The notes beneath the pieces were generated by a model. That model was not told where the DNA came from and made no database searches. It saw only the letters and a list, made by a program, of their open reading frames with translations. This document shows positions 1 through 64,000 of a stretch of 64,000 nucleotides of DNA, piece by piece (position 1 is the stretch's first letter; each line of letters starts with the position of its first letter). The translations under genes and the position numbers were made by a program. The stretch is from an uncultured Actinomycetes bacterium (GTDB lineage Bacteria; Actinomycetota; Acidimicrobiia; Acidimicrobiales; Microtrichaceae), in contig CAIYGQ010000174.1 of NCBI GenBank assembly GCA_903925745.1, forward strand, positions 1 to 64,000, written 5' to 3'.

Positions 1-480
1 GAGTGGGCCGCGGGCCACCCCGGCGTGGGGTCCGGGCGCGCCCGGACCCGACGCCGGACCAGCAGCGAGCACCCGGAGGTGCCTCCGGACCGACGGGGCG
101 CCGGCGGGTGCGGCGTCACGGACCACCGTGTCGTAGGCCGAGGACAGGGCCGGTACGGCCAGGCCGTCGCAGCCCGTGAGCGCGTCGCTGGCCGAGGCCT
201 CGTCCAATGACCCGACCAGCGCCCGCCACGCCGGGAGCGCCTCGGCGGTGACGAGATCCTCGACTGGGAACTCCCGGAGCACCGGCAGGCGGTCACGCCC
301 GATCGCTGCTGCAGCGATCCGGTCCCGGATCCGGTCGGCCAGAGCCACCACCAGTCGGTCGTCGGCGGTCCGGGCCAGGACCCCTCCGAGGGCGACGGCC
401 AGCGCCTCCTCGGCCCACACGATCCGGCCCAGGCGACGCGACTGGACCTCGAGGGATCCGGGGAACGACCCGCTGGTCAC
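1..480 (-). CDS. Hypothetical protein, N-terminal part (runs off left edge)
   Basis: An open frame without a stop runs from a GTG at 480 to the left edge (160 codons). The GTG overlaps the nadE stop codon as GTGA, the usual arrangement of translationally coupled genes, and this supports both frame and start. The product is Ala/Arg/Asp-rich, with a helical N-terminal part reading RIVWAEEALAVALGG and no signal peptide or membrane segment. I do not recognise a family. The position directly behind nadE suggests co-transcription but says nothing specific about function. The ORF track lists only shadow frames here. Confidence 0.6.
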   Translation of the reverse strand, partial: MTSGSFPGSLEVQSRRLGRIVWAEEALAVALGGVLARTADDRLVVALADRIRDRIAAAAIGRDRLPVLREFPVEDLVTAEALPAWRALVGSLDEASASDALTGCDGLAVPALSSAYDTVVRDAAPAGAPSVRRHLRVLAAGPASGPGAPGPHAGVARGPL

Positions 481-2216
481 CGGCCCGCCCCCGGACGGGG
501 CCGATACCGGTTCGTGATGGGCAGCCGGCGGTCGCGGCCGAAGGCCTTCTCCGAGATGCGGATCCCGGGCGGCGACTGCCGCCGCTTGTACTCGGCGGTG
601 TCGACGAGCGACGCGATCCGCCGCACCAGTTCGGTGTCATGACCCACCTCGATCAGCTCCTCGACGGTCGCGTCGCCGTCGACGTAGGCCGCGATCAGCG
701 GGTCGAGCACCTCGTAGGGCGGCAGGCTCTGCTGGTCGTGCTGGTCCTCGCGCAACTCAGCAGACGGCAGCTTCTCCAGGATCGAGACAGGGATCACCGG
801 CCCGTCGGGGCGGGCGTTGCGCCAGTGGCACAGCTCGTAGACCAGCAGCTTCGGCACGTCCTTGATCACGGCGAGCCCACCCGCCGTGTCGCCGTAGAGG
901 GTCGAGTACCCGACGGCCGTCTCGCTCTTGTTGCCGGTGGTCAGCACCAGCCAGCCGAACTTGTTCGACAGCGCCATCAGGATCACACCCCGGATCCGCG
1001 ACTGGAGGTTCTCCTCGGTCAGGTCCGTCGGCAGGTCGCCGAAGCTGGGGGCGAGCATGTCGAGGAACGCCTGGTGGGCCGGTTCGATTGGGACGCTGCG
1101 GGCGTCGACACCCAGGTTGGTCGCCAGCTGCATCGCGTCGCTCACCGAGTGGTCCGAGGAGAACCTGGACGGCATCAGGACCACGTGGACCGCCTCGGGG
1201 CCGAGCGCGTCAGCGGCGATGGCCGCGACGAGCGCCGAGTCGACCCCGCCCGACAGACCGAGCGTCACCTCGGAGAACCCGTTCTTGCGGACGTAGTCGC
1301 GCACTCCCAGGCAGAGCGCGGCCCACACCTCGGCGGGACCTTCCGGTGAGCCGGCCACCACCGGCGCGTCGACCGGCCGTCGCCCTGCGGCGGGACCGGC
1401 GGTGACGGCGACGACGGCGCGAGTCGGCCCGTCGGCGGGGCGGTCCGGGACCGGAACGTCGACGACCTGTTCGTCGGGTTCGAAACGGGCCAGTCGGGCC
1501 CGTACGGATCCGTCGGGGTCGACCACCACCGAGCCGCCGTCGAAGATCAGGTCGTCCTGGCCGCTGATGAGGTTCACGTAGACGACCGGGACCCCGCACT
1601 CGGCCACGCGACGGCGGAGCATCGCCTCGCGGACATCCTGCTTGTCGACGTGGAACGGAGACGCGTTCAGGTTCAACACGACCTCCGCCCCGGAGGAGCA
1701 GGCCGCTGCGACCGGGCCGTCGTCCAGCCAGACGTCCTCGCACACGGTCACCGCGCAACGCACGCCGGCGAAGGAGAACAACGGCTGGTCGGGCGGCCCA
1801 GGGTCGAAGTAGCGGGGCTCGTCGAACACTGCGTAGTTGGGCAGCGCCTGCTTCCGGTAGCTGCCGACGAGCCGGCCGTCGTGGAGCACCGCTGCGGCGT
1901 TCCACGGTCCGTCGAGGGGGTCGTGCGGATTCGCGCCGCGGCGACGATGACCCTCGACCCAACCGACGACCGCGGCGCAGTGGCCGGTCACCAGCGCCGC
2001 GAGCCGGTGCAGGGCCTGCTGCTGGTCGTCGACGAACCCGGGCTTCAACAACAGGTCCTCGGGTGGGTACCCGGAGACGGCCAGTTCGGGGACGACCAGG
2101 ACGTCGGCCCCGGCGGCCTCGGCCCGGGCGTGGGCCGCGGCGACCTGCTCGACGTTCTCGTCGAGTGCCCCGACCGTCAGGTCGAGCTGCGCCAGGGCCA
2201 CCCGGAGCGTCGCCAC
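477..2216 (-). CDS. nadE: Glutamine-dependent NAD+ synthetase
   Basis: Makes NAD+ from deamido-NAD+, ATP and glutamine-derived ammonia, the last step of NAD biosynthesis, in the cytosol. The 579-residue length fits the two-domain form. The N-terminal glutaminase domain has the nitrilase triad: Glu44 in VVPELAVSGYP, Lys122 in YRKQALPNY and Cys159 in VTVCEDVW. The C-terminal synthetase domain has the ATP-pyrophosphatase loop LGLSGGVDSAL. The start is GTG. The gene is followed by a coupled hypothetical gene and diverges from a lipoprotein gene across about 135 bp. Confidence 0.96.
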   Translation of the reverse strand: MATLRVALAQLDLTVGALDENVEQVAAAHARAEAAGADVLVVPELAVSGYPPEDLLLKPGFVDDQQQALHRLAALVTGHCAAVVGWVEGHRRRGANPHDPLDGPWNAAAVLHDGRLVGSYRKQALPNYAVFDEPRYFDPGPPDQPLFSFAGVRCAVTVCEDVWLDDGPVAAACSSGAEVVLNLNASPFHVDKQDVREAMLRRRVAECGVPVVYVNLISGQDDLIFDGGSVVVDPDGSVRARLARFEPDEQVVDVPVPDRPADGPTRAVVAVTAGPAAGRRPVDAPVVAGSPEGPAEVWAALCLGVRDYVRKNGFSEVTLGLSGGVDSALVAAIAADALGPEAVHVVLMPSRFSSDHSVSDAMQLATNLGVDARSVPIEPAHQAFLDMLAPSFGDLPTDLTEENLQSRIRGVILMALSNKFGWLVLTTGNKSETAVGYSTLYGDTAGGLAVIKDVPKLLVYELCHWRNARPDGPVIPVSILEKLPSAELREDQHDQQSLPPYEVLDPLIAAYVDGDATVEELIEVGHDTELVRRIASLVDTAEYKRRQSPPGIRISEKAFGRDRRLPITNRYRPRPGAGR

Positions 2217-2352
2217 GGCGTCAGGCTAGGTGGTGGCCCCACGACCCCGGTGACGAACCCGCCGGGCCTCCCCACCGGAATCCGAGAGGCGAGCGGTCCG
2301 GTGGTCCTAGAGTCCGGGCATCGGGCGAAGCGGCGAGCGAGGAGCGACACCC

Positions 2353-3024
2353 ATGACCACCCCACGATCACTCGTCCGTCTGGGCGCCGTCGCCGGGCTC
2401 ACCGCGGCGATGATGCTGGTCGGCTGCGGCTCCGACTCCGAACAGTCGAAGGAGTCGACCACGACGACGACCACCGCGTCCCCGACCACGACGGTGGCCG
2501 AGGGCGGAGCCGGGGGCGCCACCGACTCCAGCGGTGGCGGCGGTTCCGGCGGCGGATCATCCAGCAGTGGCGGGTCCTCGGGCGGCGGCTCGTCCAGCGG
2601 CGTGTCCATCGAGAAGTACAGCGTGCCGTCGAGCGTCGACTGCTCGGGTGATGACCCGCAGGTCCCGCTCACCTGGTCGGTCCCGAACGCCGACCGTGTC
2701 ACGATCTCGGTGGACGGCCCGGGCATCTACGCCGAGTACGGGCCGACCGGCCAGACCTCGATCCTGTTCCCGTGCCCCGGCCCGCACACCTACATGATCA
2801 CCGGCTCCGGGCCCGGCGGCGTCACGGAGACCAGGACCGTCACCGTCACGTCGAAGAACCAGCCGACGACCACCGCAGCCTCCGGCACGTCGTCGATGAC
2901 GGACGACGGGAACGCGAACTCGGGCAGCGGCTCGGGCTCGGGTTCGGGCTCGGGCTCGGGCAGCGGCTCGGGCTCGGGCAGCGGCTCGGGCTCGGGCAGC
3001 GGCTCGGGCTCGAACGGCAACTGA
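2353..3024 (+). CDS. Ser/Gly-rich secreted lipoprotein
   Basis: A 223-residue protein with a type II signal peptide ending in the lipobox LVGC (lipidated Cys25), so it is predicted to be anchored on the outer face of the membrane. A Thr/Ser/Gly-rich linker follows, then a globular segment of about 85 residues with two Cys (in SSVDCSGD and LFPCPGPH) in an Ig/PKD-like pattern (VPLTWSVPNADRVTISVDG), then a C-terminal tail of nearly pure Gly-Ser. Function is unknown; the beta-sandwich reading is inferred from the alternating pattern only. It converges on glnII. Confidence 0.8.
   Translation: MTTPRSLVRLGAVAGLTAAMMLVGCGSDSEQSKESTTTTTTASPTTTVAEGGAGGATDSSGGGGSGGGSSSSGGSSGGGSSSGVSIEKYSVPSSVDCSGDDPQVPLTWSVPNADRVTISVDGPGIYAEYGPTGQTSILFPCPGPHTYMITGSGPGGVTETRTVTVTSKNQPTTTAASGTSSMTDDGNANSGSGSGSGSGSGSGSGSGSGSGSGSGSGSGSNGN
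2921..3012 (+). repeat. GGCTCG/GGCAGC simple repeat coding for a (Gly-Ser)n tail
   Basis: The 3' end of the lipoprotein gene is a low-complexity array built from gggctc and gggcag hexamers, with an 18-bp higher-order unit gggcagcggctcgggctc repeated in tandem. It encodes about 30 residues of alternating Gly-Ser and is likely to vary in length between strains by slippage. Confidence 0.85.
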
Positions 3025-3030
3025 GCGATC

Positions 3031-3091
3031 GGCCCGGCACGCCGGGCCACGACCCGGGCGCGACCGTGGGGACCCCGGAGGGCCCCCACGG
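3031..3091. terminator. Two hairpins between convergent lipoprotein and glnII genes
   Basis: A 7-bp stem with a 4-nt loop (ggcccgg-cacg-ccgggcc, 3031-3048) is followed by an 8-bp stem with a 12-nt loop (ccgtgggg ... ccccacgg, 3064-3091). Neither has a T-run. Their position between converging stops suggests bidirectional termination. Confidence 0.5.
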
Positions 3092-3111
3092 ATCGACGTG
3101 CCTCGGAGGAA

Positions 3112-4125
3112 TCAGCTGGCAGCCGAGCAGACCGTCTCGGTGATGAGCCGGGCGACCACGTACGGATCGCAGTTGGCGTTCGGCCGACGATCCTCGATGT
3201 AGCCCTTCTGGTCCTGGGCGACCTGCCACGGGATCCGGATCGAGGCGCCGCGGTCCGACACCCCGTAACGGAACTGCGAGTAGTGGGCGGTCTCGTGCAG
3301 ACCGGTGAGCCGGTCCTCGTAGCCGTGGCCGTACCCGGCCAGGTGCTCCTCGACCTTGCCCTCGCCGCCGATGGCCTCGCACGCCGCGATGACCGCGTCG
3401 TAGGACTCGCGCATCTGCTTGGTCGAGAAGTTCGTGTGACAGCCGGCTCCGTTCCAGTCACCCTTGATGGGCTTGGCGGAGATGGAGGCGTTCACGCCGA
3501 AGTCCTCGGCGATGCGGTAGAGCAGGTAGCGCGCGATCCACATCTGGTCGCCGACCTCGAGCGTTCCGGCCGGGCCGATCTGGTACTCCCACTGACCGAG
3601 CATCACCTCGGCGTTCGTGCCCGAGATCTTGAGGCCCGCCTCGATGCAGGCCGTCGTGTGGGCCTCGACGATGTCGCGGCCGGCGATCTCCACAGCACCG
3701 ACGCCGCAGTAGTAGGGGCCCTGCGGGGCCGGGTAGTAGTAGCCCTCGCTGGGCCAACCGAGCGGACGACCCTCCTTGAAGAAGGTGTACTCCTGCTCCA
3801 TCCCGAACCACGGCTCGAACGACTCGTACTTCTCGGCGACGGCCTGGCAGGCCGCACGGGTGTTGGTCGGGTGGGGCTCCATCGTCTCGGGGAGCAGCAC
3901 CTCGTTGAGCACCAGGATGTCGTTGCCGCCACGGATGGGGTCGGGACAGGTGAACACCGGGCGCAGCACGCAGTCGGAGTTCTCTCCGGGCGCCTGGTTG
4001 GTCGACGATCCGTCGAAGCCCCAGATGCCGGGCTCCGCGCCGTCGTCGAGGATCTTGGTCTTGGAACGGATCAGCGGCACGGGTTCGGTCCCGTCGATCC
4101 AGATGTACTCAGCCCGATACGCCAC
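3112..4125 (-). CDS. glnII: Glutamine synthetase type II (GSII)
   Basis: Condenses ammonia and glutamate with ATP to give glutamine. The 337-residue protein is of the short, eukaryotic-like type II class, with WGFDGSSTNQAPG near the N-terminus, the GMEQEYTFF glutamate/metal motif, and NGAGCHTNFST in the catalytic domain. The ORF track extends upstream to 4461, but a GTG at 4125 preceded by AGGAG at 7-nt spacing gives the family-typical start VAYRAEYIWIDG. It diverges from a type I glutamine synthetase. GSII is not known to be adenylylated, so control is probably transcriptional. Confidence 0.95.
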   Translation of the reverse strand: MAYRAEYIWIDGTEPVPLIRSKTKILDDGAEPGIWGFDGSSTNQAPGENSDCVLRPVFTCPDPIRGGNDILVLNEVLLPETMEPHPTNTRAACQAVAEKYESFEPWFGMEQEYTFFKEGRPLGWPSEGYYYPAPQGPYYCGVGAVEIAGRDIVEAHTTACIEAGLKISGTNAEVMLGQWEYQIGPAGTLEVGDQMWIARYLLYRIAEDFGVNASISAKPIKGDWNGAGCHTNFSTKQMRESYDAVIAACEAIGGEGKVEEHLAGYGHGYEDRLTGLHETAHYSQFRYGVSDRGASIRIPWQVAQDQKGYIEDRRPNANCDPYVVARLITETVCSAAS

Positions 4126-4410
4126 GGGATCTCCTACTCGTCGTCGTCGCCCCACCGTTGCGATGGGGCTGGCCCGATACTTGCACCACCGGACGGGCAG
4201 CCCGGAAACGAGGTTCCCGGCCGGTGGATCGAGAGCGTGTCCGAGGGCGTTTTCCCGGTCGTTGCCCGACTGTGAACGCTGTGTGAACTGGACGCCGGGC
4301 CCTTCCGGGCGCCCGCGGAGGGCTGGTACACCCTCGTCGTCGGAGGGGGCCCGGCCCGTGGAGCCCACTCGGCGCCGGCAGTACCGTGAACGAGAGAGCG
4401 AAGTGAACGA
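4126..4410. promoter_or_regulatory. Divergent glnII/glnA control region with GTGAAC repeats
   Basis: A 285-bp region between divergent glutamine synthetase genes. TGTGAAC occurs at 4271-4277 and 4282-4288, exactly 11 bp apart, and GTGAACGA occurs at 4386-4393 and 4403-4410, 17 bp apart, the last copy abutting the glnA ATG. The 11-bp period matches the paired half-site layout known for actinobacterial GlnR (GTnAC-n6-GAAAC), although the bases only partly agree. A GlnR-like regulator lies just downstream of glnA. The operator role is inferred. Confidence 0.45.
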
Positions 4411-5781
4411 ATGGACGAGGCGATGAACTTCGGTGAGTTCGACGATGCGACCGCCGGCCACCAGCGCGACTACGTGCTGCGGACCGTCGAGGAACGCCGG
4501 GTCCGGATGGTCCGGTTGTGGTTCACCGACGTGCTCGGCCAGTTGAAGTCGGTCGCCATCTCACCGGTGGAACTCGACGCCGCCTTCGAGGAGGGCGTGC
4601 AGTTCGACGGCTCCGCCATCGACGGGTTCAGCCGCGTCCAGGAGAGCGACGTCCTGGCCTTCCCCGACCCGAACTCGTTCCAGCTGATGACCGGTGGCGG
4701 CGACGACGTCACCGCCCGGATCTACTGCGACATCGCCGAGCTGGACGGCACACCGTTCCAGGGCGACCCTCGACAGGTCCTCCGTCGCAACCTGCAACGC
4801 GCCGCCGAGGCCGGGTTCGAGTTCATGTGCGCACCCGAGGTCGAGTACTTCTACCTCGGATCCGACGACCCGGCGGTGGCACCGCAGCCGCTCGACCAGG
4901 CCAGCTACTTCGACCTGACGACGCTGGACGAGACCTCGGACATCCGCCGGCGGACGATCCAGCGGCTCGAGTCCAGCGGGATCCCGGTCGAGTACTCCTT
5001 CCACGAGGACGCACCGTCGCAGCACGAGATCGACCTGCGCTACACCGACGCACTCGGCATGGCCGACAACGTCATGGCGATGCGGATGATCGTCCGTGAG
5101 GTGGCCGTCGCATCCGGAGTGCACGCCACGTTCATGCCGAAGCCCATGGAGGGCGTCCAGGGGTCGGGCATGCACACGCACCTGTCGTTGTGGCAGGGGG
5201 ACACGAACGCCTTCTACGACGCCGAGGCCGAGTACGGGTTGTCGAAGGTGGCGCGTGCCTTCATCGCCGGTGTGCTCGCGCACGCCGGCGAGATCACTGC
5301 GGTCACCAACCAGCTCGTGAACTCCTACAAGCGGCTCGTGGCGGGCTTCGAGGCACCGGTCCACATCTCGTGGGCCCGCAACGACCGGTCCGCCCTGGTG
5401 CGGGTGCCGATCCCGAAGCGCAACAAACAGGCGCAGGGCACACGCATCGAGTACCGGGCGATCGACCCGGCGTGTAACCCGTACCTGGCCTTCTCGGTGC
5501 TGCTGGCCGCCGGCCTGGCCGGCATCCACGGGAACTACGAGCTCGGCCCCGAGTCCGTCGCCGCCGACCTGACCGAGGCCGACCGCCGCGCGGACGACGC
5601 CGACCTGCTCCCCAACAACCTGGCCACCGCGCTGGACCGGATGGAGGGGTCGACCCTGGTGCGCGAGGCGCTCGGCGAGCACATCTTCGAGTGGTTCCTG
5701 CGCAACAAGCGGGCCGAGTGGAGCGGCTACCGCACCCACGTGTCCAGCTTCGAGCTCCAGCGGTACCTGCGGACCTGGTGA
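4411..5781 (+). CDS. glnA: Glutamine synthetase type I
   Basis: A second ammonia-assimilating glutamine synthetase, 456 residues, of the dodecameric bacterial type I class. Visible motifs are the beta-grasp loop VQFDGSAIDGFSRVQESD, the EVEYFYLG metal-binding strand, GSGMHTHLSLW, and the ATP/glutamate segment NSYKRLVAGFEAP. The tyrosine motif (NLYDLP) adenylylated in the GSI-beta subclass is not seen; the region reads DDADLLPNNL, suggesting the GSI-alpha subclass without adenylylation control. The stop overlaps the start of the following regulator by one base (TGATG), so the two are coupled. Confidence 0.95.
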   Translation: MDEAMNFGEFDDATAGHQRDYVLRTVEERRVRMVRLWFTDVLGQLKSVAISPVELDAAFEEGVQFDGSAIDGFSRVQESDVLAFPDPNSFQLMTGGGDDVTARIYCDIAELDGTPFQGDPRQVLRRNLQRAAEAGFEFMCAPEVEYFYLGSDDPAVAPQPLDQASYFDLTTLDETSDIRRRTIQRLESSGIPVEYSFHEDAPSQHEIDLRYTDALGMADNVMAMRMIVREVAVASGVHATFMPKPMEGVQGSGMHTHLSLWQGDTNAFYDAEAEYGLSKVARAFIAGVLAHAGEITAVTNQLVNSYKRLVAGFEAPVHISWARNDRSALVRVPIPKRNKQAQGTRIEYRAIDPACNPYLAFSVLLAAGLAGIHGNYELGPESVAADLTEADRRADDADLLPNNLATALDRMEGSTLVREALGEHIFEWFLRNKRAEWSGYRTHVSSFELQRYLRTW

Positions 5782-6449
5782 TGGACCCGATCCTGATCTG
5801 GCCCGATCCGCCGCCACCGGACCTGGTCCGCGTGCTGGACCTGGCCGGGCTGCCGTGGACCGCGGTCACCGGAGAGGCCGACGCACGCGACCTGACCTAC
5901 CCGGCCGCCGTGGTGGCCGCCGACGAGGACCCCGAGGGCGGGTTCGCCATGGCCCGGGCGCTGCGCCGGGGTGACCTGTCCCCGGCGCCGGTGCTGTTGC
6001 TGGTGCGGGGCACGTCGCTCACCGACCTGGACGGTCGCCACGGCCACTTCGACGACTTCTGCGTGACGCCGGCGCACCCCGCCGAGCTCGAGGCGCGGGT
6101 CCGGCACCTGCTCGCCGGCGACCCGACGGTCGGACACGCGCCCGAGGTCGTGCAGTACGACACGCTGGTGTTGAACCTGGAGACCTACCAGGCGTCGATC
6201 GACGGCCAACCGCTCGACCTGACCTACATGGAGTACGAGCTGTTGAAGTTCCTGGCCGCCAGCCCCGGCCGGGTCTTCACCCGCGAGGTGCTGTTGTCCC
6301 GGGTGTGGGGCTATGAGTACTACGGCGGTGCCCGGACGGTGGACGTCCACGTCCGCCGGTTGCGTGCCAAGCTCGGCGAGGTGCACGCCGGGTTGATCCA
6401 GACGGTCCGCTCGGTCGGCTACCGCTTCGGCGAGGCCCGCTGGGGCTGA
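5781..6449 (+). CDS. OmpR/GlnR-type orphan response regulator
   Basis: A 222-residue regulator with an N-terminal receiver-like domain (about 1-115) and a C-terminal winged helix (LTYMEYELLKFLAASPGRVFTR ... GARTVDVHVRRLRAKLG ... VRSVGYRF). The receiver lacks the acidic pair after strand 1 (ILIWPDPPPP), and the usual Lys-Pro is Thr-Pro (CVTPAHP), so canonical phosphorylation is unlikely, as in actinobacterial GlnR. No histidine kinase gene is adjacent. It starts within the glnA stop (TGATG); ORF-track codons before 5781 belong to glnA overlap. The nitrogen-regulator role is inferred from this coupling and architecture. Confidence 0.82.
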   Translation: MDPILIWPDPPPPDLVRVLDLAGLPWTAVTGEADARDLTYPAAVVAADEDPEGGFAMARALRRGDLSPAPVLLLVRGTSLTDLDGRHGHFDDFCVTPAHPAELEARVRHLLAGDPTVGHAPEVVQYDTLVLNLETYQASIDGQPLDLTYMEYELLKFLAASPGRVFTREVLLSRVWGYEYYGGARTVDVHVRRLRAKLGEVHAGLIQTVRSVGYRFGEARWG

Positions 6450-6469
6450 GCCCGCGACGCCGGGGAGGA

Positions 6470-6628
6470 TCAGACGTTGAGCTCGACGAGCTCGCTGTCC
6501 TCGTGCAGGTACTCCACGTCCTTGCTCAGGGTCTGTCCGAGGATCACGGCGATCACACCGCCGGAGATGATGAAGACGACCGGCAGGACGACCAGCAACG
6601 CCACGGCCATGATGAGGGCGGGGATCAT
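6470..6628 (-). CDS. Small single-span membrane protein (52 aa), not in ORF track
   Basis: ATG at 6628 to TGA at 6470 encodes 52 residues: a hydrophobic helix (MIPALIMAVALLVVLPVV and onward, about residues 3-31) followed by an acidic tail ending in SELVELNV. The start lies 4 nt behind the ridA-like stop, implying co-transcription. No strong ribosome-binding site is visible, and coupling could explain that. I recognise no family. Strong hydrophobic patterning and tight packing against the neighbour are the grounds for calling it real. Confidence 0.6.
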   Translation of the reverse strand: MIPALIMAVALLVVLPVVFIISGGVIAVILGQTLSKDVEYLHEDSELVELNV

Positions 6629-6632
6629 GAAC

Positions 6633-6977
6633 TCAGTCTGCCCCACGGAAGGCCCAGGCCTCCACCTCCACCAGCGCCCCGAGTGGCAGCTCGGCGACGG
6701 CGACGGCGGACCGGGCGGGTGGCGTCCCGGTGAAGGTCTCCAGGTACACCCGGTTCATCTCGGCGTAGTCGTCCATCGTGGTCAGGAACACGGTCGTCTT
6801 GACCACGTCGTCGACCGTTGCGCCCCCGTCGGCGAGCCGGTCCACCAGGTTGGCCAGCGCCTGGCGCAGCTGACCGGCCAGGTCGTCGGCCATCCCGTCC
6901 GGCCCGAGTCCGATCTGGCCCGACACGACGACCCAGTCGCCGGCCCGGACCACGGGGGTGTAGGGCGGATCGCTCAC
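6633..6977 (-). CDS. RidA family (YjgF/UK114) protein
   Basis: A 114-residue protein of RidA length, in which trimers hydrolyse reactive enamine/imine intermediates or act in related small-molecule roles. Family features are VVSGQIGLGPDG, the substrate-binding Arg region in PPARSAVAVAELPLGALVEVEAWA, and VVKTTVFLTTMDDY before it. It is followed after 4 nt by a small membrane-protein gene. The exact substrate cannot be read from sequence, because RidA subfamilies differ in activity. Confidence 0.85.
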   Translation of the reverse strand: MSDPPYTPVVRAGDWVVVSGQIGLGPDGMADDLAGQLRQALANLVDRLADGGATVDDVVKTTVFLTTMDDYAEMNRVYLETFTGTPPARSAVAVAELPLGALVEVEAWAFRGAD

Positions 6978-6986
6978 GTCGCCACC

Positions 6987-8594
6987 CTAGGCGCCGCTCC
7001 GCTCAACCTCGGGGAGCACGCCGGTCGGCAGTGACTCCGGCCAGCCCTGCCGTCTCCACTCGGCGACGGCCGTCGCGACGAACACGGCGTCCGACACGGC
7101 GAGCGGTGGACCGGTCGGCCCGTCGACCTCCACCTCCACGTCGGGAGTCTGGGCGGAGCGCAGCACGCCGAAGGAGCGGACGGTCAGGTCGTGGACCTGT
7201 CCGTCGTCCGACACGGCGATCGACTCCGAGCACACCCAGCCCAGTGCGGCGTGCACCGCGCCGATGCAGTAGGAGCGCAGGACCGCGGCGTCGAGCGGAT
7301 CACCCGGAGCGACCCGCACCAGGACCCTCGGACCGTCCAGGGTGACGGTCGCGCGACCACCACCCGGCTGCGTGACGGACACGGCGTCACCGTCCAGCCG
7401 CAGCAACGGTGACGCCGCACCCGCCGCCGCACTCAACAGCACCGCCTCGGCCCACCCGGCCGCCCGGAGGTGCACCGAGGTCGGCGGTCCGGCGAGGTCG
7501 ACCTGCTCGACGACCAGACCCGGGGCCGCAGCCGCGACCGCGTCGGCGACACCGGGGGTGCGCACCACCCGCAGGACTCCGGTCCCGTCCGCGAGCATCC
7601 CGCCGGCGACCGGGGGCCGCTTCGCGCTACGTCGCGCGCAGTCCTCCCGGGACCAGCGCAGCAGGACCCGTTCGCCGCGCTCGTCGGCGATGCGGCGCGC
7701 CGCAGCCGGAAGCGGGCTGGTGCGCTTGCCGCCGAAGGCGCCGCCGTTCGCCGCTGCGGGCGCCGGCGCGCCGCCGGGTTCACACCACGAACAGTCGGTC
7801 TCCAGGTAGGCGGGATCAACCCAGGAGGTGCGCAGGACCCCGGACCACGATCCGTCGGGCAGGTCCAACGGGGGCCGCGACTCCAGCGTCGTACGACGTC
7901 CCTGGACCGTGCCGGCGGCCGCCCGGGCCGCAGCGGCGTCGGCGGCCACGACCCAGTGGTCCTCCGGGTCGGGGGGCACCACGCCCACCGGCGTGCCATC
8001 GGGCACCACGCCCACCGGCGTGCCATCGGGCACGGTGTCGGACGCGAAGCCGGCCCGGCCCAGCACGACATCGGGGCCCACCCGCTGCGGGGCGCCGAGC
8101 TCCAGCGTGGCCCGCGCGCTGGCGGCCCCGGCGTCCCGGTCGACCGGCGGCACCGAGCCCGCCGCCACCAGTGCGGCGGCCTCGACGATCGTCTGCCAGC
8201 CGGTGCAGCGACACAGGTGGGCGGCGAGCGCCCGGTCCACCGCGCCGCGGTCGGCGAGCGCATCGCTCCGGACGCGCAGGCCCTCCAGGCGGACGATGAT
8301 CCCGGGCGTGCAGAACCCGCACTGCGAGGCCCCGGTCGCGCTGAAGGCGCGTTCCCACAGATCGAGGACATCCGGGGACAGACCGTCGAGCGTCGTCACC
8401 TCCCGGTCGGCGACCCGGCGGAGCGGCGTCACGCACGCCACCCGCGGCGCGCCGTCGACGAGCACGGTGCAACAGCCGCACTGGCCCTGCGGGGCGCAGC
8501 CGTCCTTGACGGACCGGACACCGAGCACCCGGAGCGCATCGAGCAGCGTCTCGGCGCCCTCGGGCGGTTCCACATCCCGGCCGTCCACCCGCAT
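6987..8594 (-). CDS. 2Fe-2S ferredoxin domain fused to partial molybdenum-hydroxylase-like region
   Basis: A 535-residue protein. The N-terminal ~155 residues match the small subunit of xanthine dehydrogenase/CO dehydrogenase-type enzymes: plant-type 2Fe-2S motif CAPQGQCGCCTVLVDG and alpha-helical motif CGFCTPGIIVR ... HLCRCTGW. The remaining ~380 residues keep fragments that recall the molybdopterin subunit (NGGAFGGKRTSPLPAAARRIA, CIGAVHAALGWV) but are far shorter than a full ~750-residue subunit. The start ATG at 8594 is preceded by AGGAGG. No FAD or Mo-cofactor genes are adjacent. Activity is uncertain; it may be a reduced or degraded enzyme. Confidence 0.75.
   Translation of the reverse strand: MRVDGRDVEPPEGAETLLDALRVLGVRSVKDGCAPQGQCGCCTVLVDGAPRVACVTPLRRVADREVTTLDGLSPDVLDLWERAFSATGASQCGFCTPGIIVRLEGLRVRSDALADRGAVDRALAAHLCRCTGWQTIVEAAALVAAGSVPPVDRDAGAASARATLELGAPQRVGPDVVLGRAGFASDTVPDGTPVGVVPDGTPVGVVPPDPEDHWVVAADAAAARAAAGTVQGRRTTLESRPPLDLPDGSWSGVLRTSWVDPAYLETDCSWCEPGGAPAPAAANGGAFGGKRTSPLPAAARRIADERGERVLLRWSREDCARRSAKRPPVAGGMLADGTGVLRVVRTPGVADAVAAAAPGLVVEQVDLAGPPTSVHLRAAGWAEAVLLSAAAGAASPLLRLDGDAVSVTQPGGGRATVTLDGPRVLVRVAPGDPLDAAVLRSYCIGAVHAALGWVCSESIAVSDDGQVHDLTVRSFGVLRSAQTPDVEVEVDGPTGPPLAVSDAVFVATAVAEWRRQGWPESLPTGVLPEVERSGA
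7974..8027. repeat. 27-bp perfect tandem duplication inside the 2Fe-2S fusion gene
   Basis: The unit gggcaccacgcccaccggcgtgccatc occurs twice head-to-tail (7974-8000, 8001-8027). It keeps the frame and duplicates nine residues (GTPVGVVPD) in the inter-domain linker, consistent with a recent slippage or duplication event. Confidence 0.9.
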
Positions 8595-8747
8595 TCGGAC
8601 CTCCTGTCGTCCGGTCCGGTCGGACACCGGACCGGCCCCAGCATGCTGCACCCGGGGGCCGACCGGTGCTCCGGGCCGCTGAGCACCAACGGTGCACCAC
8701 GGCCCCCTGAGCTGGACCGCGGCGCTGGGCCCGGTACCGTCGCCGAC

Positions 8748-9650
8748 GTGACCGACCCGACACTCCCGGACCGCCGGCGGGCGCTCCGCCTCGGAGCGGC
8801 GTGCCTGGGCCTCGGCGTGCTGGGGTCGTCGTGCAGATCGCCGGCGTCACCCACCGTGGAGGCGGGCGACGCTGCGACCGTCCCGCTACAGGTCGTCGGC
8901 GCCTTCCCCACCGGCGTGCCGTACGTGGCGGCCGGCGCCCCGAGCCGGTTGCCGTTCCAGGTGGCGCTGGCCGACGGAACCCTGCTCGACGACCTGCCGG
9001 CCGAGGTGACCGCGACCGTCTGGCGGGACGGACGCCAGGTCGGTGAACCGTTGCGGTTGCGTCCGCAACCCGACGGTGCGGACGCCCCCTACCTGGCGCT
9101 CGAGACCACCTTCGACCTGCCGGTCCTCCACGAGGTGCGAATGCGGCTCGACGACCGGGACCTGTCGGCTCCGGTGGCCGTGTACGAGGCCGCGGCCGTC
9201 GTGACCCCACAGGTGGGCGCGGCCATGCCGGCGGCGGCGACACCCACGACCGAACAACCCCTGACGGTCGACCCCATCTGCACGCTCACGCCGACCTGTC
9301 CCCTGCACGAGACGTCGCTCGATGTCGCCCTCGGCGCGGGCGGCCCGGTGGCTCTGGTGGTCGGGAGCGCGGAGTACTGCCTGGACCTGAGGTGCGGACC
9401 GACGCTCGCGACGTTCGTCCGGACCGCTTCGGCGTTCCCGACCGTGCGGTCGATCCACGCCGAGCCCTACCGCAACCCGAAGGCAGTCCCGACGCTCATC
9501 GAGGCCGATCCGACCGAGCTGGTGGAGCGGCTCGCCATCTCCTGGGAGCCGGCCATCTTCTTCGTGGGCCGGGATGGCCTCATCGCGGCGCGGGCCGATG
9601 CCGTGGCGGGCGAGGAGGAGCTCCGGGGGCTCTTCGCCCGGATCGCCTGA
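8748..9650 (+). CDS. Tat-type lipoprotein with thioredoxin-like domain
   Basis: 300 residues from a GTG at 8748; the ORF-track extension to 7470 runs through the opposite-strand gene. The N-terminus has a twin-arginine stretch (DRRRALRLG), a hydrophobic core and a lipobox-like GSSC (Cys29), so it is probably an exported lipoprotein. The middle is beta-rich. The last ~110 residues look thioredoxin-like (VALVVGSAEYCLDLRCGPTL ... WEPAIFFVGRDGLIAARADA), with Cys spaced C-x4-C rather than CxxC, so a disulfide oxidoreductase role is doubtful. It converges on erpA. Confidence 0.7.
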   Translation: MTDPTLPDRRRALRLGAACLGLGVLGSSCRSPASPTVEAGDAATVPLQVVGAFPTGVPYVAAGAPSRLPFQVALADGTLLDDLPAEVTATVWRDGRQVGEPLRLRPQPDGADAPYLALETTFDLPVLHEVRMRLDDRDLSAPVAVYEAAAVVTPQVGAAMPAAATPTTEQPLTVDPICTLTPTCPLHETSLDVALGAGGPVALVVGSAEYCLDLRCGPTLATFVRTASAFPTVRSIHAEPYRNPKAVPTLIEADPTELVERLAISWEPAIFFVGRDGLIAARADAVAGEEELRGLFARIA

Positions 9651-9724
9651 CCGGGGCGACCGAGCGGACGGCCAAGGTCAACGGGAGGTGCTCGGCCCCG
9701 GCGGGGGCTGGGGCGCCGGGTGCC

Positions 9725-10045
9725 TCAGCTGAAGGACTGGCCGCAGCCGCAGGTGCGCTGCGCGTTGGGGTTCGTGATCGCGAACCCCGACTGGTCCAGG
9801 CCGTCCTTGTAGTCGAGCGTCGCCCCGTGGAGGAGCTGCGCGCTCGACTGGTCGACGACGACACGGACCTCGCCGAACTCCTGGGTCAGGTCGTCATCGG
9901 CCACGTCGGTGTCGAAGAACATCTCGTAGGCGAAACCGGAGCAGCCGCCGGGACGGACGGCGACCCGCAGCGCCAGACCCTCGTCGCCCTCGGCCTCGAT
10001 GAGCTGGGAGACCTTGGTGGTCGCGGACTCGGTCAGGGTGATCAT
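9725..10045 (-). CDS. erpA: A-type iron-sulfur carrier (ErpA/IscA family)
   Basis: Delivers Fe-S clusters to apo-proteins. The 106-residue protein carries the three invariant cysteines (GGCSGF and, at the C-terminus, CGCGQSF). The start was taken at ATG 10045, preceded by GGAGG, giving the family-typical MITLTESA; the ORF-track extension upstream is not supported. Neighbours are a SufR-like Fe-S regulator and Mrp, so this is an iron-sulfur homeostasis cluster. ErpA, SufA and IscA cannot be told apart reliably by sequence alone. Confidence 0.93.
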   Translation of the reverse strand: MITLTESATTKVSQLIEAEGDEGLALRVAVRPGGCSGFAYEMFFDTDVADDDLTQEFGEVRVVVDQSSAQLLHGATLDYKDGLDQSGFAITNPNAQRTCGCGQSFS

Positions 10046-10125
10046 GGCTACCTCCGTCACGGTGCGAGGGACGCTCGGACCGCCTGATTGTACCGGCTGC
10101 GGCCGTGGAAAGACAGGCGGGCCGG

Positions 10126-10812
10126 TCAGTCCGAGGTGCGGATCCCGGCGCAGCACGGCGTCCGGTGTGACAGGTCGTGGAACTCGGTCACCTCGGCGCC
10201 GCCGAGCTCGTCGACGAAGCCCTCCAGCACGCCCCGGTGGAGGGAGCACACCACCTCGGGCTGGTGCTCGGCCAGATCGGCGAACGGACAGTGGCCGAAG
10301 GCCACCGTCGTGACGCCGTCCTCCTCCACCGACGCGGGGTCGAAGCCCAGGTCGTCGAGCATGCAGATCGCCGCGTCGACGCAGGTCCCGCGGACCGCGA
10401 CCGGACCGTGCGCCAGCACCCGACCCTGACGCCGACCCGCCTCGGCGGCCGGTTCGGCATCGACGCCGGCGTCGACGACCACCTCGAGCAGCATGCGGGC
10501 CAGCATCGGGAACACCGGGGGCTCCAGGCCGAGCGACGGCGAGTGCGGGCTCAGCTCGTAGAGCTTCTGCGGGCGGCCCACGCCGCCGCTGGTGTCGGGC
10601 CGCACGTCGAGCAGGCCGACCTCGCGCATCCGCTCCAGGTGGGGGCGCACCGTGTTGGGGTGCAGTCCGAGCGAACCGGCCACGTCAGCGGTCGCGAGCG
10701 GCCGGGGTGACCGGGCCAGCTCCAGGTAGATGGCGTACCGCGTGTTGTCGCCCAGCGCCTTCAACAGGTCGAGTCGACCGGGCGGGTCGGGGTCGCTGCG
10801 CCGGTCGCTCAC
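10126..10812 (-). CDS. SufR-like Fe-S-sensing transcriptional regulator
   Basis: 228 residues. An N-terminal winged helix of ArsR/DeoR type (LLKALGDNTRYAIYLELARS ... LHPNTVRPHLERMREVGLL) is followed by a wing with GRPQKLYELS. The C-terminal part has spaced cysteines (GHCPFADLAEHQPEVVC and TPCCAG) resembling the cluster-ligand pattern of SufR, the repressor of suf operons. It diverges from mrp across about 55 bp and lies upstream of erpA on the same strand, so it probably controls one or both. Cluster binding is inferred. Confidence 0.8.
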   Translation of the reverse strand: MSDRRSDPDPPGRLDLLKALGDNTRYAIYLELARSPRPLATADVAGSLGLHPNTVRPHLERMREVGLLDVRPDTSGGVGRPQKLYELSPHSPSLGLEPPVFPMLARMLLEVVVDAGVDAEPAAEAGRRQGRVLAHGPVAVRGTCVDAAICMLDDLGFDPASVEEDGVTTVAFGHCPFADLAEHQPEVVCSLHRGVLEGFVDELGGAEVTEFHDLSHRTPCCAGIRTSD

Positions 10813-10867
10813 GACGGCATCCTACCGCCGACCGTGATTCCCCGGCCGCCGCCGGTAAAATGCCGTC

Positions 10868-12043
10868 GTGCCCCCGGTCGAGCTGCCCTCCCCCGAGTCG
10901 ATCACGGAACTGCTGCGTGGCGTCGTCGACCCGGAGCTCGGCTCCGACATCGTCGAGCTCGGCATGGCCAAGGGGGTTCGGATCGATCCCGACGGCGTCG
11001 TCCACGTCACCGTCGCCCTGACCACATCGGGCTGTCCGCTGCGGGCGCAGATCCAACGCGACGTCCGGGCGCGGATCGGATCGCTGCCGGGCGTCACGCG
11101 GGTCCGGATGGACTGGAGCGAGCTGACCCAGGAGGAGAAGGCCACCGCCATGGAGCGGGCGCGGCGAAACATCGCCGAGCGGGAGGACGCCACGAACGTC
11201 CCGGCGCGGGCCAAGGTGGTCATGGTGGCCTCCGGCAAGGGCGGTGTCGGCAAGTCGTCGGTCACCGTGAACCTGGCGGCAGCACTCGCGCACCGCGGGC
11301 ACACCGTGGGCGTGCTCGACGCCGACATCTGGGGCTTCTCGGTGCCACGGATGCTCGGTCTGGACGGTCGGCTGGAGGCCGACGGCGAACGCAAGCGCAT
11401 CCGCCCCCAGGAACGTCGCATCGGCGACGGGATGCTGCAGGTCGTCTCCATGGGGTTCCTGGTCGAGGACGAGGAGGCGGCGCTGATGTGGCGGGGCCTG
11501 ATCCTCAACCGGGCCGTCCAGCACTTCCTGGAGGACGTCGACTGGGGCGACCTCGACTACCTGCTGATCGACATGCCGCCCGGCACCGGCGACGTCCAGA
11601 TGGGACTGGCGCGGATGCTGCCGCGAGCGGAGATGGTCGTGGTGACCACCCCGGCCGAGGCCGCCCAGAAGGTCGCCGTCCGCGTGGTCGACATGGGGCG
11701 GAAGAACTTCCTGCGGATCGTCGGCGTGGTCGAGAACATGTCGGTCTACGTCGACGAGGACGGCCGGGAGCACCCCATCTTCGGCTCCGGGGGCGGTCAG
11801 GCACTCGCCGACGCCGTCGGGGTCCCGCTGCTCGGATCGATCCCCATCGAGCCGGCCGTGTCCGAGGGGGGTGATGCCGGCAACCCCGTCGCACTCGGGG
11901 ACGGCCCGGCCGCTGACGCGTTCCGCGAACTGGCGCGGGTGCTGGTCGAGGACGCCGTCCCACCGACGGACCTGACGGGGTGTTCGGCCCGGATGCTCGC
12001 AGCGGTCGACGCCGCGCTGGCCGCCGCCGACGCCGCCGGCTGA
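10868..12043 (+). CDS. mrp: Mrp/NBP35-type ATP-binding Fe-S carrier
   Basis: A 391-residue P-loop ATPase of the Mrp (ApbC) family, thought to load Fe-S clusters onto targets. The N-terminal MIP18/DUF59 domain (about 8-85: RGVVDPELGSDIVELGMAKG) precedes the deviant Walker A MVASGKGGVGKSSVTVNLA, a DADIWGFSVPRMLG loop and LLIDMPPGTGD. The CxxC usually found after ENMS is missing; here it reads ENMSVYVDEDGREHPIFG. The start is GTG 10868. It sits between a SufR-like regulator and a Nudix gene. Confidence 0.93.
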   Translation: MPPVELPSPESITELLRGVVDPELGSDIVELGMAKGVRIDPDGVVHVTVALTTSGCPLRAQIQRDVRARIGSLPGVTRVRMDWSELTQEEKATAMERARRNIAEREDATNVPARAKVVMVASGKGGVGKSSVTVNLAAALAHRGHTVGVLDADIWGFSVPRMLGLDGRLEADGERKRIRPQERRIGDGMLQVVSMGFLVEDEEAALMWRGLILNRAVQHFLEDVDWGDLDYLLIDMPPGTGDVQMGLARMLPRAEMVVVTTPAEAAQKVAVRVVDMGRKNFLRIVGVVENMSVYVDEDGREHPIFGSGGGQALADAVGVPLLGSIPIEPAVSEGGDAGNPVALGDGPAADAFRELARVLVEDAVPPTDLTGCSARMLAAVDAALAAADAAG

Positions 12044-12076
12044 CGGCGCCCGCGGGCCGACTGCGCTCCGGGCCGA

Positions 12077-12952
12077 TCAGTCGACGTCGACGACGGGCAG
12101 GCCCGAGCGGGCGTCGAACGAGGCGCCCGGACCGTCGGGGTCGTCCGGCAGGCGGATCCGCAGTCCGTGGGGTGACTCGACGAGCGTCGGCAGCACGGCG
12201 GGCACGCTGGCGATCGACGCCGCGTGGTCCAGCACGTCGCGGGCGGTGTCGAAGCGGCGCAGCGCGTCGAGCGACCGGATGGTCGGCAGGATCATCGTGA
12301 ACTCACCCGCCCGGTGGCGCTCGAGCGCCTCGTCCGGTCGCATCCAGTGGGTCCCGATGAGCTCGCGCTCATCGTGGACGGCCTCCTGCTGGTCGGGAAG
12401 CGCCGCCACGAAGAAGCGGGTGTCGTAGCGACGGAGCGCGCCGAGGGGGGTGATCCACCGGGCGAAGTAGTGCAACGAGGAGGCGTCGACCAGGAGGCCC
12501 TCCTCGTCGAGGACGTCGAGGAGCGTCCGGTCCGAGCGGTCGACGCTGCGCCGATGGCGGGCGAAGCGTTCGACGACCTGCGCGTCGTCGAACGCCACGG
12601 GCGCACCGTCGGGGCGCACAGCGAGCAGGATCCCGGCCTCCTCGAAGGTCTCCCGCACCGTCGCCATCCAGAACGCCAGTCCTCCGGCGGGGACGTCCAG
12701 TCGTCGGGAGGCCTCGGAGTCGTCGAGGCCGCGGCAACGTGCCGCGAGCCCCGGGTCGTGGTCCTCGGCGTCGAGCCCGCCGCCCGGGAACACGTAGGCG
12801 CCACCCACGAAGTCCGACCGCAGGTTGCGCTGCATGAGGCACACCTCGAACCCGCCGGCAGCACCGCCGTCACGGAGCAACATCACCGTCGCCGCCGGTC
12901 GCACCGGCACGGAGTCGGGGACGTCGGAACGCGCGCTGAGGACGCTGCTCAC
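12077..12952 (-). CDS. Nudix hydrolase (NUDT19-like)
   Basis: A 291-residue Nudix-fold protein. The Nudix box is split as in NUDT19-like members: VFPGGGLDAEDHD, an insertion of ~45 residues, then ATVRETFEEAGILLAV, which provides the REx2EExG metal-binding helix. Nudix enzymes hydrolyse nucleoside diphosphates linked to another group; NUDT19 relatives act on CoA derivatives, but the substrate here is unknown. The GTG start overlaps the fxsA stop by 4 bp (GTGA), so the two are co-transcribed. Confidence 0.88.
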   Translation of the reverse strand: MSSVLSARSDVPDSVPVRPAATVMLLRDGGAAGGFEVCLMQRNLRSDFVGGAYVFPGGGLDAEDHDPGLAARCRGLDDSEASRRLDVPAGGLAFWMATVRETFEEAGILLAVRPDGAPVAFDDAQVVERFARHRRSVDRSDRTLLDVLDEEGLLVDASSLHYFARWITPLGALRRYDTRFFVAALPDQQEAVHDERELIGTHWMRPDEALERHRAGEFTMILPTIRSLDALRRFDTARDVLDHAASIASVPAVLPTLVESPHGLRIRLPDDPDGPGASFDARSGLPVVDVD

Positions 12953-13557
12953 GTGCCGGGAGGAAGTTCGCGGGGCCGGTCCACCTGGACGTCGACGATC
13001 TCGGCCTCGACGATCCCGGGCTCACCGTCGACCGGCCCGCGGGTGGCGTTCCCGACGGGTCCACCGAACCCTCCCGGCCCGGCGAACCCACCCGGTGGCC
13101 GGACGTCGCCGATGATGACCGTCCGGAACGCCGTCGTCCCGCCGAACGGTGCGCCGCCCACGGCCCCGGAGCGGAAAACTGCGGCGCCACGCTCGATCCG
13201 ACGGGCCCACCACCGCTCCACGAGCGGCCGGACCAGCGCCCGCGTCGGCGGCAGCACGAGCACGAAACCGATCGCCGCGGTCACGAACCCCGGGACCAGC
13301 AGGAACAACCCGGCGAGCAGGACCAGCAGGCCGTCGGTGGCGGCACGGTTCGGGCTGCGCCCCTGGGCCAGGTCCTGTTGGGCGCGACGGGCCACCGAGG
13401 CGCCCTGGCGGGCCACCAGCCAGAGCCCGACCATGACGCAACCGACCATGAGCACGGCGGTCCACAGGATGCCGACGACCCCCGCGACCGCGACGATCGA
13501 CCACAGCTGGGCGAGGCCCACCAGAGCCAGGGCCACCAGGACGAGGAGGACGGTCAC
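12949..13557 (-). CDS. fxsA: FxsA family membrane protein
   Basis: A 202-residue inner-membrane protein with about four hydrophobic segments (residues 2-50 as two helices; TDGLLVLLAGLFLLVPGFVTAAIGFVLVLPPTRALVRP as the signature region) and a Gly/Pro-rich cytoplasmic tail. FxsA relieves F-exclusion of phage T7 in E. coli; its physiological role is unsettled. It is coupled to the downstream Nudix gene by a 4-bp overlap. Confidence 0.85.
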   Translation of the reverse strand: MTVLLVLVALALVGLAQLWSIVAVAGVVGILWTAVLMVGCVMVGLWLVARQGASVARRAQQDLAQGRSPNRAATDGLLVLLAGLFLLVPGFVTAAIGFVLVLPPTRALVRPLVERWWARRIERGAAVFRSGAVGGAPFGGTTAFRTVIIGDVRPPGGFAGPGGFGGPVGNATRGPVDGEPGIVEAEIVDVQVDRPRELPPGT

Positions 13558-13674
13558 GACCTTCAGGCTAGGTGGTCCACGGGGGACCCACCGGTCGGAC
13601 GTGAGCGCGGGCTCAGCCCGTGGACCGCGCTGCGTCGAAGGGACGACGGGACCCGGGCCGGACCCGGGACCCGG

Positions 13675-13932
13675 TCAGCTGGCCTCGAGCAGTTGGGTGC
13701 GCTCGGCCTCGTTGAGGCCGCCCCAGACCCCGTGTGGTTCACGGATCTCGAGGGCGTAGTTGAGGCATTCGTCCCGGGCCGCGCACTCGGCGCAGATCGC
13801 CTTGGCGCGGCGTTCCCGCTCGAGCCGGTCGGCCTTGCGCTCGAAGCTGGGCGGCGGGAAGAAGACGACGGCCTGCGGCCCACGACAGGCCGCCCGGTCC
13901 TGCCACGTCACTCTGGATGGTTGTGCACTCAC
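13675..13932 (-). CDS. WhiB-family Fe-S transcription factor
   Basis: An 85-residue WhiB-like protein, a family confined to Actinomycetota and their phages. The four cluster-binding cysteines are visible (AACRGP, then ICAECAARDEC), followed by the GVWGG turn. It senses redox state or NO through a 4Fe-4S cluster and acts with the sigma factor. Proximity to NfeD and the ArsA-like pair recalls mycobacterial whiB4 beside Rv3679-Rv3680 (gene order from memory). A sigma70-like promoter is visible upstream. Confidence 0.94.
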   Translation of the reverse strand: MSAQPSRVTWQDRAACRGPQAVVFFPPPSFERKADRLERERRAKAICAECAARDECLNYALEIREPHGVWGGLNEAERTQLLEAS

Positions 13933-13962
13933 CGAACGACCCCCCAGTCACGGCGTTGCTCG

Positions 13963-13992
13963 ACCCTAGGCAGGGGTACAGATCCCCGACAA
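13963..13992 (-). promoter_or_regulatory. Candidate whiB promoter
   Basis: Reading leftward, TTGTCG (13987-13992) and TAGGGT (13963-13968) are separated by 18 bp, about 30 bp before the whiB ATG. This is a reasonable actinobacterial -35/-10 pair, assigned by eye. Confidence 0.42.
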
Positions 13993-14030
13993 TGATGAAT
14001 TCGCGAGCACTCCGCTCACTTCCGCAAGCA

Positions 14031-14072
14031 CCTGCCAGCGACAACCTGCCAGCGGCAACGTGCCAGCGACAT
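14031..14072. repeat. Three tandem 14-bp repeats upstream of whiB
   Basis: cctgccagcgacaa, cctgccagcggcaa and cgtgccagcgacat lie head-to-tail. Copies 2 and 3 differ from copy 1 by one and two bases. The array lies ~40-70 bp upstream of the candidate -35 box and outside any gene, so it could be a multi-site operator. Confidence 0.75.
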
Positions 14073-14144
14073 AGGGGTCGCGCGCGGCACACGTGTCGCG
14101 CGCTGGAGCCACGAAACAGGGCGGCAGGAACGGGAGGTGGCGGT

Positions 14145-15512
14145 TCAGCGCCGCTTGCGCATCTCGCGGTAGTCGATCGCGCCGCCCACCTCGGGTTCGA
14201 CCTCGAGCACGAGCCCGTCGATCGACACCACCCGCACCGACCCGCCTGATGGGATCGGCGTCGCCCGGTTGGTCCGGGCCCGCCACAGTCCGCCGAGCAC
14301 CTCGACGGTCCCCTCGGGATCCACGCCCTCCACCGCCCGACCCAATTCACCGACGAGCTGTTCCCGGCCGATCGTCGGCGTCGCGAACCGGGTCCGCACC
14401 ATGGCGGGCATGCCCGAGAACACCACCACCGCCATCCCGACGATCCCGACGACCAACGCGATCCACGTCGGGCGGAACTCGCTGAACAGGAACACCGAAC
14501 CGATCGTGAACATCGTCGTGCCGATCACCGACCACGCCCGCGGGATCCCCGTCTGAACGTCGATCGCCGCTGCGACCACCCCACCAACCAGCAGGGCGAG
14601 CGCCCAGCCGTTCCGGGGGAGCTCGGCGACGCCGTAGCCGCCGAGGATCACGCAGACGGCCCCGACCACCCCGGCGATGCCGACGCCGGCGGTGAAGAAC
14701 TCGAAGAGCAACAACCCCAGGCCGGCCGCCAGCAGCAGGTACGCCACCGATGGACTGGCCGCCGTGTGGAACAACTGCACGAACAGCGGCAGCTTCGAGA
14801 AGCGCACCACCGTCACCGGGACCTGGCGACGCTGGCCGTCCTCGGTGACGGTCTCGGTCCGCACACCCTCCAGCGCCACCACGTGCTCGAGCACGGTCGG
14901 GGAGAACCGGTCGACAACCCCGGCGTCGACCGCCTCCTGCGCACCGAGCACCTGGGTGCGGGCGACCGCCGCAGCGCCGGTGAGCAGCTCACCGAACTCG
15001 TCGGCGTCGAGGGACTGCGGTCCGGCGTCCCCGATGGTCGAACCCGGCGAGATGCCGGACGAGTCGGCGACCTGCACCAGGTCGACCACGGCGCCCCGGG
15101 CGGTCGAGCCCGACGGCCCGACCCAGATCGACACGGGGACGTCCGCGCTCGCGATGGCGGTGGCGACCTGTGCCAGCCGGGCGTCGTCGACGGCCGCTCC
15201 CGCCGAATCGAGCTGCAACACGACGGCCACCACCCCGTCGGCGGCGCGGGCACCGGCGAGCGTGTCGACCACGAAGTCCGCCTCGATCTCGTCGATGAGC
15301 CCGTCGACGGCCACGACGTCGACGCAGCCAACCTCCTGGCAGGTGGCGGGCCGGTCGGCGCCGCCCTCGGGGGCGCCCGTCGGGGCGGGATCGTCACCCT
15401 GCGCCCCGGCGGGATCCGCCAGCGACGCCGCCGCGGGCAGCCCGACTGCCAGCAGCGCCACGAGGGCGAGCACGATCCGACGCGGACGCCCCGGTAGCCT
15501 CACGTCCGCCAT
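14145..15512 (-). CDS. NfeD-like membrane serine protease (ClpP-class)
   Basis: 455 residues from ATG 15512. It begins with a signal peptide (VLALVALLAVGLPAAASLA), then a ClpP/SppA-like domain (VVLQLDSAGAAVDDARLAQ, VPVSIWVGPSGSTARGAVVDLVQVAD, SSGISPGSTIGDAGPQ), four or five membrane helices (about 260-390), and a C-terminal NfeD OB-fold domain (LVGELGRAVEGVDPEGTVEVLGGLWRAR). The canonical DSPGG is altered to DSAGA. Full-length NfeD proteins cleave membrane substrates such as stomatin partners; no stomatin gene is adjacent. The ORF-track extension to 16031 overlaps the ArsA-like gene and is rejected. Confidence 0.85.
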   Translation of the reverse strand: MADVRLPGRPRRIVLALVALLAVGLPAAASLADPAGAQGDDPAPTGAPEGGADRPATCQEVGCVDVVAVDGLIDEIEADFVVDTLAGARAADGVVAVVLQLDSAGAAVDDARLAQVATAIASADVPVSIWVGPSGSTARGAVVDLVQVADSSGISPGSTIGDAGPQSLDADEFGELLTGAAAVARTQVLGAQEAVDAGVVDRFSPTVLEHVVALEGVRTETVTEDGQRRQVPVTVVRFSKLPLFVQLFHTAASPSVAYLLLAAGLGLLLFEFFTAGVGIAGVVGAVCVILGGYGVAELPRNGWALALLVGGVVAAAIDVQTGIPRAWSVIGTTMFTIGSVFLFSEFRPTWIALVVGIVGMAVVVFSGMPAMVRTRFATPTIGREQLVGELGRAVEGVDPEGTVEVLGGLWRARTNRATPIPSGGSVRVVSIDGLVLEVEPEVGGAIDYREMRKRR

Positions 15513-15578
15513 CGCTCGTCGCCTCACCGGCGTGCCTCCGTCGATCCGTCTCCGTCGATCCACGACCGAAGGGACTCT

Positions 15579-16547
15579 GTGGAACCAGCGCAGTTTCTCA
15601 CCAGCTCCGGCGTGCTCATCGTCGCCGGGAAGGGCGGCGTGGGCAAGACGACGGTGACGGCCGCACTGGCGGTGGCGGCATCGTCGGTGGGCCTGAGGGT
15701 GCTGGTCGTGGAGGTTGAGGGCAAGGAGTCCATGGCCTCGGCGTTCGAGACGGGGACGCTGACCTACGACGAGCAGGTGCTCGTCGACGCCGCCCGCGAC
15801 CACGCCGGCGTCCACGCCAGGACGGTGACCCCGGACGACGCACTCCTCGACTACCTGAACGAGCGGGGCCTGCAGCGGCTCTCGAAGCGGCTCGTGAGCA
15901 CCGGCCTGCTGGACGTGATCTCGACGGCGATCCCCGGGATCCGCGACATCCTCGTGCTCGGGAAGGTCAAGCAGCTCGAGCGATCCGGCACCTTCGACCT
16001 GGTCCTCGTCGACGCTCCCGCCGCCGGCCACGCGATCACGTTCCTCCGATCGGCGAGCGGCATCCTGGATGCCGTCGGGGTCGGCCCGATCAACGCCCAG
16101 GCCCGTGACGTCCAGGAGCTACTGAGCGACCCGGCCCGGTGCCGCGTCGTGCTGGTCACCGTGCCGGAGGAGACCCCCGTGAACGAACTCGTCGAGACCG
16201 CCTACAACCTGGAGGACCAGGTGGGCGTGGCGCTCGGACCGGTGGTGGTGAACGGGATCCACCCGGAGCTCGCCGGGCTGGACACCGACCCCGAGGAGGC
16301 GGCCCGCGACGCCGGCGTGGCGCTCGTCGAGGGCGAGGCCGAGGCGCTCCGGGAGGCAGCGGCCTTCCGTCGAGCCCGCACCCGGCTCCAGATCGAGCAG
16401 CTCGACCGCATGGCGGACCTGTTGCCGCTCCCCCAGCTGCGCCTCCCCGACCTGTTCACCTCCGACCTCGGTCGACAGGAGCTCGACACGCTGGCCGCGG
16501 CGCTCATCGAACAAGTGGTCGCGTTGCCGGAGACGGGCACACCGTGA
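15579..16547 (+). CDS. ArsA/GET3-like ATPase, first of a pair
   Basis: A 322-residue P-loop ATPase with deviant Walker A LIVAGKGGVGKTTVTAALA and the segment DLVLVDAPAAGHAITFLRS. No arsenite-binding cysteine cluster is evident and no ars genes are near, so arsenic resistance is not implied. The following gene is a second ArsA-like protein overlapping by GTGA, as in the mycobacterial Rv3679-Rv3680 pair, where the two probably form a heteromer. The start is GTG 15579, preceded by GAAGGGAC. Confidence 0.9.
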   Translation: MEPAQFLTSSGVLIVAGKGGVGKTTVTAALAVAASSVGLRVLVVEVEGKESMASAFETGTLTYDEQVLVDAARDHAGVHARTVTPDDALLDYLNERGLQRLSKRLVSTGLLDVISTAIPGIRDILVLGKVKQLERSGTFDLVLVDAPAAGHAITFLRSASGILDAVGVGPINAQARDVQELLSDPARCRVVLVTVPEETPVNELVETAYNLEDQVGVALGPVVVNGIHPELAGLDTDPEEAARDAGVALVEGEAEALREAAAFRRARTRLQIEQLDRMADLLPLPQLRLPDLFTSDLGRQELDTLAAALIEQVVALPETGTP

Positions 16548-17683
16548 CCGGCGACGACCTGACCGACGTCATCGACCGCAGCCACGTTGTTGTGTGCTGC
16601 GGCTCGGGCGGCGTGGGCAAGACGACGACGGCGGCGGTGGTGGCGCTGGAGGCGGCCCGCCGCGGCCGGCGGTCGGTCGTGGTGACGATCGACCCCGCCC
16701 GACGGCTGGCGAACGCGCTGGGCCTGGAGGGTCTGAGCGACACCGCGTCGACGATCCCGGGCGACTGGGCCGGTGAGATGCAGGCGCTGATGCTCGACAC
16801 GAAGTCGACCTTCGACGGGCTCGTCAGGCGTTACGCCGCCGACGACGACCAGGCCCGGGCCATCCTGACCAACACGTTCTACGAGAACATCTCGGGCTCG
16901 CTGTCGGGCACCCAGGAGTACATGGCCTCGGAGAAGCTCTACGAGCTTGCGGTGGAGTCCGACTACGACCTGGTGGTCGTCGACACCCCTCCGACCCGGA
17001 ACGCCCTGGACTTCATCGACGCACCCCAGCGCCTGGCCCGGTTCCTGGACCACCGCATCTACAAGATCCTGGTGAGCCCGTCACGGGGACCGATCCGGGC
17101 CGTGAACCTGGCGGCGGCGGCCGTCACGCGATCGCTCGCCAAGGTGGTCGGAGCCGACGTCATCAGCGACGCCATCGCCTTCTTCCAGGCGTTCGAGGGC
17201 ATGGAGGAGGGATTCGCGCGACGGGCCGAGCGGGTGGACCACCTGCTCCGCGAGCCCACGACGGCGTTCCTGCTCGTCGCCTCACCCAAGGCCGACACCG
17301 TCGCCGAGGCCGGCTACTTCGCCGACCGGCTGTCGGACCTGGGCATCGACGTCCGCGGACTGATCGTCAACCGCATGCAGCCGGCCTTCGAGTTCCGCAC
17401 GGACCGACCGGAGCTGACCGGGACCGCCGTCCGGGCGCGGGCATCGACGCTGACGGGCACCGACCTGGGCGACCTGTACGCGTGCCTGGCCGACGCCCGC
17501 CAGCTCGCCGCCGCCGAGGATCAGCACCTGCGGGGGCTGGCGGAACGGGTCGCTCCAGCGCCCGTCGTGCGGGTGCCGATCCAACCGGTCGAGGTCACCG
17601 ACCTGGGCGCGCTGCACGGACTGGCCGACCTGATGTTCGCCAACGGTGGACCCGATGGCGGCGGCAGGACCGGGCGCAGCTAG
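16544..17683 (+). CDS. ArsA/GET3-like ATPase, second of a pair
   Basis: 379 residues from GTG 16544, which overlaps the previous stop (GTGA). It carries Walker A CCGSGGVGKTTTAAVVALEAA, the switch region VVTIDPARRLANALGL and DLVVVDTPPTRNALDFIDAP. The frame upstream of 16544 in the ORF track is a shadow of the first ATPase. With its partner it probably forms an ATPase acting on membrane or client proteins; the substrate is unknown. The neighbouring WhiB gene fits a redox-stress setting described for mycobacterial homologues. Confidence 0.9.
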   Translation: MTGDDLTDVIDRSHVVVCCGSGGVGKTTTAAVVALEAARRGRRSVVVTIDPARRLANALGLEGLSDTASTIPGDWAGEMQALMLDTKSTFDGLVRRYAADDDQARAILTNTFYENISGSLSGTQEYMASEKLYELAVESDYDLVVVDTPPTRNALDFIDAPQRLARFLDHRIYKILVSPSRGPIRAVNLAAAAVTRSLAKVVGADVISDAIAFFQAFEGMEEGFARRAERVDHLLREPTTAFLLVASPKADTVAEAGYFADRLSDLGIDVRGLIVNRMQPAFEFRTDRPELTGTAVRARASTLTGTDLGDLYACLADARQLAAAEDQHLRGLAERVAPAPVVRVPIQPVEVTDLGALHGLADLMFANGGPDGGGRTGRS

Positions 17684-17693
17684 CCTCGCCACC

Positions 17694-18080
17694 GTGCGGA
17701 CGATCCTGCTGGCCAGCGACGACGACGCCCTGGTGGCCGAGGTCGACGCCGCGCTCGTCGACGACGACACCCGCCTCGCCGTGGTGAAGGCCGGACGGGA
17801 CGTGGCCGACGCAGTCGTGGAGGTCGGCTGCGACCTGGTGGTGCTCGACCTGCAGATCGGCAACATGGGCGGCATGGCCGCGTGCCGCCACCTGCGGCTG
17901 GAGTCGGGGGCCGGCCGGATCCCGGACCAGCGGATCATCCTCCTGCTCGACCGGGCCGCCGACGCCCTCCTGGCCCACCAGAGTGGCGCGGACGCCCACC
18001 TGGTGAAGCCCCTCGACGCCCTCCGACTCCAGGACACCGTGGCCGAGGTCCTCGCCGACCGTCGATCGGTCGGGGCCTGA
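17694..18080 (+). CDS. Single-domain response regulator receiver
   Basis: 128 residues from GTG 17694. A CheY-like fold with the acidic pocket (LLASDDDALV), phospho-acceptor Asp in DLVVLDLQIGNMGG and conserved Lys in HLVKPLDALRLQ. There is no output domain, so it probably acts by protein-protein interaction or as a phospho-relay. It follows the second ArsA-like gene by 10 bp and precedes tRNA-Pro. No kinase gene lies nearby. Confidence 0.85.
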   Translation: MRTILLASDDDALVAEVDAALVDDDTRLAVVKAGRDVADAVVEVGCDLVVLDLQIGNMGGMAACRHLRLESGAGRIPDQRIILLLDRAADALLAHQSGADAHLVKPLDALRLQDTVAEVLADRRSVGA

Positions 18081-18112
18081 GCGCTCCGCTGTTCCCTGCT
18101 GCCGCCTGCGGT

Positions 18113-18118
18113 TACGAT
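18113..18118 (+). promoter_or_regulatory. Candidate -10 box of tRNA-Pro
   Basis: TACGAT ends 10 bp before the mature tRNA 5' end. No convincing -35 is seen at the usual distance. Confidence 0.35.
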
Positions 18119-18128
18119 GACCGCCCCA

Positions 18129-18205
18129 CGGGTGGTGGCGCAGTTTGGCAGCGCGCCTCGTTCGGGACGAGGAGGCCGGGAGTTCAAATCTCCCCCACCC
18201 GACCA
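18129..18205 (+). tRNA. tRNA-Pro (anticodon CGG), CCA encoded
   Basis: A 77-nt cloverleaf. The acceptor stem CGGGTGG pairs with CCACCCG, followed by discriminator A and an encoded CCA. The anticodon arm is cctcg-ttcggga-cgagg (anticodon CGG, reading CCG) and the T arm contains gttcaaatc. Confidence 0.95.
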
Positions 18206-18211
18206 TCGTCA

Positions 18212-18240
18212 GGCACCCGGTCCGCAGCGGGCCGGGTGCC
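18212..18240 (+). terminator. Hairpin downstream of tRNA-Pro
   Basis: A perfect 9-bp stem GGCACCCGG/CCGGGTGCC with an 11-nt loop begins 6 bp after the tRNA. There is no T-run, which is common for high-GC actinobacterial terminators. Confidence 0.65.
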
Positions 18241-18332
18241 GACGTCGGCGACCCGGCACCGGGTGACGAGCGCCACGCCGGGTTCCGGGCCACAGTTGTC
18301 AAGACAAACCCCGACGCGCCCGATACCGAACC

Positions 18333-18860
18333 GTGACCAGTGACTCTCCCCCCCGAAACCCGGAGCCCTCGGTGCTCGGGCGCGTCCGGCGGTGGGTGGT
18401 CGTCATCGCCACGTTGCTCGGCATCGGGGTGCTCAGCGGCGCGCTGACGTCCTGTGTGACGCCGGCGGTCAGGCCGGCCGCCACGCTCGAGAGCACGGCG
18501 GCCGATCGGACAGCGGTGCGGGATCTGATCAACGCGAGCCGGGCCCAGAACCGGCTCGGACTCCTGGCTCCCAACCCGATCCTGGACCTCAAGGCCGACA
18601 TGTGGGCGCAGTACCTGCGGGGGATCTGCGCGCTCAAGCACTCGAGGCTCGCGGACGGCGCCCCCCCGGGTTGGCGGAAGCTCGGCGAGAACGTCGGCAA
18701 GGGCGGCACCATCCCGCAGATCCACGAGGCCTACCTGCGCTCGCCGTCGCACCGGGCCAACATCCTCGACGGGTCCTTCACCCAGGTCGGGACCGCTGCG
18801 GTGTGGGGCAACTGCGGGGGCTACCGCACCGTGTTCACGGTCCAGGAGTTCATGAAGTGA
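18333..18860 (+). CDS. CAP (SCP/PR-1) domain lipoprotein
   Basis: 175 residues: a short cytoplasmic N-terminus, a hydrophobic signal (WVVVIATLLGIGVLSGAL) and lipobox LTSC (Cys41), then a CAP domain (residues ~58-175: VRDLINASRAQNRLG ... LKADMWAQYLRGICALKHS ... RKLGENVG ... HRANILDGSFTQVGTAAVWG). Bacterial CAP proteins of this type are secreted and of unclear function. The start is GTG 18333. It precedes a MazG-like gene on the same strand. Confidence 0.87.
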   Translation: MTSDSPPRNPEPSVLGRVRRWVVVIATLLGIGVLSGALTSCVTPAVRPAATLESTAADRTAVRDLINASRAQNRLGLLAPNPILDLKADMWAQYLRGICALKHSRLADGAPPGWRKLGENVGKGGTIPQIHEAYLRSPSHRANILDGSFTQVGTAAVWGNCGGYRTVFTVQEFMK

Positions 18861-18894
18861 TCCTGCCGGGCGGGCCGTGTGCGAGGCTGCGCCC

Positions 18895-19149
18895 GTGGAG
18901 ATCGCCGACTTCCAGCAGTTGATGGAGGATCTCTACGGCCCGGGTGACCGGGAGCGCGGGATCCCCTCGACGGTGGCCTGGCTCTGCGAGGAGACCGGGG
19001 AGCTGGCCCAGGCGGTCCGCAAGGGGTCGGTGGAGGACCAGCTCCACGAGCTCGGAGACGTGCTGGCCTGGTTGGCGTCGCTCGCCAACCAGCTGGGGCT
19101 CTCGTTGCAGGACGCGGCCCAGCGCTACGTCGACGATCCGCCGGCCTGA
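18895..19149 (+). CDS. MazG-like nucleotide pyrophosphohydrolase
   Basis: An 84-residue all-helical protein of the small MazG/RS21-C6 group, which hydrolyses nucleoside triphosphates to monophosphates. The metal-binding helix pair is visible as WLCEETGELAQAVRKG and LHELGDVLAWLASLANQLG. The start is placed at GTG 18895 because GAGG lies 8 nt upstream; the ORF track begins at 18877. It converges on asd. Confidence 0.82.
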   Translation: MEIADFQQLMEDLYGPGDRERGIPSTVAWLCEETGELAQAVRKGSVEDQLHELGDVLAWLASLANQLGLSLQDAAQRYVDDPPA

Positions 19150-19197
19150 TCCGCGGGCCCGGCCGTTCCGGGGGGTCCCGATGAACCCCGCCCGAGG

Positions 19198-21534
<2,337 letters not shown>

Positions 21535-21596
21535 CGCCGACCGCAGGCGACCTGGGCTGACCCGGCTCACGTCGACCGGGTCCGCGACGACCGGGA

Positions 21597-22820
21597 TCAG
21601 AACGTGGCGCGGTCCAGCTCGAAGGCGTCGTGGAGCACCTGGACCGCACGGTCGGCGGCATCCTCGGCGATCACGCACGAGATCCGGATCGCCGAGGTCG
21701 AGATCATCTCGATGTTGATGTCGTTGGCGGCGAGCACCTCGAACATCGTCGCAGCGACTCCCGGGTTGGACTTCATCCCGGCCCCGATCACCGAGACCTT
21801 CGCGATGTGGTGGTCCGACAGCACCGTCGTCGACCCCGTGTCGCCGCGCTGCTCCTCGCAGACCTGCACGGCGCGGTCCAGGTCGGTGTGCGGCACCGTG
21901 AACGAGATGTCGGTGACCCCGGCCGCCGAGACGTTCTGGACGATCATGTCCACGTTCACCTCGGCGTCGGCGAGCTCGCGGAACAACCGGGCCGCCACGC
22001 CGGGCCGGTCCGGGACCCCGGCGACGGTGACCTTGGCCTCGGACGAGTCGGCCACGACCGACCGGATCAACGCTGCTTCCATCTCAGGGTCCTCCTCGAC
22101 GATCCAGGTGCCCGGTTCCCACGTGAACGCCGACCGGACGTGCAGCGGCACACCGTGACGGTGCGCGTACTCGACGGAACGCATGGCGGGCTTGGGGCAA
22201 CCGGCGGCGGTCATCTCGAGCATCTCGTCGAAGGTGATGCTCTGCATGCGTCGGGCGGCACTGACGACCCGCGGGTCGGTGGTGAACACCCCCGACACGT
22301 CCGTGTAGAGCTCACAGGCGTCGGCACCGAGCGCCTTGGCCAGCGCGACGGCCGTCGTGTCCGAGCCGCCGCGACCGAGGAAGGTGACGTCGTGGTCGGT
22401 CGACACACCCTGGGACCCGGCCACGACCGGGACCCGGCCCTGGTCCAGAGCGGCGCGTATGCGCTCGGCGCCGACCTCCAGGATCCGGGCGTTCCGATGG
22501 TTGGTGTCGGTGACGAACCCGGCCTGACTCCCCGTGTAGCTGCCGGACGGCACGCCGATCGCCTCCAGGGCCATGGCGACCAGGGCGATCGCCTTGCGCT
22601 CCCCGGCTGTCACGAGCATGTCCATCTCCCGGCCCGGAAGGTCCTCGGACACCTCGGCGGCCAGGCGCAGCAGGTCGTCGGTCTCCTTGCCCATGGCCGA
22701 GACGACCAGCACGACCTGGTCGCCTCGCCGGTGCGAACGCGCGACCTGGTCGGCCACCGTCCGGATCCGCTCCGCGTCCGCGACCGACGTCCCGCCGAAC
22801 TTCTGGACCAACAACGCCAC
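21597..22820 (-). CDS. lysC: Aspartate kinase
   Basis: Phosphorylates aspartate at the start of the lysine/threonine/methionine/DAP pathway. 407 residues from GTG 22820 (VALLVQKFGGTSVADAERI). Catalytic motifs KFGGTS and GRGGSDTTAVALA are present, and two C-terminal ACT domains (about 265-400; VTVAGVPDRPGVAARLF and VSVIGAGMKSNPGVAATMF) imply feedback control by lysine and/or threonine. The ORF-track extension to 23312 is not supported. asd lies downstream on the same strand, separated by hemW. Confidence 0.96.
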   Translation of the reverse strand: MALLVQKFGGTSVADAERIRTVADQVARSHRRGDQVVLVVSAMGKETDDLLRLAAEVSEDLPGREMDMLVTAGERKAIALVAMALEAIGVPSGSYTGSQAGFVTDTNHRNARILEVGAERIRAALDQGRVPVVAGSQGVSTDHDVTFLGRGGSDTTAVALAKALGADACELYTDVSGVFTTDPRVVSAARRMQSITFDEMLEMTAAGCPKPAMRSVEYAHRHGVPLHVRSAFTWEPGTWIVEEDPEMEAALIRSVVADSSEAKVTVAGVPDRPGVAARLFRELADAEVNVDMIVQNVSAAGVTDISFTVPHTDLDRAVQVCEEQRGDTGSTTVLSDHHIAKVSVIGAGMKSNPGVAATMFEVLAANDINIEMISTSAIRISCVIAEDAADRAVQVLHDAFELDRATF

Positions 22821-22935
22821 GGCCCGAACGCTACACGGCGGCCCCGGGACGACCGCAGGGCCTCGTCCGCAGCGGCCGACGTCACGGCCGAGCTCGCGGC
22901 CGGGGCGGTGGCGACCGACGCTACGCTCACCGGCC

Positions 22936-23808
22936 GTGGGGACCAGCGCCGAGAAGCACGCACGCCAGAAGCAGGGTCGGACCGCCCGCGTCCAGCAGGC
23001 CCGCAAGCAGCTCACCCGCCAGCAGCGCAAGCAGCGGGTCGTGACCGTGGTCGGCATCGTGCTCGCCGCCGCCCTGCTGCTGAGCGTCGCCGCCATGCTC
23101 GTCCAGGACTCCAGCCCGACCCCGTCGGACGGATCGACGACCACGACGACCACGACGACGACCCCGGAGCAGACCACCACGACCGTCGACACGGGAGCTG
23201 CGCTCCCGGCGCCGCCCGAGGGGATCACGCTCACGCAGGCGACACCGTGCCCGCCCGCCGAAGGATCCCAGAAGCGGGTCCAGAAGTTCGCCGGACCGCC
23301 GCCGACGTGCATCGACCCGGCGGCGACCTACACCGCCGAGGTCACCACCAACAAGGGCACGTTCACGATGCAGCTCGACCCGGCCGCGGCACCCGTCGCC
23401 AGCAACAACTTCGTGGTGCTCAGCCGGTACCGGTTCTTCGACGGCGTCGCCTTCCACCGCATCGTTCCCGGCTTCGTCATCCAGGGCGGTGACGGCGATG
23501 GCGAGCCCTGGGGCAACAACGACCTGGGCTACACCTTCGGCGACGAGCTCCCGAGCGGACCCGAGGCCTACACCGACTACTCACTCGCGATGGCCAACGC
23601 CGGTCCGGCGACCAACGGCAGCCAGTTCTTCGTGGTCCTGCCGGGCGGAGGCCAACAGCTCAACCCGGCCAACTACAGCCGCTTCGGCGAGGTCATCTCG
23701 GGCCGCGAGGTCATCGACGCGATCGGAGCGCTCGGCAACGAGAACCAGGAGCCGACGGAACCGGTCGTGATCGAGTCGGTCAGGATCACCGAGACCCCGG
23801 CCGCCTGA
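22936..23808 (+). CDS. Membrane-anchored cyclophilin-type peptidyl-prolyl isomerase
   Basis: 290 residues from GTG 22936. A basic cytoplasmic N-terminus rich in Gln/Arg/Lys, one transmembrane helix (VVTVVGIVLAAALLLSVAAML), a Thr-rich linker (nine consecutive Thr), then a cyclophilin domain: FHRIVPGFVIQGGD, TNGSQFFVVLPGG and the FGEVISGREVIDAI helix. It probably assists folding of secreted proteins outside the membrane. It diverges from the aspartokinase gene and converges on a peptidase S51-like gene. Confidence 0.92.
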   Translation: MGTSAEKHARQKQGRTARVQQARKQLTRQQRKQRVVTVVGIVLAAALLLSVAAMLVQDSSPTPSDGSTTTTTTTTTPEQTTTTVDTGAALPAPPEGITLTQATPCPPAEGSQKRVQKFAGPPPTCIDPAATYTAEVTTNKGTFTMQLDPAAAPVASNNFVVLSRYRFFDGVAFHRIVPGFVIQGGDGDGEPWGNNDLGYTFGDELPSGPEAYTDYSLAMANAGPATNGSQFFVVLPGGGQQLNPANYSRFGEVISGREVIDAIGALGNENQEPTEPVVIESVRITETPAA

Positions 23809-23820
23809 GGCGGAACCGGC

Positions 23821-23841
23821 GGCGACCCGGGCGCGGTCGCC
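23821..23841. terminator. Hairpin between convergent genes
   Basis: GGCGACC-cgggcgc-GGTCGCC, a perfect 7-bp stem with a 7-nt loop, lies between the cyclophilin stop and the opposing gene's stop. It is a likely bidirectional terminator. Confidence 0.55.
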
Positions 23842-23845
23842 GGGC

Positions 23846-24529
23846 TCAGCGCTCGAGCGCGGCGTTGAGCACCCGGGGGAGGGCGTCCAGGTCGACACGG
23901 CGACCGGCCAGGAACACCTGTACCTCACCGTCGCCGACCACGGTCCACTCACCCGGACCGCCGTGCACCAGCGCCGTCGCCTCGTCGATGCCGACGACCG
24001 GCAGGTCCGGCGGTGCCAACTCCACGGTGCGGTGCCACTTGTCGGGTGACCAGCGGTTCCGCCGGGGCACGAACGTCGCCGTCGTGACGAGCTCGAGCCC
24101 GACGGTGAAGGCGCCCCCACGGCTGTCGACCATGTGGGTGCACACCACCGACGTGGCCTCACCGGCCACGGCGACCACGGCACCGTTGTCCCAGGCCGCG
24201 ACGAGCGCGTCGAGCAGCGGCGTGTCCTTCAGCACCGACCGGAGGTGCATCGGGGAACCGCTCGAGACGTAGACGGCGGACGCACCGGCGACGGCGGCCG
24301 CGGCCTCGGGCAGCATCGCCTGGGCCCGTCGGTAGACGTCCAGCACGCGCACCTGCACGCCGAGCGGATCCAGGTGGGAGCGGGCCCGGTCGATGGCGAG
24401 CTCGGGTCGCTCGTAGGCGAGTGCCGCCGGGACGACCAGGACGTCACCGAGACCTGCGAGCAGGTCGGCGTCGAAGGTGCACGCGTCGGTCCACTCTCCA
24501 CCACCCACCAGGGCCAGCGTGCCGCTCAT
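23846..24529 (-). CDS. Peptidase S51/cyanophycinase-like protein
   Basis: 227 residues from ATG 24529. It has a class-I-glutamine-amidotransferase-like fold: the N-terminal LALVGGGEW, the nucleophile-elbow region AVYVSSGSPMHL, and VAVAGEATSVVCTHMVD with Ser/His candidates. Members cleave peptides such as Asp-X or cyanophycin dipeptides. The exact GTSAGA nucleophile motif is altered here (AGEATS), so activity is uncertain. It diverges from the hydroxyacyl-CoA dehydrogenase gene. Confidence 0.72.
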   Translation of the reverse strand: MSGTLALVGGGEWTDACTFDADLLAGLGDVLVVPAALAYERPELAIDRARSHLDPLGVQVRVLDVYRRAQAMLPEAAAAVAGASAVYVSSGSPMHLRSVLKDTPLLDALVAAWDNGAVVAVAGEATSVVCTHMVDSRGGAFTVGLELVTTATFVPRRNRWSPDKWHRTVELAPPDLPVVGIDEATALVHGGPGEWTVVGDGEVQVFLAGRRVDLDALPRVLNAALER

Positions 24530-24707
24530 GCTCGTCGTGCTCCTCCGTGCGGCACCGCCACCCGGGGGAGTTCGGCGGTGCGGGCGACAGCCTGTCACGC
24601 GGCCCGACGACCGGGCCATCCCGTCACGCACCGTTGCGCCGTGCGACGCGCGGTCGTCCGAACCCCGGCTTGGGGCGTGGATCGGCTCGCTCGCTAGCAT
24701 CGCCGCC

Positions 24708-25562
24708 ATGACGATCCAACGTGTGGGCATCCTCGGCAGCGGCATCATGGGTTCGGGCATCGCGGAGGTGGCCGCCAAGTCGGGCCACTCCGTGGTCCTG
24801 CGGTCCCGACAGCAGGCGACCGCCGACGCAATGCTGGCCTCGCTCGAGAAGTCCCTGGCCAAGCAGGTCGAGCGGGGCAAGCTCGAGCAGTCGGCCGCCG
24901 ACGAGGTGCGGGCGCGCGTCTCTGCGACCGACGACCTGTCCGCCGTCGCCGACTGCGACCTGGTCATCGAGTCGGTCGTCGAGGACCTGGATGTGAAGCG
25001 GGCGCTGTTCGCCGAACTCGACGGGATCTGTGGCGAGTCGACGATCCTCGCCACCAACACCTCGACGCTGCCGGTGGTGGAGATGGCGGTCGCGACGAAC
25101 CGCCCGCAGAACGTCTGCGGCGTGCACTTCTTCAACCCCGCACCCGCCATGGCCCTCGTCGAGATCGTCCGACCCCTGACGGCCTCGGACGAGACCATCG
25201 CCGCCTGCCGGGCCTTCGCCGAGGCCTGCGGCAAGTCGCCGGTCGAGGTGAAGGACCGGGCCGGCTTCATCGTCAACGCCCTGTTGTTCCCGTACCTGAA
25301 CAACGCCGTCCGCATGCTCGAGAACGGCACGGCGAGCGCCGAGGACATCGACGCCGCCATGAAGGGTGGGTGCGGGTTCCCCATGGGACCACTCGCCCTG
25401 CTCGACCTGGTGGGTCTGGACACGTCGGTGGCGATCCTGGACGCGCTCTACGACGAGTTCCGCGACCCGAACTACGCCGCCATGCCGGTGCTGCGGCGCA
25501 TGGTCGCGGCCGGCCAGCTCGGTCGGAAGTCGGGCGCCGGCTTCTACGACTACTCGCGCTGA
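24708..25562 (+). CDS. 3-hydroxybutyryl-CoA dehydrogenase
   Basis: 284 residues from ATG 24708. NAD-binding Rossmann motif VGILGSGIMGSGIA, VIESVVEDLDVKRALF, and the catalytic His in GVHFFNPAPAMALVEIV with Glu; the C-terminal dimer domain has AGFIVNALLFPYLNNAVRMLE. It oxidises 3-hydroxyacyl-CoA (or reduces acetoacetyl-CoA) in short-chain fatty acid or butanoate metabolism. No thiolase or crotonase gene is adjacent. Confidence 0.94.
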   Translation: MTIQRVGILGSGIMGSGIAEVAAKSGHSVVLRSRQQATADAMLASLEKSLAKQVERGKLEQSAADEVRARVSATDDLSAVADCDLVIESVVEDLDVKRALFAELDGICGESTILATNTSTLPVVEMAVATNRPQNVCGVHFFNPAPAMALVEIVRPLTASDETIAACRAFAEACGKSPVEVKDRAGFIVNALLFPYLNNAVRMLENGTASAEDIDAAMKGGCGFPMGPLALLDLVGLDTSVAILDALYDEFRDPNYAAMPVLRRMVAAGQLGRKSGAGFYDYSR

Positions 25563-26251
25563 GGTCCACCCCCTCGCCGGTCGAGCCGCCGCCGAGTCGC
25601 TGGGCGTTCCCGGATCCGCTCGACGGGCCGGGCGACGGCCCCGTGGTGCTCGGCGGGGACCTGGAGGCGGGAACCCTGCTCGCCGCCTACCGGACCGGGC
25701 TGTTCCCGATGCCGGTCGGCCGTCGGGACCTGGCCTGGTTCTCGCCCGACCCCCGGGCGGTCCTGCCCGCCCGGGGCGTCCACGTGTCCCGCTCGCTCCG
25801 ACGGGTCCTGGGCCGCTTCGATGTCACCACCGACCGCCGGTTCGAGGACGTGGTGCGCGCCTGCGGTGACCCGGCCCGACCCCACGGCTGGATCGACGGG
25901 CGCATCGTGGAGGCCTACGTGCGGCTGCACGAACTCGGCTGGGCGCACAGCGTGGAGGTCTGGCGTGACGGCGAGCTCGCCGGCGGCCTGTACGGCGTGG
26001 CGATCGGGGGGCTGTTCGCCGCCGAGTCGATGTTCCACCACGTGCGGGATGCGTCCAAGGTCGCCGTCGTGGCCGCGGACCGGATCGTCTCCAGTGCGAC
26101 CGGGACGCTGTTCGACGTCCAGTGGCAGACGCCCCACCTGGCATCCCTGGGCGTGGTCGAGGTGCCCCGGCGTCGGTACCTGGACCTGCTCGGCGTCGCC
26201 TGCACCGCCCCCGGACCCGACTGGGACCGCCCGGTCCGACTGCGCGACTGA
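25559..26251 (+). CDS. aat: Leucyl/phenylalanyl-tRNA--protein transferase; start uncertain
   Basis: Adds Leu or Phe to N-terminal Arg/Lys of proteins, marking them for ClpS/ClpAP in the N-degron pathway. Family motifs: WAFPDP, VVLGGDLEAGTLLAAYRTGLFPM, the WFSPDPRAVLP loop, GWIDGRIVEAYVRLHELGWAHSVEVW and GGLYGVAIGGLFAAESMFHH. No ATG, GTG or TTG lies at the right place. The nearest in-frame upstream one (25370) overlaps the previous gene by 193 bp, and the next downstream GTG (25642) would cut off FPDP. A CTG at 25559, inside the previous stop, is used here as a tentative start. Confidence 0.88.
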   Translation: MRSTPSPVEPPPSRWAFPDPLDGPGDGPVVLGGDLEAGTLLAAYRTGLFPMPVGRRDLAWFSPDPRAVLPARGVHVSRSLRRVLGRFDVTTDRRFEDVVRACGDPARPHGWIDGRIVEAYVRLHELGWAHSVEVWRDGELAGGLYGVAIGGLFAAESMFHHVRDASKVAVVAADRIVSSATGTLFDVQWQTPHLASLGVVEVPRRRYLDLLGVACTAPGPDWDRPVRLRD

Positions 26252-26263
26252 CCGGGCGGCGCC

Positions 26264-27400
26264 TCAGGCGACCGCCTCGGGCGTCGGCCTGGTGTGCCGC
26301 CGCGAGGCCTGGACCCGCCACACCAGGAAGGTGATGATCCCGATCACGATCTGGGGGATGAACGTGGCGGCCCGCCACAACAGATCGGCGGCGAGCGCCT
26401 GGTCCTGGTCCATGCCGAACGCCGCGAGGAGCGCGACCAGGGCCGCGTCCACCGTCCCGAGGCCACCCGGGGTGACGGGGATGAATCCGGCCAGGCGGGC
26501 GACGGCGAAGGCTGCGAACACCTCGGCGGGATTCACCCCGGTGCTGGTCCCGCCCAAGCCGTAGATGGCCACGAGGAGCACGAAGAACTGGCTGAACTGC
26601 TGGGCGAAGTTCGTGACCGTGAGCCGGCCCCAGCGTTGGGCGACGACGTCGTAGGTCTGGTCACGGAAGCGGACGACACCAGAGGTCACCGTCTCCGCCG
26701 GTGTCGACGGCCGGAACCGGTGGACCACGGCGTCGCCCCACCCGCCGATCCGTCGGGCCCACCGCTCACTGCGGAGCACCACGACCATGGCCCCGACGAT
26801 GAGCGCCACGCCGACGAGCCCGCCGACGGCACCGACGACCTGGTTCTGCGTGGCACCACCCTCGACCACCAGGACCGACAGGCCGAGGGCGGGCAGCGCC
26901 AGGGTCACGAGCAGGTTCCAGATGCTCGTCACGGCGATCGCCGATGACGCCTGGGCCGGACCGAACCCGTACCCGCTCAACATGGCGTACTGGACCGCGA
27001 GGCCGAAGGCACCGCCGGCCGGTACCGCGTTCGAGATCATGAACGACGTCTGGCGGACCACGAACGCGTCCCGGAATCGGATTCCCGGCAGGGCCGCCAT
27101 GTAGGGGAAGACGTAGATGATGATGTTGAGGACGGTCACGGCGCCCAGCGCGACGAGCGAGCCGATCGACATCTTCTCGATCGAGTCCCACGCGGCGCCG
27201 TAGTTGGCGAACTTCGGGAAGATCCCGACGAACACCACGACCAGGACCACCACGGTGATCAGGCCGGCGATGAGCTGCTTGCGTCGGTCGAGGCTGCCGC
27301 CGCCGACGGCGGGGGTGGCCGGCCCGGAGGGGGTGTCGGGCACGGCGGTGGCCGACTCGTCGGCGATGCTCCCGTCGCTGGGCTCGGCAGGGTCGGCCAC
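26264..27400 (-). CDS. LPG synthase-like (YbhN/UPF0104) integral membrane protein
   Basis: A 378-residue polytopic protein with about eight to nine hydrophobic helices and a Pro/Thr-rich cytoplasmic N-terminus. The signature of the lysylphosphatidylglycerol synthase transmembrane region is visible: RQTSFMISNAVPAGGAFGLAVQYAML and FIPVTPGGLGTVDAALVALLAAFG. The soluble aminoacyl-transferase domain of MprF is absent, so it is a flippase-like or unknown-function member. It diverges from the VOC gene. Confidence 0.83.
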   Translation of the reverse strand: MADPAEPSDGSIADESATAVPDTPSGPATPAVGGGSLDRRKQLIAGLITVVVLVVVFVGIFPKFANYGAAWDSIEKMSIGSLVALGAVTVLNIIIYVFPYMAALPGIRFRDAFVVRQTSFMISNAVPAGGAFGLAVQYAMLSGYGFGPAQASSAIAVTSIWNLLVTLALPALGLSVLVVEGGATQNQVVGAVGGLVGVALIVGAMVVVLRSERWARRIGGWGDAVVHRFRPSTPAETVTSGVVRFRDQTYDVVAQRWGRLTVTNFAQQFSQFFVLLVAIYGLGGTSTGVNPAEVFAAFAVARLAGFIPVTPGGLGTVDAALVALLAAFGMDQDQALAADLLWRAATFIPQIVIGIITFLVWRVQASRRHTRPTPEAVA

Positions 27401-27499
27401 GGGCGAACACTACGCCACGGCCCCGAACGCCCGGCCGACCTACGATGCACTCCCGACCGGTCGCCGTCCGGTGACCGCTCCCGGCGACGAGGAGATCCC

Positions 27500-28057
27500 A
27501 TGGGCTACCACCACGTGGCGCTCGCCACCGCCAAGCTGGACGCCACCGACCGCTTCTACACCGAGGCGATGGGCTTCGAGCTGGTGAAGTGCATCACCGC
27601 CCCCACGCCCGAGGGCGGGTGGGCCCGGCACGTCTTCTACCGGAACCCCGACGTGACCGAGGGCGCCCCGGGGATGATCGCCTTCTGGGACCTGCACGGG
27701 GACTACCCGCCGGTCGACGGTGCCATGTCCCGGGCGGTCGGGCTCCCCGAGTGGGTGAACCACCTGGCGTTCCACGCGACCGACCCCGCGGACCTGGAGG
27801 CGCGGCGCAAGCGTTGGCTGGACCTCGGGCTGGAGGTGCTGGACGTCGACCACGGGTTCTGCCGTTCCGTCTACACCCACGATCCCAATGGCACGCTCGT
27901 CGAGTGGTGCTGCGACCTGCGGGAGCTGAACGACGAGGACCGCGCCGCCGCGCTGCGGGACCTGGCCGCCGAGCGGCCGGAGCTGGAGGATCCACCCTCG
28001 GGCATCCAGCACTTCCCCGCCGATGCGTCGCTGCAACCGGACTGGGTGACCGCCTGA
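27500..28057 (+). CDS. VOC-family (glyoxalase/dioxygenase-fold) protein
   Basis: 185 residues with two beta-alpha-beta-beta-beta modules: MGYHHVALATAKLDATDRFYTEAMGFEL and WVNHLAFHATDPADLEARRKRWLDLG. Candidate metal ligands are His4/5, the His in VNHLAFH and the Glu in TLVEWC. VOC folds include glyoxalases, extradiol dioxygenases and antibiotic-binding proteins; the substrate is not deducible. It converges on dnaB with 15 bp between stops. Confidence 0.82.
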   Translation: MGYHHVALATAKLDATDRFYTEAMGFELVKCITAPTPEGGWARHVFYRNPDVTEGAPGMIAFWDLHGDYPPVDGAMSRAVGLPEWVNHLAFHATDPADLEARRKRWLDLGLEVLDVDHGFCRSVYTHDPNGTLVEWCCDLRELNDEDRAAALRDLAAERPELEDPPSGIQHFPADASLQPDWVTA

Positions 28058-28072
28058 GCCGAGCGGACGACG

Positions 28073-30604
28073 TCACTCTCCCTTCGCCATGTTGGCGAAG
28101 AGGGTGCAGTAGTCGAGGAACACGAGCCGGGCGACCCCGGTGCGACCGGCGCGGTGCTTGGCCACGACCACCTCGGCGGTGTCCTTGTCCGGTGAGTCAG
28201 GGTGGTACACCTCGTCCCGGTACAGGAACATCACGACGTCGGCGTCCTGCTCGATCGAGTTGTGCACGATGATTCCGTCGGCCACGAAGTTGTGGGTCCC
28301 CAACACGGTCGCGTCGAACACGGCCTGGGATCCGAGCGGTTCCACCGACACCACCTCGTCCCAGAACACGTCGGACTCGGCGAGCGCCGTGAGTTCCTTG
28401 CTGTCGCACACACCTGCGATGCGGCCCAGACGCTCACGACTCGTCGCACGGGGTCGCGCCGGGGTGCCGAGCAGGTAGCTCCCGCAGTACGGCTCGCCGA
28501 GCTCGGCAGCCAGCTGGCGGTGGGTCATCCCGAGCCGCTCGAGCTCGGCGACGACGACGTCGCGGGCCGCGGGGGGGATGGTGTCGACGTTGGAGTTGGC
28601 CGAGACGTCCTCCAGCGCGGCGAGCGCCCGGCGGGCGGACTCGGCCTCGGGACCCGCCCGGCCGACCGACCGCAGGAACCGTCGCTGGTCCTGGACCCCG
28701 TGGACCCACAACCGCCACGAGCTGGAACGGCCGCTCACCCGAACGACCCGGGCGTGGACCTCGAATCGCAACAGGAGCAGCTGCAGACGACCGAGCAACG
28801 TCCGGTGCCGGCTCGTGCAGAACACCCGCACGAGCGGTCGGCCGCGCAACGTGCCGACACTCGTCGATCCCAGTCGGGTGCAGAGGTGGGCCACGACACG
28901 CGCCAGGTCATCGTCCACGAGGGCGTCGACCCCGACGGGGAGTTCCCCCGTCCGCGCGGCCCGGTCGACCAGCTCGGCGAGGGCGGCCTCGGTCCTCGAC
29001 GGACCGTCAACCGTCGGAGCACCGGTCCCATCGCCCCTGGTGGCCTCGGTCCCGGCGAGGAGGCCCTCGAGGGTCACGGGACGCTCGGGCGGACCGACGC
29101 GGCGTGGGACGGCCAACCGGTCCCCGACGGCCAGTTCATCGAGCCGGACCCAGCCGTCGACGCGGCGGAACGGGTGGTTGGCGGAGGCCTCCACCGACCG
29201 ACCGGAGGCCAGCGTCAACCGGAAGACGTCCTTGGTGCCGCTGGCGAAGACGTGCGTCATGGTGGCCGGAACCAGCTTCCAGTCGTCATCCAGGCTCCAC
29301 ACGGGCACGTCGGCGGCCCCCGATGCCAGCAGTTCGCCCAGGGTGACCGACTCGTTCGTGTCGGCGCGGAGCACGGTGGTCGCAGCCGTGAGGCAGCCGG
29401 ACTCGCGCAGGTCGGCGAGCATCGGGCGCTTGTCCGCCCGGAGCTCGAGCTGACGCGACAACTGGGACAGGGCGACGACCGGGACCTCGAGTTCGCGGGC
29501 CAGCACCTTGAGGCCGCGGCTGATCTCGGCCACCTCCACCTGCCGGCTCTCGGCGTTCGTCCTCCCCTGCATCAACTGGAGGTAGTCGACGACGATCAAC
29601 CCGAGCGGCGTGCCGAGCTTGTCCTGGAGACGACGGGCCTTGGCCCGGATCTCCATGACCGTGAGCGCCGGGTTGTCGTCGATCCACAGCGGCGCCTCAC
29701 CCAGGCGGCCCATGGCCTTCGTGAGCTTCGTCCAGTCCGCGTCGGTCAGGCGTCCAGTCCGCAACTTGGTCGCGTCGACCCGGGCCTCGGCGGCCAGGAG
29801 CCGCTGGGTCAGCTCCAGGTGGCTCATCTCGAGGGAGAAGAACATCACCGGGAGCTGCTCGCGTACCGAGGCGTGCGAGGCCAGCCCGAGGGCGAACGCA
29901 CTCTTGCCCATGGCCGGCCGGGCGCCGACGACGACCAACGCCCCGGGCTGCAGCCCGGACAGGAGCCCGTCCAGGTCCGTGTACCCGGTGGGCGTGCCGG
30001 TGACGGCGTCGCCCCGCTCGTAGAGCTCCTCGAGCTGTTCGAGTGCCTGGTCCAGCAGGGGCGCGAGTTCGGCGAGGGTGTCGGAGGTGCGCCGCTGCGC
30101 CACCGCGAAGATCATGCTCTCGGCGGTGTCGATGGTCTTCTCGATGTCGTCCAGCGGGGAGTACCCGAGTTCGGCGACGTCGTTCGCGGCGCCGATCAGC
30201 TTGCGCAGGAGCGCCTTCTCCTCGACGATCCGCGCGTAGTGCTCGGCGTTGGTGATCGCCGGGGTGTTGGCCTGCAACGACACGAGGGTCGCCGCACCAC
30301 CGACGGCGTCGAGCACTCCGGCCCGGTCGAGTTCCTCGGCGACCGTGAGCGGGTCGACGCCTCGACCCGAGGCGTACAGGGACTGGATGGCCTCGAAGAT
30401 GTGCCGGTGCGCCGGCTTGTAGAAGTCGTCCGACTGGACGATCGTCGCCGACGCCGACACGGCGTGCTCCGACAGGAGCATGGCCCCGAGCAGCGACTGC
30501 TCGGCATCCAGGTTGCTCGGGGGGACTCGGGCCGCCCCGGCGCCGGGCGCAGGCGGTGTGACGGGCGGTTCGGGCGGCATCGCCCACCATCCTCTGTTGT
30601 TCAC
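28073..30604 (-). CDS. dnaB: Replicative DNA helicase DnaB containing an intein
   Basis: An 843-residue precursor; removal of a 379-residue intein leaves a normal 464-residue DnaB. N-terminal collar domain ~30-170, RecA-like domain from ~200 with Walker A GARPAMGKSAFALG (227-240) and Walker B LIVVDYLQLM. The intein lies between ADLRESG (403) and SIEQDADVVM. The ORF begins at GTG 30604; an ATG eight codons later (30580), preceded by AGAGGA, is an equally good start. The gene follows rplI as part of the leftward rpsF-ssb-rpsR-rplI cluster and unwinds DNA at the replication fork. Confidence 0.95.
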   Translation of the reverse strand: MNNRGWWAMPPEPPVTPPAPGAGAARVPPSNLDAEQSLLGAMLLSEHAVSASATIVQSDDFYKPAHRHIFEAIQSLYASGRGVDPLTVAEELDRAGVLDAVGGAATLVSLQANTPAITNAEHYARIVEEKALLRKLIGAANDVAELGYSPLDDIEKTIDTAESMIFAVAQRRTSDTLAELAPLLDQALEQLEELYERGDAVTGTPTGYTDLDGLLSGLQPGALVVVGARPAMGKSAFALGLASHASVREQLPVMFFSLEMSHLELTQRLLAAEARVDATKLRTGRLTDADWTKLTKAMGRLGEAPLWIDDNPALTVMEIRAKARRLQDKLGTPLGLIVVDYLQLMQGRTNAESRQVEVAEISRGLKVLARELEVPVVALSQLSRQLELRADKRPMLADLRESGCLTAATTVLRADTNESVTLGELLASGAADVPVWSLDDDWKLVPATMTHVFASGTKDVFRLTLASGRSVEASANHPFRRVDGWVRLDELAVGDRLAVPRRVGPPERPVTLEGLLAGTEATRGDGTGAPTVDGPSRTEAALAELVDRAARTGELPVGVDALVDDDLARVVAHLCTRLGSTSVGTLRGRPLVRVFCTSRHRTLLGRLQLLLLRFEVHARVVRVSGRSSSWRLWVHGVQDQRRFLRSVGRAGPEAESARRALAALEDVSANSNVDTIPPAARDVVVAELERLGMTHRQLAAELGEPYCGSYLLGTPARPRATSRERLGRIAGVCDSKELTALAESDVFWDEVVSVEPLGSQAVFDATVLGTHNFVADGIIVHNSIEQDADVVMFLYRDEVYHPDSPDKDTAEVVVAKHRAGRTGVARLVFLDYCTLFANMAKGE
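28259..29395 (-). other. DnaB intein (379 residues) with degenerate endonuclease region
   Basis: The first residue is Cys404 (CLTAATTVLRADT), block B has SANHPF, the C-terminus has VFDATVLGTHNFVADGIIVHN, and the +1 residue is Ser, all needed for splicing. It sits at the DLRESG/SIEQDAD junction, the site used by the Synechocystis DnaB intein (recalled). The ~230-residue insert resembles a LAGLIDADG-type domain in its second half (RTLLGRLQLLLLRFEVHARVVRV), but the LAGLIDADG helix is not recognisable (LARVVAHLCTRLG, without the acidic residue). It is probably splicing-competent but no longer homing. Confidence 0.93.
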
Positions 30605-30710
30605 CCTGTGGCCATCCAGAGGATGACCCTCTGGATTTCCTCGGGATGGCCGGGGGATGGGCTGTGGGTCCAGCTGTGGACGACGGGCCGCCCTGCGGAC
30701 GAGTCCGGGC

Positions 30711-31166
30711 TCAGCCGGCGGTCACCTCGACGGTGATGGGGAACTCGACATCGGCGTGGAGCCGGGCCTGCACCAGGTGGGTCCCGACGTCCTTGATCGG
30801 CTCGTCGAGGACCAGCAGTCGCCGGTCGATCTCGATGCCGGCCTGGTCCGCAACGGCCTGGGCGACGTCGGCGGCGGTCACCGACCCGAAGAGCTTCCCG
30901 CCCTCACCGGCACGGGCCGCGATGGCGATGGTGGTCGACACCAGACGCGTCGCGACCTCCTCGGCGGCCTCGCGGTCCTTGGCGTCGCGGATCGAACGGA
31001 CCCGCCGCATGGACTCGGCCTGCCGCTCCGCCCCGACCGTCGCCGGGAACGCCAGGTCCCTCGGCTCCAGGAAGTTGCGGGCGTAGCCCTTGGAGACCTC
31101 GACCACATCGCCCCGCTTGCCGAGGCCGGCCACGTCGGCCCGGAGGATCACCTTGACCGCGCTCAC
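30711..31166 (-). CDS. rplI: 50S ribosomal protein L9
   Basis: 151 residues, normal for L9: N-terminal domain [33 protein letters not shown], a long connecting helix (~40-75) and a C-terminal rRNA-binding domain with [17 protein letters not shown]. The start overlaps the rpsR stop by 4 bp, placing it in the rpsF-ssb-rpsR-rplI operon. The 106 bp between rplI and dnaB show no obvious terminator. Confidence 0.97.
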
Positions 31167-31606
31167 GATGCGGCCTCCTCGGAACCGGTGCCGGAGGCGG
31201 TCGCCTCGAGCTCCTCGACCGCCTCGAACTCCTCGACCGCAGCGGCGTCGGCCGGCGCGGCCTCGGACCGCTCGGGTCGATCCCGGTCCGGGCGCGGGCC
31301 ACGTCGATCGTCACCATCACGGTCGGAACGGCGACCTCGCTGGGTGGTGACCCTGCTGGTGTAGGGCAGGAGGGCCATCTCCCGGGCGTTCTTGATGGCC
31401 TTCGCCACCTCCCGCTGCTGCTGGGTGTCGTTGCCGCTCACCCGGCGGGCCCGGATCTTGGCCCGGTCGGACATGAACCGGCGGAGCAGGTTGACGTCCT
31501 TCCAGTCGACGTACTCGACGCCCTCGGAGTCGAGGACCGACACCTTCTTCTTGAGCTTGCGACCGGTGTCCTTGGGCTTGCCGCGACGCGGCTGGGGCTT
31601 GGCCAT
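31163..31606 (-). CDS. rpsR: 30S ribosomal protein S18 with long C-terminal extension
   Basis: The N-terminal ~90 residues are typical S18 ([55 protein letters not shown]). The protein continues to 147 residues with a charged Arg/Asp stretch and then an acidic Glu/Ala-rich tail ([19 protein letters not shown]). Ordinary S18 is about 75-90 residues. The ATG overlaps the ssb stop by one base (TGATG) and the stop overlaps rplI, so frame and ends are well fixed. Confidence 0.96.
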
Positions 31607-32049
31607 CAGAACGGCTCCTCATCCTGGCTGTAGCTCGGGGCCTCGGTGGGGGCCGGGGCGTCGTATCCGCCGCCACCGCCGCCATCCCGGCGCTCGGTCC
31701 TGGTCACCTGGGCGGTCGCCCAGCGGAGGCTCGGGCCGATCTCGTCGGCGAGGATCTCCACCTTGGAACGCTTCTCGCCGTTGTCGGTCTCCCAGGACCG
31801 CACCTGCAGTCGGCCGCTGACCATCACCCGGTTGCCCTTGCTGAGCGACTCGGTGACGTTCTCGGCCAGGTCGCGCCAGCAGACGACGTCGAAGAACGAG
31901 ACCTCCTCGTCCCACTCGTTCGTCTGGGCGTTCCGCCAGCGGCGGTTGACGGCCAGCCCGAAGTTGGCGACGGCCGCCCCCGACGGGATGAACCGGAGCT
32001 CCGGGTCACGCGTCAGGTTGCCGATCAGCTCCACGTAGTTGCCTGCCAT
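31606..32049 (-). CDS. ssb: Single-stranded DNA-binding protein
   Basis: 147 residues from ATG 32049, preceded by AAAGGA. OB-fold [35 protein letters not shown] ... [20 protein letters not shown], a Gly-rich linker and the acidic tip DEEPF that recruits partner proteins. The ORF-track start at 32265 lies inside rpsF and is rejected. It is embedded between rpsF and rpsR as in most bacteria. Confidence 0.97.
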
Positions 32050-32051
32050 GG

Positions 32052-32396
32052 TCAGTCCTTTCCTTTGCCGGCCCCAGCGAGGAGGCCACGACGAGCGGCC
32101 TCGGCGTCGGGGAGCCGGATGAGCTTGTGGCGGACGACGTCGTCCGCGAGCCGGAGGTACCGGTCGACCTCGTCGAGGTTGGGTGCCTCCGTGACGATCT
32201 CGAGCACCGAGTAGACGCCCTCGTCCTTGTGGTCGATGGGGTAGGCGAACCGACGTCGTCCCCACTTGTCGACCGTGGGCACGGTGCCACCGTCGGCCTC
32301 CACCAGCTCCTGGACCCGCTGCAGGACGGCCGTGTTGGCTGCGTCGTCGACGTCACGGTCGACGATGATCATGAGCTCGTAGGCGCGAACGGCCAC
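32052..32396 (-). CDS. rpsF: 30S ribosomal protein S6
   Basis: 114 residues: MAVRAYELMIIVDRDVDD, the KWGRRRFAYPIDHKDEGVYSVLEI strand typical of S6 and the pairing surface for S18. It is the first gene of the rpsF-ssb-rpsR-rplI operon and ends 2 bp before the ssb start. GGAGGGAGGA lies directly upstream. In many bacteria the S6:S18 complex represses this operon; a leader hairpin is noted separately. Confidence 0.97.
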   Translation of the reverse strand: MAVRAYELMIIVDRDVDDAANTAVLQRVQELVEADGGTVPTVDKWGRRRFAYPIDHKDEGVYSVLEIVTEAPNLDEVDRYLRLADDVVRHKLIRLPDAEAARRGLLAGAGKGKD

Positions 32397-32437
32397 GCTG
32401 ACTCCTCCCTCCGGACCTGAGCGACGGGCGCTGCAGG

Positions 32438-32456
32438 GTCCTGCGACCTGCAGGAC
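32438..32456 (-). promoter_or_regulatory. Hairpin in the rpsF leader, possible S6:S18 site
   Basis: A perfect 7-bp stem (GTCCTGC/GCAGGAC) with a 5-nt loop lies 42 bp upstream of the rpsF start. The S6:S18-binding leader motif known from other phyla carries a CCG bulge; I cannot confirm that element here, so the assignment rests on position. Confidence 0.3.
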
Positions 32457-32689
32457 AGGGACCCGGGGCGGACCCGGGCGATGTGCGACGCCGAGTGTAG
32501 GCCCCGGGACCCGGACCCGGTCCAGTCGGACCCGGGCGACAGGGGTTCAGAACACCCGGACCCGGGGCGACCCGGGACGACTGGCACCGATGGCGTTTCG
32601 ATCGTCACGCCGACCACTGTGGCGGAGGGGTGTGACACCGGGACCCGACGGAGCCGGCCGGTCCGGTTCCACCGGGTGCCGGTCCCGGG
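32457..32689. other. Intergenic region rich in GACCCGG motifs
   Basis: No gene is visible between the rpsF leader and panB. GACCCGGG or GGACCCGG recurs about eight times, mainly between 32461 and 32645. A possible -10 box for the leftward rpsF operon (TACACT, 32493-32498 on the reverse strand) lies within it. Some copies can pair as hairpins and may terminate panB transcription. Confidence 0.4.
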
Positions 32690-33565
32690 TCAGTGCGCGC
32701 CGCCGTAGAGCGCCAGCGCCTCGGCCTCGTCGACCGAGAGGTGGTACGACTCGGAGTCGTCGGGGAAGCTCCCGCTGCGGACGTCCGAGGCGAAGGCCGC
32801 CACCGCCGAAACCGCCTCGTCCTTCAGCGACGCGTACCGTCGGACGAACTTGGGGGCGACCCGGTCCTCGATGCCGAGCAGGTCGTGGAACACCAGGACC
32901 TGGCCGTCGCAGTGGCGACCGGCGCCGATGCCGATGGTCGGCACGTCGACGGCGTCGGTGACCATGCGGGCCACCTCGTCCGGCACGCCCTCCAGCACGA
33001 TGGCGAAGCAACCGGCGTGCTGGAGCGCCTTGGCATCGGCCACCAGCTGGAGGGCCGCCTCGGACTCCTTGGCCTGCACCCGGAACCCGCCCATGGCGTG
33101 GACCGACTGCGGGGTGAGCCCCAGGTGGCCGACGACGGGGATCTCCGCGTCCACGAGCGCCTCGATCATCGGCACCCGCTTCCTCCCGCCCTCGAGCTTG
33201 ACGCACTGGGCGCCGGCGCGGATCAGGGCGGCCGCGTTGTGGACGGTCTCCTGGGTCGACACGTGGTAGCTCATCCACGGGAGGTCCCCGACGATCAGGC
33301 AGTCGGGACGGGCCCGGGCGACCGCCGCGGTGTGGTGCGCCAGGTCATCGACCGTCACCTGCAGGGTGTCGTCGTACCCGAGCACGACCATGGCCACCGA
33401 GTCGCCGACCAGGATCATGTCGACCCCGGCCTCGGAGGCGATCCGGGCCCCCGGGGCGTCGTAGGCGGTCACCATGACCAGCGGGGCGTCCCCCCTCCGG
33501 ACCTTGGTGGATCGGACCGCCGGGACCGTCCGGCGCGTCGCGGGGATGGCTGCAGATGGTGCCAC
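32690..33565 (-). CDS. panB: 3-methyl-2-oxobutanoate hydroxymethyltransferase
   Basis: The first committed step of pantothenate (CoA) synthesis, transferring a hydroxymethyl group from methylene-tetrahydrofolate to ketoisovalerate. 291 residues of TIM-barrel type: PLVMVTAYDAPGARIASEAGVDMILVGDSVAMVVLGY, VKLEGG, GHLGLTPQSVHAMGGF and IGIGAGRHCDGQVLVFHDLLG. The start is GTG. panC and panD are not in the window. Confidence 0.96.
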   Translation of the reverse strand: MAPSAAIPATRRTVPAVRSTKVRRGDAPLVMVTAYDAPGARIASEAGVDMILVGDSVAMVVLGYDDTLQVTVDDLAHHTAAVARARPDCLIVGDLPWMSYHVSTQETVHNAAALIRAGAQCVKLEGGRKRVPMIEALVDAEIPVVGHLGLTPQSVHAMGGFRVQAKESEAALQLVADAKALQHAGCFAIVLEGVPDEVARMVTDAVDVPTIGIGAGRHCDGQVLVFHDLLGIEDRVAPKFVRRYASLKDEAVSAVAAFASDVRSGSFPDDSESYHLSVDEAEALALYGGAH

Positions 33566-33690
33566 TGGCCCACCTCCTCAGTTGGTCCAGCGCCCTGTGG
33601 CTGCCGGCCGACAACTGCACGGTACGCCCTGGGGGGTCCCCGTGCCAAGCACTGATCCGACCGGCCTTCAGGCCGATCCGGAGCAGGTCC

Positions 33691-35907
33691 TCAGCCGCCG
33701 GGAGACGGCCCGCTGGAGGGGGGCGCGGACGTCGACGGAGTCGTCGGACGGGGCGCCGTCGTGGAGGACCGGGGCACGGTCGTCGACGAGCGGGGGACCG
33801 AGGTCGACGAGGCCGACGGTGAGGTCGTGGAGCTCGCCGAGGAGCCGGACGACCCCTGCGAGGACGACCGGCGCGTCGAGCGACTGGGCGAGTACTCCGA
33901 GTTCAGGACCTTGTCGCCGTAGTCGACCTGGGCGAATTCGCAGTCGTCCTCGTCGGAGGTGGCCTGCGACATGAACGACCGCCACATCCGGGCCGGCGTG
34001 GCTCCGCCGGACATCTGGCCCCCGCTCGAGGTCGTCATCTCCCTGGGTTGTTCGTAGCCCATCCAGACGACGGCGGTCAGGTCGCAGGTGTACCCGGCGA
34101 ACCAGGCGTCCTCGGCATTGTCGGTGGTTCCCGTCTTCCCGGCGGCCGGTGATCCGAACGAGGCGTTCCGGCCAGTGCCCCGGGAGATGACCCCGGTCAG
34201 CACCGAGGTGACCGTGTCGGCGACGTCGGGGGCGATCACCTGCTGGCGCGGGACGTCGACGGCCGCATCGAACACGACGTTGCCGTCGGAGTCCTCGATG
34301 CGCTCGATGATGTAGGGGTCGATCCGGACGCCGTGCCGGGAGAAGGTGGAGTACGCCGAGGTCATGTCGAGCACCGACACCCCGACGGCACCGAGGACGA
34401 GCGAGTAGACCGGGTCGAGTTCGGCAGTGACCCCGAGCCGGTTGGCCATGCTCGCCAGCCGCTCGGGGCCGATCTGGTCGACCATCCCGGCGTAGACGGT
34501 GTTCGTGGACTGCCAGGTGGCCTGCTCGACGGTCTCGACGCCGCGGTCGGCCCGGTCGTAGTTCGCCGGCAGCCACGGGGATCCGTCCTGTTCGGTGACA
34601 CCGGGGAACTGGGTCGTGGGTGGCGCCTCGTAGCGGGAGTCGACCGAGAAGCCGTCCTCGATGAACGCCGCGAGCGCAATGGGCTTGAACGTCGATCCGG
34701 GTGAACGTCCAGCGCCCCCTCCCTCGGCCCCGAGCGCCAGGTTCACCTGCTGGGACTGGTAGTCCCGGCCCGCCACCATGGCGACGACCCGACCGTCCGC
34801 ATCGACCGACACGAGGGACCCGAGCGGGCCGTCGGGCTGGTTGACGGTGCCGTTGACCGACTCGACCGCCGCCTCCTGGATGTCGGGATCGAAGGTGGTG
34901 TACACCCGGAAGCCCCGGGTCTCGGCCCCCGGCCCGAACCGTTCCCGGAGCTGGGTCCGCACCAGGTCCACCCAGTACTCCGAACCGATGTCCTCGTAGC
35001 GGACCGGACCGAAGTCGGTGGTGTCCTCCTCCCGGGGGAGGATCGTGGCGGGCTGGACGGATCCGTCCTGGCGGATCAGGGGCTGGGTCGTCCAGGGCAA
35101 CGACGCCACGGCGTCCGCCTCGGCCTGGGTGATGTAGCCCTCCTCGACCATGGCCACCAGCACGGTGTCCCGCCGCTGGGTGGCGACGTCGGGCGCCTGG
35201 GTCGCGTCCGCCGTCTCCGGGGATCGGATCAGCCCGGCCAGGTAGCTCGACTGGGCCAGGTCGAGATCCTCGGCGTTCACGCCGAAGTAGGCCCGGGCGG
35301 CGGCCTCCACGCCGTAGGCGCCCCGGCCGAAGTACACCTCGTTCAGGTACCGGGTCAGGATCTCGCGCTTGTCGAACTCGCGCTCGAGCTTGATCGCCAG
35401 GACCGCCTCGCGGAGCTTCCGGTCGATCGTCCGGTCGGATGTCAGGTAGACGTTCTTCACGTACTGCTGGGTGATGGTCGACCCGCCCTGCAGCGACTCG
35501 CTCCCGCCGATCAGGTCCATGTAGATCGCCCGGCCGATGCCGAGCGGGTCGACCCCGTTGTGGTCGAAGAACTTGCGATCCTCGGCCGACAGGACGGCCT
35601 GGACCAGCACGGGCGGGAGCTGCTCGTAGTCGACGAGCACCCGTTCCTCCTCGGTCCGCAGCCGGGCCATCGCCGTGTCGAAGCCGCACTGGCCCGCGGC
35701 CACCGTGGTGTCGCACACGAACGAGGTCTCGACCGGCCGCCGCTCTGGGGGCAGCTTCAGGGTGTTGAGTGCGGTCCAGAGGCCGCCGATGGCGGCCACC
35801 CCGAGCACGAGCGCCCCGAAGAACACGAACCGGAGTCGCCAGAGGATGCTCCGGCGTCCGGGGCCGTCGACGGGATCGGTCTCAGGGGCGGCGGTCGGTG
35901 AGGTCAC
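33691..35907 (-). CDS. Bifunctional class A penicillin-binding protein (PonA1-like)
   Basis: Polymerises and cross-links peptidoglycan. 738 residues: an N-terminal membrane anchor (~22-44), a GT51 glycosyltransferase with SAEDRKFFDHNGVD and GGSTITQQYVKN, and a transpeptidase with SPGSTFKP (SxxK), QSTNTVYA (SxN) and AGKTGTT (KTG). A Ser/Thr/Pro-rich tail of ~80 residues follows, with no PASTA domain. The DUF5318 gene immediately upstream mirrors mycobacterial Rv0049 beside ponA1 (recalled order), supporting PonA1 kinship. Confidence 0.94.
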   Translation of the reverse strand: MTSPTAAPETDPVDGPGRRSILWRLRFVFFGALVLGVAAIGGLWTALNTLKLPPERRPVETSFVCDTTVAAGQCGFDTAMARLRTEEERVLVDYEQLPPVLVQAVLSAEDRKFFDHNGVDPLGIGRAIYMDLIGGSESLQGGSTITQQYVKNVYLTSDRTIDRKLREAVLAIKLEREFDKREILTRYLNEVYFGRGAYGVEAAARAYFGVNAEDLDLAQSSYLAGLIRSPETADATQAPDVATQRRDTVLVAMVEEGYITQAEADAVASLPWTTQPLIRQDGSVQPATILPREEDTTDFGPVRYEDIGSEYWVDLVRTQLRERFGPGAETRGFRVYTTFDPDIQEAAVESVNGTVNQPDGPLGSLVSVDADGRVVAMVAGRDYQSQQVNLALGAEGGGAGRSPGSTFKPIALAAFIEDGFSVDSRYEAPPTTQFPGVTEQDGSPWLPANYDRADRGVETVEQATWQSTNTVYAGMVDQIGPERLASMANRLGVTAELDPVYSLVLGAVGVSVLDMTSAYSTFSRHGVRIDPYIIERIEDSDGNVVFDAAVDVPRQQVIAPDVADTVTSVLTGVISRGTGRNASFGSPAAGKTGTTDNAEDAWFAGYTCDLTAVVWMGYEQPREMTTSSGGQMSGGATPARMWRSFMSQATSDEDDCEFAQVDYGDKVLNSEYSPSRSTRRSSSQGSSGSSASSTTSPSASSTSVPRSSTTVPRSSTTAPRPTTPSTSAPPSSGPSPGG

Positions 35908-36079
35908 GGAGGTCAGGTTCGACGAGTGGATGTCCGCAGCACCCGGTGCATCGCCCGGAGCGGTCGTTGGCGGGGACCGGCGGCTGGACCGCCCGATCCC
36001 GATGGGGAGAGTCTGCCCGAGCGGCCCGGTCGTGTCCCATCAGGCCGCCGGGTCGGCGCCGCCGGCGCTGCGAGGGAGT

Positions 36080-36520
36080 TCAGCTCCCGCCGGCCGCCGG
36101 ACTGCGGGAACCCGCCGCCGACGGATCCGAGAGTGGCACCACCTCCACCAGGTGGTTCCAGCGGCACGCCAGGCAGACCTCCACGGTGTAGCAGCGCAGG
36201 CCGGAGCGTCCGGACACCAGCTTGCGGAGCTCCGCCCGGCTCGCCACGGCCCGCCCGCCCGCCGGGAGTCGCGGGCCGAAGACGTACCGGACGATCCGGA
36301 GCTCCGACGCCGAGCAGACGGGGCACGGCGTGGTCGCCCGCTGTGAGTAGTGCTCGGCCACCCGCAGCAGCTCCCGCTGGGCGTCACACACCTCGGCGAG
36401 CGGGAGCTCCCCGGCCCGCACCCGGCGCAGAACCTGTCGACGGGCGAAGCGGTAGTCGACGCTGCCCGGCTCGCGACCCGGTCGACCGTCGGTGTCGGGC
36501 TGGGTGAACGGCACGGCCAC
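36080..36520 (-). CDS. DUF5318 family protein
   Basis: A 146-residue protein matching the actinobacterial DUF5318 pattern: DYRFARRQVLRRVRAGELPLAEVCDAQRELLRVAEHYS, a zinc-ribbon-like pair CPVC and CLAC, and RWNHLVEV near the end. Function is unknown. The start was placed at GTG 36520 (VAVPFTQPD); a second GTG two codons later is equally possible. The ORF-track extension to 36670 crosses the tandem repeat and is not credible. It precedes the PBP gene on the same strand. Confidence 0.8.
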   Translation of the reverse strand: MAVPFTQPDTDGRPGREPGSVDYRFARRQVLRRVRAGELPLAEVCDAQRELLRVAEHYSQRATTPCPVCSASELRIVRYVFGPRLPAGGRAVASRAELRKLVSGRSGLRCYTVEVCLACRWNHLVEVVPLSDPSAAGSRSPAAGGS

Positions 36521-36545
36521 ACGGTACTGCCCCCGCCGCCGACGC

Positions 36546-36625
36546 GACGGGGCGCCGGACCCGCGGCGGGCCGCCCGGGTCGAGGGACGGGGCGCCGGAC
36601 CCGCGGCGGGCCGTCCGGGTCGAGG
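36546..36625. repeat. Two tandem copies of a 40-bp GC-rich unit
   Basis: The unit gacggggcgccggacccgcg...cgagg occupies 36546-36585 and 36586-36625 with one mismatch (c/t at 36574/36614). It fills the space between the divergent DUF5318 and methyltransferase genes and therefore overlaps their promoter region. Confidence 0.9.
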
Positions 36626-36669
36626 GTCGGGGCTGGCGGTCCGCGACGAGCGGCCGCCCACGGGAGACA

Positions 36670-37485
36670 ATGGAGTCGATGGCTCCCCCCACCACCACCG
36701 TCCGCCGGCACCCGTCGGCGGGGAACCTCGACAGCCGCCCCGCGCTCGTCGCCCAGGACGCGACGCCGGAGCCCCTCCCCCCGATCAGCTTCCCCCACGG
36801 CACCGAGCTCAGCGGCGACCTGGTGCAGTTCGGCCCGGACCTGGACCACGAGCAACTCAACCGGCTGATCGGCTCCGTCGAGGGTCGTCGGGTGCTCGAC
36901 CTGGGGTGCGGTACCGGCGCGGCCGCGATCGCACTGGCGCGGCGGGGTGCCCGGGTGATCGCAGTGGAGTCCTCGACGGCCCGACTGGCTCAGGCCCGGG
37001 CGGCGGCGGAACGAGCGGAGGTCCGCATCGAGTTCCACCACAGCGACCTCGCCGACCTGGCGTTCCTCCGGGCCGACGCCGTGGACCTGGTGGTGTCGGT
37101 CTACGCGCTGGCCGGGGTGCAGGACCTGAGTCGTGTGGTCCGGCAGGTCCACCGGGTGCTCACGCCCGAGTCGCCCCTGCTGCTCTCGCTCCCCCACCCG
37201 TTCGCCACGATGCTCGAGGACGACGACACCGAACAGCAGCCCCCGACACTGACCCGGACGGCCTGGAGTGCTGCGCCCGTCGCGTGGAGGGCGGGCGCCG
37301 ACGAAGGGGTCGTGCACCCGCACTCGTTCAGCGAGTTGTTCACCACCCTGACCAGGGCGAGCTTCCGGGTCGACACCGTCCTGGAACCACCGGCCGAGCC
37401 CGGAGGATCCAGCCTCCACCGGTCCTCGCTCAGCGAGTGGGTCCCCGAGACACTCGTCGTGCGCGCCCGCAAGCTCGGCATCTGA
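36670..37485 (+). CDS. Class I SAM-dependent methyltransferase
   Basis: 271 residues. Motif I VLDLGCGTGAAAIALARRGARVIAVE (about 75-100) and the motif II-III region DAVDLVVSVYALAGVQDLSRVVRQVHRVLTP show a UbiE/Methyltransf_11-type fold. The substrate is unknown. ATG 36670 and ATG 36679 are alternative starts. It converges on the uspA-like gene with 9 bp between the stops. Confidence 0.86.
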   Translation: MESMAPPTTTVRRHPSAGNLDSRPALVAQDATPEPLPPISFPHGTELSGDLVQFGPDLDHEQLNRLIGSVEGRRVLDLGCGTGAAAIALARRGARVIAVESSTARLAQARAAAERAEVRIEFHHSDLADLAFLRADAVDLVVSVYALAGVQDLSRVVRQVHRVLTPESPLLLSLPHPFATMLEDDDTEQQPPTLTRTAWSAAPVAWRAGADEGVVHPHSFSELFTTLTRASFRVDTVLEPPAEPGGSSLHRSSLSEWVPETLVVRARKLGI

Positions 37486-37494
37486 CCTGCGGCG

Positions 37495-37926
37495 TCAGTC
37501 CCGACCGCGGACCACGACGACCGGGCAGTGGGCGTGGTTCACGCAGTAGGTCGTGACCGAGCCGAGCAGCAACCCGACGAACCCGCCGTGGCCGCGGGAA
37601 CCGACGACGAGCAGGTCGGCGTCCTCGGACAGCGCGATCAGCCGTTCCCCCGGATGCCCCTCGAGCGACTCGACCGACACGTCGAGCCCGTCCAACAGCC
37701 CAGCCGAGGACGTGGCGTCGACCGCCGCTCCGAGCATCGTCTCGGAGGCCGCCCTGAGGTCGTCGGGGTCGGGTGCGGCGACCTCGTAGCCGGTGCTCAT
37801 CAGCGGCGTCGTGAAGGCGCCGACGACCCGGATCGACGCGCCCCGCAGTCGCGCCTCCGCCGCCGCCCACCGCAGCGCCTCGAGTGAGTGCTCCGAGCCG
37901 TCCACTCCCACCACGATCCCGGCCAT
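37495..37926 (-). CDS. Universal stress protein (UspA family)
   Basis: 143 residues from ATG 37926, preceded by GGAGG. A single Usp domain: IVVGVDGSEHSLEALRWAAAEA at the start and the ATP-binding GSRGHGGFVGLLLGSVT near the end, so it is of the ATP-binding subclass. The ATG overlaps the stop of the upstream CCA-adding enzyme by one base (TGATG), so the two are coupled. Confidence 0.92.
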   Translation of the reverse strand: MAGIVVGVDGSEHSLEALRWAAAEARLRGASIRVVGAFTTPLMSTGYEVAAPDPDDLRAASETMLGAAVDATSSAGLLDGLDVSVESLEGHPGERLIALSEDADLLVVGSRGHGGFVGLLLGSVTTYCVNHAHCPVVVVRGRD

Positions 37927-39407
37927 CAGGTCCTCCTGTCCGTGTCCTCGGCCCCGTGGGCCCCGTACCACTCGTCCAGGTCGGCGAGTGCCGTGTCCCG
38001 GTCGACCGGTCCCCGCTCGAGTCGGAGTTCGAGCAGGTGCGCGAGCGCCCGCCCGACGACCGGTCCCGGGCCGATGCCCAGGTGCTCCATCACGTCGGCG
38101 CCGTCCAGGTCCGGACGGATCGAACGCACGGCCTCGGCCTCCTGGAGGTCGGCGATCCGCTGTTCGAGTTCGTCGATCCGGCGCCCGAGCGCCGCCGCCT
38201 TGCGCTGGTTGCGGGTCGTGCAGTCCGCACGAGTGAGGGCGATCAGGTCGTCGAGCAGCGGGCCGGCATCACGCACGAAGCGCCGGACCGCGGAGTCGCT
38301 CCACCCCATCTGGTACGTGTGGAACCGCAGGTGGAGGTACACGAGCTGCGTCACGTCGTCGACCATCTGGCGGGAGAAGCGCAGCGCCTTCATCCGGTCG
38401 CGGGTCATGCGGGCACCAACGACCTCGTGGTGGTGGAACGACACCCCCTTCGGTCCGACCGACCGGGTCTTCGGCTTGCCGAGGTCGTGGAACAGGGCCG
38501 CCAACCGCACCCGGAGCCGACGCTCGGACTGGGCCACCACGGCGATCGTGTGGGTGAGCACGTCCTTGTGACGGTGGATCGGGTCCTGTTCGAGCCGCAT
38601 GTCGGGCAGCTCCGGCAGGAACGTCGCCGCCAGGCCCGTGTCGCCGACGAACCACAGGCCTGCGGTGGGATCGGGGACGACCACCAGCTTGCAGAGCTCG
38701 TCCCGGATCCGTTCGGCCGACACGATCTCCATGCGGTCCAGGCCGGCGCGCACCGCCTCGACCAGGTCCTCGGTGGGCCGCAGCCCGAACCGGGCGATGA
38801 ACCGGGCGGCCCGAAGCATCCGCAGCGGATCGTCGGCGAAGGACTCCTCCGGCGACAGCGGCGTGCGCAGGACCCCTGCGTGCAGGTCGGCCAACCCGTC
38901 GTAGGGGTCGATCAGTGTCGGATCGGGGCTGGTCACCTCCAGCGCCATGGCGTTGACGGTGAAGTCGCGGCGGCTCAGGTCGTCGAGCACGTCGGTGCTG
39001 AACGCGACCTCGGGCTTGCGGCTGTCCGGACGGTAGGCCTCGGCGCGGTGGGTCGTGATCTCGATGTGGCGGTCCCCGAGCCGGACCCCGATGGTCCCGA
39101 ACCGCTCGCCGGTGGTCCACAGGGCGTCGACGACGGGGCCGACCAGCTCCTTGATCCGTTCGGGTCGGGCGTCGGTGGTCAGGTCGACGTCGTGCCAGCC
39201 CGCCGCGACGGACTCGGGGGAACCCGGCCCGGCGTCCACGACCGTTGGTTCCGGGGAATCCGCCCCGGCGACCCCGCCGGTCCCGTCGTCGGCGAACAGG
39301 TCGCGGACGCTCCCGCCGACCAGGTACAGACGGTGGCCGGCGGCGCCGACGACCTCGGTCAGCGGTGCGACCTGCTCGATCAGACGTCGCACGCGCTCGG
39401 GACCCAC
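37926..39407 (-). CDS. CCA tRNA nucleotidyltransferase / poly(A) polymerase family
   Basis: 493 residues from GTG 39407. The class II nucleotidyltransferase head has LVGGSVRD and HDVDLTTDA, the RRDFTVNAMA motif, RMLRAARFIARFGL, and a C-terminal HD domain (HKDVLTHT ... LAALFHDLGKPKT). It adds or repairs tRNA 3' CCA; tRNA-Ile in this window lacks an encoded CCA. An extra ~30 residues rich in Gly/Ala/Pro separate GGSVRD from DVDLTTDA, where homologues have a short turn. The gene matches mycobacterial pcnA in position. Confidence 0.93.
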   Translation of the reverse strand: MGPERVRRLIEQVAPLTEVVGAAGHRLYLVGGSVRDLFADDGTGGVAGADSPEPTVVDAGPGSPESVAAGWHDVDLTTDARPERIKELVGPVVDALWTTGERFGTIGVRLGDRHIEITTHRAEAYRPDSRKPEVAFSTDVLDDLSRRDFTVNAMALEVTSPDPTLIDPYDGLADLHAGVLRTPLSPEESFADDPLRMLRAARFIARFGLRPTEDLVEAVRAGLDRMEIVSAERIRDELCKLVVVPDPTAGLWFVGDTGLAATFLPELPDMRLEQDPIHRHKDVLTHTIAVVAQSERRLRVRLAALFHDLGKPKTRSVGPKGVSFHHHEVVGARMTRDRMKALRFSRQMVDDVTQLVYLHLRFHTYQMGWSDSAVRRFVRDAGPLLDDLIALTRADCTTRNQRKAAALGRRIDELEQRIADLQEAEAVRSIRPDLDGADVMEHLGIGPGPVVGRALAHLLELRLERGPVDRDTALADLDEWYGAHGAEDTDRRT

Positions 39408-39552
39408 GGCCGCAGCGTACCGGCGGGCGGGCGCAGCGGACTCCAGCGACCGTGGTGCCGGGCGCGGCCCGCGGCACCCGGGGCCACGACGGAGCGTCCA
39501 CCGGCCCGTACGCTCTGGGGTCGACGCCGCCCCCGGCGCCACGCGAGACACC

Positions 39553-40287
39553 ATGACCTCCAGAGCCGCCACCTCCCGAGCCACCCTGTCGGTGGGCCGC
39601 GACCGATACCGGATCGGTCCGTGGCACGCCGACGCTTCGATCGCGTACCTGGCGCTCACGCCCGACACCGTCCGCGTCAGCGATGACAGCCTGCGCTCCT
39701 GTGTGGACCGGCTCGTCGCCGCCGGGTACACGTCGGTGATCACCTCGGCGCTCCATCCGGACGAGACCGGTCCGTTCGCCCGGCTCGGATTCGAGGAGTT
39801 CGACCGGCTGCGCGTCCTGGCCGTCGACCTGGACCGGATCCGACCGACGCGACCGGCGATTCCCCAGGGGGTGCGGCTCCGACGGGCCCACCGGCGCGAC
39901 CGCGTCGCCGCCCTCACCGTCGACCACGCCGCCTTCCCCGAGTTCTGGCGACTCGACGCCGAGTCCATGCGGGACGCGGAGTCCGCGACCCCGGCGGTCC
40001 GGTTCCGGGTGGCCGACGCCGGCGGGCGGATCGTGGCCTATGCGATCACCGGACGGAGTGGACCCCAGGGCTTCCTGCAGCGACTGGCGACGGATCCATC
40101 CGTCGCCGGCCGGGGCCTGGCGACCGCGCTCGTCCACGACGCGGTCAGGTGGGCGTCACGCCACCGGTGCCGTCGACTGCTCGTCAACACGCAGGTCGAC
40201 AACGAGCGGGCGCTGCGGCTCTACCGGCACCTGGGCTTCGAGCTCACCCCCAGCGACCTGGTCGTCCTGACGAGACGGCTGCGGTGA
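39553..40287 (+). CDS. GNAT-family N-acetyltransferase
   Basis: 244 residues from ATG 39553. The C-terminal GNAT domain shows motif A, LQRLATDPSVAGRGLATALVHDAV (acetyl-CoA-binding RGLAT), and motif B, NTQVDNERALRLYRHLGFEL. The N-terminal ~110 residues resemble a degenerate second GNAT half. The acceptor is unknown. Its stop overlaps the next gene (GTGA). In mycobacteria a Nudix gene (mutT4) occupies this position. Confidence 0.85.
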   Translation: MTSRAATSRATLSVGRDRYRIGPWHADASIAYLALTPDTVRVSDDSLRSCVDRLVAAGYTSVITSALHPDETGPFARLGFEEFDRLRVLAVDLDRIRPTRPAIPQGVRLRRAHRRDRVAALTVDHAAFPEFWRLDAESMRDAESATPAVRFRVADAGGRIVAYAITGRSGPQGFLQRLATDPSVAGRGLATALVHDAVRWASRHRCRRLLVNTQVDNERALRLYRHLGFELTPSDLVVLTRRLR

Positions 40288-42464
40288 CCCCGTCACCCCG
40301 GTGGTGGGCGACGGCCGTCGCCGTGATGGTCGCCGTCACGTCCCTGGTCGCAGCGGGGACGGTCTCGGACCACGTCGGGGCCTCCCCGTCCCCGGCGACC
40401 ACGACGGCCCAGGGTGGCGACGAGGACGGCCCGGCCCGGGTGCCGCTCGACCTCTCCTTCGTCAGTCCCTTCGTCTCCCCGCAGGGCGCCTTCGAGCTGC
40501 GGTTCGCCCCCACCATCGCCGTGCCGACCGACGCGACGATGGAGGTCCGGATCCATCGTCGACTGAGCAGCGGCTCCGGCCTGCGCGCCGCCGTCGCCCG
40601 CGTCGCCGAGGGTGGATCACCGGGATCGGTGCTGGCGGGCCCCATCCGCATCCCCCCGGCGCTGCTCGGCAACCCCGCCGCCGGGTGGACGGTGCGCCTG
40701 GAGGTGTCGAACTCGACGAACACCCCCGCGCCGGCGGTGTTCGTCCCCGACGACGGCATCCACCCCGTCACGGTCGACCTGATCGACGGCCGCGGGTCGA
40801 CCATCTGGGAACGGACCGTGTTCATGGTTCGGCCACCGGAGAACCCACCGGTCGACCGGACGGGCGCGCCGGCTCGGACCACGGTCACCATGGCACTCGG
40901 CCTCGACGGGCCGCCGGCCCTCGGTCCCGAAGGTGAGGCGGTGATCGGCGACGACCTCCTGTCGACCCTCGGTGACGTGGCGGGCCTGCTGGAGGCGGTC
41001 CCCGAGGCACCCCTGTCGCTCGCCATCAGCCCGAACCTCCTCTCGGGCTCCAGCCGATCGGGCACCGTCACCGCGACCGACCTGACCTCGGCGCTGCAAC
41101 GACCCGGGCTCGCCGCCCGGACGCTCCGACGCACCGACGTCCCCCTCGACGTCGGTGGGATCATCAACGCCAACGGACTCGACGTGATCCAGGACGAGCT
41201 CACCATCGGCAGCAGGGTGGTCGAGACCGAGACGCTCCGCCCCCCCATCGACCACACCTGGCTACTCGACGACACGGTCACGCGCGAGTCGCTGCCCGCA
41301 CTGGCGGCACTCGGCACCCGCCGGGTCGTGCTGCCGGCGGATCGGCTCGTCCTCCCCGAGGGCACGGACCCCGCCACGGCTCGGAGCCGGACGATGGTCC
41401 TGGGGGGCGATGGTCCCGACACGTCGGAGAACCCGTCGGACGGACTGCTGACCGTCGTGGCCGACGACCCCATCCTGGGGCTCGCCACGCTGGATCCGGA
41501 TGCCGATCCGGGCACGGTCGCCAACCGGGTCAGCACCGAGCTGAGTGCGGACTGGTTCACTGCGGTCGGCGAGGGTCCCGATTCCTTCCCGGGCCCGCAG
41601 TCGGTGCTCTTCGTCCCACCGCAACTCGACCCGGCGGTGCTGCTCGCGCTCATCCCGGCGCTCACCGGCGCCGGTCCCCTGTTCGCCGACGCCGAGGCCC
41701 CGCCTCCACCGGCCGGTCCCGTCGAGGGCGACTACCTGACCGCGTCGCTGGCCCCGCGCACCCCCCAGGACCAGGCCGCGGCGATCGCCGAGTACCGGGC
41801 CTCCCGCACCACGGTCGTCGGCGTCCGCAGCGTGGTGGGACCCGTCGAGGGACAGGTCCGGACGTGGGACCTGGTGAACGCCCAGACGATGACCCGGGGG
41901 CTGGACCCGGGACTCCGGCGGGCCTCCCACGACGCGATCGAGGTCGGGTCACGAACGCTGCTCGACCAGATCGAGGCGCCACCGGAGCGCAAGGTGGTGC
42001 TGACCAGCCGGGACGCCACCATCCCGCTCCGGTTCCGCAACGGGCTCGACTATCCGGTCGACGTCGGCCTGCGCGTCAGGAGCAGCCGACTCGAGCTGCC
42101 GGACGGTGAGCGACGCGTCGTCCGACTCGTGCCCGGTGACAACCTGGTCGACCTGCGGGTCACCGTCCGGGCGCCGGGCGAGTCGGTCGTCAGGGTCGAC
42201 GTGACCTCACCCGACGACTCGGTCGGGATCGACTCGGTGCGCGTCCCGGTCCAGGCATCGACGATCTCCGGTGTCGGCGCCGCCCTGTCGATCGCGTCCC
42301 TCGTCGTCCTGGCGTGGTGGTGGCTGGTGACGGCGCGACGGCGACGCCGCCAGGGTGTCCTCGAGGGAGGCACCCATCCGAGCACCGCCGGATCCGGGGA
42401 CGACCGGGACGAGCCGCCACCACCGCAACGGGTCGGCGACGGTAGCGTCGCAGAAGGTGGATGA
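40284..42464 (+). CDS. DUF6049-like large secreted, membrane-anchored protein
   Basis: 726 residues from GTG 40284. A signal peptide (WWATAVAVMVAVTSLVAAGTV), a long extracellular region with beta-sandwich-like segments, and a C-terminal membrane helix (ISGVGAALSIASLVVLAWWWLVTA) followed by a basic cytoplasmic tail. It corresponds in position and architecture to the mycobacterial gene between mutT4 and mviN (Rv3909, recalled). Function is unknown; the setting suggests the cell envelope. It is coupled to the GNAT gene by GTGA and overlaps the kinase gene by 8 bp. Confidence 0.8.
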   Translation: MTPSPRWWATAVAVMVAVTSLVAAGTVSDHVGASPSPATTTAQGGDEDGPARVPLDLSFVSPFVSPQGAFELRFAPTIAVPTDATMEVRIHRRLSSGSGLRAAVARVAEGGSPGSVLAGPIRIPPALLGNPAAGWTVRLEVSNSTNTPAPAVFVPDDGIHPVTVDLIDGRGSTIWERTVFMVRPPENPPVDRTGAPARTTVTMALGLDGPPALGPEGEAVIGDDLLSTLGDVAGLLEAVPEAPLSLAISPNLLSGSSRSGTVTATDLTSALQRPGLAARTLRRTDVPLDVGGIINANGLDVIQDELTIGSRVVETETLRPPIDHTWLLDDTVTRESLPALAALGTRRVVLPADRLVLPEGTDPATARSRTMVLGGDGPDTSENPSDGLLTVVADDPILGLATLDPDADPGTVANRVSTELSADWFTAVGEGPDSFPGPQSVLFVPPQLDPAVLLALIPALTGAGPLFADAEAPPPPAGPVEGDYLTASLAPRTPQDQAAAIAEYRASRTTVVGVRSVVGPVEGQVRTWDLVNAQTMTRGLDPGLRRASHDAIEVGSRTLLDQIEAPPERKVVLTSRDATIPLRFRNGLDYPVDVGLRVRSSRLELPDGERRVVRLVPGDNLVDLRVTVRAPGESVVRVDVTSPDDSVGIDSVRVPVQASTISGVGAALSIASLVVLAWWWLVTARRRRRQGVLEGGTHPSTAGSGDDRDEPPPPQRVGDGSVAEGG

Positions 42465-44019
42465 GACCCGAGCCGGCACGAACCCCGGCGCCCCGATCAC
42501 GTCGGCCAGCGCGGGGCTGTCCGGGCTGGTCCTGGCCAGCCGCTACCGGCTGGACCGACTGATCGGCTCCGGTGGCATGGCCCAGGTCTGGGAGGCCACC
42601 GACACCGTCCTGGCGCGCCGGGTCGCGGTCAAGCTGCTCCACCCGCACCTGGCGGCCGACCCGCAGTTCGTCCAGCGGTTCCGGCAGGAGGCGAAGGCAG
42701 CCGCACGGATCAACGACCCGGGTGTGGTCGGCGTGTTCGACACCTGCAGCGACCAGGGCCACGAGGCGATCGTGATGGAGCTCCTGGAGGCCACGACGCT
42801 GCGGGACCTGATCGACGAGCGGGGCTCGCTCGACGCCGCCACCACCGAGCGGATCGGGCTCCGGGTGCTCGACGCCCTGGAGGCGGCCCACCGGGCCGAC
42901 CTGGTGCACCGCGACATCAAGCCCTCGAACATCCTCCTGTGCCGTGACGGCCGAGTGAAGCTCGCCGACTTCGGGATCGCCGTCGCCGACGGACAGACCC
43001 AGCTCACCCAGGAGGGTTCGCTGGTCGGTACGGCCACCTACCTGGCCCCGGAGCAGCTCCAGCACCAGGACCTCGACGGGCGGGCGGACCTCTACTCACT
43101 CGGCGTCGTGCTCTACGAGTGCCTCACGGGACGCAGCCCGTTCGAGGGCGACACCGCGGCGGCCGTCGCCCTCGCCCGTCTCCACACTCCACCTCTCGAC
43201 CCCCGGCAGCTCCGCGTCGACGTGCCGGCCCACCTGGCGGAGGTCCTGATGGTGGCACTGTCGGTCGACCCGGACCACCGCTTCGCCTCGGCGGCCGACT
43301 TCCGGGCGGCGCTGCTCGGCGGGAGCGTGCACATCCCCGGTCCTCCGACGGGCTTCGAGTCCGACGCCCTGGTGGACCTCCACGACGACGACCTGGAGTC
43401 GTTCACGTCGTCCGAGCGCGGCTGGCTCCTCCCGGCGATGCTGATCGTGCTCGTCGGCGCCGCCCTCACGGTCGCCGGACTACTCGTCCGGGAGTCACGC
43501 GTGGAGGAACCGGTGGCCGCCCCCGGATCCAGCCTCCCGAGCGTCGAGCTCGAACCGCTGGCCATCGCGCGGGTCGGCACGTTCGACCCTCAGGGCAGCG
43601 GCACCAGGGGCGAGAACGACGGTGACGCCCCCAACGTCGCTGACGGCGAGCCGGGGACCGGGTGGCGGACCGAGCTCTACGACGAGCGCGGGTTCTTCGG
43701 GTCCAAGACCGGAGTCGGTGTCGCCCTCGTCCTCGAGTCCAGGTCGCTCGTCGACCGGGTGCGGATCCAGTCGAGCGATGACGGGTGGAGCGGGTCGATC
43801 TACGTGATCGACGCCGAGTCGACCGATGCGATCGACCTGGGCAACCTGGTCCCGGCCGCCCAGGTGGACGACGTGCGCGGCACCCTGGAGGTCGACACCC
43901 GCGGAGCGCCCGGACGCCTGGTCCTGTTGTGGATCACCCAGCTCGGCGATCCGACCGACGGGCGGCACAGCGTGCGGATCGACGAGATGTCGGCCCGCGG
44001 CCGACCCGCCCGGGGGTGA
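42457..44019 (+). CDS. Membrane serine/threonine protein kinase with extracellular discoidin-like domain
   Basis: 520 residues from GTG 42457. A complete PknB-type kinase domain: Gly loop GSGGMAQV (37-44), Lys59, helix-C Glu78, catalytic HRDIKPSN (Asp153, Asn158), DFG (171-173) and APEQ. One membrane helix (~323-344) leads to an extracellular domain of ~170 residues with a discoidin/galactose-binding look (NVADGEPGTGWRTELYDERGFFGSKTGVGVALVLE). This matches the kinase-TM-extracellular part of the mycobacterial MviN fusion at this locus, but with catalytic residues intact and without the MurJ part. Confidence 0.9.
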   Translation: MDETRAGTNPGAPITSASAGLSGLVLASRYRLDRLIGSGGMAQVWEATDTVLARRVAVKLLHPHLAADPQFVQRFRQEAKAAARINDPGVVGVFDTCSDQGHEAIVMELLEATTLRDLIDERGSLDAATTERIGLRVLDALEAAHRADLVHRDIKPSNILLCRDGRVKLADFGIAVADGQTQLTQEGSLVGTATYLAPEQLQHQDLDGRADLYSLGVVLYECLTGRSPFEGDTAAAVALARLHTPPLDPRQLRVDVPAHLAEVLMVALSVDPDHRFASAADFRAALLGGSVHIPGPPTGFESDALVDLHDDDLESFTSSERGWLLPAMLIVLVGAALTVAGLLVRESRVEEPVAAPGSSLPSVELEPLAIARVGTFDPQGSGTRGENDGDAPNVADGEPGTGWRTELYDERGFFGSKTGVGVALVLESRSLVDRVRIQSSDDGWSGSIYVIDAESTDAIDLGNLVPAAQVDDVRGTLEVDTRGAPGRLVLLWITQLGDPTDGRHSVRIDEMSARGRPARG

Positions 44020-44100
44020 CCCGATGAGGACCCAAACGACGAACCGGGGACGAACCGGAATCGCCGCCGGGGGGTGACCGGGCCCTCTAGGCTCCGGCCG

Positions 44101-44427
44101 ATGTCGAACATCCCGGGCAACGAGCACCCGAACGGAGGCCCGCCCGCGGGTGGGTCCGACTGGACCGACCAGGTCACGGACCTGATCGTCGACTCCGTCG
44201 ACAAGGTCCGCGCCCGCACCACCGGACCGCTCCTCGACCTCAGCCGGGCCGGGGTCCTGGCCCTCGTCGCCGTGATCGTCCTGGTCCCGGTGATCATCAT
44301 CGTCACCGTCGGGCTGACCCGCTTCCTGCACTGGCTGCTGCCCGGCGGGATCTGGGTGTCCTACACCGTGATGGGCCTCCTGTTCGTGCTGCTCGGGGCG
44401 TTCCTCTGGAGTCGACGACGCGACTGA
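44101..44427 (+). CDS. Small two-helix membrane protein
   Basis: 108 residues from ATG 44101. A hydrophilic Gly/Pro-rich N-terminus, an amphipathic segment (WTDQVTDLIVDSVDKVRARTTGPLLDLS), two transmembrane helices (~57-77 and ~84-103) and a short basic end (WSRRRD). I do not recognise a named family; small membrane proteins of this type occur beside trxB in related actinobacteria (recollection, unverified). It sits between the kinase gene and trxB on the same strand. Confidence 0.7.
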   Translation: MSNIPGNEHPNGGPPAGGSDWTDQVTDLIVDSVDKVRARTTGPLLDLSRAGVLALVAVIVLVPVIIIVTVGLTRFLHWLLPGGIWVSYTVMGLLFVLLGAFLWSRRRD

Positions 44428-44503
44428 CCGGTCGGGTCCCGGCGCCCGGCCACACCGACCACGTTCCCATCCGTCCCCCCAGTCCTGACGAGGAGTTCCA
44501 CCT

Positions 44504-45466
44504 GTGACCGACGACGTCCGAAACGTCATCGTGGTCGGCTCCGGCCCAGCGGGCCTGACCGCCGCCATCTACACCGCCCGCGCATCCCTGGATCCGCTCG
44601 TCATCGAGGGGGAACCGTCCTCGACGAGCGACCAGCCGGGTGGCCAGCTGATGCTCACCACCGAGGTCGAGAACTTCCCGGGGTTCCCAGAGGGAATCAT
44701 GGGTCCGGAGCTCATGCAGTCGTTCCGGGACCAGGCCGAGCGGTTCGGCGCCGAGATCGTCACGGCCAAGGTCACCCGCCTCGACCTGAAGACCTCCCCG
44801 TTCGGGGTGTGGGTGGGCGGCACGGACGGCGAACCCACCCACCGGGCCCGGTCGATCATCATCGCCACCGGGGCGTCCTCGCTGATGCTCGGCCTCGAGG
44901 CGGAACGACGCCTGATCGGCCACGGCCTCTCGACGTGTGCGACCTGCGACGGGTTCTTCTTCCGCGACCAGGACATCTGCGTCGTCGGTGGCGGCGACTC
45001 GGCGATCGAGGAGGCCCTGTTCCTCACCCGCTTCGCCAGCTCGGTCACGGTGATCCACCGACGCGACACGCTCCGGGCCTCGAAGATCATGCAGGAGCGG
45101 GCCTTCGCCAACCCCAAGCTCAGCTTCCTGTGGAACACCGTGGTTGACGACCTGATCGGCGAGGAACAACTCGAGGGCGTGGTCACCCGCGACGTGGAGA
45201 GCGGGGAGGTGACGACGCATCCGTTCACCGGCGCGTTCGTCGCGATCGGCCACCGGCCGAACACCGACCTGTTCGTCGGCCAGTTGTCACTGAAGGACAA
45301 CGGCTACCTGCGGACCTTCGACGACCGGTCCCACACCAGCGTGGACGGAGTCTTCGCCTGTGGCGACGTCCAGGACGACTGGTACCGACAGGCGATCACG
45401 GCGGCGGGCAGCGGGTGCATGGCCGCGATCGACGCCGAGCGCTGGCTGGAGCGCATGGGACACTGA
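44504..45466 (+). CDS. trxB: Thioredoxin reductase
   Basis: An NADPH-dependent FAD enzyme that keeps thioredoxin reduced. 320 residues: FAD motif VIVVGSGPAGLTAAIYTARA, redox pair CATC (Cys145, Cys148) in STCATCDGFFFRDQ, NADPH motif VVGGGDSAIEEALFLTRFA and the C-terminal GVFACGDVQDDWYRQAITAAGSG. The GTG start is preceded by GAGGAG. trxA follows at 133 bp, as in the mycobacterial trxB2-trxC order. Confidence 0.97.
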   Translation: MTDDVRNVIVVGSGPAGLTAAIYTARASLDPLVIEGEPSSTSDQPGGQLMLTTEVENFPGFPEGIMGPELMQSFRDQAERFGAEIVTAKVTRLDLKTSPFGVWVGGTDGEPTHRARSIIIATGASSLMLGLEAERRLIGHGLSTCATCDGFFFRDQDICVVGGGDSAIEEALFLTRFASSVTVIHRRDTLRASKIMQERAFANPKLSFLWNTVVDDLIGEEQLEGVVTRDVESGEVTTHPFTGAFVAIGHRPNTDLFVGQLSLKDNGYLRTFDDRSHTSVDGVFACGDVQDDWYRQAITAAGSGCMAAIDAERWLERMGH

Positions 45467-45599
45467 GCGTTCCCTCGGTCCCGCAACCGGTCGGAAATGC
45501 AACCGCCGTCCGCGGGGTTGTGTCGCTGGCACCCCGGAGTTCCGGGTGGCGCGAGAATGGGTCGATCGGTCGACGACCCCGACCCGGAAAGGCCTCGAC

Positions 45600-45920
45600 A
45601 TGTCAACCTTCGTCCTCGACGACGCCACCTTCCACGAGGAGATCGGCTCCTCGGACCTGCCGGTCCTGGTGGACTTCTGGGCCGAGTGGTGTGGTCCGTG
45701 CAAGATGATCGCCCCCACGCTGGAGGAGATCTCGGTGGAGCACCAGGAGTCGCTGCGGATCGCCAAGGTGAACGTCGACATCTCACCCGATATCGCACGA
45801 GAGTTCAACGTGATGAGTATCCCCACCATGATCGTTTTTCGTGATGGGGAGGAGGCGGCCCGGATCGTCGGGGCCAAGGCCAAGGCGGCCCTGCTCGACG
45901 AACTGTCCCCGTTCATCTGA
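45600..45920 (+). CDS. trxA: Thioredoxin
   Basis: 106 residues from ATG 45600 (GGAAAGG upstream). Active site WCGPC (Cys31, Cys34) in VDFWAEWCGPCKMIAPTLEEIS and the cis-Pro loop MSIPTMIVF. It is reduced by the adjacent TrxB and supplies electrons to ribonucleotide reductase, methionine sulfoxide reductase and similar enzymes. The ORF-track start at 45360 is within trxB. Confidence 0.97.
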   Translation: MSTFVLDDATFHEEIGSSDLPVLVDFWAEWCGPCKMIAPTLEEISVEHQESLRIAKVNVDISPDIAREFNVMSIPTMIVFRDGEEAARIVGAKAKAALLDELSPFI

Positions 45921-45991
45921 CCGACACTCGCTCCGGGGCACCTGTCCGCTCTCCGAGCGGTGGGCCTTTCGGTTGACGCGGGAGCACCACC

Positions 45992-46981
45992 ATCACCCTC
46001 TCGTCCCTCCCACTCCAGCCTGGTGACACGGGCGACGATGTCGCCGACCTCCAACGGCGCCTCGCCGCCCACGGGGCCCACAGTGGTGACCGGGCCGGCC
46101 ACTACGGACCGGGAACGTCCGACGCGGTCCGACGGTTCCAGGAGCGTCGGTCCCTGCCCGTCACCGGGGTCTGCGACGTGACCACGTGGTCGATGCTCGT
46201 GGAGGCCGGGTACTCCCTGGGCCACCGACTCCTCTGCCTGCAGCGGCCGATGCTCCGCGGCGACGACGTGGCCGACCTCCAGTTGAGGTTGAGCCATCTG
46301 GGGTTCGACCCGGGGCGGATCGACGGCATCTTCGGGCCGCAGACCGAGCAGGCGGTGAGTGCGTTCCAGCGGAACACGGGGCTGGTGTGCGACCGGGTCT
46401 GCGGCGACGACACCGTCGAGGCCCTCGACCAACTCGGGCGGGGAGGCGAGCTGACCTCGGTGACCGTGGTCCGCGAGGCAGAGCGGCTCCGGACCAGCAC
46501 CCGCCGGCTGGAACACCTCATCGTCGCCCTCGGGACCGACGGGAGCGAACTGGCCGGGGCGCTGGCCGACGAGGTGCGGTCGATCCTCCACGAGGTGGCG
46601 GCCCAGGTATCGGTCCTCGACGGCGACTGGTCCGCCCAGGCGACCTACTGCAACGACCTCCGCGCCGACCTCTACGTCGGCCTCGAGATCCTGCCCGACG
46701 TCCGCGTCGACGCCGCCCACTTCGGCGTGGAGGGCTTCGAGTCACTGGGCGGTCGGAGGCTCGCCGAGGCGATCATCGAGGAGCTCCCGGCGGTACCCGG
46801 GTGGGGGAGCGGAACCGTCTCCGGTCGCCGATCGCCGATCCTCCGAGAGACGCGCTCCCCCGCGGTGCTCCTCCGGATCGGAGCCCCGGAGGTGGTCGAC
46901 CAGCAGCACGGCATGATCGCCACCGCCGTGGTCCGAGCGGTGCAGCAGTGGCCGGAGCTGGTCGCAGCTCCATCGACCTGA
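45992..46981 (+). CDS. CwlM-like protein: two peptidoglycan-binding domains plus amidase_3-like domain; ATC start proposed
   Basis: The frame opens after TGA at 45974, and no ATG, GTG or TTG occurs before 46178, yet those codons encode a second good peptidoglycan-binding repeat (LQPGDTGDDVADLQRRLAAHG ... DAVRRFQERRSLPVTGVCDVTT). GGAG at 45981-45984 lies 7 nt before an in-frame ATC (45992), proposed as the start (329 residues). Residues ~76-145 form the second repeat. The C-terminal part resembles amidase_3 (FGVEGFESLGGRRLAEAIIEEL ... SPAVLLRIG), but the zinc ligands look incomplete. Mycobacterial CwlM at this locus regulates MurA rather than cutting cell wall. Confidence 0.8.
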   Translation: MTLSSLPLQPGDTGDDVADLQRRLAAHGAHSGDRAGHYGPGTSDAVRRFQERRSLPVTGVCDVTTWSMLVEAGYSLGHRLLCLQRPMLRGDDVADLQLRLSHLGFDPGRIDGIFGPQTEQAVSAFQRNTGLVCDRVCGDDTVEALDQLGRGGELTSVTVVREAERLRTSTRRLEHLIVALGTDGSELAGALADEVRSILHEVAAQVSVLDGDWSAQATYCNDLRADLYVGLEILPDVRVDAAHFGVEGFESLGGRRLAEAIIEELPAVPGWGSGTVSGRRSPILRETRSPAVLLRIGAPEVVDQQHGMIATAVVRAVQQWPELVAAPST

Positions 46982-47020
46982 ACCCTCGACCTGAAGTGCC
47001 GCGTGCGGCTAACCACAGGG

Positions 47021-47040
47021 TTGTCCACACGTGGGGATAA
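47021..47040. promoter_or_regulatory. DnaA-box-like pair between CwlM-like gene and parB
   Basis: TTGTCCACA (47021-47029) matches the high-GC DnaA-box consensus, and GTGGGGATAA (47031-47040) is a near-box in the opposite direction (TTATCCCCA). Both lie in the 98-bp gap between convergent genes. Confidence 0.55.
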
Positions 47041-47079
47041 ACCCTCCAGCCGAGATCGACCCCACCAGCAGGGGTGCGA

Positions 47080-48006
47080 TCACTCAGCGATGATGAGCCG
47101 GTAGATCCGCTCCAGGTCCTCGAGGTTCGCGAAGTCCACGACGACCTTGCCCCGCCGGGCGGACATCGAGATCGACACCTTGGTGTCCAGACGCTCCGCC
47201 AGCAGCTCCTCGAGCTCCAGCAGTCCGGGGGGGCGGAGTCGAGGGCGGGGCCCGTCGTCCCCCGGGTCGGTCGACCCGGCCCCGGATTCAGCTTGAGCGC
47301 CCGCTCCCGCTCCTGCGCCGAGGCCCTGCTCCAGTTCGAGTCGCTCCCGCACCAGTTGCTCCAGGTCCCGGACCGACAGGCCCTCGGCGACCGCACGCCG
47401 GGCCAGCGCCTCTTGGTAGGCCCGATCCGGGTGGCCGAGCAGGGCCTTGGCGTGCCCTGCGCTCAGGAGTTGCTCCCCCACCAACTTCTGCACGGCCGGC
47501 GTCAACTGGAAGAGCCGGAGCAGATTGGCCACCGACGCCCGACTCCGGCCGACCCGCTGCGCGACCTGCTCCTGGGTGTAGCCGAAGTCCTCGATCAACT
47601 GCTGGTAGGCAGCGGCCTCCTCCAGCGGGTTCAGGTCCTGACGGTGCAGGTTCTCCACGAGCGCCTGCTCCAACGAGGAGACGTCCTCGACGGAGCGCAC
47701 CACCACCGGCACCTCGGTCAGGTTCGCCCGCTTCGCAGCCCGGAGCCGACGTTCGCCGGCGATGAGTTCGAACCCATCGTCCACCGGACGGACCAGGAGG
47801 GGTTGGAGCACGCCCAGCTCACGGATGGAGTCGGCCAGACCGACGAGGGTCTCCTCGTCGAAGGACTTCCTCGGTTGGAGCGGATTGGCCCGCACCTGCT
47901 CGATCGGAACCAGTTGGTACCCGGCGATGCCCGGTTCGCCCCCCGCCTCTGAGGCGGCGGGAATCAGCGAGGTGATCCCCCGTCCCAGTCCTCCCTTACG
48001 AGCCAC
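47080..48006 (-). CDS. parB: Chromosome partition protein ParB
   Basis: A CTP-dependent DNA clamp that loads at parS. 308 residues: VPIEQVRANPLQPRKSFDEETL, the CTP-binding LIAGERRLRAAK and ALVENLHRQDLNPLEEA, a helix-turn-helix (YTQEQVAQRVGRSRASVANLLRLFQL), a Gly/Ala-rich linker (LGAGAGAGAQAESGAGS) and a C-terminal dimer domain. The start is GTG 48006, overlapping the end of parA by 11 bp. Three parS sites lie about 1 kb away, upstream of parA. Confidence 0.97.
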   Translation of the reverse strand: MARKGGLGRGITSLIPAASEAGGEPGIAGYQLVPIEQVRANPLQPRKSFDEETLVGLADSIRELGVLQPLLVRPVDDGFELIAGERRLRAAKRANLTEVPVVVRSVEDVSSLEQALVENLHRQDLNPLEEAAAYQQLIEDFGYTQEQVAQRVGRSRASVANLLRLFQLTPAVQKLVGEQLLSAGHAKALLGHPDRAYQEALARRAVAEGLSVRDLEQLVRERLELEQGLGAGAGAGAQAESGAGSTDPGDDGPRPRLRPPGLLELEELLAERLDTKVSISMSARRGKVVVDFANLEDLERIYRLIIAE

Positions 48007-48862
48007 CTGACACCTCCCTGGCGAGCTCCCGGTACGCCACGGCCCCCCGGGAACTCGAATCGAACACCGTGATCGGCTGGCCGAACGAGGGGGCTTCGGA
48101 GAGGCGGACGTTCCGGGGAATCGTGTTCCGGAACACCTTCGAGCCGAAGTGCCCCCTCACTTCGTCCTTGACCTGCTCGGCGAGCTTCGTCCGCCCGTCG
48201 TACATCACCAGGACCAGACCGGTGATCTCCAGTTCCGGATTGAGGTGGGCCCGCACCAGCTCGACGTTGTTGGTGAGCAGCGCCAGCCCCTCCAACGCGT
48301 AGTACTCGCACTGGATCGGGACGATCACCTCCCGGACGGCCGACAGTCCGTTCACCGTGAGTAGCCCCAGCGACGGAGGGCAGTCCACGAGCACGTAGTC
48401 GTAGTCGTCCAGCACGCCGTCGATGGCCCGCTTCAGGCGGGTCTCCCGGCTCATCATCGACACCAGTTCGACCTCGGCCCCCGAGAGGTCCCGGCTCGCC
48501 GGGGCCACGAAGAGGTTGCGGACCTCGGTCGGCTCGACGCAATCCTCCATGGGGAGACCGTGGATGAGGACGTCGTAGGTTGTGTGTTCGAGAGAGGACG
48601 GATCGATGCCCAGGCCGGTTGTGGCGTTGCCCTGAGGGTCCAGGTCGACGACCAGCGTCCGGAAGCCCAACTCGGCCAACGCCGCCCCCAGGTTGACGGC
48701 CGTCGTCGTCTTGCCCACTCCGCCCTTCTGGTTCGCGATCGCGATGACCCTGGGCAGGTCCGGGATCACCCGGGGTGCGTCCGCAGCCTGGTGGACACCA
48801 GTGCCGGGCGGACTCGGCGACGGCGCTTCGGCGTCCGGGGACGGAACCGGCAGGTCGCTCAT
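47996..48862 (-). CDS. parA: Chromosome partition ATPase ParA (Soj)
   Basis: 288 residues from ATG 48862, chosen because AGGAG lies 5 nt upstream; an adjacent ATG at 48865 is the alternative. After a Pro/Ser/Ala-rich N-terminus of ~35 residues comes deviant Walker A ANQKGGVGKTTTAVNLG (46-52), DLDPQGNATTG, and VDCPPSLGLLTVNGL. It moves ParB-parS complexes over the nucleoid. The ORF-track start at 49033 would translate through two parS sites (reading FHVEH) and is rejected. Confidence 0.97.
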   Translation of the reverse strand: MSDLPVPSPDAEAPSPSPPGTGVHQAADAPRVIPDLPRVIAIANQKGGVGKTTTAVNLGAALAELGFRTLVVDLDPQGNATTGLGIDPSSLEHTTYDVLIHGLPMEDCVEPTEVRNLFVAPASRDLSGAEVELVSMMSRETRLKRAIDGVLDDYDYVLVDCPPSLGLLTVNGLSAVREVIVPIQCEYYALEGLALLTNNVELVRAHLNPELEITGLVLVMYDGRTKLAEQVKDEVRGHFGSKVFRNTIPRNVRLSEAPSFGQPITVFDSSSRGAVAYRELAREVSGGS

Positions 48863-48954
48863 CATCGCTCCTGGGGAGAAGGGGCCCGGGTCCACCGGGC
48901 GGGGGGCGTCATCCTCGCCGCTGGACCTGGCCAGGTCAAGGGTTTCCGGCGGTG

Positions 48955-48984
48955 CCGGTCGTGTTCCACGTGGAACACGACCGG
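48955..48984. other. parS: parS site 1 within a 30-bp perfect palindrome
   Basis: TGTTCCACGTGGAACA (48962-48977) matches the parS consensus TGTTTCACGTGAAACA except for a symmetric T-to-C change, and is extended by CCGGTCG/CGACCGG to a 30-bp perfect inverted repeat. Confidence 0.93.
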
Positions 48985-49006
48985 ACGCTGGATCCGTCAG
49001 CCTGGA

Positions 49007-49024
49007 ATGTTCCACGTGGAACAT
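49007..49024. other. parS: parS site 2
   Basis: The same 16-bp core TGTTCCACGTGGAACA at 49008-49023; symmetry extends by one base pair on each side only. It lies 46 bp from site 1 and 47 bp from site 3, measured core start to core start. Confidence 0.93.
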
Positions 49025-49044
49025 CGGCCGCACCGCCGGCGGTG

Positions 49045-49080
49045 GGATTCGGGGTGTTCCACGTGGAACACCCCGAATCC
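49045..49080. other. parS: parS site 3 within a 36-bp perfect palindrome
   Basis: The core TGTTCCACGTGGAACA (49055-49070) is flanked by GGATTCGGGG and CCCCGAATCC, giving a 36-bp perfect inverted repeat ending 19 bp from the rsmG stop. It could also act as the rsmG terminator hairpin. Confidence 0.93.
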
Positions 49081-49099
49081 GTGCTCGGCCTCGATCAGA

Positions 49100-49813
49100 T
49101 CAGAACAATGGTTGTTTCGTAGGTCGGCCCACCCGCCGCGGGAACCGATCATCAGGCCTGACCAGTCGGAGACGACGAATCCGACCTGGCTGGCCGGGGA
49201 CCGCTCCCTCGTCCAGGAACCCGAGTTCAGCAAGGCCCGGACCGGGCCACCGGTCCGTCAGATCGCCCGGTGGCTCGCTCACGAGCAGCAGCCCGCCGGG
49301 TTCGATGAACCCGACTGCACACTCGGCCGTGACCGCAGGTGGCCCGAAGAGTCGAGCGGTCACCGTCGAGTAGCGGCGGCGATGTTCGGGGTCGCGAGCG
49401 ACCTCCTCGGCCCGGCCATGGACCACTCGGGTCCCCGGCACCAGATCGGTGGCCCACCGCTCGAGGAACGCACATCGGCGAGCGCTCGAGTCCAACAGGG
49501 TGACGTTGAGGTCAGGCCGGAAGTGGGCGACCAGCAGGCCCGGGAGGCCACCACCGGACCCCAGATCAAGCACGGCCCGAGCATCGACGCCGGCAGCCCG
49601 ATCGATGAGGCGACTGAACGTCCACGCGCTCCGGACGTGGTCCAGTGGGTCAGGACCGCCGATCAGGTCGGCACGGCCCGCGGCCTCGAAGTACGCCTCG
49701 AGCACGGCCGGGGTCTCATCCGGGACCAACCCGCCGGCCGTGCGCCGATCCGGGGCCGGGTCGTCTCGACCCCGAGGTGTTCCCGGCGGATCCCCAGCCG
49801 GATCTCGACCCAT
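49100..49813 (-). CDS. rsmG: 16S rRNA (guanine-N7) methyltransferase
   Basis: Methylates G527 of 16S rRNA. 237 residues; SAM motif VLDLGSGGGLPGLLVAHFRPDLNVTLLDSSARRCAFLERW, followed by YSTVTARLFGPPAVTAECA. The C-terminus is somewhat basic. It stands in the conserved rpmH-rnpA-yidD-yidC-jag-rsmG-parA-parB order, separated from parA by the parS cluster. The start at 49813 is tentative, since the first ~30 residues are Pro/Arg-rich and poorly conserved-looking. Confidence 0.95.
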   Translation of the reverse strand: MGRDPAGDPPGTPRGRDDPAPDRRTAGGLVPDETPAVLEAYFEAAGRADLIGGPDPLDHVRSAWTFSRLIDRAAGVDARAVLDLGSGGGLPGLLVAHFRPDLNVTLLDSSARRCAFLERWATDLVPGTRVVHGRAEEVARDPEHRRRYSTVTARLFGPPAVTAECAVGFIEPGGLLLVSEPPGDLTDRWPGPGLAELGFLDEGAVPGQPGRIRRLRLVRPDDRFPRRVGRPTKQPLF

Positions 49814-49847
49814 GGTCGAGACTCGCGCGGTGTCGGTGAACCCGGGT

Positions 49848-50726
49848 TCAGGCCGGTCGGACGACGACCCGACGGCGGGGCTCCTCGCCCTCGGAGGCCG
49901 ACTCCACCCCGTCCAGCCCGGCGATGGTGTCGTGCACGATCTTGCGGTCGTTGCTCGACATCACCTCGAACGGAATCGTCACGCCCTCTTCCCGAGCCCG
50001 TTCCGCCGTGGTGACGACGAACGACTCGAGCGCCGCCCGCCGAGTGGCCCGGACGCCGGCCACGTCGACCTGGACCTTGCCGTACTCGCGGTCGTGGGCC
50101 TCGCGTTGCACGACGTGGCGAGCGATCTCCTGCAGGGCGTCGAGCGTGTGCAGTCCGGGACCGATGAGGAGGCCAACCTCGCTCCCGTCGACGTCGATCC
50201 GGAGGACGTTGTCCTCGGTCAACTCCGCCGACACCGTCGTCTCGAGGCCGATCGCCTCGGAGAGACCGGCGAAGAACCGCTCGGCCACCGCCTCCTGTTC
50301 ACTGGCTTCCATCATCGTTCGCTCCTTCGTCGGTCGCCTGTCCTGATCACGATCTGGTCGGTCATCGGTCGTCGGGGAGCGACCCGAATCAGAACCAGCA
50401 CCGGTGGCCGCCGACCCGGTCGACTTCCGTCGAGGCGGTCGGTCCCCCTGCCGCTCCTGTCGTTCCCCGCCCTTCTGGGCAACTCCGCTCCGACCCTTGG
50501 ATCGCCCGCCATCCTGCTTGCGGCGGGCTCGGTCCTGCTTCGGGGGCGGCGCCTTCGGGGCGATCCGGGCCCGCACACGGGCCTCGCCCCGGGTCCGGCC
50601 GAACAGGCCCTGCTTCGGTGTCTCCAGCACCTCGAACTCGGCGTCGACCTCATCGATCCCGAGTTCGTCCAGAGCCAGTTCCCGTGCCTCCTCGACGGAC
50701 TTCGCCGTCACCTCGATCCACTCCAC
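49848..50726 (-). CDS. jag: Jag/KhpB RNA-binding protein
   Basis: 292 residues: Jag-N domain (MEWIEVTAKSVEEARELALDELGI ... KQGLFGRTRGEARVRARI, 1-57), a highly charged, basic linker (~60-140), a KH domain (DNVLRIDVDGSEVGLLIGPGLHTLDALQEIARHVV) and a C-terminal R3H domain (IPFEVMSSNDRKIVHDTIAGLDGVESASEGEEPRRRVVV). It binds RNA, often with KhpA, and influences cell shape. It lies directly downstream of yidC. Confidence 0.95.
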   Translation of the reverse strand: MEWIEVTAKSVEEARELALDELGIDEVDAEFEVLETPKQGLFGRTRGEARVRARIAPKAPPPKQDRARRKQDGGRSKGRSGVAQKGGERQERQGDRPPRRKSTGSAATGAGSDSGRSPTTDDRPDRDQDRRPTKERTMMEASEQEAVAERFFAGLSEAIGLETTVSAELTEDNVLRIDVDGSEVGLLIGPGLHTLDALQEIARHVVQREAHDREYGKVQVDVAGVRATRRAALESFVVTTAERAREEGVTIPFEVMSSNDRKIVHDTIAGLDGVESASEGEEPRRRVVVRPA

Positions 50727-50814
50727 GTCCTACGTCACTCCTCGTCTCGTCCGTCGCCTCGTGGCGACGGGCCCGGCCGTCGGCACTCGTTCGCCTCGGC
50801 CACGCTCGTGTCGG

Positions 50815-51966
50815 TCACTCTCCACTCCGCCTCGGCTGGCCCGACCGGCGCGTGCTCCCCGATCCGGACTTGCGGCCCGCAGTCCGACCCGCGCCGTTCT
50901 GGGTCCGCTTCGAACCGCCGGATCCACCGCCCGCCTTGGAACCCCCGCCGGCGGACTTCCCGTTGGACGACGTCGACGATCCGTTCCGGTCCGTTCCGCC
51001 CCTGCCTGACCGGTCCTTCCCGGGACCGTTACCGGAGCCCTTGGCCGAGGACTTCTTGGAGCCCGCAACCTTGCCGCCCTCCTGGTCCTCACCGTCCCCG
51101 GCCGACCGGTCCGCGGACTTCTTCGAGGTCCGGTCCGAGGAGGGCTCGTCGTCGTCCTTGTAGACAGATCGAGTGATGTAGGCGTTCGTCCCGATGCGAC
51201 AGAAGTTCTGGGTGCACCAGTAGAGGGCCAGACCCGCCGGGAACCCGAAGGAGAAGATCGGCAGGAAGAACGGCATGATCTTCATGATCATCTGCTGCTG
51301 CGGGTTGGCGGCGGCGTTCTTGTTCCGGGCCTGCAGCTGCCGGTTCTGGTACACCCCCGTCACCAACATGACGAGCAACAGAAGCAAGTACGGGATGGCA
51401 ATGACCAGGCTGGCTCGCAACGCCTGACTCGCCGACAACGACAGGTCCATCCCCAAGAAGTTCATGTCGTTCGTCTGGGAGAGCGACTCGTACAGTTGGG
51501 TCCCCGGGTTCAGGTGCAACGGCCGGAAGTTCTGGTTCTCGTAGACCCACGGAGTGAGCGTGAGGTTCCGTTGGACCTGACCGGCGATCTCGCCAACTCC
51601 GCTACCATTCCCACCGACCCGGTTCGTGAGTCCGCTGAGCAACTGGTACATGATGATGAACACGGGCATCTGGGCGAGGATCGGGAGGCAGCCCCCCAGG
51701 GGGTTGATCTGGTTCTCCCGGTAGAACTTCATCAGCTCCTCGTTGAGCTTCTCCCGGTCGTCCTTGTACTTGGCCTGCAGCCGCTTCATCTCAGGCTGGA
51801 GCCGCTGCATCTGCAGCATGGACTTCGTGCTCTTCACCGTCAGCGGAGTGATCAGGACCATGACCAGCACGGTCAGGAGCATGATCGAGACGCCGTAGCT
51901 GGGGATCAACGTGTAGAAGAAGTTGAGGACCGATCCGATCAGGTCGAAGAACCCCTCGAACATCAA
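50815..51966 (-). CDS. yidC: Membrane protein insertase YidC
   Basis: 383 residues with the short-periplasmic-domain (Oxa1-like) layout: MMFEGFFDLIGSVLNFFYTLIPSYGVSIMLLTVLVMVLITPLTVKSTKSM, the hairpin QRLQPEMKRLQAKYKDDREKLNEELMKFYRENQINPLGGCLP and later helices (ALRASLVIAIPYLLLLLVMLV, FFLPIFSFGFPAGLALYWCTQN). The last ~115 residues are a Lys/Ser/Gly-rich cytoplasmic tail that may contact the ribosome. The start overlaps the yidD stop by 4 bp. Confidence 0.96.
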   Translation of the reverse strand: MMFEGFFDLIGSVLNFFYTLIPSYGVSIMLLTVLVMVLITPLTVKSTKSMLQMQRLQPEMKRLQAKYKDDREKLNEELMKFYRENQINPLGGCLPILAQMPVFIIMYQLLSGLTNRVGGNGSGVGEIAGQVQRNLTLTPWVYENQNFRPLHLNPGTQLYESLSQTNDMNFLGMDLSLSASQALRASLVIAIPYLLLLLVMLVTGVYQNRQLQARNKNAAANPQQQMIMKIMPFFLPIFSFGFPAGLALYWCTQNFCRIGTNAYITRSVYKDDDEPSSDRTSKKSADRSAGDGEDQEGGKVAGSKKSSAKGSGNGPGKDRSGRGGTDRNGSSTSSNGKSAGGGSKAGGGSGGSKRTQNGAGRTAGRKSGSGSTRRSGQPRRSGE

Positions 51967-52280
51967 GACACCTGCTCTCGTTCGGTCGTGCGATCATCCG
52001 ACCCGGCCGCGGGAGCCTCGTCCCGACCGGCGGTGACTGTTGGCGCAGGGACCGGGTCGTAGCCCTGCGTTCCCCAGGGGTGACAACGTCCAATGCGCCT
52101 GATCGCCAACCAGGAACCACGGATCGCCCCGTGTGACTGGAGCGCCTCGATCGCGTACGCCGAACAACTCGGGTCGTGACGACAGGGCGAAGGACGGCCG
52201 GCGGCCACGTACTGGTAGGCGCGGATCGGTCCGACGAGCACCCGCGCCCCGATCTTCGTCGCCGATTGATCACCCATCAC
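51963..52280 (-). CDS. yidD: Membrane protein insertion efficiency factor YidD
   Basis: 105 residues with the signature IRAYQYVAAGRPSPCRHDPSCSAYAIEALQSHGAIRGSWLAIRRIGRCHPWGTQGYDPVP (conserved Cys residues). An extra ~30-residue C-terminal tail is poorly conserved-looking. It overlaps rnpA upstream and yidC downstream by 4 bp each, so rpmH-rnpA-yidD-yidC forms one coupled transcript. Confidence 0.96.
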   Translation of the reverse strand: MMGDQSATKIGARVLVGPIRAYQYVAAGRPSPCRHDPSCSAYAIEALQSHGAIRGSWLAIRRIGRCHPWGTQGYDPVPAPTVTAGRDEAPAAGSDDRTTEREQVS

Positions 52281-52624
52281 TCATCGCCCGTTCCGAATCG
52301 ACCGAAGGCCGCGAACACGGCGGTCCGGAGTTCGTCGTACGTCGCGTCCGTCGCTGCAGGACGCACGACCACCAGGTACCAACCCGGTGGGCACCCCCGT
52401 TCGACGAGCAACTCGGTGAGGGCCGCCCGGAGTCGGCGACGGACACGGTTGCGCCGCACCGCCGAGCCGACACGGCGCGAGGACGCGAAGGCGAGACCGA
52501 TGCCGTCGGCGGGAGGAACCGGTGGACCGCCGGAGCGAACCACGGTGAACCATCGGCAGCCGGCCCGGTCACCGGATCGGCGGAACGAACGAAACGTCGC
52601 ACGAGACGTGATCCGATGGATCAA
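52277..52624 (-). CDS. rnpA: Ribonuclease P protein component
   Basis: The protein subunit of RNase P, which trims tRNA 5' ends. 115 residues with the RNR motif region [25 protein letters not shown] and [15 protein letters not shown]. It starts at TTG 52624, overlapping the rpmH stop as TTGA. It is an essential gene in the rpmH operon. Confidence 0.95.
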
Positions 52625-52755
52625 GCCGAGAGACGGTGCCGGCCCTTCCGGCGCCGGTTCTTGAGGATCGCTCGCCCGGCGCGAGTTGACATACGGTGCC
52701 GGAACCCGTGCTTGCGGGCTCGGCGACGCTTGTTCGGCTGGTAGGTGCGCTTCAC
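52621..52755 (-). CDS. rpmH: 50S ribosomal protein L34 (absent from ORF track)
   Basis: 44 residues from GTG 52755 to TGA 52621: [20 protein letters not shown] ... [20 protein letters not shown], an unmistakable L34. GGAG lies 6 nt before the GTG. It is the first gene of the leftward rpmH-rnpA-yidD-yidC-jag-rsmG string and diverges from dnaA across the origin region. Confidence 0.98.
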
Positions 52756-53201
52756 GTCGGTCTCCGCTCCGTTCCTACCGGACCCCACGGGCGTGGAACC
52801 TGGCCACCGGTCCGGTTGCCCCGGTCCGACCCGCTCAGCAGGATCGGGGTGGTCGGCCGGAGCAGGCCGATGTTAGGGCCTCACCCGCACCACCGCCACT
52901 CCGGCCGGACCGGGTGTCGCCGCGCCGCCAGCGAAGCGAGGACCTGTGGACAGTTCGACCACCCTCGTACTTCGAGTGAACTGCACACCACGAAGAGTGA
53001 TGTGACGTGTGTAACGATCGCGTTTGCGAGCGCATCATCGTCCGGGTAGGTTCCGCCGAAACCCGCACCACGACAGGGGAGTTCCGGGTTTTCCACAAGC
53101 TGGCGCCGGTGGATCCGGTGTCCACAGGTGTGGAACGCCCTGTGGACACGAGACGGGCGAGACCGGCGAGACGCGCGAGATGAGCGCGAGATGAGAGGGA
53201 C
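52756..53201. other. rpmH-dnaA intergenic region with DnaA-box-like sites
   Basis: 446 bp without a gene. DnaA-box-like 9-mers: TTTTCCACA (53089-53097), GTGTCCACA (53118-53126) and its inverse TGTGGACAC (53141-53149), all within 120 bp of dnaA. An AT-richer stretch (gatgtgacgtgtgtaacgatcgcg) lies near 53000-53025. It probably holds the divergent rpmH and dnaA promoters and may be part of oriC or an autoregulatory site for DnaA. Confidence 0.6.
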
Positions 53202-54605
53202 GTGGTGTCGAACACCGAGGCCGACGAGATCTGGGGCGCGGTGTCGAGCGTGCTCAGCGCCCAGTTGCAGCCGGGGACGTGGCGGTCCCTCTTCGAGGAC
53301 GTCCGCGTCGACGACCTGGTCGACGACACCCTCACCATCACCGTGCCGAGCCAGGTCGCCCGCAGCCGGATCGAGCGGAAGTTCGCCGGGCTGATCGAGG
53401 ACGCCCTGGAGGACCAGGGCCACGGTGACATCCAGGTCGTCGTCGAGGTCGAGGTGGAGGACCGGGATCCCGACGACCTCAGCGGACTCGAGGCGGCCGG
53501 CGGGGCTGGTGTTCCTGTCACCGAACCCGTCTCGCCCGCCGACGGGGACGACTCACCGCCGGACCGGTCGCCGACCAACAGCATCCCGAGCAGCCAGCTG
53601 ACCTTCGACACGTTCGTGACGGGACCGTCGAACCGCTTCGCCCATGCCGCCGCGCTGTCGGTCGCCGAGACACCTGCCCGCAGTTACAACCCGCTGTTCA
53701 TCTACGGCCAGGCCGGACTGGGCAAGACCCATCTGCTCCAGGCCATCGCCCACTACATCCGCCAGAACTACCCCGGGTACGTGATCCGCTACATCTCGAC
53801 CGAGACCCTGTTGAACGAATTCCTGGTCGCGATCCGTCGGAACACCCAACAGGAGTTCAAGCAGCGGTACCGCGAGATCGACGTGCTCCTGGTCGACGAC
53901 ATCCAGTTCATCGAGGGCAAGGAGCAGCTCCAGGAGGAGTTCTTCCACACCTTCAACACGCTGCACGGCGACCAGCGGCAGATCGTCCTGTCATCGGACC
54001 GCCCACCCGATGCCATCGCCACCCTGGAGGACCGCCTCCGCAGCCGGTTCAAGTGGGGCCTGATCACCGACATCCAACCGCCCGATTTCGAGACCCGGCT
54101 CGCCATCCTCCAGAAGAAGGGGGAGCAGTCCGGATCGACCGCGCCGCCGGACGTACTGGACTTCATCGCCACGAACATCACCTACAACATCCGGGAACTC
54201 GAGGGTGCCCTCATCCGGGTCAACGCCTACGCCACCCTCAACGACACCGAGTTGACGGTCGATCTGGCGAACGAGATCCTCGCCGACACGATCGCCTCGA
54301 CGAAGCCACGCCTGATCACACCGACCTTGATCCTGGACCAGACCGCCGAGATGTTCGGCCTCACGGTGGAGCAACTCACGTCGAAGAGCCGCACCCGGGA
54401 CCTGGTCCACGCCCGACAGATCGGCATGTACGTCTGTCGGGAACTGACGGACCTCTCGTACCCGCAGATCGCCAAGGAGTTCGGCGGGCGGGACCACACG
54501 ACGGTCATCCACGCCTACGAGAAGGTGTCGACCCGGATGAAGGACAAGCACAAGACCTACGAGGACGTCACCAGCCTGATCCAACAGATCCTCTCGAGCG
54601 GGTGA
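53202..54605 (+). CDS. dnaA: Chromosomal replication initiator DnaA
   Basis: 467 residues from GTG 53202. Domain I (1-80, WGAVSSVLSAQLQPGTWRSLFEDV), an acidic domain II linker (~85-130), AAA+ domain III with Walker A YGQAGLGKTHLLQAIAHY (168-185) and Walker B VLLVDDIQFIEGKEQLQEEFFHTFN, and domain IV with the DNA-binding signature REL..LSYPQIAKEFGGRDHTTVIHAYEKV. It binds DnaA boxes and melts the origin. dnaN follows after 327 bp. Confidence 0.98.
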   Translation: MVSNTEADEIWGAVSSVLSAQLQPGTWRSLFEDVRVDDLVDDTLTITVPSQVARSRIERKFAGLIEDALEDQGHGDIQVVVEVEVEDRDPDDLSGLEAAGGAGVPVTEPVSPADGDDSPPDRSPTNSIPSSQLTFDTFVTGPSNRFAHAAALSVAETPARSYNPLFIYGQAGLGKTHLLQAIAHYIRQNYPGYVIRYISTETLLNEFLVAIRRNTQQEFKQRYREIDVLLVDDIQFIEGKEQLQEEFFHTFNTLHGDQRQIVLSSDRPPDAIATLEDRLRSRFKWGLITDIQPPDFETRLAILQKKGEQSGSTAPPDVLDFIATNITYNIRELEGALIRVNAYATLNDTELTVDLANEILADTIASTKPRLITPTLILDQTAEMFGLTVEQLTSKSRTRDLVHARQIGMYVCRELTDLSYPQIAKEFGGRDHTTVIHAYEKVSTRMKDKHKTYEDVTSLIQQILSSG

Positions 54606-54932
54606 TCACGACGCCGGCCCCGAGCCTGGAGCCCGGGAGATGGATCGCGCTGGAAGGGGAGTGGGGTCGCGACACGGCGGGAGGGGAATCGCGACATCCG
54701 GAGAGCGTGATCGCGATCAGGGCGCGCAGTGGATCCACCGACCATTCGCGGGACCGGATCCACAGGGCCAACCGTGGCGACGGGCCCGGCTGTGGATCCA
54801 CCGGGATGGTTGTGGACGGCCAGACCGGGCCAGGACAGGGCTGCGCTAGGTTTCCCACAATCCACAACCACTACTTCTACGACCACCGGTGTCAGACCAC
54901 ATCAACAGCAGTCGTGGGGAAAGCGAGACAAG
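54606..54932. other. Candidate oriC between dnaA and dnaN
   Basis: 327 bp without a gene. DnaA-box-like sequences: GGATCCACA (54756-54764), its inverse TGTGGATCC (54791-54799), TTGTGGACG (54810-54818, inverse CGTCCACAA), TTTCCCACA (54851-54859) and CAATCCACA (54858-54866). Each departs from TTRTCCACA by one to three bases. An AT-richer stretch follows (54855-54910, including cactacttctacgacc). Actinobacterial origins commonly lie here. No clear DNA-unwinding AT tract is seen. Confidence 0.6.
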
Positions 54933-56024
54933 GTGAAGTTCCGCTGCGAACGTGACGTCCTCGTCGAGGCGCTGACCGCAGCGAGTCGCGCATCGAGTTC
55001 GAAGGCACAGCTCCGTGTGCTGTCCGGATTGCGTCTGGACCTGGTCGGCGACCGTCTCCGGGTGACGGGTTCGGACCTGGAGATCACGATCAGCGTGGAG
55101 GTGGAGGTCGCAGGTGGAGGGGACGGCATCGCCGTGCTGCCGGCCAAGTTGGTCACCGACATCGTGAGGAACCTGGAGCCCGGTGCGGTCGAGGTCGAGA
55201 CCGGGCCCGAGCGGTCCCGGATCAGCGGCGGCCGCTCGGAGTTCTCGCTGAACGCCATTCCCCACGACGAATTCCCGAATCCACCCGAGTTGGACGGTGA
55301 GGTGGTCACCCTCGCCACGGAACAGCTCGCTGACGGCCTGCGACAGGTCGTCGGGGCGGCGTCGAACGACGAGTCGCGGCGGGTGCTGACCGGTGTCCTG
55401 CTGGCGGCGGAGACCGACGGCCTGCGGATGGTGTCGACGGACTCCTACCGGCTGGCCTTTCGGGAGTTCCCCGGGACAACCGTGCTCCAGGCCGGCCAGC
55501 GCGTGAACGTCCCGTCACGTGCCCTGCAGGAACTCACCCGGTCACTCGAGTCGGGTGACCAGGTGGAGGTCGTGCTGTCCGACAACATGGTCTCGTTCCG
55601 TGTCGGCGGATTCCACCTGTCGTCCTGGTTGATCAAGGAGGACTTCCCTGACTACGCGAAGCTGATCCCCGGTGACATGCCGAACCAGCTGCGCGTGGAT
55701 CGACAGGTGCTGCAGGACGCCATCCGACGGGTACGTCTGATGGCCAGGAACAACAGCCCGATCCGGCTGGAGATGTCCGAGACGGGTCTCCGGTTGAGCG
55801 CCCAGAACCCCGAGGACGGCGAGGCGTCCGAGGAAGTCGACGCCAAGTACGACGGGGAGTCCCTCACCGTGGCGTTCAACCCCGAGTACCTGATGGACGG
55901 CCTCGAGGTGATCGCGGCCGACGAGGTGGTGCTCCAGACGAGGGACCCGCAGAAGCCGGCGGTGCTCCGCCCCACCGACTCCCAGGACTACCTCTACCTG
56001 CTCATGCCGGTCCGGGTGTCCTGA
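54933..56024 (+). CDS. dnaN: DNA polymerase III beta subunit (sliding clamp)
   Basis: 363 residues from GTG 54933 (VKFRCERDVLVEALTAASRA). Three repeated clamp domains; markers are RVTGSDLEITISVEVEV, ISGGRSEFSLNAIPHDEFP, VLTGVLLAAETDGLRMVSTDSYRLA, DFPDYAKLIPGD and the C-terminal LYLLMPVRVS. It tethers polymerase to DNA. The ORF-track frame upstream of 54933 runs into the intergenic DnaA-box region and is not coding. Confidence 0.97.
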   Translation: MKFRCERDVLVEALTAASRASSSKAQLRVLSGLRLDLVGDRLRVTGSDLEITISVEVEVAGGGDGIAVLPAKLVTDIVRNLEPGAVEVETGPERSRISGGRSEFSLNAIPHDEFPNPPELDGEVVTLATEQLADGLRQVVGAASNDESRRVLTGVLLAAETDGLRMVSTDSYRLAFREFPGTTVLQAGQRVNVPSRALQELTRSLESGDQVEVVLSDNMVSFRVGGFHLSSWLIKEDFPDYAKLIPGDMPNQLRVDRQVLQDAIRRVRLMARNNSPIRLEMSETGLRLSAQNPEDGEASEEVDAKYDGESLTVAFNPEYLMDGLEVIAADEVVLQTRDPQKPAVLRPTDSQDYLYLLMPVRVS

Positions 56025-56043
56025 GTCCGGCCGACCCAGCGGG

Positions 56044-57147
56044 GTGCACGTCCACCGAACCTGGCTCCGGAACTTCCGTTCACACGGGTCCGCCGACCTG
56101 ACCTGGGACCCCGGTGTCAACCTGATCGTGGGTCCGAACGGGTCGGGGAAGACCAACCTGGTCGAGGCGATCGCGTTCCTGTCGACCGGTCGGTCCTTCC
56201 GGGGCGCTCCCGTCGACGCGCTCACGACCGTCGGATCGGAGGGTTCGACGGTCCGGGCCGAGGTCGACCACGGCGAGCGGCGCCAGCTGGTCGAGATCGA
56301 TCTCCCGGTGCGGGGCCGGACCCGCACTCAGGTGAACCGCCAGCGGGTCTCGAGGCGACGGGACCTGCTGGAGGTCCTGCAGGTGACGGTCTTCGGACCG
56401 GACGACCTGGAACTCGTGAAGGGCGGGCCGGGGGAGCGGCGGAACTTCCTCGACGAGGTGGTCGTCCAGCTGCGCCCGGCGGACGAACTCGTTGTGGCCG
56501 ACTGGGAGCGGGCCCTGCGGCAGCGGAACTCGTTCCTCAAGCAGGCCCGAGGCCGGTTGGACGGGGACGCAACGCTCACCCTGGACGTGTGGGACACGAA
56601 GGCAGCGGTCGCCGGCGCCGAGGTGCACGGCCTTCGACGCCGTCTGGTCGAGCGACTGGAACCCTACGTGGCCACCGCCTACGGGCAGGTGTCCCGGGGA
56701 CGGGGCGAGGCGAGCGGCGACACGGTGGAACTGGGACTGATCCCCGGGTGGTCGGGCGATGCGGAACTCGGCGAGGCCCTGCGCCGGGCCCGGGATGACG
56801 ACCTCCGTCGGGGTGTCACGACGGTGGGACCGCATCGCGACGACCTCTCGGTCCTGTTGGCCGGGTTGCCCACGAGGACGCACGCATCCCAGGGCGAGCA
56901 GCGGTGCGTGGCGCTGGCGCTCCGGCTGGCGGCCCACCGCCTGGTGACCGAGACTCGGGACCAGGCGCCCGTGCTCGTGCTGGACGACGTGTTCTCGGAG
57001 CTCGACGACGACCGGGCGGCGGCCCTGGTGCATGCGCTGCCGGTGGGACAGACGTTCATCACGTCGGCGACCGGTGCCCCTCCGGGAGTGATTCCGGATC
57101 ACGTGGTCCGACTGTCCGACGGACACGTCGTGGCTGACGACCGGTAG
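56044..57147 (+). CDS. recF: DNA replication and repair protein RecF
   Basis: A 367-residue SMC-like ATPase that helps load RecA at gaps. Walker A VGPNGSGKTNLVEAIAFLSTGRSFR, signature region ASQGEQRCVALALRLAAHRL and Walker B VLVLDDVFSELDDDRAAAL. The start is GTG 56044, 19 bp after dnaN. It is followed by the DUF721/DciA-like gene at 9 bp. Confidence 0.96.
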   Translation: MHVHRTWLRNFRSHGSADLTWDPGVNLIVGPNGSGKTNLVEAIAFLSTGRSFRGAPVDALTTVGSEGSTVRAEVDHGERRQLVEIDLPVRGRTRTQVNRQRVSRRRDLLEVLQVTVFGPDDLELVKGGPGERRNFLDEVVVQLRPADELVVADWERALRQRNSFLKQARGRLDGDATLTLDVWDTKAAVAGAEVHGLRRRLVERLEPYVATAYGQVSRGRGEASGDTVELGLIPGWSGDAELGEALRRARDDDLRRGVTTVGPHRDDLSVLLAGLPTRTHASQGEQRCVALALRLAAHRLVTETRDQAPVLVLDDVFSELDDDRAAALVHALPVGQTFITSATGAPPGVIPDHVVRLSDGHVVADDR

Positions 57148-57156
57148 CGTCCGGGC

Positions 57157-57495
57157 GTGGCCATCGAACCCCTGCCGTCGTCGCGTCGACCCGTCCGCTC
57201 CGTGGCTGATTCGATCGATCGGGTCCGCCTGGCGCTCGGTCTGTCGCGGCCCGACACGTTCGCGACGATCGAGGAGCACTGGACCCAACTGGTGGGTTCG
57301 CAACTCGCCGAGCTGTGTCGACCCGACTCCCTGCGGGGCGGACGTCTGGTGGTGGCGACCGAGGTTCCGGCGGCGGCCGAACGACTCCGGTGGCAGTCGC
57401 GCGACCTGGTCGCCGCGATCGCCGACCTGTGCGCCGACACCGGCGCGGTCGAACGGGTGGAGGTGCGGGTTCGGGGGGCCGTTCCGGACCCCTGA
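57157..57495 (+). CDS. DUF721/DciA-like protein (putative helicase loader)
   Basis: 112 residues. The pattern VRLALGLSRPDTFATIEEHWTQLVGSQLAELCRPDSLRGGRLVVATEVPAAAERLRWQSRDLVAAI matches DUF721, the KH-like domain of DciA, the ancestral DnaB loader in bacteria lacking DnaC/DnaI. It sits between recF and gyrB as in mycobacteria. No other helicase-loader gene is seen in the window, so the loader role is plausible. Confidence 0.88.
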   Translation: MAIEPLPSSRRPVRSVADSIDRVRLALGLSRPDTFATIEEHWTQLVGSQLAELCRPDSLRGGRLVVATEVPAAAERLRWQSRDLVAAIADLCADTGAVERVEVRVRGAVPDP

Positions 57496-59679
<2,184 letters not shown>

Positions 59680-59759
59680 CCGTCCCGATCGGCGACCGGG
59701 ACCCACCTTCGAGGGCCGCACCGACCCGGCGGCCCTCCGAGCACACGACAGGACCCAGC

Positions 59760-62375
59760 ATGAGCGACGACCAGAACGACGGATCCACTCCGGAACCCGA
59801 GGAGTCCGTCGACGGACCGGGGGCGGTCGCGACCACGGACGAGGACCTGCTCGCGGGCTCGATCGAGCCGATCGAGATCCAACAGGAGATGGAGCAGTCC
59901 TTCCTGGACTACGCCATGTCGGTCATCGTCGCCCGGGCCCTGCCCGATGTCCGGGACGGCCTGAAGCCGGTGCACCGGCGGATCCTGTGGGCGATGCACG
60001 AGGGCGGACTCCGCCCCGATCGGAACCACCGCAAGTGCGCGACGGTCGTCGGCGACGTCATCGGCAAGTACCACCCCCACGGTGACTCCGCCGTCTACGA
60101 CGCGCTGGTCCGCATGGGCCAGGACTTCTCGCTGCGTCACCCGCTCGTCGACCCGCACGGGAACTTCGGTTCGCCCTCGGACCCACCCGCCGCCTACCGC
60201 TACACGGAGTGCCGGCTCACCGCGCTCGCCATGCAGATGCTGGCCGACATCGACGAGGACACCGTCGACTTCGTCCCGAACTTCGACGGCTCGACCGAGG
60301 AACCGACGGTCCTGCCCGCCCGGTTCCCGAACCTGTTGGTCAACGGATCACAGGGCATCGCCGTCGGCATGGCCACCAGCATCCCGCCGCACAACCTGGG
60401 CGAGATCGTCGACGCGACGATCCACCTGATCCAGCACCCCGAGGCGACGACCGACGACCTCATGACCTTCGTGCAGGGACCCGACTTCCCGACGGGAGCC
60501 CAGATCATGGGTCGAGCCGGATTGGTCTCGGCGTTCCGGACCGGGCGGGGATCCATCAAGCTCCGCGCCCGCGCCGAGATCGAGGAGGGCGCCCGGAACG
60601 AACGCATCGTCGTCACCGAGGTCCCGTACCAGACGTCGGTCGAGCAGATCGAGGAGAAGATCGCGGAGCTGGTCAACTCGAAGGTCCTCGACGGCATCCG
60701 GGAGCTCCGCAACGAGAGCGCGCGCGGCCGGACCCGCTTCATCATCGAGTTGAAGCGTGACGCCCCGTCCAACGTGGTGCTGAACAACCTGTACAAGCAC
60801 ACGCCGATGCAGACCTCGTTCCCCGTGAACATGGTCGCCCTGGTCGACGGTGTGCCCCGGACCCTGACGCTGCGGGACGCGTTGGCGCACTACGTCGAGC
60901 ACCAGGTCGAGGTCATCCGCCGCCGCTCGGAGTTCCGTCTCGCCAAGGCCCAGCGACGGGCACACATCGTGGAGGGCTTCCTGAAGGCCCTGGACCTGAT
61001 CGAGGAGATCATCGCCGCGATCAGGGCGTCCGAGGACCGGGCGGCCGCCATCACCGCGCTCCAGGCCGAGGCCTTCGGCTTCTCGGAGATCCAGGCCACC
61101 GAGATCGTCGACATGCGACTCTCGACGCTGACCCGTCTCGGCCGGGAGCGCCTGGAGGAGGAGATGGCGCAGCTCCGGGCGACGATCGCCGAACTCGAGG
61201 CGATCCTCGGCGACGAAGCCGTGCTCCGCGGTGTGATCGTGACCGAACTGCAGGAGGTCCGGGACGAGTTCGCCACCGAGCGGCGCTCGACCCTGGAGAT
61301 CGACGAGGGCGACCTGGAGATCGAGGACCTGATCGACGACGAGGAGGTCGTCGTGGTCATGACCTCGCGTGGCTACATCAAGACCGTGGCGGCCGATGCG
61401 TTCCGGGCCCAGAGTCGGGGCGGTGTCGGTGTGGCGGGAGCCCGCCTGAAGGACGAGGACTACGTCACCGACCTGATCCACACCTCGGCGCACGCCTTCC
61501 TGTTGTTCTTCTCGAACCGGGGTCGCGTCTACCGGCTCAAGGCCCACCGGATCCCCATGAAGGACCGGACCGCCCAGGGGATCGCGCTGGTCAACCTGTT
61601 GCAGCTGGCTCCCGGTGAGGTGATCCAGACGGTCATCGACACCCGCGACTACGAGACCAACCGGTACCTGTTGTTCGTGACGCGGACCGGCACCGTGAAG
61701 AAGACACGCTTCACGGCCTACGACTCGTCGCTGCGGAGTGGGCTGATCGCCATCGCCCTCCGTGACGACGACGAGTTGGTGCGCGTGATCCCGACCTCGG
61801 GTTCGTCCGACATCGTCCTGGTGTCGGCCTCGGGCAAGGGGATCCGATTCGCCGAGGCCGACGTGCGGGAGATGGGCCGGGCGACGACCGGCGTGCGGGG
61901 CATGCGGCTGGTCGGTGCGGACCGGGTGGTCGGGGCCGACGCCGTCACGCCGGGACAGACGATCCTGACCGTCACCGACGGTGGGTTCGGCAAGCGCACC
62001 CCGGTCGATGCGCTGTCTCGCCAGGGCCGCGGGGGTCAGGGGATGCGGGTCCATCGGATCCGGGAGGAGCGTGGCACTGTGCTCACCGGGCTGTTGGTCG
62101 AGGACGACGACCACCTGCTGCTCATCAGCGACGGGGGTGTCATCATCCGGACCTCGGCCTCGGAGATCTCGGTGCAGGGTCGTGACGCCACCGGAGTCCG
62201 GGTGATGAGCGTGGGCGAGGGCCGGGTGGCGGCGGTGGCCCGGGTTCCGGCCGGCGAGGACCCCGACGAAGGGGACCCTGACGATGCCGGCCCCGATGCA
62301 GGGCACCCGGCCGGGCAGGAACCGTCCGGCGGCCCGTCCGGCGGTGCCGATGGTGGTGACGGCACGCCGGAGTGA
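59760..62375 (+). CDS. gyrA: DNA gyrase subunit A
   Basis: 871 residues. An acidic N-terminal extension of ~40 residues, a breakage-reunion domain with [28 protein letters not shown], the region [28 protein letters not shown] (Ser and Asp at the quinolone-resistance positions, the susceptible-type residues) and active-site Tyr in [11 protein letters not shown]. The C-terminal beta-pinwheel carries a GyrA box QSRGGVG. A Pro/Asp/Gly-rich tail ends the protein. The next gene overlaps its end. Confidence 0.97.
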
Positions 62376-62724
62376 GCGCGGCTCGGTGGGCGTGGCCGCG
62401 CTCGTCGTGGGCGTGGCGCTCTGCGCCGCGTTCGGAGCGGCTCTCGCCGCGGCCGGAGGACCGCTCCGCTCCGCGGCCCGAATGGAGTCGGTCGCCGACC
62501 TGGTGGCCACGGCCGCCGTCGCCGGAGGGCCCGACGGGGCGGACCGCGTGGCCCGACGCAACGGTGTGCGCCTGGTGGACCTCAGGACCGAGGCCGGAGG
62601 TCTCGTCACGGTGGTCGTCGACTCGGGTTCCCGCTCAGCGTCCGCGTCGGCCCGGCCCGCGTGGCCGCCGCCCGAGCCCGGGTCGCGTGCCGGGGCCGGG
62701 GGTTCACTAGGCTCGACCGGGTGA
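62350..62724 (+). CDS. TadE/pilin-like small membrane protein
   Basis: 124 residues from ATG 62350, overlapping the gyrA end by 26 bp; GTGs at 62353 and 62356 are alternative starts. A basic N-terminus ([11 protein letters not shown]), one hydrophobic helix ([23 protein letters not shown]), then [48 protein letters not shown], a layout resembling actinobacterial TadE-like proteins of tad pilus loci (ADLAA..A, A..V...NGA.L). No other tad genes are near. The stop overlaps the next start (GTGA). Confidence 0.7.
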
Positions 62725-63491
62725 GCCCCTCCTCGACCCCCGGGTCCTCCCCTGATCCGTCCCGTTCATCCGGGCCGACGGGTGGTCGAACCGGACCCCC
62801 GCCCTCGGGGTCCTCCTCGGTCGGATCGTCGGGGACGACGCCGAGGTCGGCTCCCAAGGCCTCGCCGAAACCCGATTCGACGGCCGCCCCGAAGTCGGCA
62901 CCGAAGTCGGCACCGGCCGATGCCCCCGGCTTCGGCGAACGTGGTCGATCCGGCACGGCCCCGGCCGGATCGTCGCCGACGACGCGTCAGGCGCCGGCGC
63001 GATCGTCCGGGTCGACGACGGCGGCGCCCACGCCCCGGCCCGCGGTCACACCGACGCCGGCGGCGGCCACTCCCGTGGAGACCGTGGACGCCCGTCGGGT
63101 GATGGGGTACCGCCGCCAGCGCTTCGAGGCCCGCAAGGTCCGGCGCCTGGTGCGCCACATCGACCCGTGGTCGGCCCTCAAGCTGGCCGTGCTGATCGCC
63201 CTGTCGTTGTGGCTCATCACGATGATCGCGTCGGTCATCCTGTGGACCGTGGCCCGCAACGCCGGCACGGTGGCGAGCGTCGAGGAGTTCGTGAACTCCA
63301 CGTTCTCGTTGCAGGACTGGAAGCTCGACGGCGAGTTCCTGTTCCGGCAGTTCTCGTTGGTGAGCCTGCTCGGGTACCTGGGCGTCGCCGGAGCGATCGT
63401 CGTCTCGACGCTCGTGTTCAACCTGATCAGCGACATCATCGGCGGCGTCTGGATCTCGGTGATCGAGGAGGAGACCGCCCGACCGATGTGA
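62721..63491 (+). CDS. DUF3566 family membrane protein
   Basis: 256 residues from GTG 62721. A disordered N-terminal ~135 residues rich in Pro/Ser/Ala/Thr, with the repeat PKSAPKSAP, then the DUF3566 domain: RRLVRHIDPWSALKLAVLIALSLWLITMIASVILWTVARNAG, VEEFVNSTF and LLGYLGVAGAIVVSTLVFNLISDIIGGV, i.e. two transmembrane helices. It matches mycobacterial Rv0007 after gyrA (recalled), a position linked to cell-division proteins. tRNA-Ile follows. Confidence 0.9.
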   Translation: MSPSSTPGSSPDPSRSSGPTGGRTGPPPSGSSSVGSSGTTPRSAPKASPKPDSTAAPKSAPKSAPADAPGFGERGRSGTAPAGSSPTTRQAPARSSGSTTAAPTPRPAVTPTPAAATPVETVDARRVMGYRRQRFEARKVRRLVRHIDPWSALKLAVLIALSLWLITMIASVILWTVARNAGTVASVEEFVNSTFSLQDWKLDGEFLFRQFSLVSLLGYLGVAGAIVVSTLVFNLISDIIGGVWISVIEEETARPM

Positions 63492-63538
63492 GCGGGCGGT
63501 CCGGGCGGGCACCCGGCCGCTTTCGGCCCACGATGGAT

Positions 63539-63559
63539 GGTCGGTTACGCTGACCGACC
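63539..63559. promoter_or_regulatory. Inverted repeat upstream of tRNA-Ile
   Basis: GGTCGGT-tacgctg-ACCGACC, a perfect 7-bp stem with a 7-nt loop, between the DUF3566 stop and the tRNA. It could terminate the gyrase transcript; the loop TACGCT also resembles a -10 box 18-19 bp before the mature tRNA. Confidence 0.4.
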
Positions 63560-63577
63560 GTCGCCGGGCGACGATCC

Positions 63578-63651
<74 letters not shown>

Positions 63652-63710
63652 CGGAACCACCGGCCCACTCCGGGGCCGTGTCCGGCCAGAACCGCCGGGG
63701 AGGCGTTGCG

Positions 63711-63848
63711 GTGCGCGGAGTCCGACGAGCGATCCTGGCCGTGTGCTTCGGCGTCGCCGGCGCCATCCTCGTCCGCCTGGCCGGGGCCTCACCGACTGCG
63801 CCGGAGCAGGGCGGCTGGCGGGAGCTGCGCGGCGAGGAACTCCGGTGA
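63711..63848 (+). CDS. Small membrane protein (45 aa), plus-strand frame absent from ORF track
   Basis: GTG 63711 to TGA 63848 encodes VRGVRRAILAVCFGVAGAIL and onward, a basic start and one hydrophobic helix, then a hydrophilic tail ending GEELR. GGGGAGG lies 7 nt before the GTG; a GTG at 63678 is an in-frame alternative. The stop overlaps the next gene start as GTGA. No family is recognised; coupling and the ribosome-binding site are the support. Confidence 0.55.
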   Translation: MRGVRRAILAVCFGVAGAILVRLAGASPTAPEQGGWRELRGEELR

Positions 63849-64000
63849 CGCCCGGCTCGACCGGGGCTCCCGCCGCCGTCGTCGTCGGCGCCGGCACGGT
63901 CGGCGTCAGGTGCGCGCGCGAGCTGCTCGGATCCGGCCCGGACGGCCGCCCGAGCGTCGGCGCGCTCACCGTGGTCACCCGGCGGACCGATCGGCGGGGC
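63845..64000 (+). CDS. Rossmann-fold protein, N-terminal fragment (runs off right edge)
   Basis: GTG 63845 overlaps the previous stop (GTGA) and the frame stays open for 52 codons to the window end. The N-terminus shows a nucleotide-binding motif AAVVVGAGTVGVRCARELLG (GxGxxG) and then SVGALTVVTRRTD, suggesting an NAD(P)- or FAD-binding oxidoreductase. The family cannot be settled from this fragment. Confidence 0.6.
   Translation, partial: MTPGSTGAPAAVVVGAGTVGVRCARELLGSGPDGRPSVGALTVVTRRTDRRG

Follow-up and report, generated by a model that had tools for sequence, protein, structure and literature searches.

The gene at positions 42457..44019 of the window, by which we mean the whole stretch of 64,000 nucleotides analysed here from an uncultured member of the Acidimicrobiales related to IMCC26207, probably encodes a single-pass receptor Ser/Thr kinase, an unfused and catalytically intact member of the MviN-pseudokinase family that likely serves as a wall-glycan sensor; its activity, ligand and substrates we infer. 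It is an early and informative form of a known module, and a real, conserved gene rather than a replacement for MurJ.

In mycobacteria, PknB phosphorylates the pseudokinase tail of MviN, upon which FhaA is recruited (PMC10166564, PMC12599244), and CwlM binds either MurJ or FhaA depending on its own phosphorylation (PMC6180346). The extended form of MviN has been proposed to be confined to arabinogalactan-bearing organisms (PMC10166564), and in 2023 a gene for a “protein kinase family protein” was noted to lie downstream of the unextended mviN (PMC10166564, S6 Fig. legend); in all likelihood it is the gene described here, in the same chromosomal place. Copies downstream of mviN in Streptomyces, Nocardioides and the Pseudonocardiales are degenerate, whereas the window copy is intact and murJ is gone from its locus. 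The MviN pseudokinase belongs to the pseudokinase family ActPs3, which is described by the complete degradation of its catalytic motifs together with a deletion in the activation loop, and whose other members are said to lack a carbohydrate-binding domain (PMC12599244). ActPs3 includes a same-locus homologue of the window kinase, but the latter shows neither the loss of catalytic motifs nor the activation-loop deletion. For the intact members, the shared ectodomain, the order of catalytic loss and fusion, and the relocation of murJ, no account was found in the literature searched, mostly non-subscription papers. The features of the locus are as follows.

37926..39968, minus strand: pcnA, left border of the conserved neighbourhood
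40149..42464, plus strand: DUF6049 protein (PF19516, 2.2e-10), overlapping the kinase start by 8 bases
42457..44019, plus strand: gene for the receptor-type Ser/Thr kinase (520 aa), orthologous to the kinase-TM-ectodomain part of MviN but unfused
42529..43317, plus strand: cytoplasmic kinase domain, residues 25-287, with K59, E78, HRD153, N158 and DFG171 intact
43432..43488, plus strand: single transmembrane helix, residues 326-344, where the lone hydrophobic stretch peaks
43558..44016, plus strand: extracellular domain of CBM32/discoidin-like type, residues 368-520, with homology to MviN’s C-terminal domain
44074..44427, plus strand: small membrane protein, conserved between the kinase and trxB, with a weak Holin-X match below the cut-off
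44504..45466, plus strand: trxB, thioredoxin reductase
45360..45920, plus strand: trxA, thioredoxin, open reading frame as listed, with the domain in residues 84-182 only
46178..46981, plus strand: CwlM-like protein, sharing 34% identity (E 1.4e-25) with the CwlM that mycobacteria have in this position
47080..49033, minus strand: parB and parA, right border of the conserved neighbourhood

The first-pass annotation had named pcnA, a CwlM-like protein and parA as the neighbours of this gene, and all three are found, accompanied by trxB, trxA and parB. On the left, the minus strand carries genes for a PBP, a DUF5318 protein and a Usp protein besides pcnA; the plus strand then reads GNAT, DUF6049, kinase, small membrane protein, trxB, trxA and the CwlM-like gene, beyond which lie parB, parA, gidB, jag and yidC and, farther away, dnaA and dnaN. 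Given the restricted extent of the thioredoxin domain, the true start of trxA should lie inside the listed frame. The same gene neighbourhood is seen across the phylum, and the window kinase stands between DUF6049 and trxB-trxA-cwlM-parB, just as MviN of the Rv3910 type does.

The kinase gene starts with a GTG codon ahead of the DUF6049 stop (42464) and, as the first-pass annotation had read it, encodes only a kinase, a transmembrane helix and a discoidin-like domain. The protein kinase match in Pfam (6e-46) covers residues 30-275, and the signature of an active Hanks-type Ser/Thr kinase (VAIK Lys, helix-C Glu, HRD, Asn, DFG) is complete. The five catalytic residues named in that reading (Lys59, Glu78, HRD Asp153, Asn158 and DFG Asp171) are all present, and K59, E78, H151-R152-D153, K155, N158, D171-F172-G173, T184 and E199 are invariant in 34/34 aligned orthologues of the order, across which full-length orthologues occur; such invariance points to retention by selection, not chance. 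T184 aligns with the activation-loop threonine (VTQT) of a mycobacterial PknB, with whose activation loop that of the window kinase aligns across no more than a 2-residue gap. Against five orthologues of the same genus, dN/dS (NG86) is 0.10-0.20 for the kinase domain and 0.08-0.32 for the ectodomain. A chance or wrongly framed reading of 42457-44019 was rejected on these ratios and on the conservation in relatives. The residue pattern fits a functioning kinase kept by purifying selection, which would be expected to be catalytically active. A conserved SFxRSERRWL-like motif precedes the transmembrane helix in the window’s family, and no conserved phospho-threonine of the FHA type was recognised in the variable juxtamembrane segment.

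An alignment of 35 ectodomain sequences served for both an AlphaFold2 model and a profile. The model of the C-terminal domain (residues 368-520; mean pLDDT 94.3) is a predicted beta jelly-roll, and its best matches among solved structures are CBM32 domains and other jelly rolls of the discoidin/DOC type (Foldseek E about 2e-6; TM 0.59-0.69 against a CBM32). Several of these fold matches are not sugar binders, and CBM32-like folds also serve protein-protein contacts. The profile found matches in 146/297 sampled Actinomycetota genomes, including open frames of 1184 to about 1500 residues in which MurJ, a kinase-like domain and the ectodomain are joined. Its matches to these MviN fusions have E values of about 1e-15 to 1e-22 (Z=1e5); for one fusion (L142), whose hits to 3oun, 3uqc and 3otv, structures of the MviN pseudokinase of M. 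tuberculosis, lie at about 1e-126, the ectodomain E value is 2.4e-17 (Z=1e5). These matches bear out the suspected kinship of the outer domain with that of Rv3910. The domain is widespread in the locus family, in contrast to what has been stated for the other members of ActPs3 (PMC12599244). The ectodomain tree (149 columns) is poorly resolved and requires at least 10 changes between intact and degenerate kinases, 4 of them forced by supported branches, a count that is inexact because the N-terminus of one sequence labelled degenerate (L193) is truncated or misaligned. Other Actinomycetota families also have kinase-TM-ectodomain genes with intact residues outside the MurJ locus (L159, L161, L163, L165, L169, L197), and some of these families keep the locus copy as well.

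Rv3910 of Mycobacterium and the window protein thus share their chromosomal neighbourhood, the order of kinase, transmembrane helix and ectodomain, and a homologous ectodomain after one transmembrane helix; they differ in that the window protein has no MurJ part, keeps its kinase residues and has murJ elsewhere in the genome. Pfam found no MurJ fused to the kinase frame, and none lies between it and DUF6049. The flippase part, held in the earlier reading to be gone, is indeed absent from both protein and slot, but a good MurJ (282 bits) is encoded on another contig (C21) of the window’s genome, by which a loss of MurJ from the genome is rejected. In the MurJ tree this gene groups with the order’s syntenic MurJs in a single clade (support 99); several rows labelled there as lying away from the locus (L039, L054, L056, L060, L061, L062) are actually syntenic genes. 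The window’s genome carries a second, divergent MurJ-like gene (C321:4716-5975), common to several families of the order.

Sister families settle whose place the kinase holds. In nine relatives murJ comes straight after DUF6049, and contigs that reach farther read DUF6049-murJ-degV-kinase, which shows the kinase to be in its own place, downstream of murJ; the idea that it occupies or replaced MurJ in the slot is rejected by this synteny. Six families (f3, f6, f7, f12, f13, f19) have DUF6049-degV-kinase, and in the window’s family the kinase directly follows DUF6049 in 19/19 genomes in which both genes were found; no DegV gene was found in the window’s genome, which is about 86% complete. These gene orders indicate that murJ, and then degV, left from in front of the kinase in the window’s family. 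The relocated murJ genes of this family and three others (f1, f3, f6, f7) have obg, proB and a pspA-like gene as common neighbours, consistent with a single relocation. Some further peculiarities were seen in the slot itself. In one genome (G037; L062/L075) the slot MurJ groups with the Nitriliruptoria type and not with its order, possibly a foreign replacement, and in Allonocardiopsis and Murinocardiopsis (L255, L277) two consecutive MurJ-like open frames precede the pseudokinase. Two loci titled Bifidobacterium breve (L208, L209) are of the Acidimicrobiia type and very like that of IMCC26207, and probably derive from mislabelled metagenome bins.

Across the loci of named genomes, the unfused kinase is intact in Nitriliruptorales, Egibacter and Acidimicrobiales and degenerate in Streptomyces, Nocardioides, Aeromicrobium, Modestobacter and the Pseudonocardiales, and a degenerate kinase is fused to MurJ in Mycobacterium and Nocardia. 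In the Pseudonocardiales the motif reads LG.DHPQR, much like LSIDHPSR of the mycobacterial fusion, a likeness which suggests that catalytic loss came before fusion in that lineage; overall, catalytic loss apparently preceded fusion. The catalytic residues were lost separately in another order of the window’s class (f25, f26, UBA6912). Fusions of MurJ, pseudokinase, transmembrane helix and ectodomain are also present outside the Mycobacteriales, in Raineyella antarctica and on one metagenome contig (L281:4641-8441 and L280:5022-8462), each in a single open frame (1266 and 1146 codons, respectively). The MurJ of both groups with Nocardioides and Aeromicrobium (98) and not with Mycobacteriales, so that the Raineyella-type fusion looks independent. 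Raineyella (Propionibacteriaceae) is not known to make arabinogalactan.

The first-pass annotation had left two histories open, an ancestral state before fusion and a secondary loss of MurJ with regained or retained activity. The unfused, intact kinase is better supported as the ancestral, pre-fusion state, since such kinases are found in several separate lineages, among them Nitriliruptoria and Acidimicrobiales, a distribution which disfavours a regain of activity. That an ancestral MurJ-kinase fusion was split, or that MurJ was lost and kinase activity regained here, would agree with the absence of murJ from the locus in the window’s family, yet we consider it very improbable: murJ and an intact kinase are separate in other families of the order, in Nitriliruptoria, in Egibacter and in f28, f51 and f58, it is implausible that K, E, HRD, N and DFG were restored together in every one of those lineages, and MurJ persists elsewhere in the window’s genome. 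The kinase could also be an ordinary paralogue of the PknB/PknA type, its MviN-like outer domain acquired through domain shuffling. Its closest solved sequences are PknA and PknB, its kinase domain is 43-47% identical to those of PknB, with which it shares the receptor-type topology and the aligned activation-loop threonine, and a capture of this kind seems to have occurred once, in a mycobacterium-like genome (G183; L145:5740-7656), where a second protein combines an intact kinase of another kind with an MviN-like ectodomain whose place in the tree is among the mycobacterial MviN ectodomains. In the kinase tree, however, the PknB-like sequences form their own clade (97/80) without the locus kinases, as the first-pass annotation had anticipated for the window kinase. 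The locus kinases group together at 85/92, a moderate support, with one stray paralogue inside (L286), and their monophyly is neither shown nor rejected by the AU test (p 0.08). The window kinase furthermore has a different outer domain and no PASTA repeats, and reaches 347.7 bits against the cut-off of 450 for the NCBIfam PASTA-kinase model NF033483, matching in the kinase part only; its genome has a PknB-like kinase of its own (L282). On tree and domains, and with the locus and partner domain conserved throughout the phylum, we rejected the assignment as a PknB paralogue, and the domain-shuffling origin is quite unlikely.

How an unfused, intact kinase of the MviN family would work can be sketched by analogy. 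The outer domain may bind a glycan of the envelope (be it peptidoglycan, lipid II or some other sugar of the wall), and the kinase would autophosphorylate on its activation loop (T184) and then modify cell-wall regulators encoded nearby or in trans, such as the CwlM-like protein, MurJ or an FhaA-type reader, and the modified regulators would tune precursor export. In the Mycobacteriales, the module apparently lost its catalysis before it became fused to MurJ, and it is PknB that phosphorylates it there. We propose for the window kinase a role as a sensor of envelope glycan that phosphorylates components of the PknB/FhaA/CwlM/MurJ circuit, of which an FhaA_N protein is encoded on the same contig as PknB in the window’s genome; with murJ gone from the locus, the functional tie to MurJ is less direct here. 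The presence of both FhaA_N and PknB in this genome would equally suit an intact kinase that is mainly a scaffold, being phosphorylated and recruiting FhaA rather than phosphorylating substrates, which is how the homologous mycobacterial module works (PMC12599244, PMC10166564). We regard such a role as unlikely, since a kinase that did not catalyse would hardly be expected to keep each of its catalytic residues strictly conserved throughout the order. In its fullest form, our hypothesis holds that the MviN pseudokinase had as its ancestor a wall-sensing receptor kinase that stood on its own and is active to this day in Acidimicrobiia and Nitriliruptoria, and that in the window’s lineage this kinase acts in trans after murJ left the operon, senses wall glycan and phosphorylates the CwlM/MurJ/FhaA circuit, so that lipid II export would receive input from a second receptor kinase in addition to PknB; this full scenario is possible but tentative.

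With these relatives it becomes possible to test where a well-known pseudokinase regulator of wall synthesis in mycobacteria came from, as some living lineages have a separate, active-looking kinase, others a separate dead kinase, and two the fusion. The fusion in Raineyella questions the restriction of the extended MviN to arabinogalactan-bearing bacteria (PMC10166564), and the widespread ectodomain questions the claim that the other ActPs3 pseudokinases lack a carbohydrate-binding domain (PMC12599244). These relatives also suggest that the outer domain is the long-conserved part of this module and its likely sensor.
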